A stretch of DNA of 64,000 nt from contig JAHBYU010000001.1 in the NCBI GenBank assembly GCA_019635775.1, positions 372,001-436,000 on the forward strand, given 5' to 3'. A program made the position numbers and the translations under genes. Positions 1 to 64,000 of this stretch are shown here, one piece after another; positions within the stretch are counted from its first letter, which is position 1, and the number at the start of each line of letters is the position of its first letter. The notes under the pieces are model-generated. The model was not told where the DNA came from, made no database searches, and worked only from the letters and a program-made list of their open reading frames with translations. Origin of the DNA: Rhizobiaceae bacterium (GTDB lineage Bacteria > Pseudomonadota > Alphaproteobacteria > Rhizobiales > Rhizobiaceae).

Positions 1-2
1 AG

Positions 3-731
3 CAGGCGCGGGTTGAAGGCATGCAGTCGGCCTTGCTCGAAAAGCAGCGACTGAGGAGGGAGGTGCGTTATTACGCCGCCTTGCAGGACAGCCATGACAA
101 GGTTGTCGCGGAGTGGCGTCGGCAGCAGGAGGAAGCGCGCAAATCTGAGGAAGCGGAGAAAGAGGCACGCCGTCAGGCTGAGGAAGAGGCTCGGCTGAAA
201 GCCGAAGCAGAGGAGCGTGCAAGGCAGGTGGAGGCGCAGAAGGCACGTCTGGAGGCCGAGCGCAAGGCGCGCGAGGAGGCTGCAGAGCGGGCCCGCGTGC
301 AGGCCGAGGAAGCCGCCCGGCAAGCCGCAGAAGCTGCCCGCCTGGAGGCCGAGGCCGCTGCCCTTGCCGATCAACAGGACAAGGCCCGCCTGGAAGCAGA
401 AGCGCGTGCGCAGCGCGAAGCAGAGGAACGGGCGCGGCAGGCGGCCGAGGCCGCGCGAATGGAAGCGGAACGTGCCGCGCAGGCGGAGCGGGAGACCCGA
501 GCCCGTATAGAGGCCGAAGAGCGCGCGCGCCGGGACGCTGAAGAGCGTTCGCGCCATAAACTGGAGGAAGCGGCAAGGCAGGCCGCTGAAGAGGCGAATG
601 CCGTAGGGCAGGGGCCAAGTATTCCGACACCTCCAGCCCAGGAAGCGCCACGACGTCCGCAGGCCGATGTCGGTGGTTCCGAAGCGCCATCCCAGAAAGA
701 TGGTTTCATCGAAATGCTGTTCGGCCAGTAG
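3..731 (+). CDS. Coiled-coil, Ala/Glu/Arg-rich protein (5' end outside window)
   Basis: The frame is open to the left window edge with no stop, so the ATG at 21 is probably internal and the gene probably starts upstream. The visible 240 or so residues are almost entirely charged helix: from about residue 30 to 195 the chain is made of A, E, R and Q in heptad-like blocks such as EAEERARQAAEAAR, as in TolA-like or other long coiled-coil proteins. The end is different: a Pro-rich linker (around IPTPPAQEAPRRP) and a short hydrophobic tail, GFIEMLFGQ. There is no catalytic motif and no membrane segment in the visible part. The strongly biased composition means similarity searches would be unreliable. 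Function unknown; a structural or scaffolding role is only a guess. Confidence 0.65.
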   Translation, partial: QARVEGMQSALLEKQRLRREVRYYAALQDSHDKVVAEWRRQQEEARKSEEAEKEARRQAEEEARLKAEAEERARQVEAQKARLEAERKAREEAAERARVQAEEAARQAAEAARLEAEAAALADQQDKARLEAEARAQREAEERARQAAEAARMEAERAAQAERETRARIEAEERARRDAEERSRHKLEEAARQAAEEANAVGQGPSIPTPPAQEAPRRPQADVGGSEAPSQKDGFIEMLFGQ

Positions 732-752
732 ACAAGTCCACCCGGATGATCT

Positions 753-1028
753 TTACGCAGAACGGTCGGGCGCGGCGTTATCCTCTCGCGCACCGTCAAG
801 CGACGAGGACGGCCTCGCGTTCCTGATCTCCTGGAGCACGAAAATCCTCAACGCCGACGAAAGATTTGCCTCGCGAGGGCGCGCTTCGTCGACGAATGCG
901 ATCAATGCGGCGAGCGTCAGTCCACGCGTGATGGCGATTTTCCTGAGTTCATCGAAAAAAGGCTTTTCGAGCGAGAAACTGGTGCGGTGGCCGCGAATGC
1001 TGACGGAATGTTTCTTGACGAGTGTCAC
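753..1028 (-). CDS. Ribbon-helix-helix domain protein
   Basis: 91 residues. The N-terminal half, with KHSVSIRGHRTSFSLEKPFF followed by a helix and RGLTLAALIAFVDEAR, is the rhizobial ribbon-helix-helix type (RHH_4): a beta strand that pairs in a dimer, then two helices. Such proteins are small DNA-binding regulators, but no target is known for this one. The likely start is the GTG at 1028. It lies 8 bases after the stop of the DUF4169 gene and is third in an operon sspB-DUF4169-RHH, an arrangement conserved in Rhizobiales. The tail after residue 70 is low in structure. Confidence 0.8.
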   Translation of the reverse strand: MTLVKKHSVSIRGHRTSFSLEKPFFDELRKIAITRGLTLAALIAFVDEARPREANLSSALRIFVLQEIRNARPSSSLDGAREDNAAPDRSA

Positions 1029-1036
1029 GGCAAAAG

Positions 1037-1231
1037 TCAGGCCTTGTGGCCATCATCCCGTTCAAGCCGGTGTGCGTCGACAAACCTCACAGCCTTCTCG
1101 GATTCGGTCCGGCTTCGCTTTCTCTCAGCCTTCGGCACGCCGAACAGGGCACGGTTCTGCGATGCCATGCGCTCCTTGTCAGCCCTCGTCTTGCGCTTGC
1201 GGGCCATGCGGAGATTAACGATGTCGGACAT
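1037..1231 (-). CDS. DUF4169 family protein
   Basis: 64-residue basic protein starting with MSDIVNLRMARKRKTRADKE, the typical DUF4169 opening, followed by a helix rich in K, R and E. It has no membrane segment or enzyme motif. The family is small, of unknown function, and found almost only in alphaproteobacteria next to SspB and the ribbon-helix-helix gene, as here. The start ATG at 1231 lies 11 bases after the sspB stop, so the two are very probably co-transcribed. The basic composition would suit nucleic-acid or ribosome contact, but that is inference. Confidence 0.8.
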   Translation of the reverse strand: MSDIVNLRMARKRKTRADKERMASQNRALFGVPKAERKRSRTESEKAVRFVDAHRLERDDGHKA

Positions 1232-1242
1232 CGGGGCCGGAT

Positions 1243-1788
1243 CTATTTTTTGCGAAATGCGTCGAGCGATACGACGTCGGCACTCTTGGCGGCAGGAACC
1301 TCGGCATCGGTTTCTTCTGCTTTGGGTTCCGAAGGTTTTTTCTTGCCTTCGTTCTTCTTCGTGGCTGCAGGCGCCTTGGCGACCTCGGCAATCGGCTTCA
1401 CCGTTTCCGTCTCGATATCGGCCACGGGATCTGTCTTGACGTCGAACTCCAGCTCGAAGTTAACCGACGGGTCGTAGAAACCGCGTACGGCCGAGAACGG
1501 GATTTCCAGTCTTTCGGGTACGTCGGAGAACGACAGGCCTACCTCGAAGCCGGTGTCGGTGACCTTGAGGTCCCAGTACTGGAACTGAATCACGATCGTC
1601 ATCTGTTCCGGATATTTCTCTCGCAGTCTGGGTGAGACACGAACACCCGGCGCTCCGGTCAGGAATGTTATGAAAAAATGATGGTTGCCGGGCAAGCCGG
1701 TCCGTGCGACCTCGGCCAGAACCTTGCGCATCACTCCGCGCAACGCCTCCTGGGCAAGTATGTCGTAACGGATGTGGTCTTCGGCCAT
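1243..1788 (-). CDS. sspB: ClpXP adaptor SspB (alphaproteobacterial type)
   Basis: 181 residues. SspB tethers ssrA-tagged and other substrates to the ClpX unfoldase and speeds their degradation by ClpXP in the cytoplasm. The N-terminal 125 residues form the substrate-binding fold (HFFITFLTGAPGVRVSPRLR, then QMTIVIQFQYWDL). This is followed by a flexible, Ala/Lys/Glu-rich linker and a short conserved end, DVVSLDAFRKK, which matches the C-terminal ClpX-binding tail of the family. The start ATG is at 1788 and the gene heads the operon with DUF4169 and the RHH protein. Its partner tmRNA, which adds the tags, is encoded about 3.5 kb away in this same window. Confidence 0.9.
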   Translation of the reverse strand: MAEDHIRYDILAQEALRGVMRKVLAEVARTGLPGNHHFFITFLTGAPGVRVSPRLREKYPEQMTIVIQFQYWDLKVTDTGFEVGLSFSDVPERLEIPFSAVRGFYDPSVNFELEFDVKTDPVADIETETVKPIAEVAKAPAATKKNEGKKKPSEPKAEETDAEVPAAKSADVVSLDAFRKK

Positions 1789-1864
1789 GCGATCCGGCGC
1801 CTGTTGAATCGTCCAATAGCTGTAATCAAGCTTGGGCCCGGCGTAAACAAGTTATGGAATCTGT

Positions 1865-2557
1865 TCAAGTGCGAGACAGTTCCATGGCCAGCCCTCCGAC
1901 CAGCAGGCTTGCGCAGACCATCTCGCCTCCTTCCTCGATGACGGTAAGCACGTCGATGGCGGGCGGGTAAACCTCCCACGCCATGATATGAAGCATGTCG
2001 ACGCCGACGGCGAAGAAGGCAAAAATGAACAGCCAAGTGATCAACCATTTCGCGAAGGACCTGTCACGCGCGGCCTTTTCATCCGGCCAGAACAAGTAGA
2101 GCGCGATCGCAATGGCCGTTGCGACGGAAAGCGCGACGATCAACTGGCCAAAGTCCTCGGCCCGGAGAAAGAAGAACTCGAAATTCCGATGATAGACCTC
2201 TTCAAAGTCCTGCAGACCCAGCAGCGGTACAAGTCGCCATCCGGCGGTTTCATGCAATGATTGAGAATCGTCGATCAGGAAATAGAGAAATAGCACCGCG
2301 CATACGCCATAGATGGCCGCCCGCCTTTTCCAAGTTAGAAGCAGCAGCAAGAGGGTGGCGGCAGCCCATTTCATATACTGGAAGCGCTCGCCAAAACCGC
2401 CATCCGCCTCGATGTTCCAGCGCCAGTCATGCTCAGCTTGCAGGACGTGGAACCACATGAGGGTCAGGTCGAGGGCGAGAAGCAGGCCCAGCAGAAAAAA
2501 AGCCAATCTGCGACCCGGCGCGTGAGCGGCTACCTCAGGAACGGCCTGATCTGACAA
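1865..2557 (-). CDS. Hypothetical multi-pass membrane protein
   Basis: 230 residues with about five to six hydrophobic segments (around residues 16-36, 62-76, 80-95, 137-155, 166-185 and 213-226). Between segments 3 and 4 lies a charged stretch, LQDFEEVYHRNFEFFFLRAED. I do not recognise the family. The start is TTG at 2557: a strong Shine-Dalgarno GGGAGG lies 7 bases upstream and no in-frame ATG fits better. It stands alone between sspB and a TetR gene, all on the minus strand, with 76 bases of non-coding DNA before sspB. No catalytic motif is visible. Confidence 0.7.
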   Translation of the reverse strand: MSDQAVPEVAAHAPGRRLAFFLLGLLLALDLTLMWFHVLQAEHDWRWNIEADGGFGERFQYMKWAAATLLLLLLTWKRRAAIYGVCAVLFLYFLIDDSQSLHETAGWRLVPLLGLQDFEEVYHRNFEFFFLRAEDFGQLIVALSVATAIAIALYLFWPDEKAARDRSFAKWLITWLFIFAFFAVGVDMLHIMAWEVYPPAIDVLTVIEEGGEMVCASLLVGGLAMELSRT

Positions 2558-2612
2558 AGTCGAACCTCCCGGTCATAGCCTCGATGTGGTCAGCCAGCAG
2601 CCGGGCAGGGCA

Positions 2613-3260
2613 TTAGTGCCGGCCGAATGCGCGCAGGAACGTCCTGACCGCGTTCGAGGCTGCACTGCGTGCACGATGCTCGTCTATTTTGTCGCCAAGC
2701 GCCATCGATACATCCAACTCGGCATTGATAAGCCCAAGAAACTGTCGGGCCGCGATATCAGGATTGTCGAGTTCGAGGTGGCCGGCATGGGCAAGGCGTG
2801 CGAATCGTGCGGCAAGCGCGGTCCACGTTTTGCCTGGACCCTCCTCGCGCCAGCCAGCGAAAAGTTCGGGATAGCGCTGTCCTTCCATCTCGATCAGTTT
2901 GCGCAGATGTTTGCCGTCGCTGTTGCATATGCAGTTCCGGTTCAATCTGACGGCAAACTCGGTGAGATCGGATTCGAGATCCTGCGGCTGGTCGGGAAAT
3001 CGCGCCAGCGTTGCAAAGATGCCAGCGTTGGTACGCTCGGTGAGAGCGCGGACAACTGCGATGAAAAGCTTTTCCTTGTCGCCGTGATGGTTGTAGACGG
3101 TCTGGCGTGAGACTCCCGCCTCTGCCGCAATCATGTCGATGTTGGCTCCGGCGTAGCCCTCCCGACAGAACACGTCTGTGGCAGCTTCGAGTATGGAAAC
3201 CCGCTTGGCTGCATGGGTACGTGGCGGGCAGTTGTCAGGAATGGTGTCGGTGAACGCCAT
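2613..3260 (-). CDS. TetR/AcrR family regulator (AefR-like)
   Basis: 215 residues. Residues 20-66 are the TetR helix-turn-helix (ILEAATDVFCREGYAGANID, then AAEAGVSRQTVYNHHGDKE); the remainder is the ligand-binding and dimerisation part, resembling the AefR-type C-terminal domain. The gene is divergent from an MFS drug exporter at 3421, the classic layout for a repressor controlling its neighbour. The shared 160-bp spacer carries a promoter for the exporter and an imperfect inverted repeat between its -35 and -10 boxes. The effector is unknown. The ATG at 3260 is preceded by AGGAAC. Confidence 0.88.
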   Translation of the reverse strand: MAFTDTIPDNCPPRTHAAKRVSILEAATDVFCREGYAGANIDMIAAEAGVSRQTVYNHHGDKEKLFIAVVRALTERTNAGIFATLARFPDQPQDLESDLTEFAVRLNRNCICNSDGKHLRKLIEMEGQRYPELFAGWREEGPGKTWTALAARFARLAHAGHLELDNPDIAARQFLGLINAELDVSMALGDKIDEHRARSAASNAVRTFLRAFGRH

Positions 3261-3278
3261 CAGTTCCTATAACGCCAA

Positions 3279-3307
3279 TTGACGATTTGGACAATGCTGT
3301 CTAGAAA
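3279..3307 (+). promoter_or_regulatory. Promoter of the MFS exporter with embedded TetR-type operator
   Basis: A -35 box TTGACG (3279-3284), a 17-base spacer and a -10 box TAGAAA (3302-3307) point toward the exporter. Within it lies the imperfect inverted repeat TGGACA-ATGC-TGTCTA (3288-3303; 5 of 6 arm bases pair). A repressor bound there would block RNA polymerase. The assignment to the adjacent TetR protein is inference from position. Confidence 0.5.
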
Positions 3308-3420
3308 AATGGACGATATCGACCTGGCTTCCGGAGGAGTCGGCTGGGGTCGGTGTCAAGCGTCATAGGGCGAACAGGCGGCTGGCATGGCTGCCTGGCC
3401 AATTGCAAGGTTTGACGGTC

Positions 3421-4629
3421 ATGACATCCGGATTCCTCCGTATAGCAATCGTGCTTGGGCTGGTTTCAGCCATAGGGCCCTTCGCAATCGATATGTATTT
3501 GCCGGCATTGCCGACGATTGGCGCGGATCTCAATGCGGGGCCGATGGCGGTGCAGATGAGCCTCGTGGCCGTCTTTCTGTCTTTCGCCGTCGGACCGATG
3601 GTGGTTGGGCCGCTCGCGGATATGTATGGCCGCAAGCCTGTCATGTATGGGGGGCTGATCGTTTTCGCTTTGGCCAGCGTGGGTGCCGCCCTTGCGCCGA
3701 ATGTCGAATGGCTCATCGTCTTTCGACTTCTGCAGGGGCTCGGCTCGTCGACAGGCATGGTCGTGCCGAGGGCGGTCGTGCGTGATCTGCACACCGGGCC
3801 CGAGGCGGCCAAGCTGATGTCGCTTCTGATGCTTGTCTTCAGCGTGTCGCCAATTCTCGCGCCTCTGACGGGAAGCTTTATCATCGAGGCCTTTGGATGG
3901 CGGGCGGTCTTCTGGACCGTCACCGTCGCTGCGGTCCTGGCTTTCTTCCTGCTGATGTTCGGTCTTGATGAGACTCGTCCGGCTGACCGGCGTATCGGAA
4001 GCTCGTTCGGTGCGGCGTGGGGTGGCTATCGATTCCTGCTTCGCGATCGCAACTTCCTGGGCCTGTCGATGATAGGCGGCTTCGCTATATCGAGTTTCTT
4101 CGTGTACCTCGCGAATTCGTCATTCGTTATCATCGACCATTACGGCCTGACGCCGACCGGTTACAGCGTCTTCTTTGCGCTCAATGCGATTTCCTTCTTC
4201 TCGGTATCGCAGATGAGTGGATGGCTGACAGCGAAATACGGCTTGAACCGCGTTGTGCGCGTTGCGGTGTTTTTCTTCGCGCTCGTAATCCTGTCGGGGT
4301 GGATCGTGATGGCGCTAGGTCTGGATTCGCTTTGGGTGCTGGCCGCCACGCTGTTTGTGGGCTACGGCTTTCTAGGCCTCGTCATCCCGACGACGTCAGT
4401 CCTTGCGATGGAAGATCACGGCGAGATCGCAGGTACGGCTGCCGCGCTGATGGGCACCTTGCATATGGTGACCGGCGTGGTCGCCATGACCGTGTCCAGC
4501 CTCTTCGCCAATGGCGATCCGTTGCCTATGATGACGGCCATTGCGATCTGTGCCGCTCTGGCCTTCGGATTGACGCTGGTCACCTTGAAGCGGGGCGTGC
4601 AGGCCGAAGCACCGGCCGCGGCAGAGTAG
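3421..4629 (+). CDS. Bcr/CflA-type MFS multidrug exporter
   Basis: 402 residues with 12 predicted membrane helices. The Bcr/CflA subfamily of drug:H+ antiporters is indicated by the opening SAIGPFAIDMYLPALPTIG in helix 1, the MFS motif A in loop 2-3 (GPLADMYGRKPVMYGG) and motif C-like SPILAPLTGSFI in helix 5. It acts in the inner membrane, exporting drugs or small metabolites; the substrate cannot be told. A TTG at 3403 would extend the frame by 6 codons, but the ATG at 3421 has AAGG about ten bases upstream and gives the usual family length. Divergent from the TetR gene, its likely repressor. Confidence 0.88.
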   Translation: MTSGFLRIAIVLGLVSAIGPFAIDMYLPALPTIGADLNAGPMAVQMSLVAVFLSFAVGPMVVGPLADMYGRKPVMYGGLIVFALASVGAALAPNVEWLIVFRLLQGLGSSTGMVVPRAVVRDLHTGPEAAKLMSLLMLVFSVSPILAPLTGSFIIEAFGWRAVFWTVTVAAVLAFFLLMFGLDETRPADRRIGSSFGAAWGGYRFLLRDRNFLGLSMIGGFAISSFFVYLANSSFVIIDHYGLTPTGYSVFFALNAISFFSVSQMSGWLTAKYGLNRVVRVAVFFFALVILSGWIVMALGLDSLWVLAATLFVGYGFLGLVIPTTSVLAMEDHGEIAGTAAALMGTLHMVTGVVAMTVSSLFANGDPLPMMTAIAICAALAFGLTLVTLKRGVQAEAPAAAE

Positions 4630-4633
4630 CGGG

Positions 4634-5215
4634 CTACCGTTCACCCTGTTGCCGGTTTGCCGGATGCTGCCGGTCCGGTTCGATCAGCCCGAGCATGAAG
4701 TTGATGCGGTCATCAACGCTGCCACGGGGCAGTTCCAACAGTTGATAGTCAAACGCCTGGTAGGTTTCGGCCATGATCTCCCACGTCCTGACCGCAACGT
4801 CCCAGCTCTGCCGACGCTCCTCGTCGCGACCATAAATGTCTTTCCAGGGCGGAGCGATGACGACCTGCCTGTTGTAGCGTAGCCGCCAGGCCTCCTCCTC
4901 CATAGAGGAGGGGACAGGAAGGCCCTCCAGTTTCAGGTAGCCAATCGTATCCGGCAAGCCGCGATCGAAGAAGACGGGCCCGTCCATGCGTTCGGCCAGA
5001 CGAAACGAACGCAGTTCCCACTCGAACATCCGTTCTGCGAAATCCGCCGGGTTGACCCAGGGCAGGGCTTCGCCGCCGTTCTGCAGCTCTTCCCGGATCA
5101 CGCCGCGTCCCGCCTCGTCAGTTGTCGAAAAGCCGCGGGATTTAAGGGCGTTTATCAGCGTGGTCTTGCCGGATCCCGGTCCGCCGGTGAGAACGAAGAA
5201 GCCGTCGGCTGCCAT
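4634..5215 (-). CDS. AAA-type P-loop ATPase (AAA_28 family)
   Basis: 193 residues. Walker A is GGPGSGKTT at about residues 11-19; later VFFDRGLPDTIGYL is the Walker-B-like acid region typical of the AAA_28 group of small P-loop kinases/ATPases, seen in predicted nucleotide kinase-like proteins. The frame extends to TTG 5233, but the ATG at 5215 is preceded by GGAGGA with a 6-base gap, which settles the start. It is convergent with the MFS gene, only 4 bases apart. Substrate unknown; a small-molecule kinase is plausible but unproven. Confidence 0.8.
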   Translation of the reverse strand: MAADGFFVLTGGPGSGKTTLINALKSRGFSTTDEAGRGVIREELQNGGEALPWVNPADFAERMFEWELRSFRLAERMDGPVFFDRGLPDTIGYLKLEGLPVPSSMEEEAWRLRYNRQVVIAPPWKDIYGRDEERRQSWDVAVRTWEIMAETYQAFDYQLLELPRGSVDDRINFMLGLIEPDRQHPANRQQGER

Positions 5216-5277
5216 GAAGTGTCCTCCGAACAAATACAGTCGGATCGATGACGCATGAGCGTCAGATACATGATGGA

Positions 5278-5607
5278 TTTCTGGGGAAGGTGGAGGTTTC
5301 TGTTGCCAGGTACCTCCGAACCCCGCCTGCCGGGGCTAACCGACAGGGCTTAATTCGAGACTATCGCGCCGCATTAAGCAGCGAGACGTGCCTCAGCATA
5401 GTTGTCGTTGGCAACTATAAGTTTAGCCCGATAACGGTGGTACAATGCCGGGCAAAAGAACGATCTTTACACCTTCGTCGATCCTATTTCGCCCCCATCA
5501 GAAGCCGCTGTTCATGCCAGCGGTTTGTGGTGGAGGCGCCGGGTACCGCCCCCGGGTCCGAACGGCTTATTTCATCGCCTGTTTATCGCCATAGCCAGCG
5601 AACTGAC
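5278..5607 (-). ncRNA. ssrA: Two-piece (permuted) transfer-messenger RNA
   Basis: tmRNA rescues stalled ribosomes and adds a degradation tag. In alphaproteobacteria the gene is permuted: the acceptor piece comes first, then a removed spacer, then the coding piece. On the minus strand the acceptor piece runs from about 5607 to the encoded CCA at 5530-5528. The coding piece starts at 5496 with GGGGGCGAAATAGGATCGAC. The two ends pair as a 7-bp acceptor stem that contains the G3-U70 pair needed for alanine charging. The tag frame at 5412-5374 reads ANDNYAEARLAA-stop. The outer ends are approximate (5' end placed after a TATATA box at 5619-5614; 3' end after the last hairpin). Together with sspB it feeds the ClpXP pathway. 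Confidence 0.93.
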
Positions 5608-5748
5608 GCCCCTTATATAGGGAGCCAAGCCCGCAATTGAAAGCGCAAAACACGAGGTGTGGCCGTCGCAGGACCGTGCGTCGACGTGTCTCTTGTGTTT
5701 GCATAGGGGCGTGTTCATTTTGGGAAATAAAATTTAACCGAGTGAAAC

Positions 5749-6612
5749 ATGACGGCAAAAATCATCAGCGGCAGTGATGTTGCAAAGAGCATCCGTCAAG
5801 AGTGCAAGGATCGGATCGCCGCGGTCGCTCGACGCGCCGGTGTCATTCCGGGCCTCGCCGTCATCCTGGTGGGCGACAGCGCGCCTTCTCAGGTTTATGT
5901 CCGCAAGAAGCTGCATGCCGCGCAGGAAGTCGGCATTGTCGCGCACCTCTTCGAGTTCGCCGGCGACGTCGCGCCGGAAACGGTTCTCAGCCGGATCGAC
6001 GAACTGAACGCCGACCCGCGCATACACGGCATCCTCGTGCAGCTTCCGCTGCCGCCACAGTTCGGCATTTTTGAGGTCTTGCACCGTATTTCCCGCGACA
6101 AGGATGTCGACGGTTTCCATCTCTACAATGTAGGTGGCCTGGTCGTCGGAGATACCATCTTCCCGCCATGCACGCCTTTTGGTGTCATGAAGCTGCTGGA
6201 ATATGAGAAGCTTCCGATCGAGGGGCAGAATGTCGTGATCGTCGGCGCCAGCAACATCGTCGGCAAGCCGATGGCGCTGATGATGATGCAGGCGGGGGCA
6301 ACCGTCGCGGTCTGTCATGCCAAGACGCGCGATCTGGCGCAATTCACCATTCTGGCCGACATTCTGGTGGTGGCTGCAGGCGTACCCGGGCTGATCCTTC
6401 CCCAGATGGTGAAAACCGGTTGCGTGGTGGTCGATGTGGGCATCAACCGTCTGGCAAACGGCAAAATCGTCGGTGACGTCGACTTCGAGGGCGTGTCCAA
6501 AAAGGCGTCCTACATCACGCCGGTTCCGGGTGGCGTTGGCCCGATGACAGTGACGATGCTCCTGTCCAACACCATAACCGCCGCCGAAAAGGGCGTGATG
6601 GCGCCGATCTGA
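5749..6612 (+). CDS. folD: Methylenetetrahydrofolate dehydrogenase / cyclohydrolase FolD
   Basis: 287 residues, the normal length. FolD interconverts 5,10-methylene-, methenyl- and 10-formyl-tetrahydrofolate with NADP, supplying one-carbon units for purines and formyl-Met. The family signatures are present: Y50-x3-K54 (YVRKK; the catalytic lysine), QLPLP at 98-102, DKDVDGFH at 117-124, the dinucleotide-binding GASNIVGKP at 166-174, and PGGVGPMT at 260-267. It is followed on the same strand by thyA and folA, so three folate-cycle genes sit together; a 96-base gap before thyA may hold a separate promoter. Confidence 0.97.
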   Translation: MTAKIISGSDVAKSIRQECKDRIAAVARRAGVIPGLAVILVGDSAPSQVYVRKKLHAAQEVGIVAHLFEFAGDVAPETVLSRIDELNADPRIHGILVQLPLPPQFGIFEVLHRISRDKDVDGFHLYNVGGLVVGDTIFPPCTPFGVMKLLEYEKLPIEGQNVVIVGASNIVGKPMALMMMQAGATVAVCHAKTRDLAQFTILADILVVAAGVPGLILPQMVKTGCVVVDVGINRLANGKIVGDVDFEGVSKKASYITPVPGGVGPMTVTMLLSNTITAAEKGVMAPI

Positions 6613-6708
6613 CCATTTCGCCGCTGTTTCTCCGCAATACACGCACCTAGTCCGTGTGCGCGCGCAGGGAATGTCCTATATTGCATGCATCACGAATCGA
6701 ATGGTGCC

Positions 6709-7506
6709 ATGCGTCAATATCTTGATCTTCTAGAGCACGTGCTCGATCACGGCGTCGACCGGAGCGACCGCACCGGAACCGGCACCCGTGGCGTGTTCGG
6801 CTACCAGATGCGCTTCGATCTCGCGGAAGGCTTCCCGGTCCTGACGACGAAGAAGCTTCACCTGCGCTCCATAATCCATGAGTTGCTGTGGTTCCTGAAG
6901 GGCGACACCAACATCAAATATCTGCACGACAACGGCGTCACCATCTGGGACGAGTGGGCCGATGAGAACGGCGATCTGGGGCCGGTCTACGGCAAGCAGT
7001 GGCGGTCTTGGCCTGGCGGCGAGGACGGCAAAACCATCGACCAGATCCGGAACCTGCTTCAGCAACTGGAGCAGAATCCCTATTCGCGCCGGCTGATTGT
7101 CTCGGCCTGGAATCCCGCCGAGGTCGACGCGATGGCGCTGCCGCCATGCCATTGCCTTTTCCAGTTCTATGTCGCCGACGGCAAGCTTTCCTGCCAACTC
7201 TACCAGCGGTCGGCCGACATCTTCCTCGGCGTGCCGTTCAACATTGCATCCTATGCGCTGCTTACCATGATGATCGCGCAGGTTCGCGGGTTGGCTCTCG
7301 GGGATTTCGTCCACACGCTTGGGGACGCCCATCTGTACTCGAACCATTTCGAGCAGGCGCGCGAGCAGTTGACCAGGACGCCCAAGCCCCTGCCGACGAT
7401 GTGGATCAATCCAAAGGTGAGGGATCTCTTCGCATTCGAGTTTGAGGACTTCCGGCTGGACAACTATGTCGCGGACGCCAGCATAAAAGCGCCGATCGCG
7501 GTCTGA
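6709..7506 (+). CDS. thyA: Thymidylate synthase
   Basis: 265 residues. ThyA methylates dUMP to dTMP using methylene-tetrahydrofolate, producing dihydrofolate. The catalytic cysteine is C147 in [10 protein letters not shown]; the dUMP-phosphate arginines lie in [14 protein letters not shown] (about 123-136), and [16 protein letters not shown] (163-178) is the nucleotide and folate site. The frame extends to 6685, but the ATG at 6709 (MRQYLDLL) matches the family start. The stop overlaps the folA start by one base (TGATG), so the two are translationally coupled. Coupling suits the biochemistry, because FolA recycles the dihydrofolate made here. Confidence 0.97.
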
Positions 7507-8027
7507 TGCATATCGCGATTCATGTCGCCATCGCCGGGAACGGCGTGATCGGCCGGGAAGGCGGTCTCCCCTGGAAGCTTTCGACCGACCTGAAGCGCTT
7601 CAAGGAAGGCACGATGGGCAAACCCATCATCATGGGTCGCAAGACCTGGGAGAGCTTTCCGAAGCGCCCTTTGCCGGGACGGCTGAATATCGTCGTCACG
7701 AGGGACAAAACCTATCGCGCGGAGGGCGGCGAAACCGCGCAGTCCCTCGATGATGCAATCCATCTGGCCACCATCAGGGCCCGTTGCATGGCTTCTGTCG
7801 ATGAAATCTGCGTGATCGGCGGAGGGCAGATATATGCCCAGGCGCTGCCACTGGCGGATCGTCTTTATGTTACTCATGTGCTTGCAAATATCGACGGGGA
7901 CACGGTTTTTCCGCCTATAGATGGCGCAGTCTGGCACGTCGTGAGCAGCACGGACTTTCCTTCCGGAGAGAAGGATTCGCATGCGACGCGCTACGTTGTT
8001 TACGAACGCCGCGCTTCAGTGCATTGA
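7506..8027 (+). CDS. folA: Dihydrofolate reductase
   Basis: 173 residues. Reduces dihydrofolate to tetrahydrofolate with NADPH and is the target of trimethoprim in sensitive bacteria. The chromosomal-type signatures are visible: GLPWKLSTDLKRFK with the catalytic acid D28, the NADPH-binding MGRKTWES (about 43-50), and GGGQIYAQALPLADRLYVT. It starts within the thyA stop codon, forming a tightly coupled pair. The neighbours are core genes and nothing suggests an acquired resistance-type dfr. Confidence 0.96.
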   Translation: MHIAIHVAIAGNGVIGREGGLPWKLSTDLKRFKEGTMGKPIIMGRKTWESFPKRPLPGRLNIVVTRDKTYRAEGGETAQSLDDAIHLATIRARCMASVDEICVIGGGQIYAQALPLADRLYVTHVLANIDGDTVFPPIDGAVWHVVSSTDFPSGEKDSHATRYVVYERRASVH

Positions 8028-8047
8028 AATCCAAAGAAAAGCGGTGC

Positions 8048-8076
8048 GTTGAAAGCGAGGCCGCCGATCCCTATAG
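8048..8076 (+). promoter_or_regulatory. Putative heat-shock-like promoter of hflKC
   Basis: GTTGAAA (8048-8054), 14 bases, CCCTATA (8069-8075) lies 64 bases before hflK. The boxes resemble the RpoH (sigma-32) pattern CTTGAA...CCCxAT, but they can also be read as a plain sigma-70 promoter (TTGAAA, 16 bases, CTATAG). A heat-shock promoter would suit a membrane-protease regulator; the sequence alone does not decide. Confidence 0.45.
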
Positions 8077-8139
8077 AGGGTCACAAAGGGAGGCACGTCG
8101 GCACCGGTCGGCGCGTCGGGTTTTAGCGAAAGGACATTT

Positions 8140-9249
8140 ATGCCCTGGAACGACAAGAGCGGCGGCGGCGGCCCATGGGGCGGCGGCGGCAATGGCAACG
8201 GTAACGGAGGTGGTGGCCCATGGGGGCAGGGCCCGCGTGGCCCGAGTGGCCCGCAAGGAGGCCCGCCCGATCTGGAGGACATCATCCGACGCGGCCAGGA
8301 CAGGCTGAAGCAGGCGCTTCCCGGAGGCGCCGGCCCCAGCCCCGCCCTTTTCGGCCTTATCGGTCTTGCGCTGGTGGCCTTCTGGCTCTGGCAATCGGTT
8401 TACACGGTGCAGCCTGACGAATTGGCGGTGGAACTGCGTTTCGGGAAGCCCAAGGAAGAGATTTCTGAACCAGGTCTTCATTTCCACTGGTGGCCGATCG
8501 AGACGGTGCGCTACGCCACTACGGCGGAAAAGCTCATTCAGGTTGGCGACACGCGCGGCAGCCAGTCGACGGGCCTGATGCTATCGGGCGACCAGAACAT
8601 CGTCGACGTGCGGTTTTCCGTCGCCTATCAGGTCGCCAATCCCGAGGAGTATCTCTTCAAGGTCGCCGATCCCGACGACATGGTGCGCCAGATCGCCGAA
8701 AGCGCGATGCGCGAGGCCGTCGGCCGCCGTCCCGCACAGGACATCTTCCGCGACGATCGACAGGGTATTGCGGACAATGTGCGCGGTATCATTCAGACGA
8801 CGCTCGACGATTATGGCGCCGGCATCGCGATCAACGCGATCTCGATCGAGGACGCTGCACCGCCACGCGAGGTTGCCGATGCCTTTGATGAAGTCCAGCG
8901 CGCCGAGCAGGACGAGGATCGCTTCGTAGAGGAGTCCAACCAGTACTCCAACCAGCAACTCGGTCAGGCCCGAGGCGAGGCGGCGCAGGTACGCGAAGAG
9001 GCGGCAGCCTACAAGAACCGTGTGGTTCAAGAGGCTGAAGGTGAGGCGCAGCGCTTCATCTCTGTCTACAATGAATATGCGAAGGCCCCGGATATCACGC
9101 GGGAACGTCTATTCCTGGAGACGATGGAAAAAGTCTTTAAAGACTCCAACAAAGTCATCATCAACCAGGACGGGCAGGGCGTCGTGCCCTATCTGCCGCT
9201 GCCGGAACTTCAGAAGCGCAGCGAGAACCAGGGCCAGGGAGCGAACTGA
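8140..9249 (+). CDS. hflK: Membrane protease modulator HflK
   Basis: 369 residues. HflK and HflC form a large SPFH-domain complex in the inner membrane that surrounds and modulates FtsH proteolysis. The N-terminus is a Gly/Pro/Asn-rich stretch (residues 8-45, strongly repetitive), then one membrane helix at about 68-85, then the SPFH/band-7 domain beginning VQPDELAVELRFGKP, and a coiled-coil tail rich in A, E and Q (about 240-310). A Shine-Dalgarno AAAGGA precedes the ATG. The stop overlaps the hflC start by one base (TGATG), as expected for two proteins made in equal amounts. Confidence 0.95.
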   Translation: MPWNDKSGGGGPWGGGGNGNGNGGGGPWGQGPRGPSGPQGGPPDLEDIIRRGQDRLKQALPGGAGPSPALFGLIGLALVAFWLWQSVYTVQPDELAVELRFGKPKEEISEPGLHFHWWPIETVRYATTAEKLIQVGDTRGSQSTGLMLSGDQNIVDVRFSVAYQVANPEEYLFKVADPDDMVRQIAESAMREAVGRRPAQDIFRDDRQGIADNVRGIIQTTLDDYGAGIAINAISIEDAAPPREVADAFDEVQRAEQDEDRFVEESNQYSNQQLGQARGEAAQVREEAAAYKNRVVQEAEGEAQRFISVYNEYAKAPDITRERLFLETMEKVFKDSNKVIINQDGQGVVPYLPLPELQKRSENQGQGAN

Positions 9250-10235
9250 TGGCGAACCGTCTTCCCTTCATCGCCGTCATCGGCGCGGTCATACTTTTCC
9301 TGGTCTACTCCTCGATTTTCGTGGTGAACGCCGGCCAGCAGGCAATCGTCCTGCGGTTCGGCGAGATCGTCGACGTCAAGACGGAGCCGGGAATATACTT
9401 CAAGGCGCCGTTCCCGTTCTTCGAGGCGGACAATGTCCAGATCATCGAAAGCCGTATCCTGCGTTTCGATCTGGACGATATCCGTGTCCAGGTCTCAGGC
9501 GGCAAGTTCTACGAGGTCGATGCTTTCGTCGCGTATCGCATCTCGGATGCACGGACCTTCCGTCAGGCGGTTTCCGGCAGCATCTCGCAGGCGGAAGCCC
9601 GGTTGCGCACCCGTCTCGATGCAGCTCTGCGCCGGGTATATGGTGTACGCGGCTTTGAATCCGCGCTTTCGGAAGAGCGCGCCTCAATGATGCGTGAGGT
9701 TCGCGATCAGCTGCGGCCGGATGCAACGTCTCTTGGGCTTGAGATCGAGGATGTCCGCATCCGCCGTACAGACCTCACGGCGGAGGTGTCGCAGCAGACC
9801 TACGACCGCATGAAGGCCGAGCGTCTTGCCGAAGCTGAGCGACTGCGTGCGCGCGGCCGCGAAGCGGCACAGCGCATCCGTGCCCGTGCCGACCGCGAGG
9901 TGGTAGAGATCGTGGCTGAGGCACGCAAGGAATCGGAGATACTGCGAGGCGAGGGCGAAGCGCAGCGAAACTCGATCTTTGCCGAGGCCTTCCAGCGCGA
10001 TCCGGGCTTCTTTGAGTTTTACCGCTCGATGATCGCCTATTCCAATGCGCTTCTGGGTACCGGAACAACGATGATCCTTTCGCCGGATTCGGATTTCTTC
10101 CGCTATTTCCAAAGCTCGACAGGAAATCAGCCTGCGGCATCTGCTCCGCCGGTCGCTCCGGCGCCTTCGGGCACAGCGACCGGTGCTGTCCAGGGGGCCG
10201 TTCCGGCGCAGCCTGAAACGACGGCCAATCCTTAA
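9249..10235 (+). CDS. hflC: Membrane protease modulator HflC
   Basis: 328 residues; partner of HflK in the FtsH-modulating complex. An N-terminal membrane helix (residues 6-24) leads into the SPFH domain (NAGQQAIVLRFGEIVDVKTE, then EPGIYFKAPFPF) and a helical region rich in A, R and E (about 190-245). A Pro/Ala/Thr-rich tail (about 297-328) is longer than in enterobacterial HflC and looks disordered. It overlaps hflK by one base and is followed after 10 bases by the DUF2065 gene, then degP, giving an envelope quality-control operon. Confidence 0.95.
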   Translation: MANRLPFIAVIGAVILFLVYSSIFVVNAGQQAIVLRFGEIVDVKTEPGIYFKAPFPFFEADNVQIIESRILRFDLDDIRVQVSGGKFYEVDAFVAYRISDARTFRQAVSGSISQAEARLRTRLDAALRRVYGVRGFESALSEERASMMREVRDQLRPDATSLGLEIEDVRIRRTDLTAEVSQQTYDRMKAERLAEAERLRARGREAAQRIRARADREVVEIVAEARKESEILRGEGEAQRNSIFAEAFQRDPGFFEFYRSMIAYSNALLGTGTTMILSPDSDFFRYFQSSTGNQPAASAPPVAPAPSGTATGAVQGAVPAQPETTANP

Positions 10236-10245
10236 AGGGTTGGCA

Positions 10246-10431
10246 GTGTCGGATTTCCTTGCCGCTATCGGCCTCGTTCTGGTGATCGAGGGGCTTGTCT
10301 ATGGAGGATTTCCGGGGTTGGCCAAGCGGCTGGCAACGGAAGTCCTTGCCACGCCTGAGAACATCCTGCGCGTGGGAGGCCTGGTTTCGATCGCGGTCGG
10401 CGTTGGCATCGTCTGGCTGGTCCGCGGATAA
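10246..10431 (+). CDS. DUF2065 (YjeT-like) small membrane protein
   Basis: 61 residues starting at GTG 10246 (SDFLAAIGLVLVIEGLVY), two membrane helices with a short charged link, LAKRLATEVLATPENILR. This is the YjeT/DUF2065 family, regularly found next to hflC. Its function is unknown, but the association with HflKC and DegP points to the inner membrane quality-control group. An in-frame TTG at 10240 is an alternative start; longer versions would run through the hflC stop region in another frame and are unlikely. Confidence 0.85.
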   Translation: MSDFLAAIGLVLVIEGLVYGGFPGLAKRLATEVLATPENILRVGGLVSIAVGVGIVWLVRG

Positions 10432-10541
10432 CGGAGGATTTATTCTTCCTCACATGGCCAAAGTCGCAAACAGGCCTTATTTCTTGCGAAATGTCACATG
10501 CCCTAATGCCGGGGCGTTTCCACAATGATCGGAGCAGGCGC

Positions 10542-12056
10542 ATGAACCGTCAACGTCACACGAGCTCGCTGCGCAAGACTTTGTCGGTGGCGGCCGTGGC
10601 GCTGTTTGCCGGATCGTCCGTGCTTCCTTCCCATGCGCAGACGGAAGTTGCGCCTGCACCTAGTGTCACGCAGGCGGGACCGGCATCGGTCGCTGACCTG
10701 GCCGAGGGCCTTCTTGACGCGGTGGTCAACATCTCCACCTCGCAGAACGTCAAGGGTACGGAAGGTCCTGATAGCGTCCCTGCCCCTCAGGCTCCGGAAG
10801 GTTCGCCTTTTCAGGACTTCTTCGACGAGTTCTTCAAGGACAGACAGGGCGAGGGAGGCGGACAGCGGCAGGTGCAGTCCCTGGGGTCGGGTTTCATTAT
10901 CGACGCAGCCCAGGGCATTGTGGTGACCAACAATCACGTCATCGCCGACGCCGACGAGATCGAGGTAAATTTCGCCGACGGTTCCAAGCTGAAGGCCGAG
11001 CTTGTCGGCACGGATTCGAAAACGGACATAGCCGTCTTGAAGGTGGATCCTTCGCTCAAGAAACTGAAGCAGGTCAATTTCGGCGATTCGGACAAGATGA
11101 GGATCGGTGACTGGGTCATGGCGATCGGCAATCCTTTCGGTCTTGGCGGATCGGTGACGGTCGGTATTGTTTCTGCGCGCAACCGCGATATCGACGCAGG
11201 ACCCTATGACGATTTCATCCAGACGGACGCCGCGATCAATCGTGGCAATTCCGGGGGTCCGCTGTTCAACATGTATGGCGAGGTAGTCGGGATCAACACG
11301 GCCATAATCTCGCCATCAGGCGGCTCGATCGGAATAGGCTTCTCCATACCGTCGGAGCTTGCAGTCGGGGTTGTCGACCAGCTTCGCGAATTCGGTGAGA
11401 CGCGACGTGGCTGGCTAGGCGTCCGCATCCAGCCCGTAACCGAAGAAATTGCCGAGAGCCTCGGACTGAAGCTTGCACAGGGAGCGCTGGTATCCGGCAT
11501 CATAAAGGGCGGTCCCGTTGACAACGGAAGCATCGAGGTCGGTGATGTCATCATCAAATTCGATGGCAAGGATATCCGGCAGAGCAGAGAACTTCCTCTC
11601 GCTGTGGCAGAGAGTCCTGTCGGCAAGGAAGTAGACGTCCTGGTGATCCGCAAGGGCGAGGAAAAGACCGTAAAGGTCACACTCGGCAGGCTTGAGGAGG
11701 GCGAGAAGCTTGCAGCCTCTGAGGATGCCGCGGAAGAAGACGGTGGTCCGGTCGCTACAGCTTCCGTGCTGGGCATGACTATCGGAGAACTGACCGATGA
11801 AGCCCGCAGCAAGTTTGGCATTCAGCAGGATGTATCAGGTGTTGTCATCACCGAAGTCGCCCCCGATTCCATCGCAGCGGAGCGCGGAGTGATCGCCGGC
11901 GACGTAATCACGGAGATTGCACAGGAGTCGGTGTCTGTCCCGAAGGACGTTGTCGACCGCATATCGGCGCTGAAGGAGCAAGGCCGCAAGAACGCGCTGC
12001 TCATGCTGGCTTCGAAGACCGGCGAGCTGCGATTCGTCACGATCCGGATGGATTGA
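10542..12056 (+). CDS. degP: Periplasmic serine protease of the Do/DegP family
   Basis: 504 residues. DegP-type enzymes degrade or refold misfolded envelope proteins. A signal peptide (residues 1-33, cutting near SHAQ-TE) is followed by the trypsin-like domain with the full triad: H132 (TNNHVIAD), D162 (KTDIAVLKV) and S237 (GNSGGPLF). Two PDZ domains follow (around 280-370 and 400-495). A region rich in E and D lies between them. The ATG at 10542 has GGAGCAGG upstream and gives the proper signal peptide; the frame extends to 10491 but that adds an unlikely leader. It follows hflK, hflC and DUF2065 and fits their role in proteostasis. Confidence 0.94.
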   Translation: MNRQRHTSSLRKTLSVAAVALFAGSSVLPSHAQTEVAPAPSVTQAGPASVADLAEGLLDAVVNISTSQNVKGTEGPDSVPAPQAPEGSPFQDFFDEFFKDRQGEGGGQRQVQSLGSGFIIDAAQGIVVTNNHVIADADEIEVNFADGSKLKAELVGTDSKTDIAVLKVDPSLKKLKQVNFGDSDKMRIGDWVMAIGNPFGLGGSVTVGIVSARNRDIDAGPYDDFIQTDAAINRGNSGGPLFNMYGEVVGINTAIISPSGGSIGIGFSIPSELAVGVVDQLREFGETRRGWLGVRIQPVTEEIAESLGLKLAQGALVSGIIKGGPVDNGSIEVGDVIIKFDGKDIRQSRELPLAVAESPVGKEVDVLVIRKGEEKTVKVTLGRLEEGEKLAASEDAAEEDGGPVATASVLGMTIGELTDEARSKFGIQQDVSGVVITEVAPDSIAAERGVIAGDVITEIAQESVSVPKDVVDRISALKEQGRKNALLMLASKTGELRFVTIRMD

Positions 12057-12097
12057 GCGGCCAGTGGCTGGCTGAGTCGTCCCAAGGACGGTTCCGC

Positions 12098-12658
12098 CTA
12101 AAGCCGATGCCGTCTCTTCCAATCCTCGCGGCCGATCCTGTAGAGTACATGTCGCTTCAGATCGGGCTCGGTGACCTGCGGGTGGTCGAAATCGCCCGAC
12201 ATGTCGCGCCGCATGCCCAGTCGTTCCATCACGGCTGTCGAGCGGAGATTGCCCTGAACCGCGAAAGAAAGGATCTCGTTCAGGTGCATGACCGTGAATC
12301 CGAAGGCTAGCAGCGCGCCGGCACCCTCGGTCGCGTAGCCCTTGCCCCAATATTCCGGTGCGAGACGCCAGCCGATTTCAAACGATCCTTTGGGGGCAAT
12401 TTCGGGCACCTCCAGAGCGTGAAGTCCTATGAAGCCTATGCATTCGCCGGTGGCGGCGATTTCCGCTGCCGTCCAGCCGTAGCCGTTCCGGTCGTTCTCG
12501 TCCCTGACCTGGTCCATGAAGGCGTCCGACGATGCCTTGTCGCGCTTGAAGTCGAAAAACTCCATGACGCGGTCATCTGAATTTATCCGGTAGAAGAGGC
12601 CGCGGTCGCGTTCCTGCCAGTTGCGCAGGATCAACCGGCCTGTCTCGATTGGCGTCAA
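12098..12658 (-). CDS. GNAT family N-acetyltransferase (RimJ/RimL-like)
   Basis: 186 residues beginning PIETGRLILRNWQERD, the usual opening of RimJ/RimL-type acetyltransferases, with the acetyl-CoA loop in EYWGKGYATEGAGALL (about 112-127) and the closing motif RSTAVMERLGMR. It transfers acetyl from acetyl-CoA to an unknown amine, possibly a protein N-terminus. The start is TTG at 12658, inside the serB stop (TTGA overlap), so translation is likely coupled to serB. There is no other start near the conserved N-terminus. Confidence 0.85.
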   Translation of the reverse strand: MTPIETGRLILRNWQERDRGLFYRINSDDRVMEFFDFKRDKASSDAFMDQVRDENDRNGYGWTAAEIAATGECIGFIGLHALEVPEIAPKGSFEIGWRLAPEYWGKGYATEGAGALLAFGFTVMHLNEILSFAVQGNLRSTAVMERLGMRRDMSGDFDHPQVTEPDLKRHVLYRIGREDWKRRHRL

Positions 12659-13539
12659 GCGAACTCATCCTCGCGATAGCCCTGAAGATAAAGCAGTGCC
12701 GTCAGGTCACCATGGTCAATGCGAATCTGCGCTTGCGCTGCCACTGAAGGCTTGGCGTGAAGCGCCACGCCCATACCGGCAAGGCTGATCATATCCAAAT
12801 CGTTTGCGCCATCGCCGACGGCGATTACGTCGTCGGCATCGGCATCGTGGGCGATTGCAATCTCGCTCAAGGCTTCCGCCTTTGCCGCGCGGCCGAGTAT
12901 GGGATCTGCAACCTCTCCGGTCAGTCTGCCGTTCGCTTCGAGCAGGCGGTTGGCGCGATTTTCGTGGAAGCCGAGCATCGCGGCTATCCGCGACGTGAAG
13001 ACGTCGAACCCGCCAGATACCAGCGCTGTCCAGGCGCCGTTGCGACGCATCGTCTGCACGAGCGTGCGTCCGCCGGAGGCGAGCGTCAGCCTGTTTTCAA
13101 TGATCCGGTCAACCACCGAAAGCTCCAGGTCCTTCAACAAAGCGACGCGTTCGCGAAGCGCAGGCTCGAAGGCTATTTCTCCATTCATCGAGCGTGCCGT
13201 TATCGTCGCCACGAGGTCTTTCAGGCCAACTTCGTCCGCGAGTTCGTCAATGCATTCCTGGTCGATCATGGTCGAATCCATGTCTGCAAGCAGGATTTTC
13301 TTCCGGCGTGTTGCGGCTTCGTGAATCGCAACATCGACAGGTTCGCCGGCCAGCAGAGCGAGCAACTGCTCATGTATGCCGTTGCGTTCTCCGCCTTCCG
13401 GCAGAACGATATCGCAGGCCACATCCTTGCCAAGCCACGACATCTCACTTGCGCCGATGCCCTTCATGGCCTTAGTCGCGAGGGCCTGGCTCAATGAACG
13501 CCTGGCTGGATCGGAAAGCAACGTGGCGACAAGCGGCAT
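12655..13539 (-). CDS. serB: Phosphoserine phosphatase
   Basis: 294 residues. Last step of serine synthesis: phosphoserine to serine. HAD-superfamily motifs are clear: DMDSTMID with nucleophile D86 and acid D88, the serine motif in LVSGGFDVF, and GDGANDLDM for Mg2+ binding. An N-terminal regulatory region of about 80 residues precedes the catalytic part, as usual in rhizobia. The start ATG at 13539 (MPLVATLLSD) matches relatives. Oddly, this start lies 17 bases inside the apparent start of the divergent miaA gene. A GNAT gene is coupled downstream. Confidence 0.93.
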   Translation of the reverse strand: MPLVATLLSDPARRSLSQALATKAMKGIGASEMSWLGKDVACDIVLPEGGERNGIHEQLLALLAGEPVDVAIHEAATRRKKILLADMDSTMIDQECIDELADEVGLKDLVATITARSMNGEIAFEPALRERVALLKDLELSVVDRIIENRLTLASGGRTLVQTMRRNGAWTALVSGGFDVFTSRIAAMLGFHENRANRLLEANGRLTGEVADPILGRAAKAEALSEIAIAHDADADDVIAVGDGANDLDMISLAGMGVALHAKPSVAAQAQIRIDHGDLTALLYLQGYREDEFA

Positions 13540-14455
13540 CGAAAAACCTGAACGAGAGAGCATCAAGGACGCGATCCTGATAGCGGGGCCGACCGCGAGC
13601 GGCAAGTCGCGGATGGCGCTAGACCTCGCGGCGCGGCTTGGCGGGACGATCGTCAACACGGACTCCATGCAGGTCTATTCGGTTCTGAAAATTCTGACGG
13701 CACGCCCTGGCCGTGAAGACACCAACCGTGTGCCGCATCTGCTCTACGGGCATGTGCATCCAAGCGTCGCATATTCTGCCGGAGCTTGGGTTCGTGACGT
13801 GGCAGACCTGACCGCCGCAGGCAGGTTTGTGGGAACACGTCCAATCTTCGTGGGTGGAACGGGGCTCTATTTCCGTGCGCTGGAAGAGGGTATTTCAAGA
13901 ATGCCGACGATTCCCAACGATGTGCGAGAGCGCTGGCGAGCCATGTTGGCAGAGCGGGGACCGCAGGAACTTCATTCGATTCTTTCCCGGATGGACGCAC
14001 GCGCCGCCGGGATACTCAAGCCAGGAGATAGCCAGCGCATCGCCCGCGCCCTCGAGGTGATCGATGCTTCCGGCCGCTCCATCCTCGACTGGCAGGCAGA
14101 TCGCGGCAAGCCCCTGATCGACCGCCACAGCGCCCGCTTCGTCGTGATCGAACCGGACCGCGCCGAACTGGCAGCCAGGATCGATCGACGACTTGAAGGC
14201 ATGGTCGATGAGGGGGCTCTGGATGAGGTAAAGGCGCTTGACGCACTCGACCTGGACCCCGCGCTGCCAGCCACCAAAGCCATCGGCTTTCGCGAATTCC
14301 GGGCCGCGCTGACGGGTGACATCACGACTGAACAGGCGTTGGATCGGGCGAAGATTACCACGCGTCAATACTCCAGGCGGCAGTCCACATGGTTTCGAAA
14401 CCAGCTCGGGAGCCATTGGCTGCGGGTCGAGCGGGCCGCAGATCTTCGCCTGTAG
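13523..14455 (+). CDS. miaA: tRNA dimethylallyltransferase
   Basis: 310 residues. MiaA adds a dimethylallyl group to A37 of tRNAs reading UNN codons, improving codon reading. The P-loop is GPTASGKS at residues 22-29; NTDSMQVYSVLKILTARP is the substrate region with the conserved aspartate, and GGTGLYFRAL the family motif. The only normal start codon near the conserved beginning is GTG 13523, preceded by GGAAAG. This places the first codons over the serB start on the other strand. If wrong, the start would have to be an unusual codon closer to ILIAGPT. Confidence 0.92.
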   Translation: MATSGIEKPERESIKDAILIAGPTASGKSRMALDLAARLGGTIVNTDSMQVYSVLKILTARPGREDTNRVPHLLYGHVHPSVAYSAGAWVRDVADLTAAGRFVGTRPIFVGGTGLYFRALEEGISRMPTIPNDVRERWRAMLAERGPQELHSILSRMDARAAGILKPGDSQRIARALEVIDASGRSILDWQADRGKPLIDRHSARFVVIEPDRAELAARIDRRLEGMVDEGALDEVKALDALDLDPALPATKAIGFREFRAALTGDITTEQALDRAKITTRQYSRRQSTWFRNQLGSHWLRVERAADLRL

Positions 14456-14520
14456 GGCGCGATTAACGCTCCGTAAGGCAGGCGGTGCGATAAACGCCCG
14501 GTGCCGTCAGCGGGGAATTC

Positions 14521-15312
14521 ATGCGCCTCCACAAGTCAGAAGCCGCATTTTTCGTATTCGTCGCGGTCATACTTGCGGCCGGCATAGTCATTTTTCACGC
14601 CTATGACCTTCTTTTTTCCATCGCCAAGGGGCTTGGTCAGTCCGGGCGCTTCGACGATATAGTCTATGTTTCCAAGTTGCTCTTTGGCGCCGGCCTACTG
14701 CTTGCAACCGGTCTCTTTTTCGGGCTGTTCTTCATATTCCCGCTCATCAGGCGGCAGGTGAAGGAGGAAAACAAGCTGCGAGCGATGACCGAAACCCTGT
14801 CGGTGCATTCGCGCAATCTTGAGCGCGCGGCGCTGACCGACGGGCTTACCGGCATGCAGAACCGCCGCTACTTCGACGAAGCCCTGAAGGAATATCTCGA
14901 CGAGTTCCGTCGCGTCGACAAACCCGTCGGCCTGATGATCGTCGATCTCGATCACTTCAAGCAGATCAACGACACCCACGGCCACGACGTTGGGGACGAG
15001 GTTCTGAAGGCGGTCGGCAACTGTCTGCGGGACATGACGCGATACCATGACGTCGTCGCCCGCCTTGGAGGTGAGGAATTCGCGGTTGTCGCACCCAACA
15101 TGGAGATGGAGACCATGATGCGCTTCGCAGAACGCATCCGTAAGGCCATCGGGGGAATGGCAATCGTGTCCGGCAATGTTCGGCTCAAGGTCACTGCCAG
15201 CGTCGGCATCGCAATCTGGGATCGGAAAGAGACTGCCGACGCGCTCTATCGCCGGGCCGATCAACAACTCTATCAGGCGAAAAATACCGGTCGTAACCGC
15301 GTCTGCGCCTAA
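14521..15312 (+). CDS. Membrane diguanylate cyclase (GGDEF)
   Basis: 263 residues. Makes the second messenger cyclic di-GMP from two GTP. Two membrane helices (about 8-30 and 50-75) are followed by a short coiled coil and the GGDEF domain with an intact active site, GGEEF at 183-187. The inhibitory I-site is present too (R174-x-x-D177, five residues before GGEEF), so product feedback is expected. There is no recognised sensor domain beyond the membrane part. It stands between miaA and a convergent HerA-like gene. A PilZ protein that might read the messenger is encoded at 37,066-37,377. Confidence 0.93.
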   Translation: MRLHKSEAAFFVFVAVILAAGIVIFHAYDLLFSIAKGLGQSGRFDDIVYVSKLLFGAGLLLATGLFFGLFFIFPLIRRQVKEENKLRAMTETLSVHSRNLERAALTDGLTGMQNRRYFDEALKEYLDEFRRVDKPVGLMIVDLDHFKQINDTHGHDVGDEVLKAVGNCLRDMTRYHDVVARLGGEEFAVVAPNMEMETMMRFAERIRKAIGGMAIVSGNVRLKVTASVGIAIWDRKETADALYRRADQQLYQAKNTGRNRVCA

Positions 15313-15314
15313 CG

Positions 15315-17147
15315 TTAGCTCCGAGAGCCGAAACGGCCTGGTTTCAAACCGTATCCGAATTCGAGATCGTCCGTGTCTGGAACCCTCCGCGGCTGGGTAC
15401 TGGGCTCCGGCTTGCGATAGCCGGGATCACCCGGCTGCAATTGCGCGCTTACGGGTTCGGCAAAGGGCAGGTTGTTCTGAGCCCTCGGCACATTACGGAG
15501 GCGGTCGACTATATGGATCAGGTCGACATCATCATCGTCGTTGCCGAGACGGGCGTCGTCCTCGCGATTCTTCGCGTTGCCCGGGATCAGATGGGCGGCC
15601 AGCCGCTCGAATTTCAGGCGCATCGTGGTCGCCACGCCCTCGCCGAAGGCGATCGCCTCGCGCTGGCCCATCGAGGACAGGAAGGCGAGGCTGGAAGCCG
15701 AGGAATCCGCGATCGCCGAGCGGATGATCGCCTGGTCGTGCTCGTTGGCAAGCCGCATGGCGAAGAAGGTCGAGCACTGCGACAGGATCGTCGGGTCGAG
15801 CTCGCCCGGCCTCTGCGTCACGACGCCCAGATAGCAGCCATATTTGCGGCCTTCCTTGGCGATGCGCGAGAGAGCGTGGCGCGTCGGCGCGAAGCCGAGC
15901 CGCGGATCGGTGGGCATATAGCGATGGGCTTCCTCGCAAAGCACGAGAAGCTTCAGCTTCCCGTCGCTCCACAGCGCGAGGTCGAAGGCCAGCCGGGCCA
16001 GAACCGAGCAGACCGAGTTGACCACTTCCGACGGCATCCCCGCCATTTCGAAGCAGGTGACGCGCCGGCCCTCATGCGGGACGCGGAAGATGTTGCCGAT
16101 CGTCTCGTGGATCGTGTCCTCGATCAGGCGCGAGTTGAACATGAACTTGTAGCGCGGGTCTGCTACTGCCGATTCAATGCGTGTTCTCAACGATTTGAGC
16201 ACCGGACGATCGTTCTTGCTCTCCAGCATGCCCATGCGTTCGTCGATCTGCTTGATGAGGTCGGCCATGCGGTAGGGGACCGGCGTATCGGCAGTCAGCG
16301 CGTCCGATCCGCGCCGCACGAAGGCGCCGGAGGCCGGGTTGCGGTAGAGGTTCTTGGCCACGGGGATAAGGTCGCGCAGCACGTCGACCTCCTCGGGGAC
16401 CGCCTCGCGGCCCCGGAACAGCACCTCTGCGAGTTCTTCCAGGCGGAACATCCAGAACGGCAGGTCGAGCGTGTTCGCATCGACGCGCACGCTGTGTTCG
16501 GGCAGCGAGGCGGCAAATTCGTTGTGTGGATCCAGGATCAGAATGCGCAGGTCGGGCCGCGCTTCGATCGCCTTGCGCATGAGCAGGGAAACGGCGGTGG
16601 ACTTTCCGACGCCGGTTGTGCCCACCACGGCGAAGTGACGGGCAAGCGTATCGTCGATGGCGATGCGCGCGTCCAGCGACTCGTCCTGAGAAAGCTGGCC
16701 GATCTTGATGGCGCGCCGGCCCGCAAGATCGTAGACGGCCTGGAGGTCAAGCGACCGGATGCGGTGCGCCATCGCACCGATATGCGGATAGACGGTTATG
16801 CCGCGGTCAAAAACCGGCCCCTGCGGCGCGGGACGATCGCGAACCTCTCCAACCAGTTCCACGCTGACCTCGATGGCGTTACGGCTTTCCGCATGCCAGG
16901 AAAGGTCTGCCTTGTTGATTGCGTAGACGAGGCCGACGGTTCGGGCTTCGCCGAGATTGATGGATATCATGCGGCCAACCGTCCACTGGGCGGATACCGT
17001 GCCGTCTTCTTCGTCTGCATATGCGGAAATCGTCGCCCGGGCGCCGTCGCAATGCACGACGTGGCCGAGAACGCGCTTGTCACCCTGCGCGGCGTCCCTG
17101 CGTTCCTGCGAAATGTCTTCGCCTCGGGATATATCCTGAGCATACAT
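15315..17147 (-). CDS. HerA/VirB4-like ATPase with HAS-barrel (DUF87)
   Basis: 610 residues. The N-terminal region (to about residue 110) fits a HAS-barrel, and the rest is a FtsK/HerA-superfamily ATPase: Walker A GTTGVGKST at 176-184, Walker B KLLVLCEEAHRYMP, and a conserved GRKYGCYLGVVTQRP sensor region. Archaeal HerA works with the NurA nuclease in DNA end resection, but no nurA homologue is visible here. The alphaproteobacterial members are widespread and uncharacterised. The start chosen is ATG 17147 (MYAQDISR); nine more codons are open upstream. It is divergent from ilvI across a 341-base regulatory region. Confidence 0.85.
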   Translation of the reverse strand: MYAQDISRGEDISQERRDAAQGDKRVLGHVVHCDGARATISAYADEEDGTVSAQWTVGRMISINLGEARTVGLVYAINKADLSWHAESRNAIEVSVELVGEVRDRPAPQGPVFDRGITVYPHIGAMAHRIRSLDLQAVYDLAGRRAIKIGQLSQDESLDARIAIDDTLARHFAVVGTTGVGKSTAVSLLMRKAIEARPDLRILILDPHNEFAASLPEHSVRVDANTLDLPFWMFRLEELAEVLFRGREAVPEEVDVLRDLIPVAKNLYRNPASGAFVRRGSDALTADTPVPYRMADLIKQIDERMGMLESKNDRPVLKSLRTRIESAVADPRYKFMFNSRLIEDTIHETIGNIFRVPHEGRRVTCFEMAGMPSEVVNSVCSVLARLAFDLALWSDGKLKLLVLCEEAHRYMPTDPRLGFAPTRHALSRIAKEGRKYGCYLGVVTQRPGELDPTILSQCSTFFAMRLANEHDQAIIRSAIADSSASSLAFLSSMGQREAIAFGEGVATTMRLKFERLAAHLIPGNAKNREDDARLGNDDDDVDLIHIVDRLRNVPRAQNNLPFAEPVSAQLQPGDPGYRKPEPSTQPRRVPDTDDLEFGYGLKPGRFGSRS

Positions 17148-17287
17148 GGAGTGTCCCCTTGCCCGACCTTGCATAATAGTAGCTAGAGCCAGTTAAGGTC
17201 GGGTGTTGCGGGATGGTTGAGGAGGTGTTTACGGAAAGCTGAAAATTGCCCCTTTTGGCTAACCCGGCGATTTTCGTCGAAAAGTCG

Positions 17288-17316
17288 TTGACTTGGGCCG
17301 ATTTCCGCACTTATTG
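17288..17316 (+). promoter_or_regulatory. Putative promoter of the ilvIH leader
   Basis: TTGACT (17288-17293), 17 bases, TTATTG (17311-17316). The -35 box is close to consensus and the -10 box weak. Transcription would start near 17322, within a few bases of the leader-peptide ATG at 17326, so the leader would be nearly leaderless. This layout is known for the rhizobial trp leader. Confidence 0.5.
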
Positions 17317-17325
17317 TCCGCGCCG

Positions 17326-17379
17326 ATGAAAAACGAACTCATTCTCGTAGTAGGATCGCGTATGGGCAAGGCGGCGTAG
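17326..17379 (+). CDS. ilvL: ilv leader peptide
   Basis: A 17-codon frame, MKNELILVVGSRMGKAA, starts just after a promoter-like sequence and ends before an attenuator hairpin. Codons 5-9 are Leu-Ile-Leu-Val-Val, exactly the three products of the pathway encoded downstream, which is the mark of a leader peptide used to sense charged branched-chain tRNAs. Its run of regulatory codons (17338-17352) ends just before helix 1 (17358-17366), so a stalled ribosome would cover that strand. Too short for ordinary gene finders. Confidence 0.8.
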   Translation: MKNELILVVGSRMGKAA

Positions 17380-17435
17380 CCGTCTGGCGAAAGCACCCCA
17401 TGCGCAGAACGAAGGCTCCCTCGGGGGCCTTTTTT
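17358..17435 (+). terminator. Transcription attenuator before ilvI
   Basis: Two RNA structures can be drawn. A pause-type helix pairs 17358-17366 (GCGTATGGG) with 17397-17405 (CCCATGCGC). A terminator stem pairs 17412-17419 with 17424-17431 around a CTCG loop, followed directly by six T. Efficient leader translation should allow the terminator; stalling at Leu/Ile/Val codons should disturb the first helix and favour read-through. The exact antiterminator pairing is not resolved by eye. Confidence 0.75.
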
Positions 17436-17488
17436 GTTATTCGAAACAGCATAGATCGCCGGCGGCGAGAGGAAACGGAACCAGGCCG

Positions 17489-19285
17489 ATGAGCAACGGA
17501 AAGAGCGAGCAAAGCGAAACGTCCAATCGCGAGATGACGGGCGCGGAAATGGTGGTCCAGGCGCTGAAGGACAACGGCGTCGAGCATCTCTTCGGCTATC
17601 CGGGCGGCGCTGTCCTGCCGATCTATGACGAGCTTTTCCAGCAGGACTCGATCCAGCACATTCTCGTCCGGCACGAGCAGGGGGCTGGACACGCGGCAGA
17701 GGGCTATGCCCGCTCGACGGGAAAGCCCGGCGTGCTGCTCGTCACCTCCGGCCCCGGTGCGACGAATGCAGTCACCGCGCTGCAGGACGCGCTGATGGAC
17801 TCCATTCCCCTCGTCTGCCTGACCGGTCAGGTGCCGACCTCGCTCATCGGCTCCGACGCGTTCCAGGAGTGCGACACGGTCGGCATCACGCGCCCCTGCA
17901 CCAAGCACAACTGGCTGGTGAAGGACGTGAACGAGCTGGCCGCGACGATCCATGAGGCCTTCCACGTGGCTACGACCGGCCGCCCCGGTCCTGTCGTTGT
18001 CGACATCCCGAAGGACGTTCAGTTCGCCAAGGGCACCTACACGCCGCCGCAGACCGCGCCGCGCACGTCCTATCACCCGAAGGTCCAGGGCGACCTGGAG
18101 AAGATCAAGGCTGCAGTCGAGTTGATGGCCGGCGCGAAGAAGCCCATCATCTATTCGGGTGGCGGCGTCATCAATTCCGGTCCGCAGGCCAGCCAGTTGC
18201 TGCGCGAACTTGTCGACCTGAGCGGATTTCCGATCACGTCAACCCTGATGGGGCTTGGGGCCTATCCGGCGAGCGGCAAGAACTGGCTGGGCATGCTGGG
18301 CATGCACGGCACCTACGAAGCCAACATGGCGATGCACGATTGCGACGTGATGCTGTGCATCGGCGCTCGCTTCGACGACCGTATCACCGGCCGCCTCAAC
18401 GCGTTCTCGCCGAACTCGAAAAAGATCCACATCGACATCGATCCTTCCTCGATCAACAAGAACGTTCACGTTGATATCGGCATACTTGGCGATGTCGGCC
18501 ATGTGCTGGAAGACATGGTTCGGCTGTGGCGCGCCACCGTCAAGACCGACAAGAAGACGTTGCACCCGTGGTGGGAGCAGATCGCGCGCTGGCGTGCGCG
18601 GGATTCGCTCGCCTACCGGATGAACGACGATGTCATCATGCCGCAATATGCCATCCAGCGGCTGTACGAACTGACGAGGGGGCACGACACCTACATCACG
18701 ACCGAGGTCGGCCAGCACCAGATGTGGGCGGCGCAGCATTTCCACTTCGACGAACCGAACCGCTGGATGACCTCGGGCGGCCTCGGCACGATGGGTTATG
18801 GCCTGCCGGCGGCGCTGGGCGTCCAGATCGCGCATCCGGATTCGCTTGTCATCGACATCGCCGGCGACGCCTCTGTGCAGATGACGATCCAGGAGATGAG
18901 CTGCGCCGTTCAGTATGAGGCGCCCATCAAGATCTTCATCCTGAACAACCAGTACATGGGAATGGTGAGGCAGTGGCAACAGCTTCTGCACGGCAACCGG
19001 CTTTCGCATTCCTACACGGAGGCGATGCCCGACTTCGTGATGCTGGCGCAGGCCTATGGCGGACACGGCATACGCTGCGAAAAACCGGGTGATCTCGACG
19101 ATGCGATCAGGGAGATGATCGACGTGAAGAAGCCGGTCCTGTTCGACTGCCGTGTCGCGGCGCTCGCCAACTGCTTCCCGATGATCCCGTCCGGCAAGGC
19201 GCACAACGAGATGCTGCTGCCCGACGAGGCAACCGACGAAGTGGTGGCCAACGCCATCGACGCCAAGGGGCGGGAGCTGGTGTAG
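17489..19285 (+). CDS. ilvI: Acetolactate synthase, large (catalytic) subunit
   Basis: 598 residues. Condenses two pyruvates (or pyruvate and 2-oxobutyrate) to start valine, leucine and isoleucine synthesis; needs TPP, Mg2+ and FAD. The catalytic glutamate is E63 (RHEQGAGHAAEGYAR), SGPGATNAVT follows, and the TPP motif starts at GDAS 459-462 and ends at the NN of ILNNQYMGM. It is co-transcribed with the regulatory subunit gene 59 bases downstream, and sits behind a Leu/Ile/Val leader-peptide attenuator. Could equally be named ilvB. Confidence 0.96.
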   Translation: MSNGKSEQSETSNREMTGAEMVVQALKDNGVEHLFGYPGGAVLPIYDELFQQDSIQHILVRHEQGAGHAAEGYARSTGKPGVLLVTSGPGATNAVTALQDALMDSIPLVCLTGQVPTSLIGSDAFQECDTVGITRPCTKHNWLVKDVNELAATIHEAFHVATTGRPGPVVVDIPKDVQFAKGTYTPPQTAPRTSYHPKVQGDLEKIKAAVELMAGAKKPIIYSGGGVINSGPQASQLLRELVDLSGFPITSTLMGLGAYPASGKNWLGMLGMHGTYEANMAMHDCDVMLCIGARFDDRITGRLNAFSPNSKKIHIDIDPSSINKNVHVDIGILGDVGHVLEDMVRLWRATVKTDKKTLHPWWEQIARWRARDSLAYRMNDDVIMPQYAIQRLYELTRGHDTYITTEVGQHQMWAAQHFHFDEPNRWMTSGGLGTMGYGLPAALGVQIAHPDSLVIDIAGDASVQMTIQEMSCAVQYEAPIKIFILNNQYMGMVRQWQQLLHGNRLSHSYTEAMPDFVMLAQAYGGHGIRCEKPGDLDDAIREMIDVKKPVLFDCRVAALANCFPMIPSGKAHNEMLLPDEATDEVVANAIDAKGRELV

Positions 19286-19344
19286 GGGCGAAAGCCCTTT
19301 TCACCGAATCCCTTAGAACGAACTCCCGATCCAGAGATTGAGCC

Positions 19345-19917
19345 ATGAACGCCCAGCTACAACCTACCGGTTCCGCCTATTTCATCGCCAAGGAAACGCA
19401 GCAACCGGAGACGCACACGCTGTCGGTGCTCGTCGACAACGAGCCCGGCGTGCTGGCACGCGTCATCGGCCTGTTCTCCGGTCGCGGCTACAACATCGAG
19501 AGCCTGACGGTCTCCGAAACCGAACATGAAAAGCACCTTTCGCGCATCACGGTGGTGACGCGCGGAACGGCGCATGTGCTTGAGCAGATCAAGCACCAGC
19601 TCGAGCGGATCGTTCCGGTGCATGGCGTCGTCGACCTGACCGTGCGCGCCAAGGAACTTGGGCAGGAGCGCCCGCTGGAGCGCGAGCTTGCACTGGTCAA
19701 GGTCGCCGGCAAGGGTGAGGAACGCGTGGAGGCGCTGCGGCTGGCCGACGCGTTCCGCGCCAGCGTGATCGACGCCAACACCGAGCACTTCATCTTCGAG
19801 ATAACCGGCAAGGCCTCGAAGGTGGACCAGTTCATCGCAATCATGAAGCCGCTGGGGCTTGTCGAAATCTGCCGCACGGGGGTTGCCGCCATGAATCGCG
19901 GCCCGCAGGGCATGTAG
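19345..19917 (+). CDS. ilvH: Acetolactate synthase, small (regulatory) subunit
   Basis: 190 residues. Binds valine and confers feedback inhibition on the large subunit. The ACT domain is at about residues 24-100 (HTLSVLVDNEPGVLARVIGL, then GRGYNIESLTVSE); the C-terminal half is the usual second ACT-like domain. Length is slightly above the enterobacterial IlvH because of a 20-residue N-terminal extension common in rhizobia. Downstream partner of ilvI in the attenuated operon. Confidence 0.95.
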   Translation: MNAQLQPTGSAYFIAKETQQPETHTLSVLVDNEPGVLARVIGLFSGRGYNIESLTVSETEHEKHLSRITVVTRGTAHVLEQIKHQLERIVPVHGVVDLTVRAKELGQERPLERELALVKVAGKGEERVEALRLADAFRASVIDANTEHFIFEITGKASKVDQFIAIMKPLGLVEICRTGVAAMNRGPQGM

Positions 19918-20015
19918 CCTGCAAGCATCGGAAATTGTCACCGCGACAACAATCCAGATGACTTGGATAGCGACGGAGCGATAGCGCTGGCGTAGCAATC
20001 CGGTTGGACCCGATC

Positions 20016-20609
20016 ATGTCTTCAGAAGCGTTCATGGCGCTCATCGTTTACGCCTTCGTGACCTCGATCACGCCCGGCCCGAACAACGTAATGTTGCTCG
20101 CGTCGGGCGTGAATTTCGGCTTCGTGCGCACCATCCCCCATGCGCTGGGCATCGGCGGCGGTTTCCTGACGCTCCTGCTGGCAGTGGGTTTCGGCCTTGG
20201 CGCGTTGCTGACTGCGTTGCCGGCCCTGCACGTGGTGCTCAAGATCGCGGGCGGCGCCTATCTGCTCTATCTCGCCTGGCGTATCGCGATGTCGCGGGCG
20301 ATGGCGTCCGGGAATGCGAAGGCGAGGCCGATGACGTTCCTCGAAGCGGCCGCGTTCCAGTGGGTCAACCCCAAGGCATGGGTGATGGCGGTGAGCGCGA
20401 TGGCGATCTACACCAACCCCGCAAATCCCTTTGCATCCGTGATGATGGTCGCGTTGGCTTTCGCGGCGGTCAATGTGCCGAGCGTCTCGACCTGGGCCGG
20501 CTTCGGCACCGCGCTGCGCGGCTTCCTCGCCGATCCGGTGCGGCTGAAATGGTTCAACATCGCAATGGGACTGCTGCTCGTTGCCAGCCTGTGGCCGATG
20601 ATCAGGTGA
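20016..20609 (+). CDS. LysE/RhtB family amino-acid exporter
   Basis: 197 residues with about six membrane helices. The family signature is TSITPGPNNVMLLASGVNFG (residues 16-35), followed by GGAYLLYLAWR and QWVNPKAWVMA. These inner-membrane exporters relieve excess amino acids or analogues. It lies 98 bases after ilvH on the same strand, which would fit export of branched-chain products, but the substrate is not visible in the sequence. The ATG at 20016 is preferred over an in-frame TTG at 20004. Confidence 0.88.
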   Translation: MSSEAFMALIVYAFVTSITPGPNNVMLLASGVNFGFVRTIPHALGIGGGFLTLLLAVGFGLGALLTALPALHVVLKIAGGAYLLYLAWRIAMSRAMASGNAKARPMTFLEAAAFQWVNPKAWVMAVSAMAIYTNPANPFASVMMVALAFAAVNVPSVSTWAGFGTALRGFLADPVRLKWFNIAMGLLLVASLWPMIR

Positions 20610-21081
20610 ATATGATGACCTCCGGCTTCGTGAGCATCAGCCAGAAGATACCGAGCACAGCAAAGAAAGCCGGAAAGCCACAAACGAACCACACCCGGTA
20701 AAGCCAGTAATATTCATCGGGCAGTTGCTGATTTCCAGCAGCCGCCGCGCGGGCAAGGTTCCGCAGCCTTATCTGTATCGCGACCACCGGCAGCCAGAAA
20801 ATGCCGGTCAGTAGGTAGAGGATCATCGAAAGCACGATCCAGCCTTGCGTCAGCGGCCAGCCGATCTGGTGAGCGAGCAAGATCCCCGTGATGGGTTGGA
20901 TGATCACGGCTGTCGCAGTGAAGATCGTGTCTGCCACGACCACAGTGCCTGCCACATGCGCGATACGAACCGGGTCGCCCGTGCGATGCGCCATCACCAT
21001 GAAAAAGGCGATGCCAAGGCCCGTGCCGAACAGAACGGTGGAGCCGATAACATGCAGAAAGCGTAGTATCTCGACGCTCAT
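20602..21081 (-). CDS. DUF2269 integral membrane protein
   Basis: 159 residues with four membrane helices, opening MSVEILRFLHVIGSTVLFGTG; conserved LLAHQIGWPLTQGW and YRVWFVCGFPAF. This fits DUF2269, a family of unknown function. Its ATG overlaps the stop of the upstream SDR-DoxX gene by four bases, and the two are probably translated together. The 3' end overlaps the convergent LysE gene by eight bases. Confidence 0.8.
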   Translation of the reverse strand: MSVEILRFLHVIGSTVLFGTGLGIAFFMVMAHRTGDPVRIAHVAGTVVVADTIFTATAVIIQPITGILLAHQIGWPLTQGWIVLSMILYLLTGIFWLPVVAIQIRLRNLARAAAAGNQQLPDEYYWLYRVWFVCGFPAFFAVLGIFWLMLTKPEVIIFT

Positions 21082-22349
21082 CGCTCTTCGAAAATGGCCA
21101 GAGCCACCCCAGCCAGAACAATTGATGGAAGCACCTTGACCAGGGCTCCGAGCGGATCAGCCCAAAGGGCAGGCGCAAGCACTGTTGCCGCAACGAGATA
21201 GGCAAGTGAAACGCCAATCATGGCGACCAGTGCCGGCACCGCGAAGCGGCGCACCGCGACGGCGAGGCCAAGCGCGATATCGAGCAATCCGGTTGCCGCG
21301 GTCAGCAGAAAAGCCGTCGCGGAGGACGCTCCCACCGCGGCAAGATGGGCCGCAGAGGCGTCGAAGCGTATCAGCGCAACCAGCCCCGAGGTTATCCAGA
21401 ACAGGCTGATGACGCCGAAAAGCACTGGCTTAAACAGATAGAGGCGGGCGTACCACAGGTCCTGTACGCCTGCCGGATTGTCGGCGAGCGTCTCCTGAAG
21501 TGTGGCAAGCGGACGCGCCATTGGCGCGGAATGTCCGGCAACGCCACCGGCCGCGGCTACCAGCGCTGTCGAGCGCAGCGGCGAGCGCCAGCCCAGATAT
21601 CCGAGCAAATCGGCAAGCGTGGAGACGATGCGCGCCGCGAAGTCAGGCAAGGGCACGGTGCGGGCCGGGGCAAGTCCGAGCCAGCGGCGATGGATGGCGA
21701 CCGCCTCGGCGAGCGTCGTCGTTCCCTCTGCGGCAAGATCGATATCGCTGCCGTCGGGGATTTCACCGTCAATCGCGTCAGCGACGGTTTGCGCAACGTC
21801 GTCGAGGGCGACGAACTGCATCGGGCTGTCTGCGTGGGCGAGGGGAGTTACCAGCTGGCAGGCGGCCAGCGCTCGCAACAGGGCCGTGCCGCCATGGGCG
21901 TTGCGGCCGACGACGACAGCAGGTCGCAGGATCACGAACGACAGTCCCGAGGACATGAGCGCGGTATCCGCCCGGCGCTTCGTGGCGAGGAATTCGGTTT
22001 CGGACGCGGAGCCGTCGGTGCGTGCCGAAACCTGCACCACGAAAGGCGGTGCGGCTTCGTAAAGGGCGTGCATGGCCCGATCCTGCAGCGCAGCTACATC
22101 GTCGCGCAAGCCGTCCTGCAATGCTCCGGCGCAGTTGACCACGGCATCGATACCGGCGAGCAGCGGGCGCCAATGCTGCGCGGTCGACAGGCGTGCGATG
22201 TCGGCCTGCACCCATGTGATTTCGGTCCGCAGGGTTCGGCGCGCCGAGCCGGGCCGAGTTGTCGCCACAACGGTGTGTCCGCGCTTGACAAGAAGGCTTG
22301 CCACCGCCGTCCCGATGAAGCCGTTGCCTCCCAGAATCAAAATCCGCAT
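21078..22349 (-). CDS. SDR-family NAD(P)-binding protein fused to a DoxX-like membrane domain
   Basis: 423 residues in two parts. Residues 1 to about 275 are an atypical short-chain dehydrogenase/NmrA-like domain starting MRILILGGNGFIGTAVASLL (GxxGxxG nucleotide-binding loop). Residues about 300-423 carry four membrane helices and resemble DoxX-like domains. The frame extends upstream to 22412, but M22 (position 22349) is the true domain start. Coupled by a 4-base overlap to the DUF2269 membrane gene. A membrane-bound redox role is likely; the substrate is unknown. Confidence 0.8.
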   Translation of the reverse strand: MRILILGGNGFIGTAVASLLVKRGHTVVATTRPGSARRTLRTEITWVQADIARLSTAQHWRPLLAGIDAVVNCAGALQDGLRDDVAALQDRAMHALYEAAPPFVVQVSARTDGSASETEFLATKRRADTALMSSGLSFVILRPAVVVGRNAHGGTALLRALAACQLVTPLAHADSPMQFVALDDVAQTVADAIDGEIPDGSDIDLAAEGTTTLAEAVAIHRRWLGLAPARTVPLPDFAARIVSTLADLLGYLGWRSPLRSTALVAAAGGVAGHSAPMARPLATLQETLADNPAGVQDLWYARLYLFKPVLFGVISLFWITSGLVALIRFDASAAHLAAVGASSATAFLLTAATGLLDIALGLAVAVRRFAVPALVAMIGVSLAYLVAATVLAPALWADPLGALVKVLPSIVLAGVALAIFEER

Positions 22350-22482
22350 GAGCGAAGGATAGTCGCCAGCATCCGGGCCCTGCAATCGAGGATTGCGCAG
22401 GGCCTGGACCACCTACCTGGACCACCGGATCGGGCAGCGCGCTTGCTTGCGCGAGCGACGGCGTGGGCTTAGCCTTGCGGGC

Positions 22483-23118
22483 ATGTCACACGATCACGAT
22501 CACGACCACGACCATGACAACGAACTCGACCCGATGGCCGCGCGGGTGCGCGCGCTGGAAACGATCCTGACCCAGAAGGGCCTGATCGATCCGGCGGCGA
22601 TCGACGCCATCGTCGATACCTATGAGACGAAGGTTGGGCCGAGAAACGGCGCGCGGGTCGTCGCGCGGGCCTGGAACGACCCCGATTACGCCGAGTGGCT
22701 GAAACGCGACGCCACCGCCGCGATCGCTTCGCTCGGCTTTACCGGCCGGCAGGGCGAGCACATGCAGGCCGCGTTCAACACCGACGAGACGCACAACCTC
22801 GTCGTCTGCACGCTCTGTTCCTGCTATCCGTGGAGCGTGCTGGGTCTGCCGCCTGTGTGGTACAAGGCGCCGCCCTATCGCAGCCGCGCCGTCATCGATC
22901 CGCGCGGCGTGCTGGCGGAATTCGGACTGACGCTGCCTGCGGACAAGAAGATCCGCGTGTGGGATTCCACCGCCGAACTGCGCTACCTCGTCGTGCCGCA
23001 ACGTCCCTCCGGAACCGAGGGCTGGAGCGAGGACGATCTGGCGAGCCTCGTGACCCGCGACAGCATGATCGGAACGGGCTTTGCGCTGGCGCCGGATCAG
23101 AAAGGGCCTGCGGCATGA
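22483..23118 (+). CDS. nthA: Nitrile hydratase, alpha subunit (cobalt type)
   Basis: 211 residues. Hydrates nitriles to amides together with the beta subunit. The metal-binding claw is VCTLCSC at 108-114 (C109, C112, C114); Thr in the second position is typical of cobalt rather than iron enzymes. The N-terminus is a striking His-Asp repeat, [14 protein letters not shown], encoded by a short tandem DNA repeat, and may help metal capture. The ATG at 22483 is chosen over the longer frame. The stop overlaps nthB by four bases (ATGA). Confidence 0.94.
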
Positions 23119-23774
23119 ACGGGCCGCACGATCTCGGGGGCCAGATGGGCCTTGGTCCGGTCGCGCCGGAGGTGGATGAGCCGGTGTTCCATGCCGGCTG
23201 GGAGAAACGGGCGCTTGGCCTGACGCTTTGCGCCGGAGCCTTCGGAGCCTGGAACATCGACGAAAGCCGGCACGCGCGCGAAAACCGTCACCCGGTCGAC
23301 TACCTCTCGTCGAGCTATTACGAAATCTGGATCAAGGGGCTGGAACGGCTGCTCCTCCGCCACGGCTTCGTCAGCCAGCGCGACCTTGCCCAGGGCAGGG
23401 CGGTGGATGGTGCGCCACAGCCGAAACGCGTGCTGAAGGCTCAGGATGTTGCCGGTGTGCTGGCGCGCGGCGGCCCCTGCGACCGTCCGGTGAACGCGCC
23501 GGCGCGCTTCAAGGCGGGCGACAAGGTTCTTACGCGCAATTTCAGCCCGGCCGGGCACACAAGGCTGCCGCGCTATGCACGGGGCAGGCGCGGCACGATC
23601 GAGGCCGTGCGCGAAGGGTTCGTTTTTCCGGACACCAATGCGCATGGCAAGGGTGAGAATCCGCAATGGGTCTACACGGTGGTTTTTGACGGCCGTGAGA
23701 TCTGGGGCGACGATGCCGATCCGACGCTGACGGTCTCCATCGACGCCTGGGAGAGCTATCTTGAGCCGGCGTGA
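23115..23774 (+). CDS. nthB: Nitrile hydratase, beta subunit
   Basis: 219 residues starting [19 protein letters not shown], the classic beta-subunit opening. [20 protein letters not shown] and a C-terminal SH3-like barrel ([20 protein letters not shown], then [10 protein letters not shown]) complete the family pattern. It forms the heterotetramer with NthA. The start overlaps the nthA stop, and its 3' end overlaps the TTG start of the activator gene, so all three are tightly coupled. Confidence 0.94.
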
Positions 23775-24126
23775 CGGCACGCTCGGCGACATCCCCACGG
23801 CTGAGGATGCGCCGGTGTTTGCCGAACCATGGCAGGCGCAGGCGTTCGCGCTGACGCTTGCCCTGCATGAACGGGGCCTCTTTTCCTGGAGCGAATGGGC
23901 CGACGCGCTCTCGGCTGAGGTCAAGTCGCCAGGTGCAGCCGCCGACGGCAGCGACTACTACCAGCGCTGGCTTGCCGCGCTCGAGCGCCTGCTGGCCTCG
24001 AAGGATGTCGCTGCGCGGCCTGAGGTCGATGCGGTCGCCGCCGCATGGGAGCGCGCCGCCCACGCCACGCCGCACGGCCAGCCGATCGTGCTGGAAAACG
24101 ATCCGCATTTTAGCGGCGTTCGATAA
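23761..24126 (+). CDS. Nitrile hydratase accessory (activator) protein
   Basis: 121 residues; the family (P14K/NthE-like) helps insert cobalt into the alpha subunit by subunit swapping. Typical features are PVFAEPWQAQAFALTLALHE near the start, FSWSEWADALSAE, and DYYQRWLAALERLLA, which resembles the beta-subunit N-terminal part. The start is TTG at 23761, within the end of nthB; no ATG precedes the conserved sequence. A cobalt-type NthA next to this activator is consistent. No amidase gene follows. Confidence 0.88.
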   Translation: MSRRDGTLGDIPTAEDAPVFAEPWQAQAFALTLALHERGLFSWSEWADALSAEVKSPGAAADGSDYYQRWLAALERLLASKDVAARPEVDAVAAAWERAAHATPHGQPIVLENDPHFSGVR

Positions 24127-24145
24127 TGTTCTTATTGTGTTCCAT

Positions 24146-24176
24146 TTTGTATACGGTATAGAGTGTCTTATACAAA
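24146..24176. promoter_or_regulatory. Inverted repeat before vapBC (putative autoregulatory operator)
   Basis: TTTGTATA (24146-24153) and TATACAAA (24169-24176) are perfect 8-base arms with a 15-base spacer in an AT-rich stretch 18 bases before vapB. Toxin-antitoxin complexes usually repress their own promoter by binding such repeats. Confidence 0.6.
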
Positions 24177-24194
24177 GACTTTAGGTCATATCCC

Positions 24195-24446
24195 ATGGTG
24201 ATACACGTTAAGGATGAGAAAACCGACGCGCTGGTGCGTCGGTTGGCAGAATCGCGAGGTATCGGGATCACCTCGGCCATCAAGGAGGCTGTCGAGGAAG
24301 CTTTGACGCGCGACGCTCAGGCCGATACTCGCGCGGGAAGGGGTTCAGACGACAGGGTCAGAGCCATGTTGCAAAGGTGGGACCGGTTACCGAAGACCGC
24401 GGTGGTGCCGGATAAAGAATTTTTTGACGACTTATGGGGGGAGTGA
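24195..24446 (+). CDS. vapB: VapB-type antitoxin
   Basis: 83 residues. The N-terminal 45 residues (VIHVKDEKTDALVRRLAESR, then GITSAIKEAVEEALTRD) match the Rv0623/PSK-type ribbon-helix-helix antitoxins. The C-terminal part (RWDRLPKTAVVPDKEFFDDL) should wrap the toxin. The stop lies three bases before the vapC start. Lower GC than the neighbours and the position right after the nth operon suggest a mobile module. Confidence 0.85.
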   Translation: MVIHVKDEKTDALVRRLAESRGIGITSAIKEAVEEALTRDAQADTRAGRGSDDRVRAMLQRWDRLPKTAVVPDKEFFDDLWGE

Positions 24447-24449
24447 TGG

Positions 24450-24842
24450 ATGTATGTAGTCGACGCCTCGGCTTTGGTTGCGGTTTTGTTTGGAGAGCCG
24501 GAGCGGGACGCCTTTCTCGATTTGATGCGGAAGTCGCCAGGCCTGGTTACGCATCCGGTGAGCGTTTTCGAAGCTGCCATCGCTTTCTCCAATCGCACCG
24601 GTAGCGCCGCAGCGGCGACTTTGGAAATCATGGCCTTCCTGAAGGAGATGAACATTGAAGTCACTCCACTCGATTCCAACGTTCTTTTGGAAAAGGCCAT
24701 TGCACGCGATCGCTTCGGTAAGGGAAGTGGTCATTCTGCTGCGTTGAATCTGGGGGATTGCGTCACCTATGCGGTGGCGAAGATTGCGGGGTTGCGAATC
24801 CTCTACAAAGGCAACGACTTTGCCCAAACTGACATGGCCTAG
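24450..24842 (+). CDS. vapC: VapC-type PIN-domain ribonuclease toxin
   Basis: 130 residues. The PIN-domain acids are visible: D5 in MYVVDASALVAVLFGEPE, a conserved glutamate in SVFEAAIAF, and D in NLGDCVTYAVA; KGNDFAQTD ends the fold. VapC toxins cut specific RNAs, often initiator or other tRNAs; the target is not deducible. The ATG at 24450 follows vapB closely. Its 3' end overlaps chaC (opposite strand) by four bases. Confidence 0.9.
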   Translation: MYVVDASALVAVLFGEPERDAFLDLMRKSPGLVTHPVSVFEAAIAFSNRTGSAAAATLEIMAFLKEMNIEVTPLDSNVLLEKAIARDRFGKGSGHSAALNLGDCVTYAVAKIAGLRILYKGNDFAQTDMA

Positions 24843-25579
24843 GATTGGCGGCCTGCTTGGCTCTCGTTGGGCCCTGCCCAATGCCATTGGTCCTTCAACC
24901 TCAGGATCTCTTCGGCGACCAACCTTTGCAGGTGCCACAGGTTGCGGTCGTGGATGCCGAACTCCTCGAGCTTGGTGATCGTGTTGTAGAGGTAGGCAGC
25001 GTTGGAGCCGAGATGCCCGCAGGCACGCGCTATCCGGCGGGCGGTCTCTTCAGGTGAAAGCTTTAGGAACGGGAAGCTGGGGGTCGGCGCGGCCCAGAAG
25101 GCGAGCGCCCTGACGGGGCCCTGTACGGTAACAACATTCAGCCACCGCATATTGTCCAGATCGCCTTCATATTCCGTCTCGCGGTAGAGCATGTTTTGCA
25201 ACTGACGCGTCCTGTCCGCGTCGGGAATCCTGAACGCCACGCCGTGGCATGTGCCGCCGCGCTCGATCACCATCATCTGGCCGGGCCGCTCCGGCGAGCC
25301 GCGCCATCGCGGCAATTCCATCGAGAAGGATCGGTGCCATCCGTGCGCGGTGGCGCGGGTTGCTTCGACGGCTTCGAATTCCGGCTTCCAGATCAGGGAG
25401 CCGTAGGCGAACAGCCATAACGGTCGGTCCCCGCATTCACGGTCGAGCGCGACGGATTTGGCCGTCACGTCCTCGTCGGTCAGCCGCACCAGCCGCCGGT
25501 CGGGACCGGGATCGGCGACGTCGCGCTCGCACAGGGCGACGAGTTCCGGCGTAAGCGACAGAGAGCCCCGTCTTTGCAT
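24839..25579 (-). CDS. chaC: Gamma-glutamylcyclotransferase (ChaC-like)
   Basis: 246 residues. ChaC enzymes split glutathione into 5-oxoproline and Cys-Gly. The fold's signature is LWLFAYGSLIWKPEFE (YGSLIW loop binding the gamma-glutamyl group), followed by CHGVAFRIP and MLYRETEYEGD, which contains candidate catalytic acids. The ATG at 25579 (MQRRGSLSLTPELVAL) fits relatives; 26 more codons are open upstream but overlap the promoter region of the divergent helicase gene. Confidence 0.88.
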   Translation of the reverse strand: MQRRGSLSLTPELVALCERDVADPGPDRRLVRLTDEDVTAKSVALDRECGDRPLWLFAYGSLIWKPEFEAVEATRATAHGWHRSFSMELPRWRGSPERPGQMMVIERGGTCHGVAFRIPDADRTRQLQNMLYRETEYEGDLDNMRWLNVVTVQGPVRALAFWAAPTPSFPFLKLSPEETARRIARACGHLGSNAAYLYNTITKLEEFGIHDRNLWHLQRLVAEEILRLKDQWHWAGPNESQAGRQS

Positions 25580-25730
25580 TACCGCCCCAACAAGATTCGT
25601 CGTGATTTTAACCCTGTTGCCGAACACCGGCAAAGCTCTTGACCAGCGCCTGGTCATTGTTCACTATTTGTTCCGTGAGGCGACGCCAGCCGTCTCTTGC
25701 CGCCAAGTCCGAATCTTGCCAGTCAGGCGC

Positions 25731-26858
25731 ATGGAATTTTCTCCCCAACAGGACGATGCGCTGAAGGCCGTGGCGCGATGGCTGAAAACCGGCAAGCCGC
25801 AGGTCTTCCGGTTGTTCGGCTATGCCGGAACGGGCAAGACGACGCTTGCGCGGTATTTCGCGGAGCATATCGAAGGGCAGGTGCAGTTCGCAGCCTTTAC
25901 GGGCAAGGCCGCCCAGGTGCTGCGCTCGAAAGGCGCGACGAACGCCCGGACCATCCATTCGCTGATCTACCGGCCGCGCGGCGAGGAGGCCGTGGAGGAC
26001 GAGACGACCGGCAAGACATCGATGTCGCCGACCTTTTCTCTCAACCGTCAAAGCCCGGTCGCGCGCGCCAAGCTGATCGTGGTGGACGAATGTTCGATGG
26101 TCGACGAGCAGCTTGGACGCGATCTTCTGTCGTTCGGTACGCCGATCCTCGTGCTTGGAGATCCCGCCCAACTTCCGCCCATCTCGGGTGGCGGCTTCTT
26201 CACCGAGCACGACCCCGACGTGTTGCTGACGGAGATTCATCGGCAGGCACGCGACAATCCGATCATCCGGTTGGCGCAGGATGTTCGCGAGGGCCGCGAG
26301 TTCATCCACGGCGACTATGGAACGGCGCAGGTGATCAGCCGCGAGGAGGTGACGCAGGATCTGGTGCTGAACGCCGATCAGGTTCTCGTAGGCACAAACC
26401 GTACGCGCCGACGCTACAATGCGCGCCTGCGCGAACTGAAAGGATTTTCCGCCAGCTACCCACAGGCTGGCGACAAGCTCGTGTGCCTGCGCAACGATCC
26501 GGCCAAGGGCCTGCTGAACGGGTCGTTGTGGAAAGTCATGACGTCGTCGCGCGAGACGGTGAAGCCCGGCATCAACCTGCTCGTGTCGCCCGAAGAGGAT
26601 GATCCCGACAGGGGCGTGGCCAAGATCAAATTGCTGAAGGCAGCCTTCGACAATCCCGATGAAGAGATACCCTGGCAGCAGAAGAAGCGGTTCGACGATT
26701 TCGACTATGGCTACGCCCTGACGGTTCACAAGGCGCAGGGCTCGCAGTGGAACGAACTGGTACTGTTCGACGAAAGTTTCGCCTTCAAGGATACCCGCCA
26801 GCGCTGGCTTTATACGGCCATTACCCGCGCGGCCGAGCGGCTGACTGTGGTGCGCTGA
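25731..26858 (+). CDS. RecD-like ATP-dependent DNA helicase
   Basis: 375 residues. A compact SF1B helicase: Walker A GYAGTGKTT at 30-38, FAAFTGKAAQVLRSKGA (motif Ia), Walker B IVVDECSMVDE, LVLGDPAQLPPISGGGFF (motif III), and the C-terminal YALTVHKAQGSQWNELVLFD (motif V/VI, UvrD_C_2). It lacks the other RecBCD parts and is seen as a lone gene in many alphaproteobacteria. A role in DNA repair is likely but unproven. The start ATG at 25731 is chosen because the upstream 91 codons have no homologous look. Confidence 0.88.
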   Translation: MEFSPQQDDALKAVARWLKTGKPQVFRLFGYAGTGKTTLARYFAEHIEGQVQFAAFTGKAAQVLRSKGATNARTIHSLIYRPRGEEAVEDETTGKTSMSPTFSLNRQSPVARAKLIVVDECSMVDEQLGRDLLSFGTPILVLGDPAQLPPISGGGFFTEHDPDVLLTEIHRQARDNPIIRLAQDVREGREFIHGDYGTAQVISREEVTQDLVLNADQVLVGTNRTRRRYNARLRELKGFSASYPQAGDKLVCLRNDPAKGLLNGSLWKVMTSSRETVKPGINLLVSPEEDDPDRGVAKIKLLKAAFDNPDEEIPWQQKKRFDDFDYGYALTVHKAQGSQWNELVLFDESFAFKDTRQRWLYTAITRAAERLTVVR

Positions 26859-26862
26859 GCCG

Positions 26863-27750
26863 TTAGAAAGACGGCGATTTCTTCCTGTCGTTCGGGTGCG
26901 GGTGGCTGCCGGCCACTATCAGGCCACCAGACAAGTCGGCTGCAAACGGCACAATCATCCGTCTCGCAAGCATGCGGGTCGGCAGGTTGGCGATTTGACG
27001 CGAGACCCTGCGAATTTCCCGCCGAAGCCGGGGGAAGCCTTTCAATTTCGGTCGTTCCGCCCATTGTCGCGCGTCGCGCTGCTCGCGCGCCGCATGGGCA
27101 TCGCTCACGAGGATATTCGCGGGGACATCGAATTGCGCGGAAGCGTCGAACTGATAAAGCGCAAGTGCGGGCACCGCTACCTTGAGAAGGCCCGAAGGCA
27201 CGCGAACGGGTGTCTTTGGAGAAAACAGCATGTCATCCAGCGGCAGAAGGAACCGCCGTGGCGATGCCAGGACGCGAGCGGCGTGCTCCGCCGAGATGAT
27301 ATAGGCGCCGGCGCCGCCCTCGAAGCTGATCGGATCGTGGAAAGACAGTCCGGCCGGAGCGGGCTGTGCCCCGCGGGCAATGACAACCCGCGAAAGCTGG
27401 GTTTCAAGCCGAAGCACGCTGAGATCGACGTTTTTCGAGGCAAAGCCGGCGAGAAACTTTGGAAGAAGGGGAGAAAGGCGCAGGTCGTCTTCCAGGACCA
27501 GAACATAGCGGTCTCCCCTGGCCAGCATCCGCTTCCAGACTGCAAAATGGCTCAGCGAAATGGCGATCTCGACTTCCGAAAGCTCGCACCTGGCTTCATG
27601 CAAGGAAGTAGAAGCGAAGTCTTCATCACGCAACATGTCAGGAGTGATCGCGGGCAATCTTTCGGCGGGCAGTCCGATTTCGGCGAGCTGATGCTCCATG
27701 AACGCGCGGCGGTCCGTTCTTCGGTCGAGATTTATGTAGAATGCAAGCAA
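26863..27750 (-). CDS. Glycosyltransferase family 25 (LPS type)
   Basis: 295 residues. Opens FYINLDRRTDRRAFMEHQL, the GT25 start, with SLSHFAVWKRML and YVLVLEDDLRLSP carrying the acidic metal/nucleotide motif (EDD). GT25 enzymes, such as beta-1,4-galactosyltransferases of lipooligosaccharide, add sugars in the cytoplasm. No other surface-polysaccharide genes are adjacent. The C-terminal 70 residues are basic and less conserved. Convergent with the helicase, 4 bases apart. Confidence 0.85.
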   Translation of the reverse strand: MLAFYINLDRRTDRRAFMEHQLAEIGLPAERLPAITPDMLRDEDFASTSLHEARCELSEVEIAISLSHFAVWKRMLARGDRYVLVLEDDLRLSPLLPKFLAGFASKNVDLSVLRLETQLSRVVIARGAQPAPAGLSFHDPISFEGGAGAYIISAEHAARVLASPRRFLLPLDDMLFSPKTPVRVPSGLLKVAVPALALYQFDASAQFDVPANILVSDAHAAREQRDARQWAERPKLKGFPRLRREIRRVSRQIANLPTRMLARRMIVPFAADLSGGLIVAGSHPHPNDRKKSPSF

Positions 27751-27964
27751 GCCGGCCCCTCCCTTCGCAACGATCTATATTGGGGAGGAAGCGCCCGCAA
27801 TGCATTGCATAACGACTTCGGACAGAGGCACCCAGCCGCGTAGGATCCAGTCGCCTTCCGCTCCGTGAATTGCCTCGAAGCGAAAAGGCGGCTATTGCAA
27901 TGCAGCATTTGCCAAGGACAGGCCGCTCGTGTAGAGCCGCGCCCGTTTGTCGGAGTAGCGGTTG

Positions 27965-29875
27965 ATGACGCAACAACCAACCGGTGGAGATGCCCAGGCC
28001 GGTGCCCACAATGGGCACAATACGGGCAAAACCGGTGTCCTGATGCTGGGCGCGCTGGGCGTCGTCTATGGCGACATAGGCACCAGCCCAATCTATGCAT
28101 TGCGGGGTGCCCTTGTCGCCGCATCAGGTTCCGGCGTCGCTGACCGCACAGATATTCTTGGGGTGCTTTCGCTCATAATCTGGTCGCTCACCGTTATCGT
28201 CACGGTGAAGTATGTCACCTTCGTGCTGAGGGCAGACAACCGGGGAGAGGGCGGCACCCTTTCGATGATGGCGCTGGTGCAGGCCACCTTCGCCAAGCGC
28301 TCGCCGCTCATTCTCGTCGTGGGCATTCTCGGAGCTGCTCTATTCTATGGCGACGCGGTGATAACGCCGGCCATTTCGGTGCTCTCCGCTGTCGAAGGAC
28401 TGAAAGTGGTGACGCCGGCTTTCGACCCGTATGTCGTTCCGCTGACCTTGTTGATCCTGGCTGTCGTCTTCAGTGTGCAGCGCTTCGGCACTGGCGGCGT
28501 TGCCGTTGTTTTCGGTCCGGTTACCGCCGTCTGGTTCGTCAGCATCGGCGTCTCGGGCCTCATGCACATCGCCGACGATCCCGGCGTTCTTGCCGCAATC
28601 AACCCGATCTACATCATCTATTTCCTGCAATCGTCGCCCGAAGTCGCTTTCCTGACCGTCGGCGCGGTCTTCCTTGCCGTCACCGGCGCGGAGGGGCTCT
28701 ATGCCGATCTCGGGCATTTCGGACGCAAGCCGATCATGCTCGCCTGGTTCTGCATCGTGTTTCCCTGCCTGTTGCTGAACTATTTCGGACAGGGAGCGTT
28801 CGTGCTGTCACGCGGCGGCGAGGTCGGGCATCCGTTCTTTGAGATGAACGAGGGATGGATGCTGTTGCCGATGGTGCTGCTTGCCACCGCGGCAACCGTC
28901 ATCGCCTGCCAAGCCGTCATCACTGGCGCCTACTCGCTGACAAGGCAGGCGGTGCAACTCAATCTGCTTCCGCGCTTCGCAATCAGGCATACTTCCGAAA
29001 CGCAGTCGGGACAGATCTACGTACCTCGCGTCAACATGCTGCTTGCCATCATCGTCATGCTGCTGGTCGTGGGTTTCCAGGAATCGGCGGCATTGGCCTC
29101 TGCCTACGGCATTTCGGCAACGGGCACGATGATGATGACCACGATCCTGCTGTTCTTCGTGGTGACGAGGATATGGAAGTGGCATCTCGGCGTGGCGATC
29201 GCGGTGATCGGCCTTTTCGGGTTGATCGACTTCGGATTCTTTGCATCCAACATCATCAAGGTACTGGATGGAGGCTGGGCTTCTCTCGCGGTCGCCTTCT
29301 CCGTCGTCCTGATCATGTGGACCTGGATTCGCGGCTCGCGGCAGCTTTTCGAAAAGACGCGCAAGAACGAGATTCCACTCGATTTTCTTGCCGGAAACCT
29401 TGCCAAGAAGCCTCCTTCACTGGTGCCGGGCACTGCCGTGTTCCTGACCAGCGATCCGCTCAGCGCACCAACGGCGCTGATGCACAGCCTGAAGCACTAC
29501 AAGGTCCTGCATGAGCAGAACGTGATACTTTCCGTCGTTACCGCGCCTCAGCCAACGGTTCCCGAGAGCGACCGTGCCACTCTGGAAACGGTCAACGAAC
29601 TGTTCATGCGCGTGACGCTGAAATTCGGCTACATGGAACAACCGAACGTGCCGAAGGCGATGGCGCTGTGCAGAAAGCAGGGGTGGAAGTTCGACATCAT
29701 GACAACGTCCTTCTTCCTGTCGCGCCGCTCGCTCAAGCCAGCCGCCAATTCGGGTCTGCCGCTCTGGCAGGACAAGCTCTATATCGGCCTCGCTCGCTCG
29801 GCAGCGGACGCGACCGAATACTTCCAGATCCCGACGGGTCGCGTGGTCGAGATCGGCACACAGGTTGCAATCTGA
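27965..29875 (+). CDS. kup: Low-affinity potassium transporter Kup
   Basis: 636 residues. Twelve membrane helices then a cytoplasmic tail, as in Kup K+/H+ symporters. Landmarks: [20 protein letters not shown] (helix 1), the [16 protein letters not shown] loop, and [17 protein letters not shown]. The ATG at 27965 follows an in-frame TTG (27962) and is preferred. A 214-base upstream gap separates it from the divergent GT25 gene. A hairpin follows the stop (29879-29910). Confidence 0.95.
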
Positions 29876-29878
29876 AAA

Positions 29879-29910
29879 CCGGCAGGCGCGGAGTCTGCCG
29901 CACCTGCCGG
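29879..29910. terminator. Hairpin between convergent kup and the QorB-like gene
   Basis: CCGGCAGG (29879-29886) pairs with CCTGCCGG (29903-29910), with an inner GCGG/CCGC pairing. There is no T run, so termination efficiency is uncertain. The location between two convergent genes supports a shared terminator. Confidence 0.5.
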
Positions 29911-29917
29911 GACAGAA

Positions 29918-30802
29918 TCAGCCCAGCAATGCGGCCTTGCTCGATTCGAGGAAGCTTTTCAGCGAGCGCGGCTTGCGGCCGGACAGCGTTTCGACATCGC
30001 TGGTGACTTCGGCGAGATCACCCTCCCTCGCGGCCGTGTCGAAAGACACCAGGGTTGGGATGATGGCTTCAGGCAGCCCGGCAGCCTTCATGCCGCCTGC
30101 AAGCTGCTCGTCGGTCAGATTGACCACCTGAACAGGCTTTCCGAGGATTTCGCCCGCCAGCGCGGCGATCTGCGCGTTGGTCAGCGCTTCCGTTCCGGTC
30201 AGCGTGTAGGTGGCGCTGCCGGCGGGAGGATTTGACAGCGCTCCTGCAATCGCCGCGGCGATGTCGTCGCGCGCCGCGAACGCGGTGCGCCCATCGCCTG
30301 CCGAGGTGAACCACTGGCCGGTCTTGAGCGCCTGCGGCAGCGACATGAAGAGGTTCTCCTGATACCAGCTGTTGCGAAAGATGAGGTAGGGAAGGCCCGT
30401 CGCCTTGATCGCCTGCTCGGTGCCGAGATGATCCGGCGCGAAGCTGACCCGCGAACTTTCCGCTTTGGGCAGGGAGGTGTAGGCGAGGCGCTTCACGCCA
30501 GCCTTCGCGGCGGCCGCCACGGCAACCTTGTGCTGGCGCAGGCGGGTGCCCGCTCCGTCAAGGGCGTCGGTCGAGACGATCAGCACGGTGCCGGCGCCGG
30601 CGAATGCCTTTTCGAGGCCGGCCGCGTCGTCGAAATCGGCCTTCACGACTGAAATGCCCCTTGCGGCGAGGTCGGAGAGCTTGTTCGGCGAGCGCGTGCC
30701 GGCGATGATGCGCGATGCCGCAACTCCCCTTGCGAGGAGGTTGTCGACGATGGCGCGGCCGAGATGGCCCGATGCGCCGGTTACGAAGATCGTGTCGGTC
30801 AT
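29918..30802 (-). CDS. NmrA/QorB-like NAD(P)-binding oxidoreductase
   Basis: 294 residues. A Rossmann domain starts immediately (FVTGASGHLGRAIVDNLLAR); the rest resembles the QOR2/NmrA group that uses NADPH to reduce quinones or senses the NADP redox state. The region DHLGTEQAIKATGLPYLIFR is typical of the group. It is divergent from an HxlR-type regulator with a 127-base spacer containing inverted repeats, the arrangement known for qor2 with its redox-sensing HxlR repressor QorR in Corynebacterium. Confidence 0.87.
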   Translation of the reverse strand: MTDTIFVTGASGHLGRAIVDNLLARGVAASRIIAGTRSPNKLSDLAARGISVVKADFDDAAGLEKAFAGAGTVLIVSTDALDGAGTRLRQHKVAVAAAAKAGVKRLAYTSLPKAESSRVSFAPDHLGTEQAIKATGLPYLIFRNSWYQENLFMSLPQALKTGQWFTSAGDGRTAFAARDDIAAAIAGALSNPPAGSATYTLTGTEALTNAQIAALAGEILGKPVQVVNLTDEQLAGGMKAAGLPEAIIPTLVSFDTAAREGDLAEVTSDVETLSGRKPRSLKSFLESSKAALLG

Positions 30803-30845
30803 TCCCGATTGTCCTTTGACTGGTGGCTGGATATAACTCTCAAAA

Positions 30846-30858
30846 AGAGACCATCTCT
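30846..30858. promoter_or_regulatory. Inverted repeat in the HxlR / QorB spacer
   Basis: AGAGA-CCA-TCTCT (30846-30858) is a perfect 5-base-arm palindrome in the divergent spacer, with a further TCTC...GAGA pair just before it. A candidate binding site for the adjacent HxlR regulator; evidence is only position and symmetry. Confidence 0.4.
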
Positions 30859-30929
30859 AGATTAGTAATCGTCGGGGCGTCGTAAAGAAGGCAGTTTTCC
30901 GACAGGTAGTTACCGGAAAGGAACCGGCT

Positions 30930-31340
30930 ATGGACGCCAGGATCTCATCGGCAAGACAGAAGATCGAAATTTACCGCGCCGACGTGCGCAAGGGAGGTCT
31001 GGCCAACTGCCCGATCCGCAATGTCGTGCAGAACATATTCGACAAGTGGAGTTCGCTGCTTCTGATGGCGCTTGCCGAGCAGCCCTATCGTTTCGGCGAG
31101 CTGCGACGCCTCGTGCCCGACATTTCTCAGCGCATGCTGACCCAGACGCTGCGTGACCTGCAACGCGATGGCTACGTGCATCGCGAGGTGTTTCCCACCA
31201 AGCCGCCAAGCGTGGAATACAGCCTGACCGAAATGGGGCACCAGATGTACGATTCCCTCCAGCATGTCCTGCACTGGGCGGAAAACAACGATGCGCGGGT
31301 GCGCGCGGCGCGAGCACGTTTCGACGCCACCGAACGCTGA
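30930..31340 (+). CDS. HxlR family transcriptional regulator
   Basis: 136 residues. A winged helix of the HxlR type: [20 protein letters not shown] near residue 27, [20 protein letters not shown], then [11 protein letters not shown]. The conserved cysteine (C28) at the family position can act as a redox or aldehyde switch in several HxlR proteins. The ATG at 30930 follows GGAAAGGAACC. Divergent from the QorB-like gene, its likely target. Confidence 0.9.
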
Positions 31341-31359
31341 GGCGAGCCCCGACCACCGC

Positions 31360-32658
31360 ATGCGCCAGTTGCCGATCGATCCCGCACCGAGACGCTATCC
31401 CGACGGCGTTACCCTGATGCGTCGTTCTTCGTCTGGCCGCTCATCCGCGCCCGACCGCCTGACGGCGGCAGACGTCGAGGCGTGGCTTCTCGGCGAGGCG
31501 ACCAGGATTTCGGACCTCATCGACCTTTTCGAGGCCTTTGTCTGGAGGATGGTGGTGGCGGGTCTGCCGCTCGACCGGGCCAGCCTGCACGCGGGAACGC
31601 TTCACCCGCAACTCTACGGCTTTGCCTGGAACTGGAACATCGCGGACGGCCTCTGCGACGAAATCAAGGTTGCGGAGAGCGTGCTGAGTACGCCGTCCTA
31701 TCGCCGCAGCCCCCTTGCCGTCGTGCTGGAAACCGGCGCGGTCGTCGATCTCCACATGGACGATGCGGCGGCTGGCGAGCGCTTCTCCCTTACCGAGGAC
31801 CTCAAGGCCATCGGAATTACCCACTATCTCGCCTTTCCGCTGGGCGGCGCGGGCTACCACAACCTCGCCACGGTGGCCACGAGGCAGCAGGGCGGTTTCA
31901 CCCAGGGCCAGCGCGCTGCGATCGAGCGGCTGCTCCGTTTGCTCGCGTTGCATGTCGAGCGCCACACGGCCGTGCGAATCGCCAACAATGTGGTCGAGAC
32001 CTATCTCGGCAGGCTTGCCGGGGAACGGGTGCTCGCCGGGTCGATCAAGCGCGGCGCGGGAAGCCGTGTCGAAGCGGTTGTGTGGGTTTCCGACCTGCGC
32101 GGATTCACCGACCTGTCGGACAGGCTGAAGCCCTCCGACATGCTGGCGCTTCTCAATGCGTATTTCGAGGCGCTTGCCGGTGCGGTGATCGCGCATGATG
32201 GCGAGGTGCTGAAGTTCATCGGCGACGGACTGCTTGCGATCTTTCCGCTCTATCGCAGCTATCAGGAGGGCAGCGCCTCGTCCGCCGCCGTGGCGGCGGC
32301 GATTGCGGCCGAAATCGCGGTGGCCTCGATCAATCGAACGCCACCCGTCGAACTTGCAGATGTCGAAGGGTGGCGGCCTCTTCGCTCAGGCATTGCGCTT
32401 CACGTTGGCGACGTCTTCTTCGGCAACATCGGCGCGCCGGAGAGGCTGGACTTCACGGTGATCGGCGGTGCGGTCAACGCGGCCAGCCGTGTCGAAGGCA
32501 TGAGCAAGCAGCTTGGCCACTCGATCCTTCTGACGGGGGAGGTGGCGCGGAAGCTGGACCGCAAGGTAAAATCGCTGGGGTCGCATGCGTTGCGCGGTGT
32601 CAGCGAGCCGATCGAGATATTCACGCTGGACGAAGCGCCCGCGATGGTGTCGGCCTGA
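31360..32658 (+). CDS. Class III adenylate/guanylate cyclase
   Basis: 432 residues. The N-terminal 200 residues form an uncharacterised GAF-like sensor common in rhizobial cyclases. The C-terminal cyclase domain starts near VEAVVWVSDLRGFTDLSDRL (first metal-binding D) and continues with GEVLKFIGDGLLAIFP (second) and DFTVIGGAVNAASRVEGM. It should make cAMP or, less likely, cGMP; purine preference cannot be assigned by eye. The start ATG at 31360 lies 20 bases after the HxlR stop; another ATG at 31414 is possible. Confidence 0.88.
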   Translation: MRQLPIDPAPRRYPDGVTLMRRSSSGRSSAPDRLTAADVEAWLLGEATRISDLIDLFEAFVWRMVVAGLPLDRASLHAGTLHPQLYGFAWNWNIADGLCDEIKVAESVLSTPSYRRSPLAVVLETGAVVDLHMDDAAAGERFSLTEDLKAIGITHYLAFPLGGAGYHNLATVATRQQGGFTQGQRAAIERLLRLLALHVERHTAVRIANNVVETYLGRLAGERVLAGSIKRGAGSRVEAVVWVSDLRGFTDLSDRLKPSDMLALLNAYFEALAGAVIAHDGEVLKFIGDGLLAIFPLYRSYQEGSASSAAVAAAIAAEIAVASINRTPPVELADVEGWRPLRSGIALHVGDVFFGNIGAPERLDFTVIGGAVNAASRVEGMSKQLGHSILLTGEVARKLDRKVKSLGSHALRGVSEPIEIFTLDEAPAMVSA

Positions 32659-32702
32659 CCTGATCTTCCCCGTGGAAATCGACAGGGTTAGAAAGGGCTG
32701 GT

Positions 32703-33974
32703 TTGGGGGATCGGCATGGTGTTCTTGTGAAGGCTCTTGATGTCGCCATTGTCGGCGCTGGACCGGCAGGGCTTGCCGCTGCCCTGTTTCTCCACAGGGC
32801 CGGGCATCGCGTCACCATTTTCGAGCGGTTCGACAAACCGGCGCCGGTCGGCTCCGGGCTGATCCTCCAGCCGACAGGCCTGACGGTTCTCGATGCGCTC
32901 GGGCTTCTCGACAGGATCATGGCGCTCGGCGCCCGCATCGACCGCCTCCACGGCTCGGACGCCGGCAGCGGACGTACCGTGCTCGACGTTCGATATGACG
33001 CGCAGCGTGGCGACCGCTTCGGGCTCGCCGTGCATCGCGCCGCGTTGTTCGGCGTGCTCCACCGGACTGTGCTGGACGAGGCCGTTCCCATCGTGACGGG
33101 CGTCGACGTCGAGGGGCTGGATGTGTCCTCCGGTGGCGCCCGGATATTCGGTGCAGGTGGCGTTGCGGTGGGAACCTTCGACCTGGTGGTGGACGCCAGC
33201 GGCGCGCGCTCCCGCCTTCGCCATGCCTGCCTCTATCCCATGGAGCCCAAGCCGCTTGCCTATGGCGCGTTCTGGGCGTCGCTCCAATGGAATGGGAAGG
33301 GGTTCGCGGCAAATGCACTGACGCAGCGCTATGATCGCGCGAGCGTCATGATCGGCGTTCTGCCGATCGGGCGGCCACAGCCGGGAGCCGAGCGCATGGC
33401 CGCATTTTTTTGGAGCCTGAAGCCGGATGAGGCCGATAGCGTGCGATCGGCAGGCCTGGACGCCTGGAAAGCGCGCGTTGCCGGCCTGTGGCCGGAGTGC
33501 AGCGTTTATCTCGACCAGATCGAGAGTTTCGAGCAACTCACGCTTGCGCGATACGGCCATCACACGCTGAAGGTTCCCGCAGGGCGCAGCCTTGCGGTTA
33601 TCGGCGATGCCGCGCACTCGACCAGCCCGCAACTGGGGCAGGGCGCCAATATGGCGCTTCTGGATGCCGCAGCGCTTGCCCATGCCGTGAATGTCTCCAC
33701 GACCGTCGAGGCGGCTCTGGAGTTCTATGCAACCGCACGCCGCCGTCACCTGCGCACATTCCAAGCGCTTTCCTACCTGTTCACGCCCTTCTACCAGTCG
33801 GACTCGACGGTCCTGCCCTTCCTGCGCGACCGGCTCGTGGCCACGGTCGCAAGGGTTCCGCCCGCACCGCAGCTCCTCGCCTCCATGGTTGCCGGAACCA
33901 TCGTGGATCCCTTTCGCGGCACGGGCCTGTCCGAGGTTGCGTGGCGGGATCGATGCTATCTTTCCGGTAACTGA
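32703..33974 (+). CDS. FAD-dependent monooxygenase (UbiH/PHBH-like)
   Basis: 423 residues from TTG 32703, which has AAAGGG five bases upstream; GTG 32727 is an alternative. FAD-binding motifs of the p-hydroxybenzoate hydroxylase class are clear: VAIVGAGPAGLAAALFLHRA at the N-terminus, DLVVDASGARSRLR (DG-like motif), and AVIGDAAHSTSPQLGQGANM (GD motif). Hydroxylates an unknown aromatic or polyprenyl substrate using NAD(P)H and O2. No pathway genes are adjacent. Confidence 0.88.
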   Translation: MGDRHGVLVKALDVAIVGAGPAGLAAALFLHRAGHRVTIFERFDKPAPVGSGLILQPTGLTVLDALGLLDRIMALGARIDRLHGSDAGSGRTVLDVRYDAQRGDRFGLAVHRAALFGVLHRTVLDEAVPIVTGVDVEGLDVSSGGARIFGAGGVAVGTFDLVVDASGARSRLRHACLYPMEPKPLAYGAFWASLQWNGKGFAANALTQRYDRASVMIGVLPIGRPQPGAERMAAFFWSLKPDEADSVRSAGLDAWKARVAGLWPECSVYLDQIESFEQLTLARYGHHTLKVPAGRSLAVIGDAAHSTSPQLGQGANMALLDAAALAHAVNVSTTVEAALEFYATARRRHLRTFQALSYLFTPFYQSDSTVLPFLRDRLVATVARVPPAPQLLASMVAGTIVDPFRGTGLSEVAWRDRCYLSGN

Positions 33975-34031
33975 ACATCCTTCGTTTACGGGATTGGGCT
34001 ATGCGGGGCGTCGAAGTGCGCCGGAGAACGC

Positions 34032-35096
34032 ATGGCATATATAAGCGAAACAACAGGGACAGCTGTCCGTCGGGTCGTTGCACCCCGCGACGCCTCGATG
34101 CCCTACAATGCCGCGCTGGATGGCCTGCGAGGGCTGGCGGCGCTTGCCGTCTTGGCATTCCATGCGCAGCTTCCCTTCGCGGGCGGCGGTTTCCTCGGCG
34201 TCGACCTGTTCTTCGTGCTGAGCGGCCTGCTGATCACCAGTCTGCTGCGGGCCGAACTCGCGGTCACCGGCACTATCGATGTCCCGCGCTTCTGGTGGCG
34301 AAGGCTGCTCCGGCTCTGGCCACCGCTGCTCGTGGTGCTTGCGGTCTATGCCGGCCTGTCGGTGGCCTTCGCCCCGGAAAACGGCTGGCAGCGGGACACA
34401 TTCTTCGCAATGTTCTACCTGACCGACTACACCTACCCGCTGGCGGGAACGCCCGAACTGCTCCGCCACACCTGGTCGCTTTCGGTGGAAGAGCACTTCT
34501 ACCTTCTCTGGCCGCTTGTCCTCATCGCCTGCCGCCGCATCGATGCTGGCACGCTGCTGGCGATTTTCCTCTGCGGCTACGCCGTAGCGACCGGATGGCG
34601 CATTCTCGACTACTGGCTGTTCGCCGACTGGCACTGGACCTATTTCCGCTTCGACACGCGGCTTAGCGGACTGTTGCTCGGCGCCGCACTTGCGCTTCTT
34701 CCGTGGAGACCGTCAGGCGCTGCGCTTGGCTGGGCAGGACTGTTTTTGCTTGCCGTGCTTGGCGCGACGATGAAGCTGCCTTCCTGGTTTCAGTTTTCGG
34801 TCGGGACGGTCGCTGCGGAACTTGCCTCGGCGGCGCTGATCCTCTGCGCGTTGCACTGCCGCGACAGCGCGCTCTACAGGATGCTTGCATGGCGTCCGCT
34901 GGTCGTCTGCGGCGTGCTTTCCTATGCTGTCTATCTGATCCATTACCCGGCGATGCGATTGCTGCGGGAGGATATGGAGCCCGGTCTGGTGTTCCTGATA
35001 GGGGCTGCGGTTTCGTTCGGTGGCGCTTATCTGATCCACCTGTTCGTTGAAAAGCCCGTTCGGAAATGGCGGGACAGGCGCGCGTTTGCGACCTGA
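34032..35096 (+). CDS. Acyltransferase-3 family membrane protein (OafA-like)
   Basis: 354 residues, about ten membrane helices. The family markers are present: YNAALDGLRGLAALAVLAFH (R-x10-H type start), FLGVDLFFVLSGLLITSLL, FWWRRLLRLWPPLL, and HTWSLSVEEHFYLLWP. These enzymes O-acetylate or succinylate sugars of exported polysaccharide or lipid. The partner is unknown and no polysaccharide genes are adjacent. The ATG at 34032 is preferred over longer frames. Confidence 0.88.
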   Translation: MAYISETTGTAVRRVVAPRDASMPYNAALDGLRGLAALAVLAFHAQLPFAGGGFLGVDLFFVLSGLLITSLLRAELAVTGTIDVPRFWWRRLLRLWPPLLVVLAVYAGLSVAFAPENGWQRDTFFAMFYLTDYTYPLAGTPELLRHTWSLSVEEHFYLLWPLVLIACRRIDAGTLLAIFLCGYAVATGWRILDYWLFADWHWTYFRFDTRLSGLLLGAALALLPWRPSGAALGWAGLFLLAVLGATMKLPSWFQFSVGTVAAELASAALILCALHCRDSALYRMLAWRPLVVCGVLSYAVYLIHYPAMRLLREDMEPGLVFLIGAAVSFGGAYLIHLFVEKPVRKWRDRRAFAT

Positions 35097-35147
35097 CCTT
35101 TAGCGAATCGGCCCTTGCGCGTGACGGCCAACCATAGTATCGCACCG

Positions 35148-35169
35148 AACCGTAACGTACGGTACGGTT
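35148..35169. promoter_or_regulatory. Palindromic operator before the TetR-ilvC genes
   Basis: A 22-base near-perfect palindrome with arms AACCGTA (35148-35154) and TACGGTT (35163-35169) around a CGTACG centre; 20 of 22 positions are symmetrical. It ends six bases before the GTG start of the TetR gene, overlapping where the ribosome would bind. A typical size and symmetry for a TetR dimer-pair site, so autoregulation is likely. Confidence 0.65.
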
Positions 35170-35175
35170 CAATCA

Positions 35176-35823
35176 GTGTCCACGGCAGTCGAAAAAGATC
35201 CTCCGACGGAGCGCCAGCAGGCGGTGCTGGACGCTGTGCTCGACCTGCTGGTCGAGGGTGGCGACCAGCTTACCATGACCGCGGTGGCGCGCCGTGCGAG
35301 CTGCTCAAAGGAAACGCTGTACAAGTGGTTCGGCGACCGCGAGGGATTGCTGGCCGCTACGGTGCGCTGGCAGGCATCGAAGGTGCGCGCGGGTAACTAT
35401 GACCGCCAGAAGATCGACGCGGACGCCCTGCGCGAAAGCCTCGAGGCATTCGCGGCCAACTGGCTGAAAGTCATTTCGAGCCGCACATCGATAGCGCTGA
35501 ACCGCGTTGCCGTCAGCCATGCCGCTTCCGGCAAGAGCAATCTTGGGGCGATCGTGCTTGCAAACGGCCGTTTCGCAATCGGCGAGCGGCTGAAGCCCCT
35601 GCTGGAAGCGGGCAGGGCCGCCGGACTTCTTGCGTTCGACGACGTCGAGGACACGTTTCGAACATTCTTCGGGCTCGTCGGCCGCGACGTGCAAATCCGG
35701 GTCCTTCTGGGCGATCCGTTGAAATTGCCGGCAGCCGCCATAGAGCAAGAGGCCAGGCGGGCCGTCGACCAGTTCTTCATCCTTTTCGGGGCTGGCCCGC
35801 GCCCGAAAATCCGTTCGCACTGA
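35176..35823 (+). CDS. TetR/AcrR family regulator upstream of ilvC
   Basis: 215 residues from GTG 35176. The helix-turn-helix occupies about residues 14-62 (AVLDAVLDLLVEGGDQLTMT, then RRASCSKETLYKWFGDREGL); the remainder is a TetR ligand domain. A strong palindrome ends six bases upstream of the start, pointing to self-repression. Only 24 bases separate its stop from ilvC, without a terminator, so its control may extend to ilvC. The effector might be a branched-chain metabolite, but that is inference from position. Confidence 0.87.
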   Translation: MSTAVEKDPPTERQQAVLDAVLDLLVEGGDQLTMTAVARRASCSKETLYKWFGDREGLLAATVRWQASKVRAGNYDRQKIDADALRESLEAFAANWLKVISSRTSIALNRVAVSHAASGKSNLGAIVLANGRFAIGERLKPLLEAGRAAGLLAFDDVEDTFRTFFGLVGRDVQIRVLLGDPLKLPAAAIEQEARRAVDQFFILFGAGPRPKIRSH

Positions 35824-36867
<1,044 letters not shown>

Positions 36868-36921
36868 AAGCGATCCACGTTTTTCGCTGCGCGTGCTCGG
36901 CCTAGCCTGCGGGCGCGCGGT

Positions 36922-36960
36922 GATCGCCAGGAACAAGCTGGTCGGCAAGGCAAAGAACTA
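36922..36960 (+). repeat. Duplicated 3' tail of ilvC
   Basis: 36922-36960 repeats 36828-36866 with two mismatches in 39 bases. It still encodes the last residues of IlvC with two changes (IARNKLVGKAKN against [12 protein letters not shown]) and runs into a TAA instead of TAG. It looks like the end of a second ilvC copy left by duplication and deletion, or by recombination with a diverged allele. The 54 bases between the copies contain nothing I recognise. Confidence 0.8.
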
Positions 36961-37035
36961 AGCCGTCAAGGCTTGCGGGCTGGCGTGCTTGGGCCCAACT
37001 GGCTCTGATGGTCTGAACTCGCCTCCCAAGGCGTG

Positions 37036-37065
37036 GTCGGCGGAGAAATCCGCCGGCCTTTTTTG
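37036..37065 (+). terminator. Rho-independent terminator after ilvC
   Basis: A 10-bp stem: 37036-37045 pairs with 37050-37059 (core CGGCGGA / TCCGCCG) around a GAAA-type loop, followed by six T (37060-37065). It lies 170 bases after ilvC and beyond the duplicated tail, consistent with the tail having been inserted before the original terminator. Confidence 0.85.
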
Positions 37066-37377
37066 TTATCCGTAATACCAGTGGGGCTTGGGTGCGGTGC
37101 CGTTAAAACGCACCCCGCAACGATCCAGCTTGCGCCAGCGGAGTTCCGCGCGATAGCCGATGCCGTCGGTAGGGACAAAGAGCAGGAAATTGGCGGGTAC
37201 CCGCGCTTCCGCATGCACGATGAGTTCTGCGCCATGCTCGTGCATGTTCCGGATCGTGCATTGGACGATGGAATCGTTGATGCCCGTTATGATCGCCGCG
37301 CCCTTCAGAACGCGGCGCCTGTGTTCCCTGTCCGGGTGGTCAGATCCGGAGATTGCGGCGTCCTCCACCAATACCAT
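37066..37377 (-). CDS. PilZ domain protein
   Basis: 103 residues. A single PilZ-like barrel: an Arg-rich start (HRRRVLKGAAIITG), CTIRNMHEHGAELIV, then YRAELRWRKLDRCGVRFNG. PilZ proteins bind cyclic di-GMP through RxxxR and [D/N]xSxxG. Here the second motif reads NMHEHG, with His in place of the conserved Ser, so binding may be weak or lost. The start is uncertain. It is convergent with ilvC across the terminator. Confidence 0.72.
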   Translation of the reverse strand: MVLVEDAAISGSDHPDREHRRRVLKGAAIITGINDSIVQCTIRNMHEHGAELIVHAEARVPANFLLFVPTDGIGYRAELRWRKLDRCGVRFNGTAPKPHWYYG

Positions 37378-37666
37378 TTGCTGGTGCGGATACGCTTATC
37401 GTTCCGACCAGGTGAGGTAAACGGATGGGGCGCTTCGAGGTTGCAATTTCTCCCACAAAATCCAGTGGATACACGGTATCCGGGAGCGGATGCGAGGCAC
37501 TCAACGAAAAGGTGACGCCGTAATGCAAGTGGGCATTCCCGGCGATGAGCGGGCTGTTTTGAAAAGAGAGACAGGCGTGCGTCGCGAAACGAGCCTGCCG
37601 TTGTGACGAGGCATCCCGAGTTGCAATACTTGTCTTCCTGGTTGCTTGTGGGCAATGGTCGCGCCC
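37378..37666. other. Non-coding gap, nothing recognised
   Basis: 289 bases between the PilZ and EEP-family genes, which are divergent. Short frames exist on the minus strand, but none has a Shine-Dalgarno or a protein-like composition. It should contain both promoters; none is clear enough to mark. Confidence 0.4.
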
Positions 37667-38779
37667 ATGTCACTTCGAATCGCCACCTTCAACGTCGAGA
37701 ACCTGATGAACAGGTTCGACTATTCGGGCTATCGCAACCAGCTCTACCAGGACCGTACGCTGGCGCTTTTCGAGATCGCCAACGAGACGGAATATCGGGC
37801 GCTGGAGCAGGCGCGCACCATCGCGCATGCCGATGACACGAGGCAGCTGACGGCACTGGCCATAGCCGCGACGCGCGCCGACATACTGTGCCTACAGGAA
37901 GTCGACAACCTGGAGGCGCTGAACGCCTTCGAATATGGCTACCTCTTCAAGATGGTGGGGCAGGGATACCGGCAAAAATACACAACGTCGGGCAACGATG
38001 CACGCGGCATTGACGTGGCTGTCATGCTGCGTTCCGAGACGGCGCACGGACAGCCGATCGAATTTGGCCGCATGACCAGTCACGCGCATCTGACCTACGC
38101 CGATCTCGGGCTTCATACGCCGGACCTGGCAGCGCTCGGCGAGGAGCCGCAGGAGCGCATCTTCCGGCGCGACTGCCTTGAGATCGATGTTACGGTCGCC
38201 GGGCGTCCGCTGACCATCTATTCCGTTCACTTCAAGTCGATGGGCAGCCCTCGCAACGGCCGCGATGGTCGCGAGGCCACGATGCCGGTTCGCCATGCCG
38301 AAGCGCAGGCGGTGCGCCACATCATCGAGGAACGGTTCGGCAGGGATCACGCAGGGAAAAAGCGCTGGATCATCTGCGGTGACCTCAACGATTACCGCGA
38401 GCGCGTGCTCGTGAAGGGGGACGAGCATGCGGGTTACCAGTTCGATCCTGTCGTTGAGGAGACGTCGAGCGTCAACACGCTGTTGGCAGGCGGCTTTGCG
38501 GAGAACATCGTGGAGCGCCGCCCCGAACTTGACCGCTGGACGCTCTATCACACGCGTGGCCCGCAGGAGCGGCACCTCTGCCAGCTCGACTACATCCTGC
38601 TTTCGCCGTCGCTGGCCGAGCGCAACGCAAAGGCAATCCCCGACATCGTGCGGGGCGGGCAGCCCTGGCGCACCCCGTTTCCACCCGGACAGGAGGTCGA
38701 GCGCTATCCGAGAACAGGCTGGGACCGGCCGAAGGCTTCGGATCACTGCCCCGTCGCGGTGACGCTGGATATCGCATAG
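37667..38779 (+). CDS. Endonuclease/exonuclease/phosphatase (EEP) family hydrolase
   Basis: 370 residues. Opens SLRIATFNVENLMNRFD (the N of the EEP active site), then ILCLQEVDNLEALNAF (catalytic E), GRPLTIYSVHFKSMG, IICGDLNDYRERV (GDxN) and ASDHCPVAVTLDI (final DH). All the metal and catalytic residues of the DNase I-like fold are present. No signal peptide is visible, so it is probably cytoplasmic. Substrate (nucleic acid, phospholipid or phosphosugar) unknown. The ATG at 37667 fits the fold; the frame is open to TTG 37646. Confidence 0.87.
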   Translation: MSLRIATFNVENLMNRFDYSGYRNQLYQDRTLALFEIANETEYRALEQARTIAHADDTRQLTALAIAATRADILCLQEVDNLEALNAFEYGYLFKMVGQGYRQKYTTSGNDARGIDVAVMLRSETAHGQPIEFGRMTSHAHLTYADLGLHTPDLAALGEEPQERIFRRDCLEIDVTVAGRPLTIYSVHFKSMGSPRNGRDGREATMPVRHAEAQAVRHIIEERFGRDHAGKKRWIICGDLNDYRERVLVKGDEHAGYQFDPVVEETSSVNTLLAGGFAENIVERRPELDRWTLYHTRGPQERHLCQLDYILLSPSLAERNAKAIPDIVRGGQPWRTPFPPGQEVERYPRTGWDRPKASDHCPVAVTLDIA

Positions 38780-38789
38780 AGGCCGGCGC

Positions 38790-39503
38790 TTGAGCCACGA
38801 TCTTCCTTTCGGTGTCATCCTGCCGGTCGACGAAATCGATGTGCGGCTCGATCCTTCGCCGCATCCGTTCGAGGCGGGCAGGCAGGGCGCGATCGCCGCG
38901 AACTGGCAAAGCGAGATTTCTGAAAAGCCGGCTTTGTTCGATGGCACGGTGGTGCTGCTTTCCGGGCTGGGCTTCGACCGCGGGCGCCTGTTCGGGCGTT
39001 GCCACGCGGTGCGCTACTCGACGTTCCTCTACTGGCGCAAGGACCGTGTTTCGACGGCCGTCCATGCCTTTGCGCACCCCATGCTCGTGTCGCGCGACAA
39101 CGCGCTGATCGCCATCAGGATGGCCTCGCATACGGTCAATGCCGGACGGGTCTACTTCGCAGCGGGTTCGTTCGAGCCGGAGGATTTTCCCGGAGGCGTC
39201 GTCGATCCGCACGCCAACATGGTGCGCGAGGTCGGCGAGGAAACCGGACTGGATATCTCGGCGGCGCGGCGCGGAAAGCGCCACTACGCGCTGGCGACCG
39301 AACGCGGAACCGTCATCTTCCGTCGCTATTTCCTCGAAGAGGATGCGGATGCCGTGGCCGCCCGCATCCGCGCCTTCGTTGCCGCCGAAGATGAACCGGA
39401 GATCGACGGACCGGTCGTCATCCGTTCAGGCGATGACCTTCCTGAGGGGCTGATGCCTCATATGCCGCCCCTGATCGACTGGCACTTTTCAGGGGCAGAG
39501 TAG
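38790..39503 (+). CDS. Nudix-like hydrolase with an incomplete Nudix box
   Basis: 237 residues starting at TTG 38790, ten bases after the EEP gene. Residues 124-154 contain the Nudix helix, VREVGEETGLD (REUxEExGU complete), so metal-bound cleavage of a nucleoside diphosphate derivative is possible. The first half of the box (Gx5E) is not matched: Val stands where Glu is expected. The N-terminal 110 residues do not resemble a known domain. Probably co-transcribed with the EEP gene, giving two phosphohydrolases in a row. Confidence 0.75.
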   Translation: MSHDLPFGVILPVDEIDVRLDPSPHPFEAGRQGAIAANWQSEISEKPALFDGTVVLLSGLGFDRGRLFGRCHAVRYSTFLYWRKDRVSTAVHAFAHPMLVSRDNALIAIRMASHTVNAGRVYFAAGSFEPEDFPGGVVDPHANMVREVGEETGLDISAARRGKRHYALATERGTVIFRRYFLEEDADAVAARIRAFVAAEDEPEIDGPVVIRSGDDLPEGLMPHMPPLIDWHFSGAE

Positions 39504-39505
39504 CG

Positions 39506-40714
39506 TCACTCGTGCCGCAAGGCGTCGATTGGGTCGAGGCGCGCGCCGCGCAGCGCGGGGAAGAACCCGAACACCATTCCGATCAGCGCCGAGAAGCCGA
39601 CGGCGAGCAGGATGATCGAGAGGCTGGGCGCGAAGGGGATCGAAAGCGCCGAAGTCGCGAGCCCGGCAAGTGAGAGTCCGAGCGCTATCCCGATCAGGCC
39701 GCCAAGCAGCGACAGCACCGTCGCTTCCACGAGGAACTGCACGAGGATGTGCCGCTCATGCGCGCCGATGGCCAGCCGTATGCCGATCTCACGGGTGCGT
39801 TCGGTCACCGACACGAGCATGATGTTCATGATCCCGATGCCCCCAACGAGCAGGCTGACACCTGCGACGGCGCCCAGCATGCCGGTCATGGTTGTCGTGG
39901 CGCTCGCCATGGCGTCGGCGATCTGGGTCATGTCGCGGATGTCGAAATTGTCGTCCGCGCCGGGCGCGATTCGGCGCGTTTCGCGCAGGATCGTCTCGAT
40001 CTCCGTCTGCACATCGGACGTCGCGATGCCTTCGGCAGCCGCTATGTAGATGGCGCCGATGTCGCGGTTTCCAGCGATGCGGCGCTGGAATCCGGAAAGC
40101 GGCATCATCACGACATTGTCCTGAGCCTGCCCAAAGCCGGACGTGCCCTTGGATTCCAGCACGCCGATCACCCGGCAGCTCGACCGGCTCACCCTGATTG
40201 ACTGGCCGAGCGGATCGCCCGTTCCGAAGAACTGGCCGCGCACCGTCGCGCCGATCAGGCAGACATTCGTGCCGCCGCGGGCCTCGGATTCGGAGAAGAT
40301 GCGCCCCTCCGAAACATTCCAGTCACGCGCCGTGAAATAGTCGTTTTCGGTGCCGGTGACCTGCGCGGATATGTTCTGAGCGCCATAGACCACGCGCACC
40401 GTCTTCTGGGCTGCCGGCGCGACTGCCTTGGCGGTAGTCAGTCCCTTGCTGAGAGCCTCGACATCGCGACCGTCGAGTTGCTTGGGCGTGAAGGATGTGG
40501 AACCCGAGCGGTCCGGCCGTGCGGCCTGCACCACGAGCAGGTTGCTGCCCAGCTTGGAGATGTCGCCACGCACCTTCTCGGTGGTTCCCGAACCGATGGT
40601 GATCATGGCGATCACAGCCGCCACGCCGATAACGATGCCGAGCAGCGTGAGGAAGGAGCGCAGCGCATTGCGCCAGACAGACAGCAGTGCGAGACGGATG
40701 GTTTCCCACAGCAT
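39506..40714 (-). CDS. MacB-type ABC transporter permease
   Basis: 402 residues. One N-terminal membrane helix (about 20-40), a large periplasmic domain, and three C-terminal helices (about 280-395), the MacB/FtsX topology. The typical sequences SFLTLLGIVIGVAAVIAMIT and VGGIGIMNIMLVSVTERTRE are present. The separate ATPase gene overlaps it by one base, so unlike E. coli MacB the two domains are split. With the adaptor encoded upstream it would form a tripartite exporter of a peptide, siderophore or drug. Confidence 0.9.
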   Translation of the reverse strand: MLWETIRLALLSVWRNALRSFLTLLGIVIGVAAVIAMITIGSGTTEKVRGDISKLGSNLLVVQAARPDRSGSTSFTPKQLDGRDVEALSKGLTTAKAVAPAAQKTVRVVYGAQNISAQVTGTENDYFTARDWNVSEGRIFSESEARGGTNVCLIGATVRGQFFGTGDPLGQSIRVSRSSCRVIGVLESKGTSGFGQAQDNVVMMPLSGFQRRIAGNRDIGAIYIAAAEGIATSDVQTEIETILRETRRIAPGADDNFDIRDMTQIADAMASATTTMTGMLGAVAGVSLLVGGIGIMNIMLVSVTERTREIGIRLAIGAHERHILVQFLVEATVLSLLGGLIGIALGLSLAGLATSALSIPFAPSLSIILLAVGFSALIGMVFGFFPALRGARLDPIDALRHE

Positions 40715-41430
40715 CAGGCCGTCTCCAGTCCCATCGTGTCGGAGGCGACGCGCCCGTCGACGAAACGCAGCGTGCGGCTTGCGTAGTCGGCGATGTCCTG
40801 CTCGTGCGTCACCATCACTATGGTAAGGCCGAGTTCCGCGTTCAGGCGGGTCAGCAGGTCCATGATCTCGTGGCTGCGCGCGGTATCGAGGTTACCGGTC
40901 GGCTCGTCGGCGACCAGAAGCGTGGGGCGGGTGACGATGGCGCGCGCGATGGCAACGCGTTGCTGCTGGCCACCGGAAAGCTCCGCCGGCGTATGCGTTT
41001 CGCGGCCTTTCAGTCCAACGTCCGCAAGTGCGTTCATGGCAAGCTCCCGGCGTTCGCGGGAAGCGACACCGCGGTAGATGAGCGGTAGCTCGACATTTTC
41101 CACCGCAGTGGTGCGGGGCAGCAGGTTGTAGCCCTGAAAAACGAAGCCGATATAGCGGTTCCTGAGCGTCGCGCGGCTTGAGCGGTCAAGCCTGCCGGCG
41201 TCGACATCCAGAAAGCCGTAGCGTCCGGAGGTCGGCGTATCGAGGCAACCGACGATGTTCATCGCGGTTGATTTGCCGGAACCGGACGGACCCATGATCG
41301 CGACGAATTCGCCCTGGCCGATCGTCAGGTTTATGCCGGCCAGCGCGTGAACCTGCGCCTCGCCCTTGCCGTAGGTCTTCCAGACATCATCAAAGGTGAT
41401 CAGCGGCTGCCGCCGGACGATGGCGTTCAT
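40714..41430 (-). CDS. MacB-type ABC transporter ATPase
   Basis: 238 residues. Walker [11 protein letters not shown]-loop [20 protein letters not shown], signature LSGGQQQR, Walker [10 protein letters not shown] and the switch histidine in [10 protein letters not shown] are all present. LolD/MacB subfamily. It overlaps the permease gene by one base and the adaptor gene by four, forming a tightly coupled operon adaptor-ATPase-permease. Confidence 0.93.
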
Positions 41431-42770
41431 CCTCGCGTCCGTGCGTTAGCGGTCCTGTTGCCCGTGATGACCTCGTCGCCTTGCGACAATCCGGAAACGA
41501 TCTCGACGAGCTCGCCGTCGGTTGCACCTGTCTTAACCTGAACCGCCTCGGGCTGGTCGTCCCTGAGGACATAGATGGTGCGCATGCTCGCATCGGCGTT
41601 CTGTCCCTGCTGGCGCTGGCCGCGGGAACGCATGCGCGGCATGAACATGTCGCGCAGGCTGAAGCCGCTGCTGCGCTCGGTGGCGGGCGGGCTGTAGCGG
41701 AAGGCGGCGGCGGGAACCGTAAGCACACCCTTTGCCTCGCGCGTCACAACGGAAACCGTGGCCGTCATGCCAGGCCTCAGCAACAGTTCGCTGTTATCCA
41801 CGTCGAGCCGCGCATTGTAGGTGACGACACCCTCAGTGGTTTCAGAGGCGAAAGAGATGTCGCGAATATCCGCATTGAAGGACCGGTCGGGGAAGGCGTC
41901 GACGGTGAAGCGCGCGGACTGGCCGGCCTTCACGCTGCCGATATCCGCCTCGTCGATCGCAGCTTCCAGTTCCATGTTCTCGAGATTGGCGGCAAGCACG
42001 AAAAGGACGGGCGCCTGCATCGAGGACGCGACGGTCTGGCCGGGGTTTACCGAGCGTGTCAGCACGATACCGTCGATCGGAGCATAGATCTTGCTCTTTA
42101 CCAGATCGGCGTCCTGCTGCTTGAGCGTGGCCTCAGCGATTGCAAGGTTGGCCTCGGCCATCGCCACATTGGCGTCGGCACGGTCACGCGCGGCGGTCGC
42201 GGTGTCCAACACCTGTTGCGATGCCATGCCGCGCTTCAGGAGCTGCTCGGCGCGGGTATAGGCCTGCTGGCTCTCGGTGAGCGTTGTCCGTGCCTCGAGG
42301 ATTTTCGCCTCCGCCGATTTCACTGACGCCTTCGCGCCGTCGATCTGGGCAAGCAGCCGCGTGGTATCAAGTTCGGCCAGAACCTCGCCCTGCTTGACGC
42401 GCTGGTTCTCGTCCACGGCGACGGACCGCATGACACCGGACAATTCGCTGGAGATATCCACCTGAATGAGCGGCTGGAGGGTTCCGGTGGCCGACACCTG
42501 AACTGTGATGTCGCCGGGCTGCGCGGGCGTCGTGACGTACCCCGGTTCGCTGGAGGACGCGCCGGCGGACAGCCAGTAGCCGGCGCCCGCCGCCAGCAGG
42601 GCAAGCGCGCCAACGGCGTAAAGCCAGCCTCTGCCGCGCCTGCGCTTCGATTTCGTGTCGATGCCGAGTGTCGCCGCGGCAGATGGCGCGCCCTGCGGCG
42701 CACCCGTATCGGTCAGGTCAGGCTGCTTCCTGTCGACAATCTGGTCCATTGCGCGTCCATGTGATTTCAA
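41427..42770 (-). CDS. MacA-like periplasmic adaptor (membrane fusion protein)
   Basis: 447 residues. One N-terminal membrane helix (about 48-68), then a lipoyl-like barrel (VTTPAQPGDITVQVSATGTL, then VAVDENQRVKQGEVLAEL) and a long helical hairpin (about 135-210). A beta-barrel and membrane-proximal domain with a Gly/Arg/Gln-rich insert (about 370-395) follow. It should link the ABC pump to an outer-membrane channel; no TolC gene is nearby. First gene of the operon. Confidence 0.9.
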   Translation of the reverse strand: MKSHGRAMDQIVDRKQPDLTDTGAPQGAPSAAATLGIDTKSKRRRGRGWLYAVGALALLAAGAGYWLSAGASSSEPGYVTTPAQPGDITVQVSATGTLQPLIQVDISSELSGVMRSVAVDENQRVKQGEVLAELDTTRLLAQIDGAKASVKSAEAKILEARTTLTESQQAYTRAEQLLKRGMASQQVLDTATAARDRADANVAMAEANLAIAEATLKQQDADLVKSKIYAPIDGIVLTRSVNPGQTVASSMQAPVLFVLAANLENMELEAAIDEADIGSVKAGQSARFTVDAFPDRSFNADIRDISFASETTEGVVTYNARLDVDNSELLLRPGMTATVSVVTREAKGVLTVPAAAFRYSPPATERSSGFSLRDMFMPRMRSRGQRQQGQNADASMRTIYVLRDDQPEAVQVKTGATDGELVEIVSGLSQGDEVITGNRTANARTRG

Positions 42771-42874
42771 TACCTACGCGCCGACACACGTATTCCTACG
42801 GGGAAGTTGTGCCGTCTGCTCGCGATTACAAGTTAAATTTCGCTCATGTTTCATTCCGCAAAGGTGGCAAACCA

Positions 42875-43777
42875 ATGAAATCGCGCAAATATTTCGTCTA
42901 TGACGTGTTCTGCGAGACCGTACTGGCCGGCAATCCGCTGGCCATCGTGATCGACAGCGAAGGGCTCGACACGGAGCGCATGCAGGCCATCGCGCGCGAG
43001 TTCAATCTTTCGGAAACCGTTTTCGTGATGCCCGCGAGGAATCCGGCGCACGCGGCAGCGATCCGTATCTTCATGCCGCGTGGGGAACTGCCGTTTGCCG
43101 GCCACCCGACCGTGGGCACGGCCGTGGCGCTCGCCCAAGCCAATGGTTCTGCAGACAGCATCCTGGTGCTTGAGGAAAAGGTCGGCGATGTGCGCTGCGT
43201 GGTGTCGCGCGGCGAGAAGACGAGTTTTGCCGAGTTCGACCTTCCCAGGCGTCCGCAGCAACTCGAGCTTTCGGCCGAGCCGGCGGCGATCGCCGCAGCA
43301 CTTGGGCTGGGGCCGCATGAGATCGGATTCGAAAACCACCGGCCGGGCCTATGGTCCGCTGGCGTCCCTTACCTGACGGTCCCGGTCAAAGGGCTTGAGG
43401 CGGCAGGGCGGGCGGAGGTCGATCCGGTCCTCTGGATGGAACTGGCCCCGCGCATCGGCGCGTCAGTGCCCGCGCCCTATGTCTACTGTCGCAGGGCGGT
43501 GGGGCATGATTGCGCCTTCCACGTTCGCATGTTTGCGCCGTGGGACGGTATACCCGAGGATCCGGCAACCGGCTCGGCTGCCGCCGCATTCGCGGGCGCC
43601 ATCCATCATTTCGATCAGCCTGTCGACGGCGCGCACCGATTCTGGATCGAGCAGGGCATCGAGATGGGCCGGCCGTCGCGGATCAGGCTGGAGGTGGACG
43701 TGGAAGAGGGACGCGTGGAACGCGCCCGCATCGGCGGCCATGCGGTCAAAGTCGCCGAAGGCCTGCTCCACGCATAA
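42875..43777 (+). CDS. PhzF family isomerase-like protein
   Basis: 300 residues. PhzF-fold proteins isomerise small acids; phenazine synthesis is only one role. The signature YFVYDVFCETVLAGNPLAIV, the catalytic Glu in FNLSETVFVM (E48 region), FMPRGELPFAGHPTVGTA and PEDPATGSAAAAFAGAI are all present. The ATG at 42875 with AAAGGTGG upstream fixes the start. No phenazine genes are nearby, so the substrate is unknown. Confidence 0.9.
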   Translation: MKSRKYFVYDVFCETVLAGNPLAIVIDSEGLDTERMQAIAREFNLSETVFVMPARNPAHAAAIRIFMPRGELPFAGHPTVGTAVALAQANGSADSILVLEEKVGDVRCVVSRGEKTSFAEFDLPRRPQQLELSAEPAAIAAALGLGPHEIGFENHRPGLWSAGVPYLTVPVKGLEAAGRAEVDPVLWMELAPRIGASVPAPYVYCRRAVGHDCAFHVRMFAPWDGIPEDPATGSAAAAFAGAIHHFDQPVDGAHRFWIEQGIEMGRPSRIRLEVDVEEGRVERARIGGHAVKVAEGLLHA

Positions 43778-43819
43778 GGGCGCATGTTGAGGCATTTGGA
43801 GATTGCATCGTTTAGGGGC

Positions 43820-43847
43820 TGGACAGGTGAGGATGCTGTGATATATC
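43820..43847 (+). promoter_or_regulatory. Putative promoter of tRNA-Lys
   Basis: TGGACA (43820-43825), 16 bases, TATATC (43842-43847), 29 bases before the tRNA 5' end. Boxes are fair matches to the sigma-70 consensus. Confidence 0.45.
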
Positions 43848-43876
43848 CCGCCGCGACTTCCGGTTCGCCGGCTCGT

Positions 43877-43952
<76 letters not shown>

Positions 43953-44179
43953 TTCAGTCCGGGCATCTCCCTGGCACGTCGACGATCTATAGAAAGTGTT
44001 GTCTTTTCCGGGGCTTACAAGCTACGTGCTCGGAACACTTGGAAGAATGTCCCTGATTCCCCCAGCTAAAACCCGAATTCCGACATCCGTCTCTTGAGGC
44101 CTGTTTTCGTTTCCAAACGTTTGGGGGCCTACAGTCCGCTTGACGTCCTGTGTTCGCTCGCCGCGATATGCGGGCTCTG
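43953..44179. other. Gap after tRNA-Lys, possible island edge
   Basis: 227 bases without a supported gene. Contains a perfect 12-base palindrome CCAAACGTTTGG (44113-44124). Base composition is more AT-rich than the flanking core genes. Frames seen here have no Shine-Dalgarno and overlap the next gene. Confidence 0.4.
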
Positions 44180-44434
44180 CTATTCGGATGAATCGCCGGG
44201 AGACTTCGACGTTCGGTCTTCCGAAACCAGTCGGTAGATCTTGGCGACTTCACTGAGTAGCCCAAGCCGGATCAGCTCGCCCATGGCCTCTGCCTGGTCG
44301 GTGATGCCATGGGCAGATCGCCAACCCTCCGCCGCCGCCATCTGCTCGCGACCCAAGGCGGCCATGACGCTATAGCGGCGATCCGTCTTCTCGTTCCCCG
44401 CCGCCTTCTTGTCGAGCAGTTCGCTCGTTTTCAC
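44180..44434 (-). CDS. Small hypothetical protein, possibly ribbon-helix-helix-like
   Basis: 84 residues. The start is GTG at 44434: a strong GGGGAGGAG lies just upstream, whereas the longer frame to 44482 lacks one. Highly charged N-terminus (TSELLDKKAAGNEKTDRR), then two helices; ITDQAEAMGELIRLGLLSEV looks like the second half of a ribbon-helix-helix domain. I do not recognise the family. It lies alone between the tRNA and the two-component genes. Confidence 0.55.
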   Translation of the reverse strand: MKTSELLDKKAAGNEKTDRRYSVMAALGREQMAAAEGWRSAHGITDQAEAMGELIRLGLLSEVAKIYRLVSEDRTSKSPGDSSE

Positions 44435-44567
44435 CGCGCTCTCCTCCCCGATGCAGCTCGGTCCTTGGGACTCTGACTGCACACGCTTCCTCGAAGAACG
44501 AATATCTTTAAAAGAAGATCATTCGGCTATTTCGGATATTCCACTACGTAGAATTTGCCTATGTCTG

Positions 44568-45185
44568 TCATTTCATCATCCGGATCAGATCGGCAAGGCT
44601 GCGCGCTTCCATCTTCTCACGAATTCTCGATCTGTGTATTTCGACGGTGCGCTGGCTGATGCCGAGTTCTTCGGCGATATGTTTGTTCGTCATGCCAAGA
44701 ATGAGGTAGTTGAGGACTTCCTTTTCGCGCCCCGTCAGCCGCGCAATGCGCTCTGTGACGATGCTTTGTGCTATGGGTGGCTGCGTCTGGTTCGCGCGGT
44801 GCTTTTTTGCCGCGTCGATGGCGCAAAGCATTTGCTGCGCGGACCCCGGCTTTTCGATGAAATCGATCGCGCCTGCCTTCATGGCTTCGACGGCCAGTGG
44901 TACGTCACCGTAAGCCGTGAGGACAATGATCGGGAGAGTGCTTCCTCTGTCCGCGAGCACCTTCTGCAACTGGATGCCGCTCAGCCCCGGCATACGGAGG
45001 TCCAAAAACGCACACAAGGCATCTTCTGCGTCAACTCGCTGCAGCAGTGCCTCGGCGTCTGCTAATCCAACTGCTTCGAAGCCGTGGGCTTTCAGCAGAG
45101 CGCAAAGTGACGACCTCACCGCTTCGTCGTCGTCGACGACATAAACCAGGTTGCTTGTCTTCAGGTTAGGACTCACTTCTGCCAT
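44568..45185 (-). CDS. FixJ/NarL-type two-component response regulator
   Basis: 205 residues. Receiver domain with the acidic pocket D18-D20 and phospho-acceptor D62 (FLDLRMPG), the switch residue in VLTAYGD and the conserved K in FIEKPG. The LuxR-type helix-turn-helix (LTGREKEVLNYLILGMTNKH, then GISQRTVEIHRSRI) is at about 140-200. It overlaps the kinase gene by 20 bases and is surely its partner. The DNA target is unknown. Confidence 0.92.
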   Translation of the reverse strand: MAEVSPNLKTSNLVYVVDDDEAVRSSLCALLKAHGFEAVGLADAEALLQRVDAEDALCAFLDLRMPGLSGIQLQKVLADRGSTLPIIVLTAYGDVPLAVEAMKAGAIDFIEKPGSAQQMLCAIDAAKKHRANQTQPPIAQSIVTERIARLTGREKEVLNYLILGMTNKHIAEELGISQRTVEIHRSRIREKMEARSLADLIRMMK

Positions 45186-46317
45186 CGACTTTCAAGGTAA
45201 ATACAAACTCGGTTTCCGGCCCGCCAGTCTCCGCCCAGACCTTTCCACCATGCGCCTCAACAATCGACCGACACAACGACAGGCCGATACCCATTCCGCT
45301 CGTTGTCGAATTGTGAAACGGCTCGAAGAGTGTAGGCAACACCTCTGCGGAGATTCCGCTGCCGGTATCCTTGACCGATACCCTCACTATCTGGTCGCTG
45401 TAGCTGGTGGCGATGCTCAGGACCCGTCTCTCGGCTCCATGCATCGCTGTCAGGCTGTTGCGAACCAGGTTCAGGATCACCTGACCGATCTGCACGGGAT
45501 CGGCGAGGAATTTCATGAGCCCCGGGTCAAATTCAAATTTCACTTCGCATTGGTCCTCAGGCGTCGCAAACAGCGCGAGATCAACGCCCTGCCGGATGAC
45601 TGCGTGCAGGTCGATGAGTTCCGGCGAGATCTGACCCTGGTCGATAAAGTTGCGCAATCGCCGGACAAGATTGGCGGCTCTCAACGACTCCGAAACGGCA
45701 CTGTCCATCAGCCTGTCGACTTCTTGCGGGACTTCGAGCCCGTAGTTCGTAAGCTCCTGCCGACAGGCGTTAACGTAGTTGGTAACCGCCGACAATGGCT
45801 GGTTGAGTTCATGCGCCAGTGCGGATGCGAGTTCTCCCATCGAACGGTTTCGTTCAGAATCCAGAAGAGCAAGCCGCAAGCGCGCCTCCTCCGCTTCCGC
45901 AGCAGCCTGCGCGGCCATGGCGCCGCGTTCCCGATCGAGACTGTTCATCGCGAACAAGGCGCGGCGCGTGATCCGGAGAATTTCGCGGTCGGTCTCCGTG
46001 AACGGCATACTGCGACCGCGCCGCTCCTCGCCCCAAACCGCGAAGGACCCGCGCGGCGACAAGCGTATCGATCCGCCATCTGAAAGCGTGCCGACCTTTT
46101 CGGGCTTGCCAGCCCATCGAATCGTCTGCTCGTAGGATTTGCGGAAAAGAACGAGGCAGTCCTGCCCGTCGTCGGACAGTTCCATCATCGCGGCGCCCGA
46201 GGCGGTGTCTGGTTCACCATTTCCGTCGACGCTCTGCCCTGAAAGCTGATCAGACGTGGCGATCCCCTCCACGAGAGCGTCCTTGAGAGCAAGGTAGCCG
46301 TCTGCAGCGGTAGGCAC
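45166..46317 (-). CDS. Histidine kinase resembling an N-terminally truncated bacteriophytochrome
   Basis: 383 residues. Residues about 40-120 match the end of a phytochrome PHY domain: DCLVLFRKSYEQTIRWAGKP, then LSPRGSFAVWGEERRGRSMP. A helix and a complete kinase follow: H-box SALAHELNQPLSAV with H169, N-box NLVRNSLTAM, and G-boxes DTGSGIS and GMGIGLSL. The PAS and GAF domains with the biliverdin cysteine, about 400 residues in normal bacteriophytochromes, are absent. The frame stops at TAG 46341-46339. Immediately beyond lies a porin fragment on the other strand, so the gene seems cut by a rearrangement. The assigned start (GTG 46317) has no obvious Shine-Dalgarno. It may be unexpressed or a light-blind kinase. 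Confidence 0.75.
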   Translation of the reverse strand: MPTAADGYLALKDALVEGIATSDQLSGQSVDGNGEPDTASGAAMMELSDDGQDCLVLFRKSYEQTIRWAGKPEKVGTLSDGGSIRLSPRGSFAVWGEERRGRSMPFTETDREILRITRRALFAMNSLDRERGAMAAQAAAEAEEARLRLALLDSERNRSMGELASALAHELNQPLSAVTNYVNACRQELTNYGLEVPQEVDRLMDSAVSESLRAANLVRRLRNFIDQGQISPELIDLHAVIRQGVDLALFATPEDQCEVKFEFDPGLMKFLADPVQIGQVILNLVRNSLTAMHGAERRVLSIATSYSDQIVRVSVKDTGSGISAEVLPTLFEPFHNSTTSGMGIGLSLCRSIVEAHGGKVWAETGGPETEFVFTLKVDGRSES

Positions 46318-46330
46318 CAGGCCGGCTTCA

Positions 46331-46522
46331 AAGCTGGGCTACCAGATCGGCGGTGGCATCGAGCATGCTGTGACCGACAACTGGACCCTCAAGCTCGAAT
46401 ACGCTTACTTTGACTTCGGCAGCGAAACTGTCACGGGATTCGACGGCGGTGGTGATCCGTATAACTACACCGCTGATCTTTACGCTCATACTTTGAAGAT
46501 TGGCGTGAACTACAAGTTCTGA
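46331..46522 (+). pseudogene. 3' fragment of an outer-membrane beta-barrel porin (Omp25/31-like)
   Basis: The frame ending at TGA 46520-46522 encodes 63 residues typical of the last strands of the rhizobial/Brucella Omp25/31 family: LGYQIGGGIEHAVTDNWTLK, then LEYAYFDFG, and the closing LKIGVNYKF with the C-terminal Phe needed for barrel assembly. There is no start, signal peptide or N-terminal barrel upstream; the frame breaks where the phytochrome-like kinase begins on the other strand. A good terminator follows, as would stand behind an intact porin gene. Confidence 0.8.
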
Positions 46523-46536
46523 TACCTTCACCGAGC

Positions 46537-46566
46537 GAAAAAGCCCGGCCGTCGTGCCGGGCTTTT
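46537..46566 (+). terminator. Rho-independent terminator after the porin fragment
   Basis: AAAGCCCGGC (46540-46549) pairs perfectly with GCCGGGCTTT (46556-46565) around a 6-base loop, with a T run after it and an A run before it. It can work in both directions. Confidence 0.88.
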
Positions 46567-46660
46567 GCATTCAGGGCAACTGCTTCGCTGACCGGATGCA
46601 AGTTGCGCGCTGTTGCCGAGCGAACGAGTTTGGGGCGACTCCAAGTGCTGCGCGTGCCAA

Positions 46661-46873
46661 TCAGTTCTGTGCGTCAGGGTTCGGCACACCTGCAGCGGCG
46701 TCCTGCAAGTCGCTCTTGTCGTGCTCGCTATGCTCTTTGCGTGGGTCAATTAGGCCGATACCGCCCGGCGGTTTCCGGTTCTCGGCAGCCTTTTGCGAGA
46801 AGTCGTCGCTGGGGTCGGAACCCTTGAATGGTTTCAGTGTCCGCGCGCCGTGCTCATACGCGACCTTAAGCAT
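46661..46873 (-). CDS. Small hypothetical protein
   Basis: 70 residues starting at ATG 46873, fixed by an AGGAGG five bases upstream (MLKVAYEHGARTLKPFKGSD). Polar and probably disordered, with KPPGGIGLIDPRKEHSEHDK in the middle; no membrane segment, no known motif. It stands 78 bases after the DUF421 gene on the same strand and within the stress-related block. Function unknown. Confidence 0.6.
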   Translation of the reverse strand: MLKVAYEHGARTLKPFKGSDPSDDFSQKAAENRKPPGGIGLIDPRKEHSEHDKSDLQDAAAGVPNPDAQN

Positions 46874-46951
46874 GACAGCCTCCTGTTGAGTTGACGGTTG
46901 ATGAGAAGGTAATCGCGCCAAGCGGACAAGGTTCCGCAGTTGCGCTCTGCG

Positions 46952-47656
46952 CTAGTCTGCGGCCGCCTGGTGCCACACTTTCGAATCACAACGCGGACAA
47001 CGCGGTGTCGCCTCACCGGAAGTCTTCAGGACGGTCGCGCAGTCCGGGCAAGCGATAGTCCCGTTGAAAGGGTCCCCCGCGCGAATCTCGACGGGCGATC
47101 GAACGTCCCAGGGTGGCTCTATCGAAAGACCTGCCTCGTGATCCGGATCATCGAACTTGAAGACGGACACCATTCCGTTCGTTTCCAGATATGCAGCGCG
47201 CACCTCGTTGAGATTGGACACATCTTTCAAACGCAACTGCTCGAACAGTTCGTCATGGCCGAACTGGATTTTCTTCAGCGTTTTCACGTCGATTATGCCG
47301 TCGCGAATGACCTGGACACTCAGCCCTTCGATCATATCTTCGAATTTGGGATGGCGGGCCAGCAGATGGCTGAGCGCCTTGTCGAGCAGAATGACAACGG
47401 CGATGACGATCATGCAGTGCACAAGCGGAACGTCCGGATAGAACATTCCATCGCCCACCGCAGAACCGAGCGCGATGACGAGCAGGAATTCAACGAGTGA
47501 GAGTTGCGCGATGGAACGGCTGCCGATCCATCGGATAAGGAAGAGCGTGTAGACATAGATGATGACCGTACGAACCGCGATTTCGAGGAGGAACAGCGGC
47601 GGTTCATCTCCGAAGAGCATGCGCCCGATATCGAATGCGGCGATCGGTTCATTCAT
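46952..47656 (-). CDS. DUF421 (YetF-like) membrane protein with C-terminal zinc ribbon
   Basis: 234 residues. Three membrane helices (about 23-42, 50-66, 78-95) followed by the cytoplasmic YetF domain (MIEGLSVQVIRDGIIDVKTL) are standard for DUF421, a family linked to sporulation and stress in Bacillus but of unknown activity. The last 40 residues add a zinc-ribbon-like pair of CxxC motifs, CPDC and CPRC, 17 residues apart, which is not part of the basic family. The ATG start is at 47656. Confidence 0.87.
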   Translation of the reverse strand: MNEPIAAFDIGRMLFGDEPPLFLLEIAVRTVIIYVYTLFLIRWIGSRSIAQLSLVEFLLVIALGSAVGDGMFYPDVPLVHCMIVIAVVILLDKALSHLLARHPKFEDMIEGLSVQVIRDGIIDVKTLKKIQFGHDELFEQLRLKDVSNLNEVRAAYLETNGMVSVFKFDDPDHEAGLSIEPPWDVRSPVEIRAGDPFNGTIACPDCATVLKTSGEATPRCPRCDSKVWHQAAAD

Positions 47657-47746
47657 GGGCGGTGGCCGGCTCCGTGAAGATTACAAAAAACAATCACGTC
47701 CCGTATCTGGTTGCATGCGGCATGATCGAGACCGCAAGCGTGTGCT

Positions 47747-48730
47747 TCAGTACCCCCCGATGATGGGCAGAATTTCCCCGGTGATGTAACTTGAACAGTG
47801 TGGCGAGGCGAGAAACACATAGGCCGGTGCGATTTCCTCCGGCTGCGCAGGGCGCTTCATGGGCGTTTTAGCGCCGAACTCGGCCACGTCGCCCGCTTCT
47901 TTTTCGGACGGATTGAGCGGAGTCCAGACCGGTCCGGGTGCAACCGCATTCACGCGGATGCCACGCGCCAAAAGGTTTGATGAGAGAGCACGGGTGAAGG
48001 CATGGATTCCACCCTTGGTCATCGAATAGTCGACGAGTTCCTTCGACCCGTCGATGCCGGTAATGGACCCGGTGTTGACGATCGCCGAGCCCGGCTTCAT
48101 GTGCGCGACCGCAGCCTGCGCCATGTGGAAGTAGCCGTAGAGGTTCGTCTTCAGCGTCGTGTCGAAATGCTCGGGCGTGAGGTCCTCGAATTTTTTGGAG
48201 TGAATCTGGAACGCAGCGTTGTTGACCAGAACGTCCAACCGGCCAAACTCCTTGAGTGTGCGTGCGACGGCCTTGATGCAATGGGCGCGCTTGGAGACGT
48301 CACCCGCTATCGTTATGCAACGTCTTCCTTCCGCCTCCACTGCCCGCTTCGTTTCATTCGCATCGCGCTGCTCGCTGAGATAACTGATGGCGATATCGGC
48401 ACCCTCGCGAGCAAACAGGACGGCGACCGCGCGACCGATCCCGGAATCTCCGCCAGTGATCAGAGCCACCTTGCCATCCAGCTTCCTGGAGCCGACGTAG
48501 AAGGGTGCGTCGTAGAGCGGCGCAGGCTCTATTTCATGCTCGTGGCCCGGTTTTGCATGGTGCTGTTTCGGGAAGGGCGGGACGGGATAGTGTCGAGCAC
48601 CGAGTTGCGCGGGTTTCGGCTTTTCTTCGCGGGCAGCCGTGTCCCTGGCATCGACGCCTTTCTGTATTCGGCGCTGTTTTGTGGCCGCGGCTTTCGCGGC
48701 TCGCGGCTTCCTGTCGATCGTCCCGGGCAT
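47747..48730 (-). CDS. SDR family oxidoreductase (general-stress YhdF/YghA-like)
   Basis: 327 residues. After a basic, Pro/Lys-rich N-terminal tail of about 85 residues comes a classical short-chain dehydrogenase: TGGDSGIGRAVAVLFAREGA (cofactor loop), NNAAF, the catalytic Ser-Tyr-Lys in NTGSITG and DYSMTKGGIHAF, and GPVWTPLNPS. This long form is the stress-related subgroup. The substrate is unknown. The gene lies downstream of the DUF892 gene, past a terminator, so it probably has its own promoter or gets read-through. Confidence 0.9.
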   Translation of the reverse strand: MPGTIDRKPRAAKAAATKQRRIQKGVDARDTAAREEKPKPAQLGARHYPVPPFPKQHHAKPGHEHEIEPAPLYDAPFYVGSRKLDGKVALITGGDSGIGRAVAVLFAREGADIAISYLSEQRDANETKRAVEAEGRRCITIAGDVSKRAHCIKAVARTLKEFGRLDVLVNNAAFQIHSKKFEDLTPEHFDTTLKTNLYGYFHMAQAAVAHMKPGSAIVNTGSITGIDGSKELVDYSMTKGGIHAFTRALSSNLLARGIRVNAVAPGPVWTPLNPSEKEAGDVAEFGAKTPMKRPAQPEEIAPAYVFLASPHCSSYITGEILPIIGGY

Positions 48731-48742
48731 AGGCTTCTCCAG

Positions 48743-48776
48743 AAGAAAAACACCCGGCCCCTTGTGGAGCCGGGTG
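48743..48776 (-). terminator. Rho-independent terminator after the DUF892 gene
   Basis: On the minus strand CACCCGGC (48776-48769) pairs with GCCGGGTG (48758-48751), followed by five T (48750-48746). It lies 11 bases after the DUF892 stop. Confidence 0.85.
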
Positions 48777-48786
48777 GAAGCGGTCG

Positions 48787-49293
48787 CTATTCAGCGGCCT
48801 GCATGTTGATGTTGTTTTCGCCAAGCTCGGTCAGCTTCTTGTCCGTGGCCTCTTCCTCCTTGAGGTTCTTGGCGAGGACGGATGCGCAGTCGCTCCTGCC
48901 AAGCTGCTTGGCCCACGCCACCAAGGTGCCATAGCGCGTCATCTCATAGTGCTCGACGGCTTGAGCCGATGCGATCAGCGCGGCGTCCAGAACCTGCTTG
49001 TCTTCTACGTCGCCGGCCACTTCGTCGGCTTCCTTGAGGATGCCGTCGATCGCCGGGCAGTTCACGGCCTTGGCCTTGACGCCGTGCATCTCGAACACCT
49101 GCTCAACGCGCTCGATGTGGCCCTTGGTTTCCTTGAGGTGCTTTTCGAAACCCGCCACCAGCGCCGGGTCGGTCGCCTTGTCGATCATCTTCGGCAACGC
49201 CTTTTCGATCTGCTTCTCGGCATAATAGATGTCACGGAGCGTATGGACGAAAAGGTCGTCCAGCGTTTTGATGTCTTTTGAGAAAAAGCCCAT
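48787..49293 (-). CDS. DUF892 ferritin-like protein (YciE/YciF type)
   Basis: 168 residues, all helical: LDDLFVHTLRDIYYAEKQIE, HLKETKGHIERVEQVFEMHG, and AVEHYEMTRYGTLVAWAKQL carry Glu and His positions of the ferritin-like di-metal site. The family is induced by osmotic and general stress in many bacteria and its enzymology is unclear. An EcfG-type promoter (GGAAC-N16-CGTT) lies about 100 bases upstream and a terminator immediately downstream, so this is a single-gene stress unit. Confidence 0.9.
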   Translation of the reverse strand: MGFFSKDIKTLDDLFVHTLRDIYYAEKQIEKALPKMIDKATDPALVAGFEKHLKETKGHIERVEQVFEMHGVKAKAVNCPAIDGILKEADEVAGDVEDKQVLDAALIASAQAVEHYEMTRYGTLVAWAKQLGRSDCASVLAKNLKEEEATDKKLTELGENNINMQAAE

Positions 49294-49390
49294 GGCTTCA
49301 CCTTTCTCTTCTTGCTGTTCTGGGAAGACCGGGCCGATCGTCCCTCATCCGAACGATACCGGCGGGCCGGTTCAACCGGCTCCGGCAGTC

Positions 49391-49415
49391 AACGTGTAAG
49401 CGCGCGCTGCGTTCC
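49391..49415 (-). promoter_or_regulatory. EcfG-type promoter of the DUF892 gene
   Basis: Minus strand GGAAC (49415-49411), 16 bases, CGTT (49394-49391): a perfect match to the alphaproteobacterial general-stress sigma-factor consensus GGAAC-N16/17-cGTT. It is 98 bases before the start codon of the DUF892 gene, with no other gene between. Confidence 0.75.
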
Positions 49416-49483
49416 ACATAAAAAGTCGCTCTGTTTTCAGATTGTCGGATGGCGCAATACAGCCAGCGAGCCCGGCCGAACAT

Positions 49484-49516
49484 AAAAAGGCTTGCTGCAC
49501 GCTGGGCAGCAAGCCT
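49484..49516 (-). terminator. Rho-independent terminator after the PQQ-dehydrogenase-like gene
   Basis: On the minus strand an 11-bp stem (49516-49506 with 49498-49488, core GGCTTGCTGC) is followed by five T (49487-49483 region). It lies 18 bases after the stop of the gene at 49,534. Confidence 0.85.
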
Positions 49517-49533
49517 CTGTCATACTGTGGATC

Positions 49534-51066
49534 CTACTGCCCGTCCTGCGGAGACACGGCAGGCGCTATTTCGGTCTGTGACGGTTCGACCGTTGTGTCT
49601 TGCCCGGTCTGCGGCGCAGATTGCCCGGTCTCAGGCGAGGTGTCCGCACCAGGTGCTGCGGATTGTGTTTCCGGCGGTGTTGCGGTGCTTTCGACCGGCA
49701 CGGTTTGCGTTACCCTGTCCGTACCGATGGGCTCGGGCGTGACCGAGCCATCAGCTGCCGCGACACGCCACACCATGTTGCCGGCGTCATCGGCGATCAG
49801 CAAGGCGCCAGTACCGTCGATCGCTAGCCCAACGGGCCGGCCGTGCGCCTTGTCGCCATCGAGAAAGCCGGTCACGACATCCACGGGCATGCCCGAGGGC
49901 ATTCCATCCACGAACGGCACGTAGATCACCTTGTAGCCGTTGAAGCGGTCCCTGTTCCAGCTCCCCCGGTTGCCGACGAAGGCGCCGTTCGCATAGGCCT
50001 CCGGCATGGCAGAGTCGTTGGTGAAGGCAAGGCCGAGGGCTGCGACGTGACTGGTCAGCGCATAGTCCGGAGATATCGCCTTCTCGACAAGGTCCGGACG
50101 CGGCGGGTGAACCCGCTCATCGACATGCGGGCCATAGTAGCTCCAAGGCCAACCATAAAACGCGTCTTCCTTCACGGAGGTCATGTAGTCTGGAACCAGG
50201 TTCGGGCCGAGTTCGTCGCGTTCATTGACCACGGTCCAGAGCACGCCGCTCTGCGGGTGGAAATTCAGCCCGTTGGGATTGCGCAGGCCGGACGCGAAAA
50301 CCTTGGCCGCTCCGGTTTCGCGATCGATGCGCCATATCGCAGCCCGGCCTTTCTCCGCTTCCATACCCCGCTCGCCAACGTTGGAGTTGGAACCGACCGA
50401 CGCATAGAGGAATCGCCCATCGGGGCTCAGCGCAAGATCCTTCGTCCAGTGGTGATTGATCGGTCCGCCGGGTAGCGGCGTCAGAACGTCAGGCTCGGCG
50501 TCGATCGAGGTCTGGCTGAGCTCGTAAGGATAGGCGAGCACGGCGTCGGCCGCTGCCACATAGAGGGTGCCGTCATGCCAGGCCACGCCGAAGGGAGACG
50601 TCAGGCCCGTCAACAGGTCGTTGCGCGAGTCTACCGTGCCGTCGCGGTTTGTGTCGCGCAACAGCGTGATGAGGTTCGTCTCCTTGGACTCGCCGCCGCT
50701 GCCGGCCGCCATGGCCATGATCCAGCCGCGAATATAGTCCTTCGGACGGTCAAGCGGCTTGCCCTGCGGGGCTTTCGACTGCACCACCAGAACATCGCCG
50801 TTCGGAAGGGTGTGCACGGTCCGGGGGTTGGCCAGATCGGTGGCATAGGGGGTCACGACAAGGCCATCTGGAACCGTGGGCGTTTGCCCATCCTGCCAGC
50901 CGACCACCTCCGCGACTTTCAGGTCGGGAATGAGGCTGCTCGAAGGCTCGGGCAGCACAGGATCAGGACCGTATTGCTGGGAGATATCGAAGTCGTCGCT
51001 GCAGCCGGCAATCGCGAGCATGGAGCCCGCCATGAGAACCCCGGTGAAGGATACTATTCTATTCAT
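49534..51066 (-). CDS. Sorbosone/PQQ-sugar-dehydrogenase-like lipoprotein
   Basis: 510 residues. A lipoprotein signal peptide ends LAIAGC (Cys about residue 21), so the protein is anchored in the envelope. The body is a six-bladed propeller of the soluble glucose/L-sorbosone dehydrogenase type: DGLVVTPYATDLANPRTVHT, SPFGVAWHDGTLYVAAADAV, HWTKDLALSPDGRFLYASVG, GLRNPNGLNFHPQSG and GNRGSWNRDRFNGYKVIYVP. PQQ would be the expected cofactor and cytochromes the electron acceptor, but activity is unproven. The last 60 residues are a Thr/Pro/Gln-rich tail not found in the core family. The ATG at 51066 has GGAGA upstream. Confidence 0.85.
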   Translation of the reverse strand: MNRIVSFTGVLMAGSMLAIAGCSDDFDISQQYGPDPVLPEPSSSLIPDLKVAEVVGWQDGQTPTVPDGLVVTPYATDLANPRTVHTLPNGDVLVVQSKAPQGKPLDRPKDYIRGWIMAMAAGSGGESKETNLITLLRDTNRDGTVDSRNDLLTGLTSPFGVAWHDGTLYVAAADAVLAYPYELSQTSIDAEPDVLTPLPGGPINHHWTKDLALSPDGRFLYASVGSNSNVGERGMEAEKGRAAIWRIDRETGAAKVFASGLRNPNGLNFHPQSGVLWTVVNERDELGPNLVPDYMTSVKEDAFYGWPWSYYGPHVDERVHPPRPDLVEKAISPDYALTSHVAALGLAFTNDSAMPEAYANGAFVGNRGSWNRDRFNGYKVIYVPFVDGMPSGMPVDVVTGFLDGDKAHGRPVGLAIDGTGALLIADDAGNMVWRVAAADGSVTPEPIGTDRVTQTVPVESTATPPETQSAAPGADTSPETGQSAPQTGQDTTVEPSQTEIAPAVSPQDGQ

Positions 51067-51478
51067 AATGGTCTCCTTCATGAGCGAACCATGCGGTAAC
51101 GAGCATCGCGACAAAGGTCAGCACGGAGAAGGCAAGCCCCCACGGAACGACCGCAGTCCAACCGTCCGATGTGTGGACGAAGCTGTTTATCGTCGCGAGC
51201 AGCATCACAACGATGCCGCACAGAATTGCCATCCACGGTGGCCTTGCGCGCACGAACAGCCAGTCGATCAGCATCACAAGCAAGGCAAGGGCCCCAAAAA
51301 CAAGGCCTGCAAGCAAAAGCCACTCCGAGAAGTGCAGCCAAAGCAGATTGCTGGTGCGCCAGTAGGCGCTGTCTGTGATGACCGTCAGGCTGAAGCAGAC
51401 GACCGGAAAGGCAAGAAGAGCCAGGTAGAGACCGTGCAGGAAGCCCACTGGTCTCGGTAACGGATAGGTGTTCGCCAT
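51059..51478 (-). CDS. DUF2231 membrane protein
   Basis: 139 residues, four membrane helices (about 14-33, 45-66, 82-100, 110-130), matching DUF2231 (YWRTSNLLWLHFSEWLLLAG, then FVRARPPWMAIL). These proteins often accompany cytochromes and are thought to bind heme or support respiration; here His residues lie near helices 1 and 2. ATG 51478 is the start; a longer frame runs upstream without homology. It overlaps the PQQ-dehydrogenase-like gene by eight bases and leads that operon, behind an EcfG-like promoter. Confidence 0.8.
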   Translation of the reverse strand: MANTYPLPRPVGFLHGLYLALLAFPVVCFSLTVITDSAYWRTSNLLWLHFSEWLLLAGLVFGALALLVMLIDWLFVRARPPWMAILCGIVVMLLATINSFVHTSDGWTAVVPWGLAFSVLTFVAMLVTAWFAHEGDHYE

Positions 51479-51546
51479 GAGCCGCAGTTCCTTCGTTTTG
51501 TGAATCGCGCGCGAATGGCCGCGTGGCGGCATGCATTCCTGGCGAT

Positions 51547-51571
51547 TACGCGTGGCAGCGGCTTTGGTTCC
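51547..51571 (-). promoter_or_regulatory. EcfG-like promoter of the DUF2231 operon
   Basis: Minus strand GGAAC (51571-51567), 16 bases, CGTA (51550-51547); one base off the consensus GGAAC-N16-CGTT. It lies 69 bases before the DUF2231 start codon. Confidence 0.55.
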
Positions 51572-51597
51572 CGATAACAGCCGATCAAGGCCGGCTT

Positions 51598-52104
51598 TCA
51601 GGTGTGCTCGGGCCTGAACATGCGCATCAGCACATCCGAACGCCGGACGAAGTGCTGGAAGAGGGCGCCGCCAACATGGAGGGCGATGGCGAACAGCAGG
51701 ATTGTCTGCATCCACTCGTGGACCACGGCAGCAGACTCAACCACAAGAAACCATGCGATCAATCCGCTGACCGGCAGAAGCAGAAGAAGAAGGTAGATCA
51801 ACCCGTGTATGCCCTCGGCGGCAATCTGCAGGATACGCGGCTCATCCGAAGGCGGCGAGGGCGCGCCGCGCGTCCAGCGCAGATAAATCCGGGCAAGCGC
51901 CAAGACGAGGATGAGAGTTCCCGCAGCTATGTGCAGATAGGCAACCGGCTCCACTCCAGCGCCAGACTGGCGCTCCCCCACGAGCGCGCGCCAGGCATCC
52001 TCGATCCCGTCATGGGCCACGAACTGGAAGCTAACCAGCACGACAACTGCCCAGTGCAAGGCTATCTGTGTGGTCGAATAGCCTTTGACTTCCCGTGCCG
52101 GCAT
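51598..52104 (-). CDS. Cytochrome b561 family protein
   Basis: 168 residues, four membrane helices. The heme-ligating histidines of bacterial b561 are visible: H in TTQIALHWAVVVLVSFQF, YLHIAAGTLILVLALARI, and VHEWMQTILLFAIALHVGGA (two more). It carries electrons within the membrane, classically to or from quinone. The ATG at 52104 with AAGGGGG upstream fixes the start; the frame upstream is not protein-like. It has its own EcfG promoter and stands between the dehydrogenase operon and the oxidase operon. Confidence 0.87.
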   Translation of the reverse strand: MPAREVKGYSTTQIALHWAVVVLVSFQFVAHDGIEDAWRALVGERQSGAGVEPVAYLHIAAGTLILVLALARIYLRWTRGAPSPPSDEPRILQIAAEGIHGLIYLLLLLLPVSGLIAWFLVVESAAVVHEWMQTILLFAIALHVGGALFQHFVRRSDVLMRMFRPEHT

Positions 52105-52129
52105 GGTTGCCCCCTTCTGCGATCCAGGA

Positions 52130-52154
52130 AACGCGCATGCGGCAACTGCGTTCC
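52130..52154 (-). promoter_or_regulatory. EcfG-type promoter of the cytochrome b561 gene
   Basis: Minus strand GGAAC (52154-52150), 16 bases, CGTT (52133-52130): full consensus match, 26 bases before the start codon. It stands only 31 bases from an EcfG-like promoter facing the other way. Confidence 0.75.
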
Positions 52155-52185
52155 TGCCTGACGAATTTCTGCCTTGTGAATTTCC

Positions 52186-52210
52186 GGAACTTTGTACGAC
52201 CTGCGAAGTT
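52186..52210 (+). promoter_or_regulatory. EcfG-like promoter of the oxidase operon
   Basis: GGAAC (52186-52190), 16 bases, AGTT (52207-52210); equivalently GGAAC-N17-GTT, within the accepted spacing. It points to the ctaC start at 52,291, 80 bases away. Confidence 0.6.
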
Positions 52211-52290
52211 ACTTGCAAACAGCTGCATCGTGGCCGCTTCGGATACGGTGTGCTTATCGCGTTGCGAGGGAGACGCGCATCAAGATCCTT

Positions 52291-53352
52291 ATGCCCCCCA
52301 ACGGGCAAGCAGAGGCTTGTCGTTTCTGGTCCCGTGCCCTGCCGATGGCTGCGACCGCGCCGGCGCTTGCGTCGTGCAGCGGCGTCCAATCCACGCTAGA
52401 TCCCGGCGGCGCGGAAGCGACGCAGATAGCGACCCTTTTCTGGGTGATGACGGCAGGCGGCTTCCTTATCTGGGCCTTCGTCGTCGCGCTCTCGCTCTAT
52501 GCCTCGCAATGGAAGCGCAAGAGCATCTCCGAGCGGGGTGCAGGTCGCATCATCTTCTGGGGCGGGGTGGTGTTTCCGGTCACCGTGCTGACCGCGCTTC
52601 TGGCCTATGCGCTATGGCTTATGCCGTGGCTGCGGCCGTTCGGTGCGGAGGAGGGGACTGGCGTACGGGTCGAAGTCGTCGGCAGCCAGTTCTGGTGGCA
52701 TGTCGTCTATCGCAGGCCGGACGGAACAAGCGTCGTATCCGCCAACGAGATCAGGCTGCCCGTCGGCGAGCGCGTGGAATTCTCTCTGGAGAGCGCGGAC
52801 ATGATTCATTCCTTCTGGATCCCGTCTTTGGGAGGGAAGATGGACATGATACCCGGGCGAACCAACCGGCTCTCGCTTCTTGCCACGCGACCCGGCACCT
52901 ATCGCGGCCAGTGCGCAGAGTTCTGCGGCATCTCTCACGCCTACATGGCCTTCCCAGCGATCGCGATGGAGCCTGCGGATTTCGAAGCGTGGCTCGAGCA
53001 GCGCAGCCGGCCGTCCGCCGGAGTGTGGGCGCCGAGTGCAGGACACGATCTTTTCATGCGGGAGGGCTGCGGCACCTGCCACAGCGTCGACGGTACGGAA
53101 GCAGGGGGAACACAGCCAGCAGGCATTGCGCTGGGGCGAACGCCCGCCGCGGGAATTGCCGGTCCCGACCTCTCCCATGTCGGTTCGCGGCTCACCATCG
53201 GGGCCGGGCTGCTCGCCAATGACGAGGAAGCGCTGGCGCGCTTCATTGCGCATTCCGCTTCGATCAAACCAGGAAGCCAGATGCCGGCTTATCCCGGCCT
53301 CTCGCCCGACGAACTGCGCGCCATAGCCGCGTGGCTGAAAGGCCTGCAATGA
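52291..53352 (+). CDS. ctaC: Cytochrome c oxidase subunit II with fused cytochrome c domain
   Basis: 353 residues. Two membrane helices (about 47-66 and 86-108) precede the CuA domain, whose copper site is GQCAEFCGISHAYM (C208 and C212, with the upstream His in DMIHSFWIPSLGGK). A C-terminal cytochrome c domain carries CGTCH (C260, C263, H264) and ends with a Met ligand region (GSQMPAYPGLS). This is the caa3-type layout, taking electrons from a small cytochrome. The N-terminus has a lipobox-like ALASC near residue 30, so it may be lipid-anchored. The stop overlaps ctaD by four bases. Confidence 0.92.
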   Translation: MPPNGQAEACRFWSRALPMAATAPALASCSGVQSTLDPGGAEATQIATLFWVMTAGGFLIWAFVVALSLYASQWKRKSISERGAGRIIFWGGVVFPVTVLTALLAYALWLMPWLRPFGAEEGTGVRVEVVGSQFWWHVVYRRPDGTSVVSANEIRLPVGERVEFSLESADMIHSFWIPSLGGKMDMIPGRTNRLSLLATRPGTYRGQCAEFCGISHAYMAFPAIAMEPADFEAWLEQRSRPSAGVWAPSAGHDLFMREGCGTCHSVDGTEAGGTQPAGIALGRTPAAGIAGPDLSHVGSRLTIGAGLLANDEEALARFIAHSASIKPGSQMPAYPGLSPDELRAIAAWLKGLQ

Positions 53353-55856
53353 GCGACGTGTCGGAAGCCGGCCGCGACAGGGCGGCGCAGGAGGCGCAGC
53401 TTCGAGCCGTCTGGGCAAATCCGTCGGGATGGCGCTACTGGACTTCGGTCAACAATACGCAGGTCGGCCTCTGGTACGGTTCCGCGGCCTTTGCCTTCAT
53501 GCTCTTCGCCGGGCTTCTTGCGCTTCTCGTGCGCGCCCAACTCGCGGTGCCCGAAAACGACCTGATCTCAGCCGAACTCTACAACCAGGCCTATACGCTG
53601 CATGGAACGGTCATGATGTTCCTGTTCGCGGTGCCGATCTTCGAGGCGGTCGCGATTTTCCTGCTGCCGCCGATGCTCGGCGCAAGGGAACTGCCGTTTC
53701 CGCGCCTTGGCGCATTCGGTTTCTGGAGCTTCTTCATCGGCGGGGTGTTCGTCTGTGGCTCGATATTCTTCGGGGCAGCGCCGAACAGCGGCTGGTTCAT
53801 GTATCCGCCGCTCGCGACTTCCGAGCAGGCGGGCATCGGCGCCGACATCTGGCTGCTTGGCCTTTCGTTCATCGAGGTCGCGTCGCTTGCGGCGGCGGTC
53901 GAACTCATCGTCGGAATCATGAAATGCCGGGCGCCGGGCATGCGCGTCAACCTGATGCCGCTGTTCGCCTGGTATCTGCTGATCGTGGCCGGCATGATCA
54001 TTTTTGCTTTTCCGCCCCTGATTGCCGGTGACCTGCTGTTCGAGATGCAGCGCATGTTCGACTGGCCCTTCTTCGACGCGGCGCGAGGCGGAGACCCATT
54101 GCTTTGGCAGCACCTCTTCTGGATTTTCGGCCATCCGGAAGTCTACATCATCTTCCTTCCTGCCATAGCGCTTCTGGCGATGATAATCCCGACCTTCGCC
54201 GGACGTCCGATCGTCGGCTATTCCTGGATTGTGCTGGCAGCCGTAGGCACCGGCTTCCTCTCCTTCGGTCTGTGGGTCCACCACATGTTCGCGACCGGCC
54301 TGCCGCAAATTTCGCTGGCCTTCTTCTCGGCAGCATCCGAGGCTGTCGCCATCCCGACGGCGGTGCAGATTTTCGTTTTCATCGCGACCATGCTGGCCGG
54401 CCGTGTCATCTTTTCCATTCCCATGCTTTTCGCCATGGGCGGCATCGCCATCTTCGTCATGGGCGGGCTGACCGGCGTGATGGTGGCGCTTGTGCCTTTC
54501 GACTGGCAGGCGCACGACACCTATTTCATCGTCGCGCACCTGCACTACGTGCTGATCGGCGGCATGCTGTTTCCGATCTTCGCGGGCCTCTACTACTATT
54601 ACCCGCTGATCGACGGAAAACACATGTCCGAGCGGGTTGGACGCCTCGCCTTCTGGCTGATGTTCACCGGGTTCAACATCACCTTCCTGCCGATGCACAT
54701 AACGGGCCTGCGGGGCATGCCGCGCCGCGTCTATACCTATCCGGCGGATATCGGCTGGGACTGGCTCAACCTCCTCTCGACCGTGGGTGCCGTTGTCCTC
54801 GGCATCGGCATGTTCGCGGTTGTGGTCGACGTAACCCTGCACCGTCGCAGGAAGCCAAAGGGCGAGCAGAACCCCTGGAACGCGGGCACGCTCGAATGGG
54901 TCAGCGAGCCCGAGGAAAACTGGGGGGTACGCTCGATCCCGCGCATCGAGAGCCGTTACCCTCTGTGGGACCAGAAAGACCTGGCCCGGCAGGTTCACGC
55001 CGGCGAATGGTATCTTCCCGACGCGAAGGAGGGCAGGCGCGAAACGCTGGTCACCTCCGTGCTCGATGCCGAGCCGGAGCAGGTTCTTCGGGTTGGCGGC
55101 ACGTCCTATGTATCCATCTTCTGCGCCGCCACGCTCGGCACTGTCTTCATAGCGCTCACCTTCAAGTTCTGGGTCGTGTCGCTGCTTGCAGGTGCTGCTT
55201 TCCTTGCCGGCGTCATCTACTGGCTGTGGACCGGCACGGGCGAAATCCCTGAAAAGGAAGAGAAGGACATCGGCCACGGCATCAGCCTTCCGCTTTATGC
55301 ATCAGGCGTAAAATCGGTTGGCTGGTGGGCCATGTTCATCACGATGAGCGGCGACGGAACGGCTTTCGCAAGCCTTGTCTTCGGCTACTTCTTTTTCTGG
55401 ACGAGGCATGAGGACTTCATGGTCGGCCTTGAGGGGCCCGGGATGTTCTGGCCGCTGGTTGCCCTGGCCTTGTTTGCCGCTGCGTGGGCTGCCACCGTGG
55501 CTGCGCGCGAGACCAACAGACGCGGCGGCCTCGGCCTTTCACGCGTTCTGCTTGGCGCGGGTGTCGCGCTTTCCATCGCGGGCTGCGCGGCTGGTCTCGC
55601 CGGCCCGTGGTCCTACGGCATGGATCCGACGCAGCACGTCTATCCGGCCGTGGTCTGGGTTCTGGTCATATGGGCTGCCGTTCACGGTGGTGTCGGCATC
55701 ATCATGCAGCTCTATTGCCTGGCGCGAAGCATCGCGGGGCGGCTGACTGCCCGTCACGACATGGAATTGCAAAATGTCACCCTCTACTGGCACTTCATGC
55801 TGGTCACCGCCCTCATCACGTTCGGTGTGGTGGGTCTGTTCCCCGAGGCGCTGTGA
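53349..55856 (+). CDS. ctaD: Cytochrome c oxidase subunits I and III, fused
   Basis: 835 residues. Residues about 30-560 are subunit I: LHGTVMMFLFAVPIFEA with the low-spin heme His, GHPEVYIIFLPA (261-266, CuB His and the proton-channel Glu), WVHHMFATGLP (two CuB His) and HDTYFIVAHLHYVLIGG (heme a and a3 His). Residues about 625-835 form five to six more helices like subunit III. Such I-III fusions occur in caa3/ba-type heme-copper oxidases. The start overlaps the ctaC stop (ATGA). Reduces O2 to water and pumps protons. Confidence 0.93.
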   Translation: MSDVSEAGRDRAAQEAQLRAVWANPSGWRYWTSVNNTQVGLWYGSAAFAFMLFAGLLALLVRAQLAVPENDLISAELYNQAYTLHGTVMMFLFAVPIFEAVAIFLLPPMLGARELPFPRLGAFGFWSFFIGGVFVCGSIFFGAAPNSGWFMYPPLATSEQAGIGADIWLLGLSFIEVASLAAAVELIVGIMKCRAPGMRVNLMPLFAWYLLIVAGMIIFAFPPLIAGDLLFEMQRMFDWPFFDAARGGDPLLWQHLFWIFGHPEVYIIFLPAIALLAMIIPTFAGRPIVGYSWIVLAAVGTGFLSFGLWVHHMFATGLPQISLAFFSAASEAVAIPTAVQIFVFIATMLAGRVIFSIPMLFAMGGIAIFVMGGLTGVMVALVPFDWQAHDTYFIVAHLHYVLIGGMLFPIFAGLYYYYPLIDGKHMSERVGRLAFWLMFTGFNITFLPMHITGLRGMPRRVYTYPADIGWDWLNLLSTVGAVVLGIGMFAVVVDVTLHRRRKPKGEQNPWNAGTLEWVSEPEENWGVRSIPRIESRYPLWDQKDLARQVHAGEWYLPDAKEGRRETLVTSVLDAEPEQVLRVGGTSYVSIFCAATLGTVFIALTFKFWVVSLLAGAAFLAGVIYWLWTGTGEIPEKEEKDIGHGISLPLYASGVKSVGWWAMFITMSGDGTAFASLVFGYFFFWTRHEDFMVGLEGPGMFWPLVALALFAAAWAATVAARETNRRGGLGLSRVLLGAGVALSIAGCAAGLAGPWSYGMDPTQHVYPAVVWVLVIWAAVHGGVGIIMQLYCLARSIAGRLTARHDMELQNVTLYWHFMLVTALITFGVVGLFPEAL

Positions 55857-56239
55857 TGTGGCGCCTACTGCCCAGGCAGATCGAGTCCATGTGGACGCTA
55901 TTCACCGCCCCGGTCGTGTGGGCGGTGCACTTCCTTGCCTGCTACGTCGGCGCCGCGATCTTCTGCGAGAAGCCTCATCTCCTCGGTGGGGACTTCAACA
56001 CGTTGCGCGTTGGAATTGTCGTGCTGACGGTGATGGCGCTTTCGATGATTGTCATTTCAGCCTTGCTCGCCTGGCGGCAATGGGGCTTTGGCACAGGCGA
56101 TCCTCCGCATGGCGACCCTACGCGCCGCGACCGGCAATTGTTCCAGGGCTATGCGACGCTTCTTCTGTCGGGTCTCAGCTTCGTCGCCGTGATCTACACC
56201 GCGCTTCCGGTCCTTTTCATCACGGACTGCATCCGGTGA
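55856..56239 (+). CDS. Small four-helix membrane protein in the oxidase operon
   Basis: 127 residues with three to four membrane helices (around 14-36, 46-66, 95-117), starting MWRLLPRQIESMWTLFTAPV. The ATG overlaps the ctaD stop (TGATG) and its own stop overlaps the ctaG GTG, so it is made with the oxidase. I do not recognise a named family. It could be an extra oxidase subunit (like subunit IV) or an assembly factor; neither His nor Cys motifs for metals stand out. Confidence 0.75.
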   Translation: MWRLLPRQIESMWTLFTAPVVWAVHFLACYVGAAIFCEKPHLLGGDFNTLRVGIVVLTVMALSMIVISALLAWRQWGFGTGDPPHGDPTRRDRQLFQGYATLLLSGLSFVAVIYTALPVLFITDCIR

Positions 56240-56883
56240 GGTGCGCCGCCCTGATCGTTGGCCTCGGCCTGCTGGCGCTCATCTGGTTCGGTCCGCTTCT
56301 TGACGCATGGCGCGCATCGTTTTCCGCGCACATGCTGGCGCATATGGGCGTCGTCGCGTTCGCTGCGCCCATGATCGCGATCGGCTTGCCCGACCGCTTC
56401 AAGCCGGGAGCCTCGATGCCGGTCGCACTGCCGATCGTGGCTTCCCTGATCGAACTGATCGTGGTGTGGAGCTGGCATGCGCCTGCAATGCGCGCCGCGG
56501 CCGAGGCATCGCTCGTTGTCACCGTCGCGGAACAGGCAAGTTTTTTGTTGGCCGGCGTTCTGCTCTGGACGACGAGCTTTGCCGCGCCACATGAGCGGCG
56601 GCATGCTGCCACGGGTGCGCTCGCACTGCTGATGACATCGATCCACATGACCCTGCTTGGCGCACTCCTTGCCCTGAGCCCACGGCCGCTCTACGGACTT
56701 GGCGATGTGTCCTGTTTCGGCGTCGTCCTGAGCGGGGGACAGGACCAGCAGCTTGGCGGAGTCGTCATGCTTCTCGTTGGGGCGGTGGTGTATCTGGCCG
56801 GCGGATTGCTGCTCGCGGGCCGGCTGCTGAATTCCGTCGAAACCGCAAAGCATCCGACGTCGATCACCATAGCTGAAACCTGA
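56236..56883 (+). CDS. ctaG: Cytochrome c oxidase assembly factor CtaG (caa3 type)
   Basis: 215 residues from GTG 56236, overlapping the previous stop (GTGA). Six membrane helices; WRASFSAHMLAHMGVVAFAA and MTSIHMTLLGALLAL carry the His/Met residues typical of the caa3_CtaG family, which is unrelated to the Cox11-type CtaG and helps deliver copper or mature the caa3 oxidase in Bacillus. Last gene of the four-gene oxidase operon. No long-range terminator is obvious. Confidence 0.87.
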   Translation: MRCAALIVGLGLLALIWFGPLLDAWRASFSAHMLAHMGVVAFAAPMIAIGLPDRFKPGASMPVALPIVASLIELIVVWSWHAPAMRAAAEASLVVTVAEQASFLLAGVLLWTTSFAAPHERRHAATGALALLMTSIHMTLLGALLALSPRPLYGLGDVSCFGVVLSGGQDQQLGGVVMLLVGAVVYLAGGLLLAGRLLNSVETAKHPTSITIAET

Positions 56884-56935
56884 CGTTATATCGCTGAAAC
56901 CAGACAATCGGAAAGCAGCGTTCCCTACATAGGCA

Positions 56936-56960
56936 GGAACAACCTTTCAGGACTGACGTT
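56936..56960 (+). promoter_or_regulatory. EcfG-type promoter of the secreted protein gene
   Basis: GGAAC (56936-56940), 16 bases, CGTT (56957-56960): full consensus match, 52 bases before the GTG start at 57,013. Confidence 0.75.
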
Positions 56961-57012
56961 GGTCTCATCCTATGGCTGAGAAGCATTCTGTTTGGATCTG
57001 GGAGTAACGACC

Positions 57013-57609
57013 GTGAATCATTTTCGACATTGGAGCCTGGGGGCCATGGCATGCGTGGCACTCCTGCCGCTACAGGCCATGGCTCAAGAAGCGGAAGGAA
57101 CAACCGGCAAATGTCGGGTCAATCCAGACGCAGCGGATACCGTTCCGCTTGCGGAGAAGCTTGATGATTGCAACGGTGTGCTAAGGCCGCCAAAAGTCGG
57201 CGACTCAGAGATCGTGGAGCCTGCACCCGATGTAGGCGAAACCCCTGTCATTCGACCCGGCGAGATTGAACCACAGGAGGATCAGGATAGCACCGGCTCG
57301 GCACCTTCGAGCTTTTCCATCAGCGAACTGGTCGATGCCATCGGGAACGCGGATGCAACTGCGCGGCGGCTCGGAGAGTCGACCACAGGCAGTGTAGAGA
57401 TTCAGGACATCACCCCCTTGATGGCCGGCGCCAACGCCGCATCGATCAACACCGCCCTTGCGCAACATCAGAGCGCGCTGGCAAACCTGAAGGCGCGTAT
57501 TCAGGAGAGTGGGCCGCTATCTGAAGCCCTTGATCGCGAAGGCGTGCATATCGATCGTGTCGTTACGGCGTTGGAGGAGGCAGGGGCAGTGACGATCTTC
57601 GTCAAATAG
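57013..57609 (+). CDS. Hypothetical secreted protein
   Basis: 198 residues from GTG 57013 (GGGAG upstream). A signal peptide ends at LQAMA-QEA (about residue 25). The mature protein has a cysteine pair (GKCRVNPDAADTV... DDCNGVL, about 16 residues apart), an acidic Pro-rich linker, and a helical C-terminal half (ISELVDAIGNADATARRLGE, then INTALAQHQSALANLKARIQ). I do not recognise the family. A perfect EcfG promoter precedes it, so it is probably a periplasmic general-stress protein. Confidence 0.75.
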   Translation: MNHFRHWSLGAMACVALLPLQAMAQEAEGTTGKCRVNPDAADTVPLAEKLDDCNGVLRPPKVGDSEIVEPAPDVGETPVIRPGEIEPQEDQDSTGSAPSSFSISELVDAIGNADATARRLGESTTGSVEIQDITPLMAGANAASINTALAQHQSALANLKARIQESGPLSEALDREGVHIDRVVTALEEAGAVTIFVK

Positions 57610-57631
57610 CTGGGTGGAAAGCTGCTGGCGA

Positions 57632-60475
57632 TCAGTTCACGGCAGGTGTCAGCAGGTCCCCCAATACACCCAGGGGATGACGCAGCTTCTGTCCGGCAAG
57701 CCGTTCCGACTGGCAGCGACAGGAAAAGCCGCTCGCGGCAACAACGGATCCTTCGGTCAGCCTATCGCGCCACGACATATCGAACAGTTTTCTGGATACG
57801 CTCTGGTGGCGCTTTTGATGGCCGAACAGTCCGGCCATGCCGCAGCAGCCCGTCGACGGCGTCTGCGCAGCAACACCAACCGCCGAAAAGACGGTCGACC
57901 ACAAAGGGCCCGCGTCAGCCAGCGCGGTCGCCTCGGTGCAATGTGAAAGCAGGAGCACCGGGGCGGTGCGCTCGGTACGTGCAAAGCGACGCCCGGCGCG
58001 AAGCTCGGCGGCAAGGAATTCCTGCGGCAGGAAAACCGCCGGCGGGGTCAGCCCCGCTTTCGGATAGTCCTGGCGCAACTGCATGACGAGCGCCGGGTCG
58101 AGCCCGACCAAGGGCGCGCTTGTGCTCGCAGCCTCTTCCAGCAGGGCCACCAGGGCCTTTGCCATCGGCAGGAAATGAGCCGTGTCGCCGAGGGATTGCG
58201 CAGCCTTGCCGGCCGGTCGCATGTCCAGGACACGCGGTCTGTAGCCGAGCGCGCGAAGTCCGGCCACGACATCGCTAAGCGCATCTTCATCGAAGAGGGC
58301 TGTGAACCAGTCCTGGACGAGGATCACCGTGTTTTCCGGCACTTCGCCGGCTGTCAGTTCCTTGCGGCCGATCCGCAACTCGCGTGATACTCCTCTGCTC
58401 AGCCGCCCGGGCAGGTCGACCGTGTCGGTCAGCCAGCCTCCGATGCGCGCCATGAGGGGCCAGAACGGAGCCAGCAATCGGGCGCTGCCAAGGATCTGCG
58501 GGCTGTATCGCTCTGCGAGCAGGGTCAAGCGGTCGGCGAGCGGCCGCGCATGCCGCTCGAAATAGGCGGAATAGAAGGCTGTGCGCATCGAGGGAATATC
58601 CACCTGGACGGGACAGGACGAAGCGCAGGCCTTGCAGCCGAGGCAGCCGTCCAGCGTCTGCATCAGATCGGCTTCCAGCGCCGGATCGGTCGCCCCCGAC
58701 TGTCGCATGCGATGCCATTCGCGTAGCGCATCGGCGCGGCCCTTGGGGCTTTGGCGAAGGTCGGCCGTTGCCTTGAATGAAGGACACATCGGCGTGGTCG
58801 CGGCATAGCTGAGGCATTGCGCATTGCCATTGCAACGGAAGGCACGAAGCAGCGGATCGGCATCGGGCGCATTGAATGCACGAAACGGCGTCGATGCTAT
58901 GCCCATGATCTCGGCGCGGTTGCTGACGAGTTTGCCGGGGTTGTAGCGTTCATCCGGGTCGAAGGCTGCCTTGACCCCCTGCAGCGCGGCATACGCCTCC
59001 TCGCCGATCCAGTCGCGAAGATAAGCACCGCGAATTCCCTTGCCGTGCTCTCCCCAGAAGATGCCGCCATGTTTGCGGGTCAGCGCGAAGATGGCGTCCG
59101 AGACCTCGACGAGTTTTTCCCGATCCTGAGGTGCATCGATGTTCAAGGCCGGGCGGATGTGCAGGCAGCCCACGTCAACATGGCCGTACATGCCAAAGCT
59201 CAGGCCGTTGCGGGCCAGCACCTCCAGAAAGTCCGCAACGAAAGCCGGCAGGGCTTGGGGCGGCACGACGCAGTCCTCGACGAACGCGACCGGGCGCGCC
59301 GGGCCATCGACCTTGCCGAGCAGCCCCACGCCCGCCGAGCGGATCGCCCAAAGGCTGCGGATTTCTGCAGGGTCAGCCGCTTCGTGAATGGCCTGTACGC
59401 CGGCAAGGTCGCGCAGCAGCTTGCGGCACGCTGCGATCCGGTCCGAAATCGACGCGTCGTCGTCGCCGTTAAATTCGATGAAGGTATAAGCCAGGCGCTT
59501 TCCCTCAGGCGCCTGCAGAGCCTTCGGCAGCTTGTTCAGGATGCCGGCCTTGTGGGCAATCGCCTGCACTGCCTCATCCATCACTTCCACGGCGGTCGGA
59601 TCGACGCCGAGCAGGGGTGTGGCCGACGCCAGCGCATCGTGAAAACTGTCGAAGCCGACCACGAGCAGCCGCTTTTCCGGTTCGATGCGGCGCAGCTTTA
59701 CGCGGATACGGGTGATCAGGCCGAGTGTGCCTTCCGCCCCAAGAAGCAGCCGCCACCATTCGAAACCGCCGCCGGGAGGACAGGCGCGCTCCAGGTCGTA
59801 GCCGGTGAAGCGGCGGTTCAGGCGAGGCGTCCGGGCCACGAAGGCAGCGCGTCCGGCACGGGCGGCCGCCTCGGCTTTCTCAAGCATCGGAACGGCCCAT
59901 TCTGGCGTTGGCGCAAGGCTCGACAACACGCCCTGCGGCCTTGCCATGTCAAGGCCGAGTATGTTGTCGCTGGTCTTGCCGTAGATGCGCGAGCCCTTTC
60001 CCGACGCGTCTGTGCTGACCATGCCGCCGATCGTGCAGCGGCTGGAGGTGGAGGTCTCCGGTGCGAAGAACAAACCATGCGGGCGAAGCTGCTCGTTGAG
60101 ATCGTCGAGAACCATGCCGGGCTCGACATCGGCCCAGGCCTGAGCGGGATTGACCTCCAGCAGGCGGTTCATGTGCCTGCGCATGTCCACGATGAGCCCG
60201 TGATTGAGGCTCTGCCCGTTCGTGCCGGTGCCTCCGCCGCGTGCGGTCACCGCGAAGGAAGCGAATTCGGGTTGCGCCAGAACGGACATCAGGAGGACGG
60301 CGTCTCCGGCGTCCATTGGCGCGGCGATGAAGTCGGGGGTTATCTGGTAGACGGAATTGTCGGTGGACATGGCCGCGCGCAGCGCCCTGTCAGTCTCGAC
60401 TTCCCCCCTGAAGCCAGCGTTTCGCAGCGCGGCATAGAGCAACGACAGGTCAACTTCCCGGCTACAAAGCGTCAT
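57632..60475 (-). CDS. FAD-linked oxidase / Fe-S protein, D-2-hydroxyglutarate dehydrogenase-like (YdiJ type)
   Basis: 947 residues. An N-terminal FAD domain of the vanillyl-alcohol-oxidase fold (FAVTARGGGTGTNGQSLNHG, then GGMVSTDASGKGSRIYGKTS), the substrate domain to about residue 540, then a ferredoxin-like motif CLGCKACASSCPVQVD and a CCG-like part (HCTEATALAD, GCCGMAGLFG). This matches YdiJ-type enzymes, which oxidise D-2-hydroxyglutarate, a by-product of SerA, and pass electrons on. D-lactate or glycolate remain possible. Divergent from a LysR gene across a 67-base spacer with an inverted repeat. Confidence 0.85.
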   Translation of the reverse strand: MTLCSREVDLSLLYAALRNAGFRGEVETDRALRAAMSTDNSVYQITPDFIAAPMDAGDAVLLMSVLAQPEFASFAVTARGGGTGTNGQSLNHGLIVDMRRHMNRLLEVNPAQAWADVEPGMVLDDLNEQLRPHGLFFAPETSTSSRCTIGGMVSTDASGKGSRIYGKTSDNILGLDMARPQGVLSSLAPTPEWAVPMLEKAEAAARAGRAAFVARTPRLNRRFTGYDLERACPPGGGFEWWRLLLGAEGTLGLITRIRVKLRRIEPEKRLLVVGFDSFHDALASATPLLGVDPTAVEVMDEAVQAIAHKAGILNKLPKALQAPEGKRLAYTFIEFNGDDDASISDRIAACRKLLRDLAGVQAIHEAADPAEIRSLWAIRSAGVGLLGKVDGPARPVAFVEDCVVPPQALPAFVADFLEVLARNGLSFGMYGHVDVGCLHIRPALNIDAPQDREKLVEVSDAIFALTRKHGGIFWGEHGKGIRGAYLRDWIGEEAYAALQGVKAAFDPDERYNPGKLVSNRAEIMGIASTPFRAFNAPDADPLLRAFRCNGNAQCLSYAATTPMCPSFKATADLRQSPKGRADALREWHRMRQSGATDPALEADLMQTLDGCLGCKACASSCPVQVDIPSMRTAFYSAYFERHARPLADRLTLLAERYSPQILGSARLLAPFWPLMARIGGWLTDTVDLPGRLSRGVSRELRIGRKELTAGEVPENTVILVQDWFTALFDEDALSDVVAGLRALGYRPRVLDMRPAGKAAQSLGDTAHFLPMAKALVALLEEAASTSAPLVGLDPALVMQLRQDYPKAGLTPPAVFLPQEFLAAELRAGRRFARTERTAPVLLLSHCTEATALADAGPLWSTVFSAVGVAAQTPSTGCCGMAGLFGHQKRHQSVSRKLFDMSWRDRLTEGSVVAASGFSCRCQSERLAGQKLRHPLGVLGDLLTPAVN

Positions 60476-60522
60476 GGGCTACTCCCAGCCTGAACAGCGG
60501 TAGCTTGAAGCACAGACACAAA

Positions 60523-60548
60523 CTTCATAGAATTAGAATATTATGAAG
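60523..60548. promoter_or_regulatory. LysR-type operator overlapping the regulator start
   Basis: CTTCATA (60523-60529) and TATGAAG (60542-60548) are perfect 7-base arms, 12 bases apart, in an AT-rich stretch. The right arm includes the ATG of the lysR gene. Suits negative autoregulation plus control of the divergent dehydrogenase. Confidence 0.6.
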
Positions 60549-61469
60549 ATAAATTCAGTTTTGCCGAACATTAACCTGCGGCACCTGCGGGCCCTGCACG
60601 CGATCCACGTCCACGGATCGTTTGCGCGTGCCGCGACCGAGCTCGGCGTCGTGCCTTCGGCCTTGAGCGAGACTGTACGCCAGTTCGAGGAGTCCGTCGG
60701 CGATACGCTCTTCGATCGCAACCAGCGGCCGCCTGCGCCGACGCCGCTGGCCCTGACATTCCTGCAGGAGACGGCGCCTCTGCTGGAAGGAATCGAACGT
60801 GCGGTGCTTCGACTTCAGGTAGCAAGCGGGAGCACGTACGGCATGTTGTCTGTCGGCAGTTCGCCATCGGCGATTTCCACCCTGGTTGCGCCGGCCCTGG
60901 CGCGGTTTCGCAAAGCCCATCCGACAGTTCGAGTCCGTGTCCACGACGACATCGCCGAGCGGTTGGCACGTCTTGTGGTCGATGGGGAACTCGACCTGGC
61001 CGTGGCAGGGCGGGCCTTGCACTCACCCGACCTGCGGCAGACCGAGATCATGCGCGACCCATTCGGATTCGCCTGCTCGGCCACTCATCCCCTGGCCGCG
61101 CGCTCGGCGATCAGCCTTGACGACATCGATCCGGCTGAAGTTATCTCGCTCGACCCGGGAACGGGCACGCAGCAGTTGCTGTCCAGCAGTGCTGCGGTGC
61201 CGACCGCCCTGCGGGCAGGGGCGATCGAGGCGCATTCGACGATCGCCCAGATCGGGATGATACGTGCCGGATTGGGCGTCGCCCTGCTGCCGCGTGATGC
61301 GCTGATGGTCTTTGCCGATCCATCGCTACGTTTCATACCCGTCGGCGACCTCGATCTCTGGCGTTCACTCTACCTTCTGGTGCCGACCCGGCGGCGCCTG
61401 TCGCTTGCATCGCGCGGTTTCATCGACATGGTGAGGGCAGTGACGCCAAGCAGCATTGATGTGGCCTGA
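60543..61469 (+). CDS. LysR family transcriptional regulator
   Basis: 308 residues. The LysR helix-turn-helix is at about 12-70 (LRHLRALHAIHVHGSFARAA, then VVPSALSETVRQFEE); the effector domain runs from about 95 to 300. Divergent from the YdiJ-type dehydrogenase, so it probably responds to that enzyme's substrate. The ATG at 60543 is inside the right arm of a palindrome. No other start is near. Confidence 0.9.
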   Translation: MKINSVLPNINLRHLRALHAIHVHGSFARAATELGVVPSALSETVRQFEESVGDTLFDRNQRPPAPTPLALTFLQETAPLLEGIERAVLRLQVASGSTYGMLSVGSSPSAISTLVAPALARFRKAHPTVRVRVHDDIAERLARLVVDGELDLAVAGRALHSPDLRQTEIMRDPFGFACSATHPLAARSAISLDDIDPAEVISLDPGTGTQQLLSSSAAVPTALRAGAIEAHSTIAQIGMIRAGLGVALLPRDALMVFADPSLRFIPVGDLDLWRSLYLLVPTRRRLSLASRGFIDMVRAVTPSSIDVA

Positions 61470-61665
61470 TCCGCATTTGCCGAGCTTGGCAATCGACAAG
61501 ATTTTCTCAGTCCTCTCTTATCCGCCCCGAAATATTCTTTTTCGAGGTGCTGGAGTGCTTGAGGCATTAATTTTCGCTCCAGGTAGGCCGAGCTATTGCC
61601 GCGCCACATGCGCCGCGCGATAAATGTCGGCAAGCACGTGCCTGGGACTATGGAGGGGTAGACCT

Positions 61666-63036
61666 ATGAGGAGCATGTACATTTCGGGTATCGGCACGCT
61701 TGCGCTGGCGTTGATGCTCTCGGTCCCGATCACCTCGTCCTCCGTTTACGCTCAGGATCAGGCAGCCGCGGCGGATAGCGGGTCCGATGCTTCGGCCCCT
61801 GCGCCTTTGAGTGAGGACGAACTGGAAGTCCTGGTTGCGCGGATCGCGCTCTATCCCGATGAACTCGTTGCGCTGATTTCGGCGGCGTCGCTCTATCCGC
61901 TTGAGATCGTTGAGGCCTCGCGCTTCCTTGACAGGTACGAGAAGGACAAGTCGTTGAAGCCCAAGGACAGCTGGGACGGCAGCGTCGTTTCGTTGCTGAA
62001 CTACCCCGAGATCGTGCGGATGATGAGCGACGATCTGGAGTGGACGCAAGCGTTTGGCGAAGCCGTCGCGTGGCAGCAGAAGGACGTGCTGATTGCAATC
62101 CAGCAGTTGCGTGATGAGGCGGTCGCCAACGGCGTTCTGAAGAGCGACGACAAGGTTCAGGTGACGCAGGATAACGACAACGTGGTCATCAAGCCCTCGA
62201 ATCCCGAGGTGATCTACGTCCCGCAATATCCGCCGGAGATGCTCTACCAGCCCGGCTATGTGTGGGAGCCAATCCGCTATTATCCCGACCCCTATCCGCC
62301 CTACTGGTATCCCGGGGCGACCTTCTTCGCCGGTGTGGTCACCGGTGCTGTGTGGGGCGCGGTAGTCGACTGGGACGACTGGGGCGTATGGGGCGGTCAC
62401 TGGAACGGCAACGACATCGACATCGACTGCAACAACTGCTTCAACAATCGCGACTTCAACGGCAAGATCAACTTCAACGACGTCGACTGGAAGAACGTCG
62501 ACCGCGACAAGATCAAGATCGATCGCGACCAGTTCAACAATATCGACCGCAACGAGTTCAAGGATCGCGTTAAGGCCAATGGCGACAACGCAATCAGCGA
62601 TCGTGCGCGCGAGATCAAGAAGAGTGACAAGGTCGCCAGCCGGCCCGGCAAGGACGGGACCGGGACGAAGGATATCCGCAAGAGCATGCAGGACGGTCTC
62701 AAGGCGCAGGGCGGCGGTCAGGCAAAGCTCGACCGTCCGGCCGGCAAGCCCGATGTAAGCCGTCCCAATGTGGATCGCCCAGCCGGCAAGCCATCCGTCA
62801 ACCGCGACGGGCAGGCTGCTGCGAAGATCGACCGTTCCGTCGGAAAGCCCAAGCCGGCCCAGAAGGTCGATCAACGGCCGAAGAAACCTTCAGCGGTGGG
62901 CAATCCCGGCCGCGGCAAATCAGCCAAGGTCAGCTCGAACCGGGGTGGCAAGTCGATGGGCGGTGGTCAAGGCGGTGGCGCGCACAAGCAGATCAAGCGC
63001 CCATCGGGCGGTCAGGGCGGCGGACGCAGGCGCTGA
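61666..63036 (+). CDS. DUF3300 exported protein with a basic repeat tail
   Basis: 456 residues. A signal peptide (about 1-29, ending SVYAQ) precedes the DUF3300 domain: ELEVLVARIALYPDELVALI, ASLYPLEIVEASRFLDRYEK, and IKPSNPEVIYVPQYPPEMLY. Then comes a Gly/Trp stretch, an Asn/Asp-rich region (about 245-300), and a basic tail rich in G, K, R and P with repeats of DRPAGKP. Unknown function; the family is exported and nearly always next to DUF2950, as here. ATG 61666 follows GGAGGGG; longer frames lack a signal peptide start. Confidence 0.88.
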   Translation: MRSMYISGIGTLALALMLSVPITSSSVYAQDQAAAADSGSDASAPAPLSEDELEVLVARIALYPDELVALISAASLYPLEIVEASRFLDRYEKDKSLKPKDSWDGSVVSLLNYPEIVRMMSDDLEWTQAFGEAVAWQQKDVLIAIQQLRDEAVANGVLKSDDKVQVTQDNDNVVIKPSNPEVIYVPQYPPEMLYQPGYVWEPIRYYPDPYPPYWYPGATFFAGVVTGAVWGAVVDWDDWGVWGGHWNGNDIDIDCNNCFNNRDFNGKINFNDVDWKNVDRDKIKIDRDQFNNIDRNEFKDRVKANGDNAISDRAREIKKSDKVASRPGKDGTGTKDIRKSMQDGLKAQGGGQAKLDRPAGKPDVSRPNVDRPAGKPSVNRDGQAAAKIDRSVGKPKPAQKVDQRPKKPSAVGNPGRGKSAKVSSNRGGKSMGGGQGGGAHKQIKRPSGGQGGGRRR

Positions 63037-63052
63037 GCGGCGGGAGCAGGAG

Positions 63053-64000
63053 ATGAAGATGTTTATCAGAAAGCTTTTGCACTCCACCGGTGCCGCCGCA
63101 CTTGTCATAGGCTTGATGGCGGCAACGCCGGTCATGGCGCAGGAAGCTGAGCCGACCGGCATCGCGGGTATGGCTGCTGCGAGCGAACCACCGGCCTTTG
63201 ATACGCCGGAAGCCGCGCTTGACGCGTTCAAGAAGGCGCTTGAGGCTGATGGCGGCGGCAAGGTCGCTGATGTGCTGGGCCTCGATCCTGCGAAGATCAG
63301 GGGCGACGACAGCACGGCCGCTGCGCTTGCGCTCATCAAGGAAGGCGCCGAAAAGCAGCTATCGCTTGAGGGCGAGGGCGACCGGCGCACCGTGCTGATC
63401 GGCGAGAAGCTCTGGCCGCTGCCCTTCCCGATCGTGAAGTGGGAGGACGGCAAATGGGCCTTCGACACCTATGCCGGACTTCAGGAAATCGTCAATCGCA
63501 TCGTCGGCGAGAACGAGTTGCAGACAATCGCCACCCTGCGTGCCTATGTCGATGCGCAGGAGGAGTACGCTTCGGAAGATCGCGACGGTGACGGCGTGGA
63601 GGAGTTCGCGCAGAAACTGGTCAGCACGGAAGGAACGACGGATGGCCTCTATTGGCCGGCCGATGAGGTGAACGGCGAGAGCCCGGCCGGCGACCTCGAC
63701 CAGTCGGAACTTGAGGACGCAGCCAGGGGCGAAGGCTACTTCGGCTACAAGTACAAGATCCTGACGGGGCAGGGCGACAACATCGCAGGCGGCGCCTATG
63801 ACTACATCATCAACGGCAACATGATCGCCGGCTACGGGCTGATCGCATGGCCAGCGAAATATGGCGAGAGCGGCGTCCATACCTTCGTGGTCAATCAGCA
63901 CGGCATCGTCTACGAAACCGACCTCGGCCCCGCAACCGGCGATATCGTCAATTACATCGATCGGTTCAATCCGGACGATAAATGGACCGTGGTCAGCGAT
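63053..64000 (+). CDS. DUF2950 exported protein (3' end outside window)
   Basis: The frame starts at ATG 63053 (or ATG 63059, better spaced from AGGAG) and is open to the window end; 316 codons are seen. A signal peptide ends near VMAQEA, and the rest is DUF2950: FDTPEAALDAFKKALEADGG, WPLPFPIVKWEDGKWAFDT, and YASEDRDGDGVEEFAQKLVS, with the later FGYKYKILTGQGDNIAGGAY. Function unknown. It lies 16 bases after DUF3300 and forms a conserved pair with it. Confidence 0.9.
   Translation, partial: MKMFIRKLLHSTGAAALVIGLMAATPVMAQEAEPTGIAGMAAASEPPAFDTPEAALDAFKKALEADGGGKVADVLGLDPAKIRGDDSTAAALALIKEGAEKQLSLEGEGDRRTVLIGEKLWPLPFPIVKWEDGKWAFDTYAGLQEIVNRIVGENELQTIATLRAYVDAQEEYASEDRDGDGVEEFAQKLVSTEGTTDGLYWPADEVNGESPAGDLDQSELEDAARGEGYFGYKYKILTGQGDNIAGGAYDYIINGNMIAGYGLIAWPAKYGESGVHTFVVNQHGIVYETDLGPATGDIVNYIDRFNPDDKWTVVSD

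Follow-up and report, generated by a model that had tools for sequence, protein, structure and literature searches.

Putative EcfG-type promoters before a caa3-type oxidase operon and neighbouring genes in a Rhizobiaceae bacterium

In the established general-stress pathway, stress or starvation signals pass through HWE kinases to PhyR, which once phosphorylated takes NepR off the sigma factor EcfG. The regulons of this sigma factor contain many genes without a clear physiological output. The locus described here raises the question of whether a respiratory oxidase is one of these outputs. In a window of 64,000 nucleotides of a Rhizobiaceae bacterium (GCA_019635775.1, contig JAHBYU010000001.1, positions 372,001 to 436,000), the original prediction placed five EcfG-type boxes upstream of start codons and on the correct strand, one of them before a complete cytochrome oxidase operon. 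All five were found where it had placed them, and are as follows (gaps by direct reading to the preferred start codon):

49391-49415, minus strand: exact GGAAC-N16-CGTT, putative promoter of the DUF892 gene and possibly of a DUF892-SDR-DUF421 run; 97 bases from the ATG at 49293
51547-51571, minus strand: CGTA variant, before the DUF2231-GSDH pair, recurrent in relatives; 67 bases from the ATG at 51479
52130-52154, minus strand: exact GGAAC-N16-CGTT, putative promoter of cytochrome b561; 25 bases from the ATG at 52104
52186-52210, plus strand: AGTT variant, putative promoter of the caa3 oxidase operon; 80 bases from the ATG at 52291
56936-56960, plus strand: exact GGAAC-N16-CGTT, putative promoter of a secreted-looking protein; 52 bases from the GTG at 57013

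All five genes or operons are preceded by an EcfG-type promoter at a fitting distance and direction, the AGTT and CGTA sites being one-base variants of the sequence described for the EcfG-type promoter of Rhizobium etli (PMC3892343). The genes of the locus are:

46952..47656, minus strand: DUF421 (YetF-like) membrane protein, Pfam PF04239, 90 bases after the SDR gene
47747..48730, minus strand: SDR oxidoreductase (NF005214), 56 bases after DUF892 on the same strand
48787..49293, minus strand: DUF892 protein, Pfam PF05974
49534..51069, minus strand: GSDH-type propeller protein, Pfam PF07995, 48 bits
51078..51479, minus strand: DUF2231-type membrane protein of 133 aa, homology by tblastn
51598..52104, minus strand: cytochrome b561, Pfam PF01292
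52291..53352, plus strand: ctaC, subunit II with CuA domain and C-terminal cytochrome c, matching 2yev_B (E 3.2e-45)
53349..55856, plus strand: ctaD, subunit I, 835 aa, probable subunit III fusion
55856..56239, plus strand: X127, small conserved protein, probably of the membrane
56236..56883, plus strand: ctaG, caa3-type assembly factor, Pfam PF09678
57013..57609, plus strand: secreted-looking protein of no family

By domain content ctaC-ctaD-X-ctaG is a caa3-type (A-type heme-copper) oxidase, formed by subunit I and a CuA subunit II fused to cytochrome c. The latter fusion is shared with the caa3 oxidase of another organism, Thermus (PDB 2yev), the match covering residues 36-352 of 353. The polypeptide I+III chain of that enzyme (2yev_A) is among the structure matches of CtaD, which extend to residue 550 at most, and the 835-aa length of the protein suggests a fusion to subunit III. 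X127 matches nothing in Pfam, nor anything in NCBIfam above cut-off; a homolog was identified in 80 of the 92 loci searched for neighbour genes (12 of these loci being upstream pieces). Pfam bears out the labels originally given to DUF892, cytochrome b561, CtaC, CtaD and CtaG. Two other labels held in part: the gene called PQQ-dehydrogenase-like belongs to GSDH by Pfam, PQQ binding being putative only, and DUF2231 was identified in the copies of seven relatives tested, from box-bearing loci, all matching PF09990 with 49.6-69 bits (cut-off 26.4), while the copy in the window has no Pfam match. Against PDB, GSDH gave a weak match to 2g8s among mostly designed propellers of little informative value.

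The box before ctaC was followed through relatives, taken as the best 80 of 583; the upstream set comprises 109 regions, or 102 after removal of 7 near-duplicates, a second copy of the window (L151) and a locus from the same genome as L109 (L155) being left out. The GGAAC-N16/17-NGTT core precedes orthologous ctaC in 35 of 102 loci, window included (359 permuted motifs: mean 1.47, maximum 12), and the exact box in 16 of 102 (mean 0.46, maximum 10). When spacers of 12-21 were tried on all 109 loci, near-duplicates still in, a sharp optimum was found, with exact matches only at 16 (16 loci) and 17 (1 locus). In control stretches of 2.8 kb, 40 in all and hand-picked among the matches listed, the box occurs in 1 of 20 labelled housekeeping-type from identity and position and in 1 of 20 more distant fused oxidases. 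The core box is present in 30 of 49 rows of the rhizobial clade and in 5 of 53 outside it (four Sphingomonas and L148), Neorhizobium galegae and Pseudorhizobium being examples of rhizobial relatives with a boxed operon; within the rhizobial clade, none of nine rows of the Shinella, Pararhizobium and Mycoplana group has it. On a CtaD tree, a quick build with long branches flagged, box presence is clustered, requiring 11 changes against a shuffled mean of 29.3 (0 of 500 as low). By these counts and this tree, the box before ctaC-ctaD-X-ctaG is a footprinted element in rhizobia. A 14-locus information profile is partly circular, because its rows were picked by GGAAC.

The main alternative is that some boxes work, namely the exact ones before DUF892, b561 and the secreted protein together with the recurrent CGTA site, whereas the ctaC AGTT site is a decayed remnant or a coincidence and a different promoter drives the oxidase here. 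This reading, which is considered unlikely, draws on the departure of AGTT from the consensus and on the CtaD clade to which the window belongs. That clade has eight rows; the NGTT core occurs in three of them, a looser motif alone in another two, and no box could be recognised in the remaining three, the rows without the core being L109, L153, L154, L071 and L072. In Shinella kummerowiae (L075) a box is retained before DUF2231-GSDH and absent before ctaC. Against it, a -10 other than CGTT is the sole type in 19 of the 35 core-box ctaC loci, so such variants are usual at this position, and the only sigma-70-like site found between 48700 and 57700, by a scan covering part of the promoter types, is not near ctaC. 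EcfG of Sphingopyxis transcribes in vitro from TGTT, CATT and GGTT -10 boxes (PMC7083833). The variants reported as tested there, in the portion of that paper covered, do not include AGTT (ctaC) or CGTA (DUF2231). The ctaC operon may have other promoters besides the box, and the 'stress-only' respiratory branch originally proposed is not borne out as stated, the core box being missing in five of the eight rows of its own clade.

In rhizobial loci with the DUF2231-GSDH pair the box is present in 8 of 8, as CGTA in 7 of 8 (permuted motifs: mean 0.16, maximum 2), by a degenerate motif which, like the one used for the window, was designed after the CGTA and AGTT sites were known. A GSDH homolog was identified in 17 loci, and seven relatives have DUF2231 upstream and a box (L075, L078, L082, L109, L221, L222 and L223); L224 repeats L109, another gene is upstream in L074, L076, L077 and L081, none in L104 and L227, and no gene was found in L090. 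The two Sphingobium pairs (L141, L150) lack the box. The start of GSDH itself was rejected as promoter anchor, with boxes in 3 of 16 loci and a permuted maximum of 4; one of the three, L227, arose only because a partial match misplaced the coordinates. The right anchor is the gene before GSDH.

Other neighbours recur less often. Cytochrome b561 has homologs in 9 relative loci, with the exact box in 2 of 8 usable ones (L071, L109; permuted mean 0.17, maximum 2), a recurrence that is suggestive only. DUF892 has a single homolog among the 92 loci, which is box-bearing, and SDR has homologs in 6 of 92, with no box in the 5 usable; co-transcription of DUF892 and SDR is proposed because of their spacing. 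In the 92 loci, all stretches around ctaD, no homologs of DUF421, of the FAD oxidase or of the secreted-looking protein were identified.

The genome contains the switch that these boxes would require. Piece L032 encodes PhyR (PF22029, PF22233, PF00072) together with NepR (PF18557), next to which is the gene of an ECF sigma factor. Two HWE kinase genes lie close by, six exact boxes fall within 4.8 kb there, and GGAAC-N16-CGTT precedes both phyR and the nepR-sigma factor genes; the sigma factor is named EcfG because of this neighbourhood. The switch and the boxes agree with the EcfG assignment made in the original prediction. NepR was also found in the tested alphaproteobacterial genomes that are box-free before ctaC (L071, L072, L109, L111, L115 and L139), so that the switch alone does not entail oxidase wiring. 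Of the 80 named loci, two are from Halomonadaceae; these lack a ctaC box, and NepR was not found in their genomes. The Rhizobiaceae genome's own aa3, bo3 and cbb3 oxidase operons have no box in 7 kb each.

It is improbable that the sites belong to a different ECF factor whose motif is alike, such as an ECF26-type factor or an EcfG paralog. In Sinorhizobium meliloti 27 targets of RpoE6 (ECF26) are shared with the RpoE2 regulon, but the ECF26 consensus given in the same source is GGAATA/GT (PMC6180224), against GGAAC-N16-CGTT before the phyR and nepR-sigma factor genes of this genome.

Raw motif density was dropped as evidence. Genome-wide, GGAAC-N16/17-CGTT matches 75 times and the reversed pattern 112 times, and a loose pattern has 8 matches in the window against a mean of 5.28 in 100 shuffles, 19 of which reach 8. 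Promoter position is the argument instead, since a start codon follows within 250 bases for 31 of the 75 genome matches, against 28 of 521 matches of permuted motifs in the window. Counting sites no more than 150 bases from a start, the window has three exact boxes, against an average of 0.07 and at most 2 for 359 composition-permuted motifs, and the degenerate motif, drawn up so as to let in the two variants, has five promoter-positioned matches, all in the 49391-56960 region (permuted motifs there averaging 0.10, with at most 4), starts being called by a simple gene finder made for this analysis and not by curated annotation. The claim of a five-box cluster in about 7.6 kb stands as to the sites, but clustering alone is weak evidence: any 3 of 31 uniformly placed promoter-positioned sites fall within 7.57 kb with p = 0.028, and any 3 of all 75 with p = 0.35. 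A chance origin of the matches in a GC-rich genome, for which the raw counts speak, is very hard to credit against promoter position, spacer specificity and recurrence among relatives.

The five sites probably serve EcfG, the general-stress sigma factor of Alphaproteobacteria, as promoters, with outputs that would include the caa3 oxidase, b561 and DUF2231-GSDH, and the predicted EcfG wiring of the locus is well supported. EcfG freed from NepR would, with RNA polymerase, start transcription at the five boxes, the genes and sites here being known from sequence alone. One output would be the caa3-type oxidase from its own box; the divergent cytochrome b561 and the DUF2231-GSDH pair would follow from a separate box each. 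The oxidase would serve as an additional enzyme for slow or non-growing cells, beside the box-free aa3, bo3 and cbb3 enzymes.

The locus resembles the known EcfG/RpoE2/SigT regulons in its GGAAC-N16-CGTT promoter, in the boxes before phyR and nepR, and in the presence of DUF892 and (by eye) an RpoH-like protein among the boxed genes; it differs from those described in that its putative targets include a terminal oxidase operon. Neither 'cytochrome' nor 'oxidase' appears in the main texts of the S. melonis, R. etli, S. granuli and M. extorquens regulon papers and of the S. meliloti start-site map, and no report of a terminal oxidase under EcfG was found in the literature searched. Bacteria are already known to place an oxidase under such a sigma factor, as in the RpoS-dependent coxB promoter of Pseudomonas aeruginosa: its caa3 operon coxBA-PA0107-coxC is described as low in growth, induced by starvation and of benefit to fitness in carbon starvation (PMC5436846). 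This is the closest precedent, being an A-type oxidase tied to a stationary-phase sigma factor, but EcfG and RpoS differ in kind and in the promoter they recognise, and the gene order here is ctaC-ctaD(I+III)-X-ctaG. Rhizobium etli also has an alternative aa3 oxidase, coxPONM, raised in stationary phase (PMC3188799). The likeness is one of description; that oxidase is reported to depend on (p)ppGpp (rsh), and four genes are named.

The retention of these promoters in many relatives suggests an extra respiratory oxidase switched on under stress or starvation. A broader reading is put forward tentatively, at slightly less than even confidence: a rhizobial general-stress respiratory module in which EcfG, through separate promoters, would engage caa3, b561 and DUF2231-GSDH to sustain membrane energy in non-growing cells, a group of Sphingomonas having the oxidase part, and which would have a separate origin from the RpoS-caa3 link of Pseudomonas. 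If true, the conserved oxidase link would provide a bioenergetic arm for the alphaproteobacterial stress response, and would point to caa3 oxidases having been placed more than once under whichever general-stress sigma factor the lineage uses, EcfG or RpoS.

All five EcfG general-stress promoter boxes of the original prediction were recovered at the same coordinates and on the same strands:

49391-49415 (-), exact box (GGAAC-N16-CGTT) before a DUF892 gene
51547-51571 (-), CGTA variant before the DUF2231-GSDH pair
52130-52154 (-), exact box before the cytochrome b561 gene
52186-52210 (+), AGTT variant before ctaC-ctaD-X-ctaG
56936-56960 (+), exact box before a gene for a secreted-looking protein

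The genome holding the window comprises 4.95 Mb in 36 contigs. Raw GGAAC-N16/17-CGTT showed no genome-wide enrichment (75 matches versus 112 for the pattern read backwards); the loose form had 8 matches in the window against 5.28 expected. Position, not raw frequency, tells the box matches apart from background. By a simple purpose-written gene finder, on which these position counts rest, 31 of the 75 genome-wide matches lie outside genes, at most 250 bases before a start codon and in the right direction, and permuted motifs in the window were so placed in 28 of 521 matches (5.4%). Within 150 bases of a start codon the window contains 3 exact sites (359 permuted motifs: mean 0.07, maximum 2) and 5 of a degenerate form framed to include the AGTT and CGTA variants (mean 0.39, maximum 4). 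Three such sites within 7.6 kb anywhere in the genome have p = 0.028 under random placement. Other features of the window are:

5283-5623 (-), tmRNA gene, tag ANDNYAEARLAA
37420-37444 (-), weaker GCAAC-type box, 42 bases before a predicted gene
47689-47714 (-), weaker GCAAC-type box, 32 bases before a DUF421 gene

The regulator genes are present in the same genome. The NepR family has a single matching place in a family search, where the PhyR, NepR and ECF sigma factor genes stand together with two HWE kinase genes close by. This locus (L032) carries:

L032 7131-11894 (G000:C17), the neighbourhood of the phyR, nepR and sigma factor genes, with six exact EcfG boxes over 4.8 kb

One divergent pair sits between phyR and nepR, and one exact box precedes a small membrane protein gene followed by an HWE kinase gene. 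Since boxes precede the genome's own phyR/nepR switch, the motif of that switch is the motif found in the window. Other promoter-positioned genes resemble usual stress targets, being RpoH-like, DUF892-like (a second one), CsbD-like, DUF883-like and SodC-like as judged by eye from translations. Nearly palindromic boxes (GGAAC...GTTCC) were seen at two further loci of this genome (L038:1496-1522 and L040:1477-1503) and in two relatives (L221:4119-4145 and L109 near 4850-4874, the latter with GCAAC in one of its two directions); one site of about 27 bases could serve as start for transcription both ways.

The oxidase is of the caa3 type. Residues 36-352 of the 353 in CtaC align with subunit II of the Thermus caa3 oxidase, its cytochrome c included (2yev_B, E 3.2e-45), and CtaG is caa3-type by Pfam. 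In CtaD (835 aa) subunit I families were matched across the first ~540 residues, and the total length is compatible with fusion to a subunit III of the kind seen in 2yev_A. Gene X (55856-56239), between ctaD and ctaG, encodes the small protein X127, for which Pfam and NCBIfam searches found no family, although homologs turned up in 80 of the 92 loci examined. C37 and C125 are invariant and H25 and H85 nearly so in an alignment of 43 sequences, and X127 may be a subunit of the oxidase or help to assemble it. Three further heme-copper oxidases, typed as aa3, bo3 and cbb3 from NCBIfam matches and the order of their genes, are above the family cut-off; as a within-genome control, no EcfG box, loose forms included, occurs in 7 kb around each.

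The box before ctaC recurs in relatives. Upstream regions of 370 bases (355 in one) were taken from 109 loci, comprising the best 80 of 583 relatives, the window and 28 loci from further genomes, and 102 were kept after removal of near-duplicates. The exact box was identified in 16, the NGTT core in 35 and a match with at most one mismatch in 54. The 359 permuted motifs gave a mean of 0.46 and a maximum of 10 for the exact count, and 1.47 and 12 for the core, where the top three scores resemble shifted copies of the true motif. Across spacers of 12 to 21 in the 109 loci, exact matches appeared only at 16 (16 loci) and 17 (one locus). A literature-style motif (G[GC]AAC; NGTT or CATT) was present in 45 of 102 (permuted mean 3.45, maximum 15) and in 37 of 49 of the rhizobial clade. 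Two control sets, each of 20 stretches of 2.8 kb chosen among the matches listed, gave one match apiece; one set lay before housekeeping-type ctaD genes (so labelled from identity and position), the other before fused oxidases of greater distance.

A quick tree built from CtaD of the 102 loci accounts for the presence of the box with 11 changes; shuffled data averaged 29.3, and none of 500 shuffles came down to 11. The window CtaD falls within the rhizobial clade, its nearest neighbours including Mesorhizobium sp. YM1C-6-2 and Rhizobium sp. RU36D. The core box is found in 30 of 49 members of this clade, in all of a four-member Sphingomonas group and in a Hyphomicrobiales bin (L148), and is missing from the remaining 48 rows that fall outside the rhizobial clade, including Aurantimonas/Jiella and two Halomonadaceae. 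The window's own clade of 8 rows has the core in 3 and the looser motif in 5, and the Shinella/Pararhizobium/Mycoplana group has the core in 0 of 9. NepR was present in 14 of 16 genomes tested, absent only from the two Halomonadaceae, and the tested alphaproteobacteria without a ctaC box do possess it. The patchy core in the window's own clade, its lack in the Shinella/Pararhizobium/Mycoplana group and the NepR of box-free alphaproteobacteria argue against a simple story.

The CGTA site at 51547 is the most regular box among those comparable across relatives. A box precedes the DUF2231-GSDH pair in all eight rhizobial loci showing it (window, L075, L078, L082, L109, L221, L222 and L223; permuted mean 0.16, maximum 2), seven with CGTA, so this form seems retained and looks conserved, not drifting. 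Pfam supports DUF2231 in the seven relatives and in two Sphingobium pairs, which have no box.

R. etli EcfG1 targets bear GGAAC-N16-CGTT (PMC3892343), and the Sphingopyxis EcfG regulon has up to 14 distinct -10 boxes, of which TGTT, CATT and GGTT give transcription in vitro (PMC7083833). ECF26-type factors of S. meliloti target a sulfite oxidase as well as a gene of cytochrome c-like type (PMC6180224). In Brucella ovis, phyK deletion lowered several oxidases, a broad effect that may not involve the caa3 operon (PMC12354254). No report of an EcfG-caa3 operon link was found in the literature searched, supplements and most subscription papers lying outside the search. The P. aeruginosa caa3 operon is RpoS-dependent and starvation-induced, with a fitness gain in starvation (PMC5436846), and the stationary-phase increase of R. 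etli coxPONM depends on (p)ppGpp (PMC3188799).

The analysis directly shows the sites, their positions, the stress switch in the genome, the recurrence in relatives and the oxidase type; the "stress-only" exclusivity is not supported. EcfG probably transcribes the boxed genes, whose products may work together, and any part of GSDH or b561 in feeding the oxidase would be hypothetical. The caa3 oxidase would then be one for starved or stressed cells.
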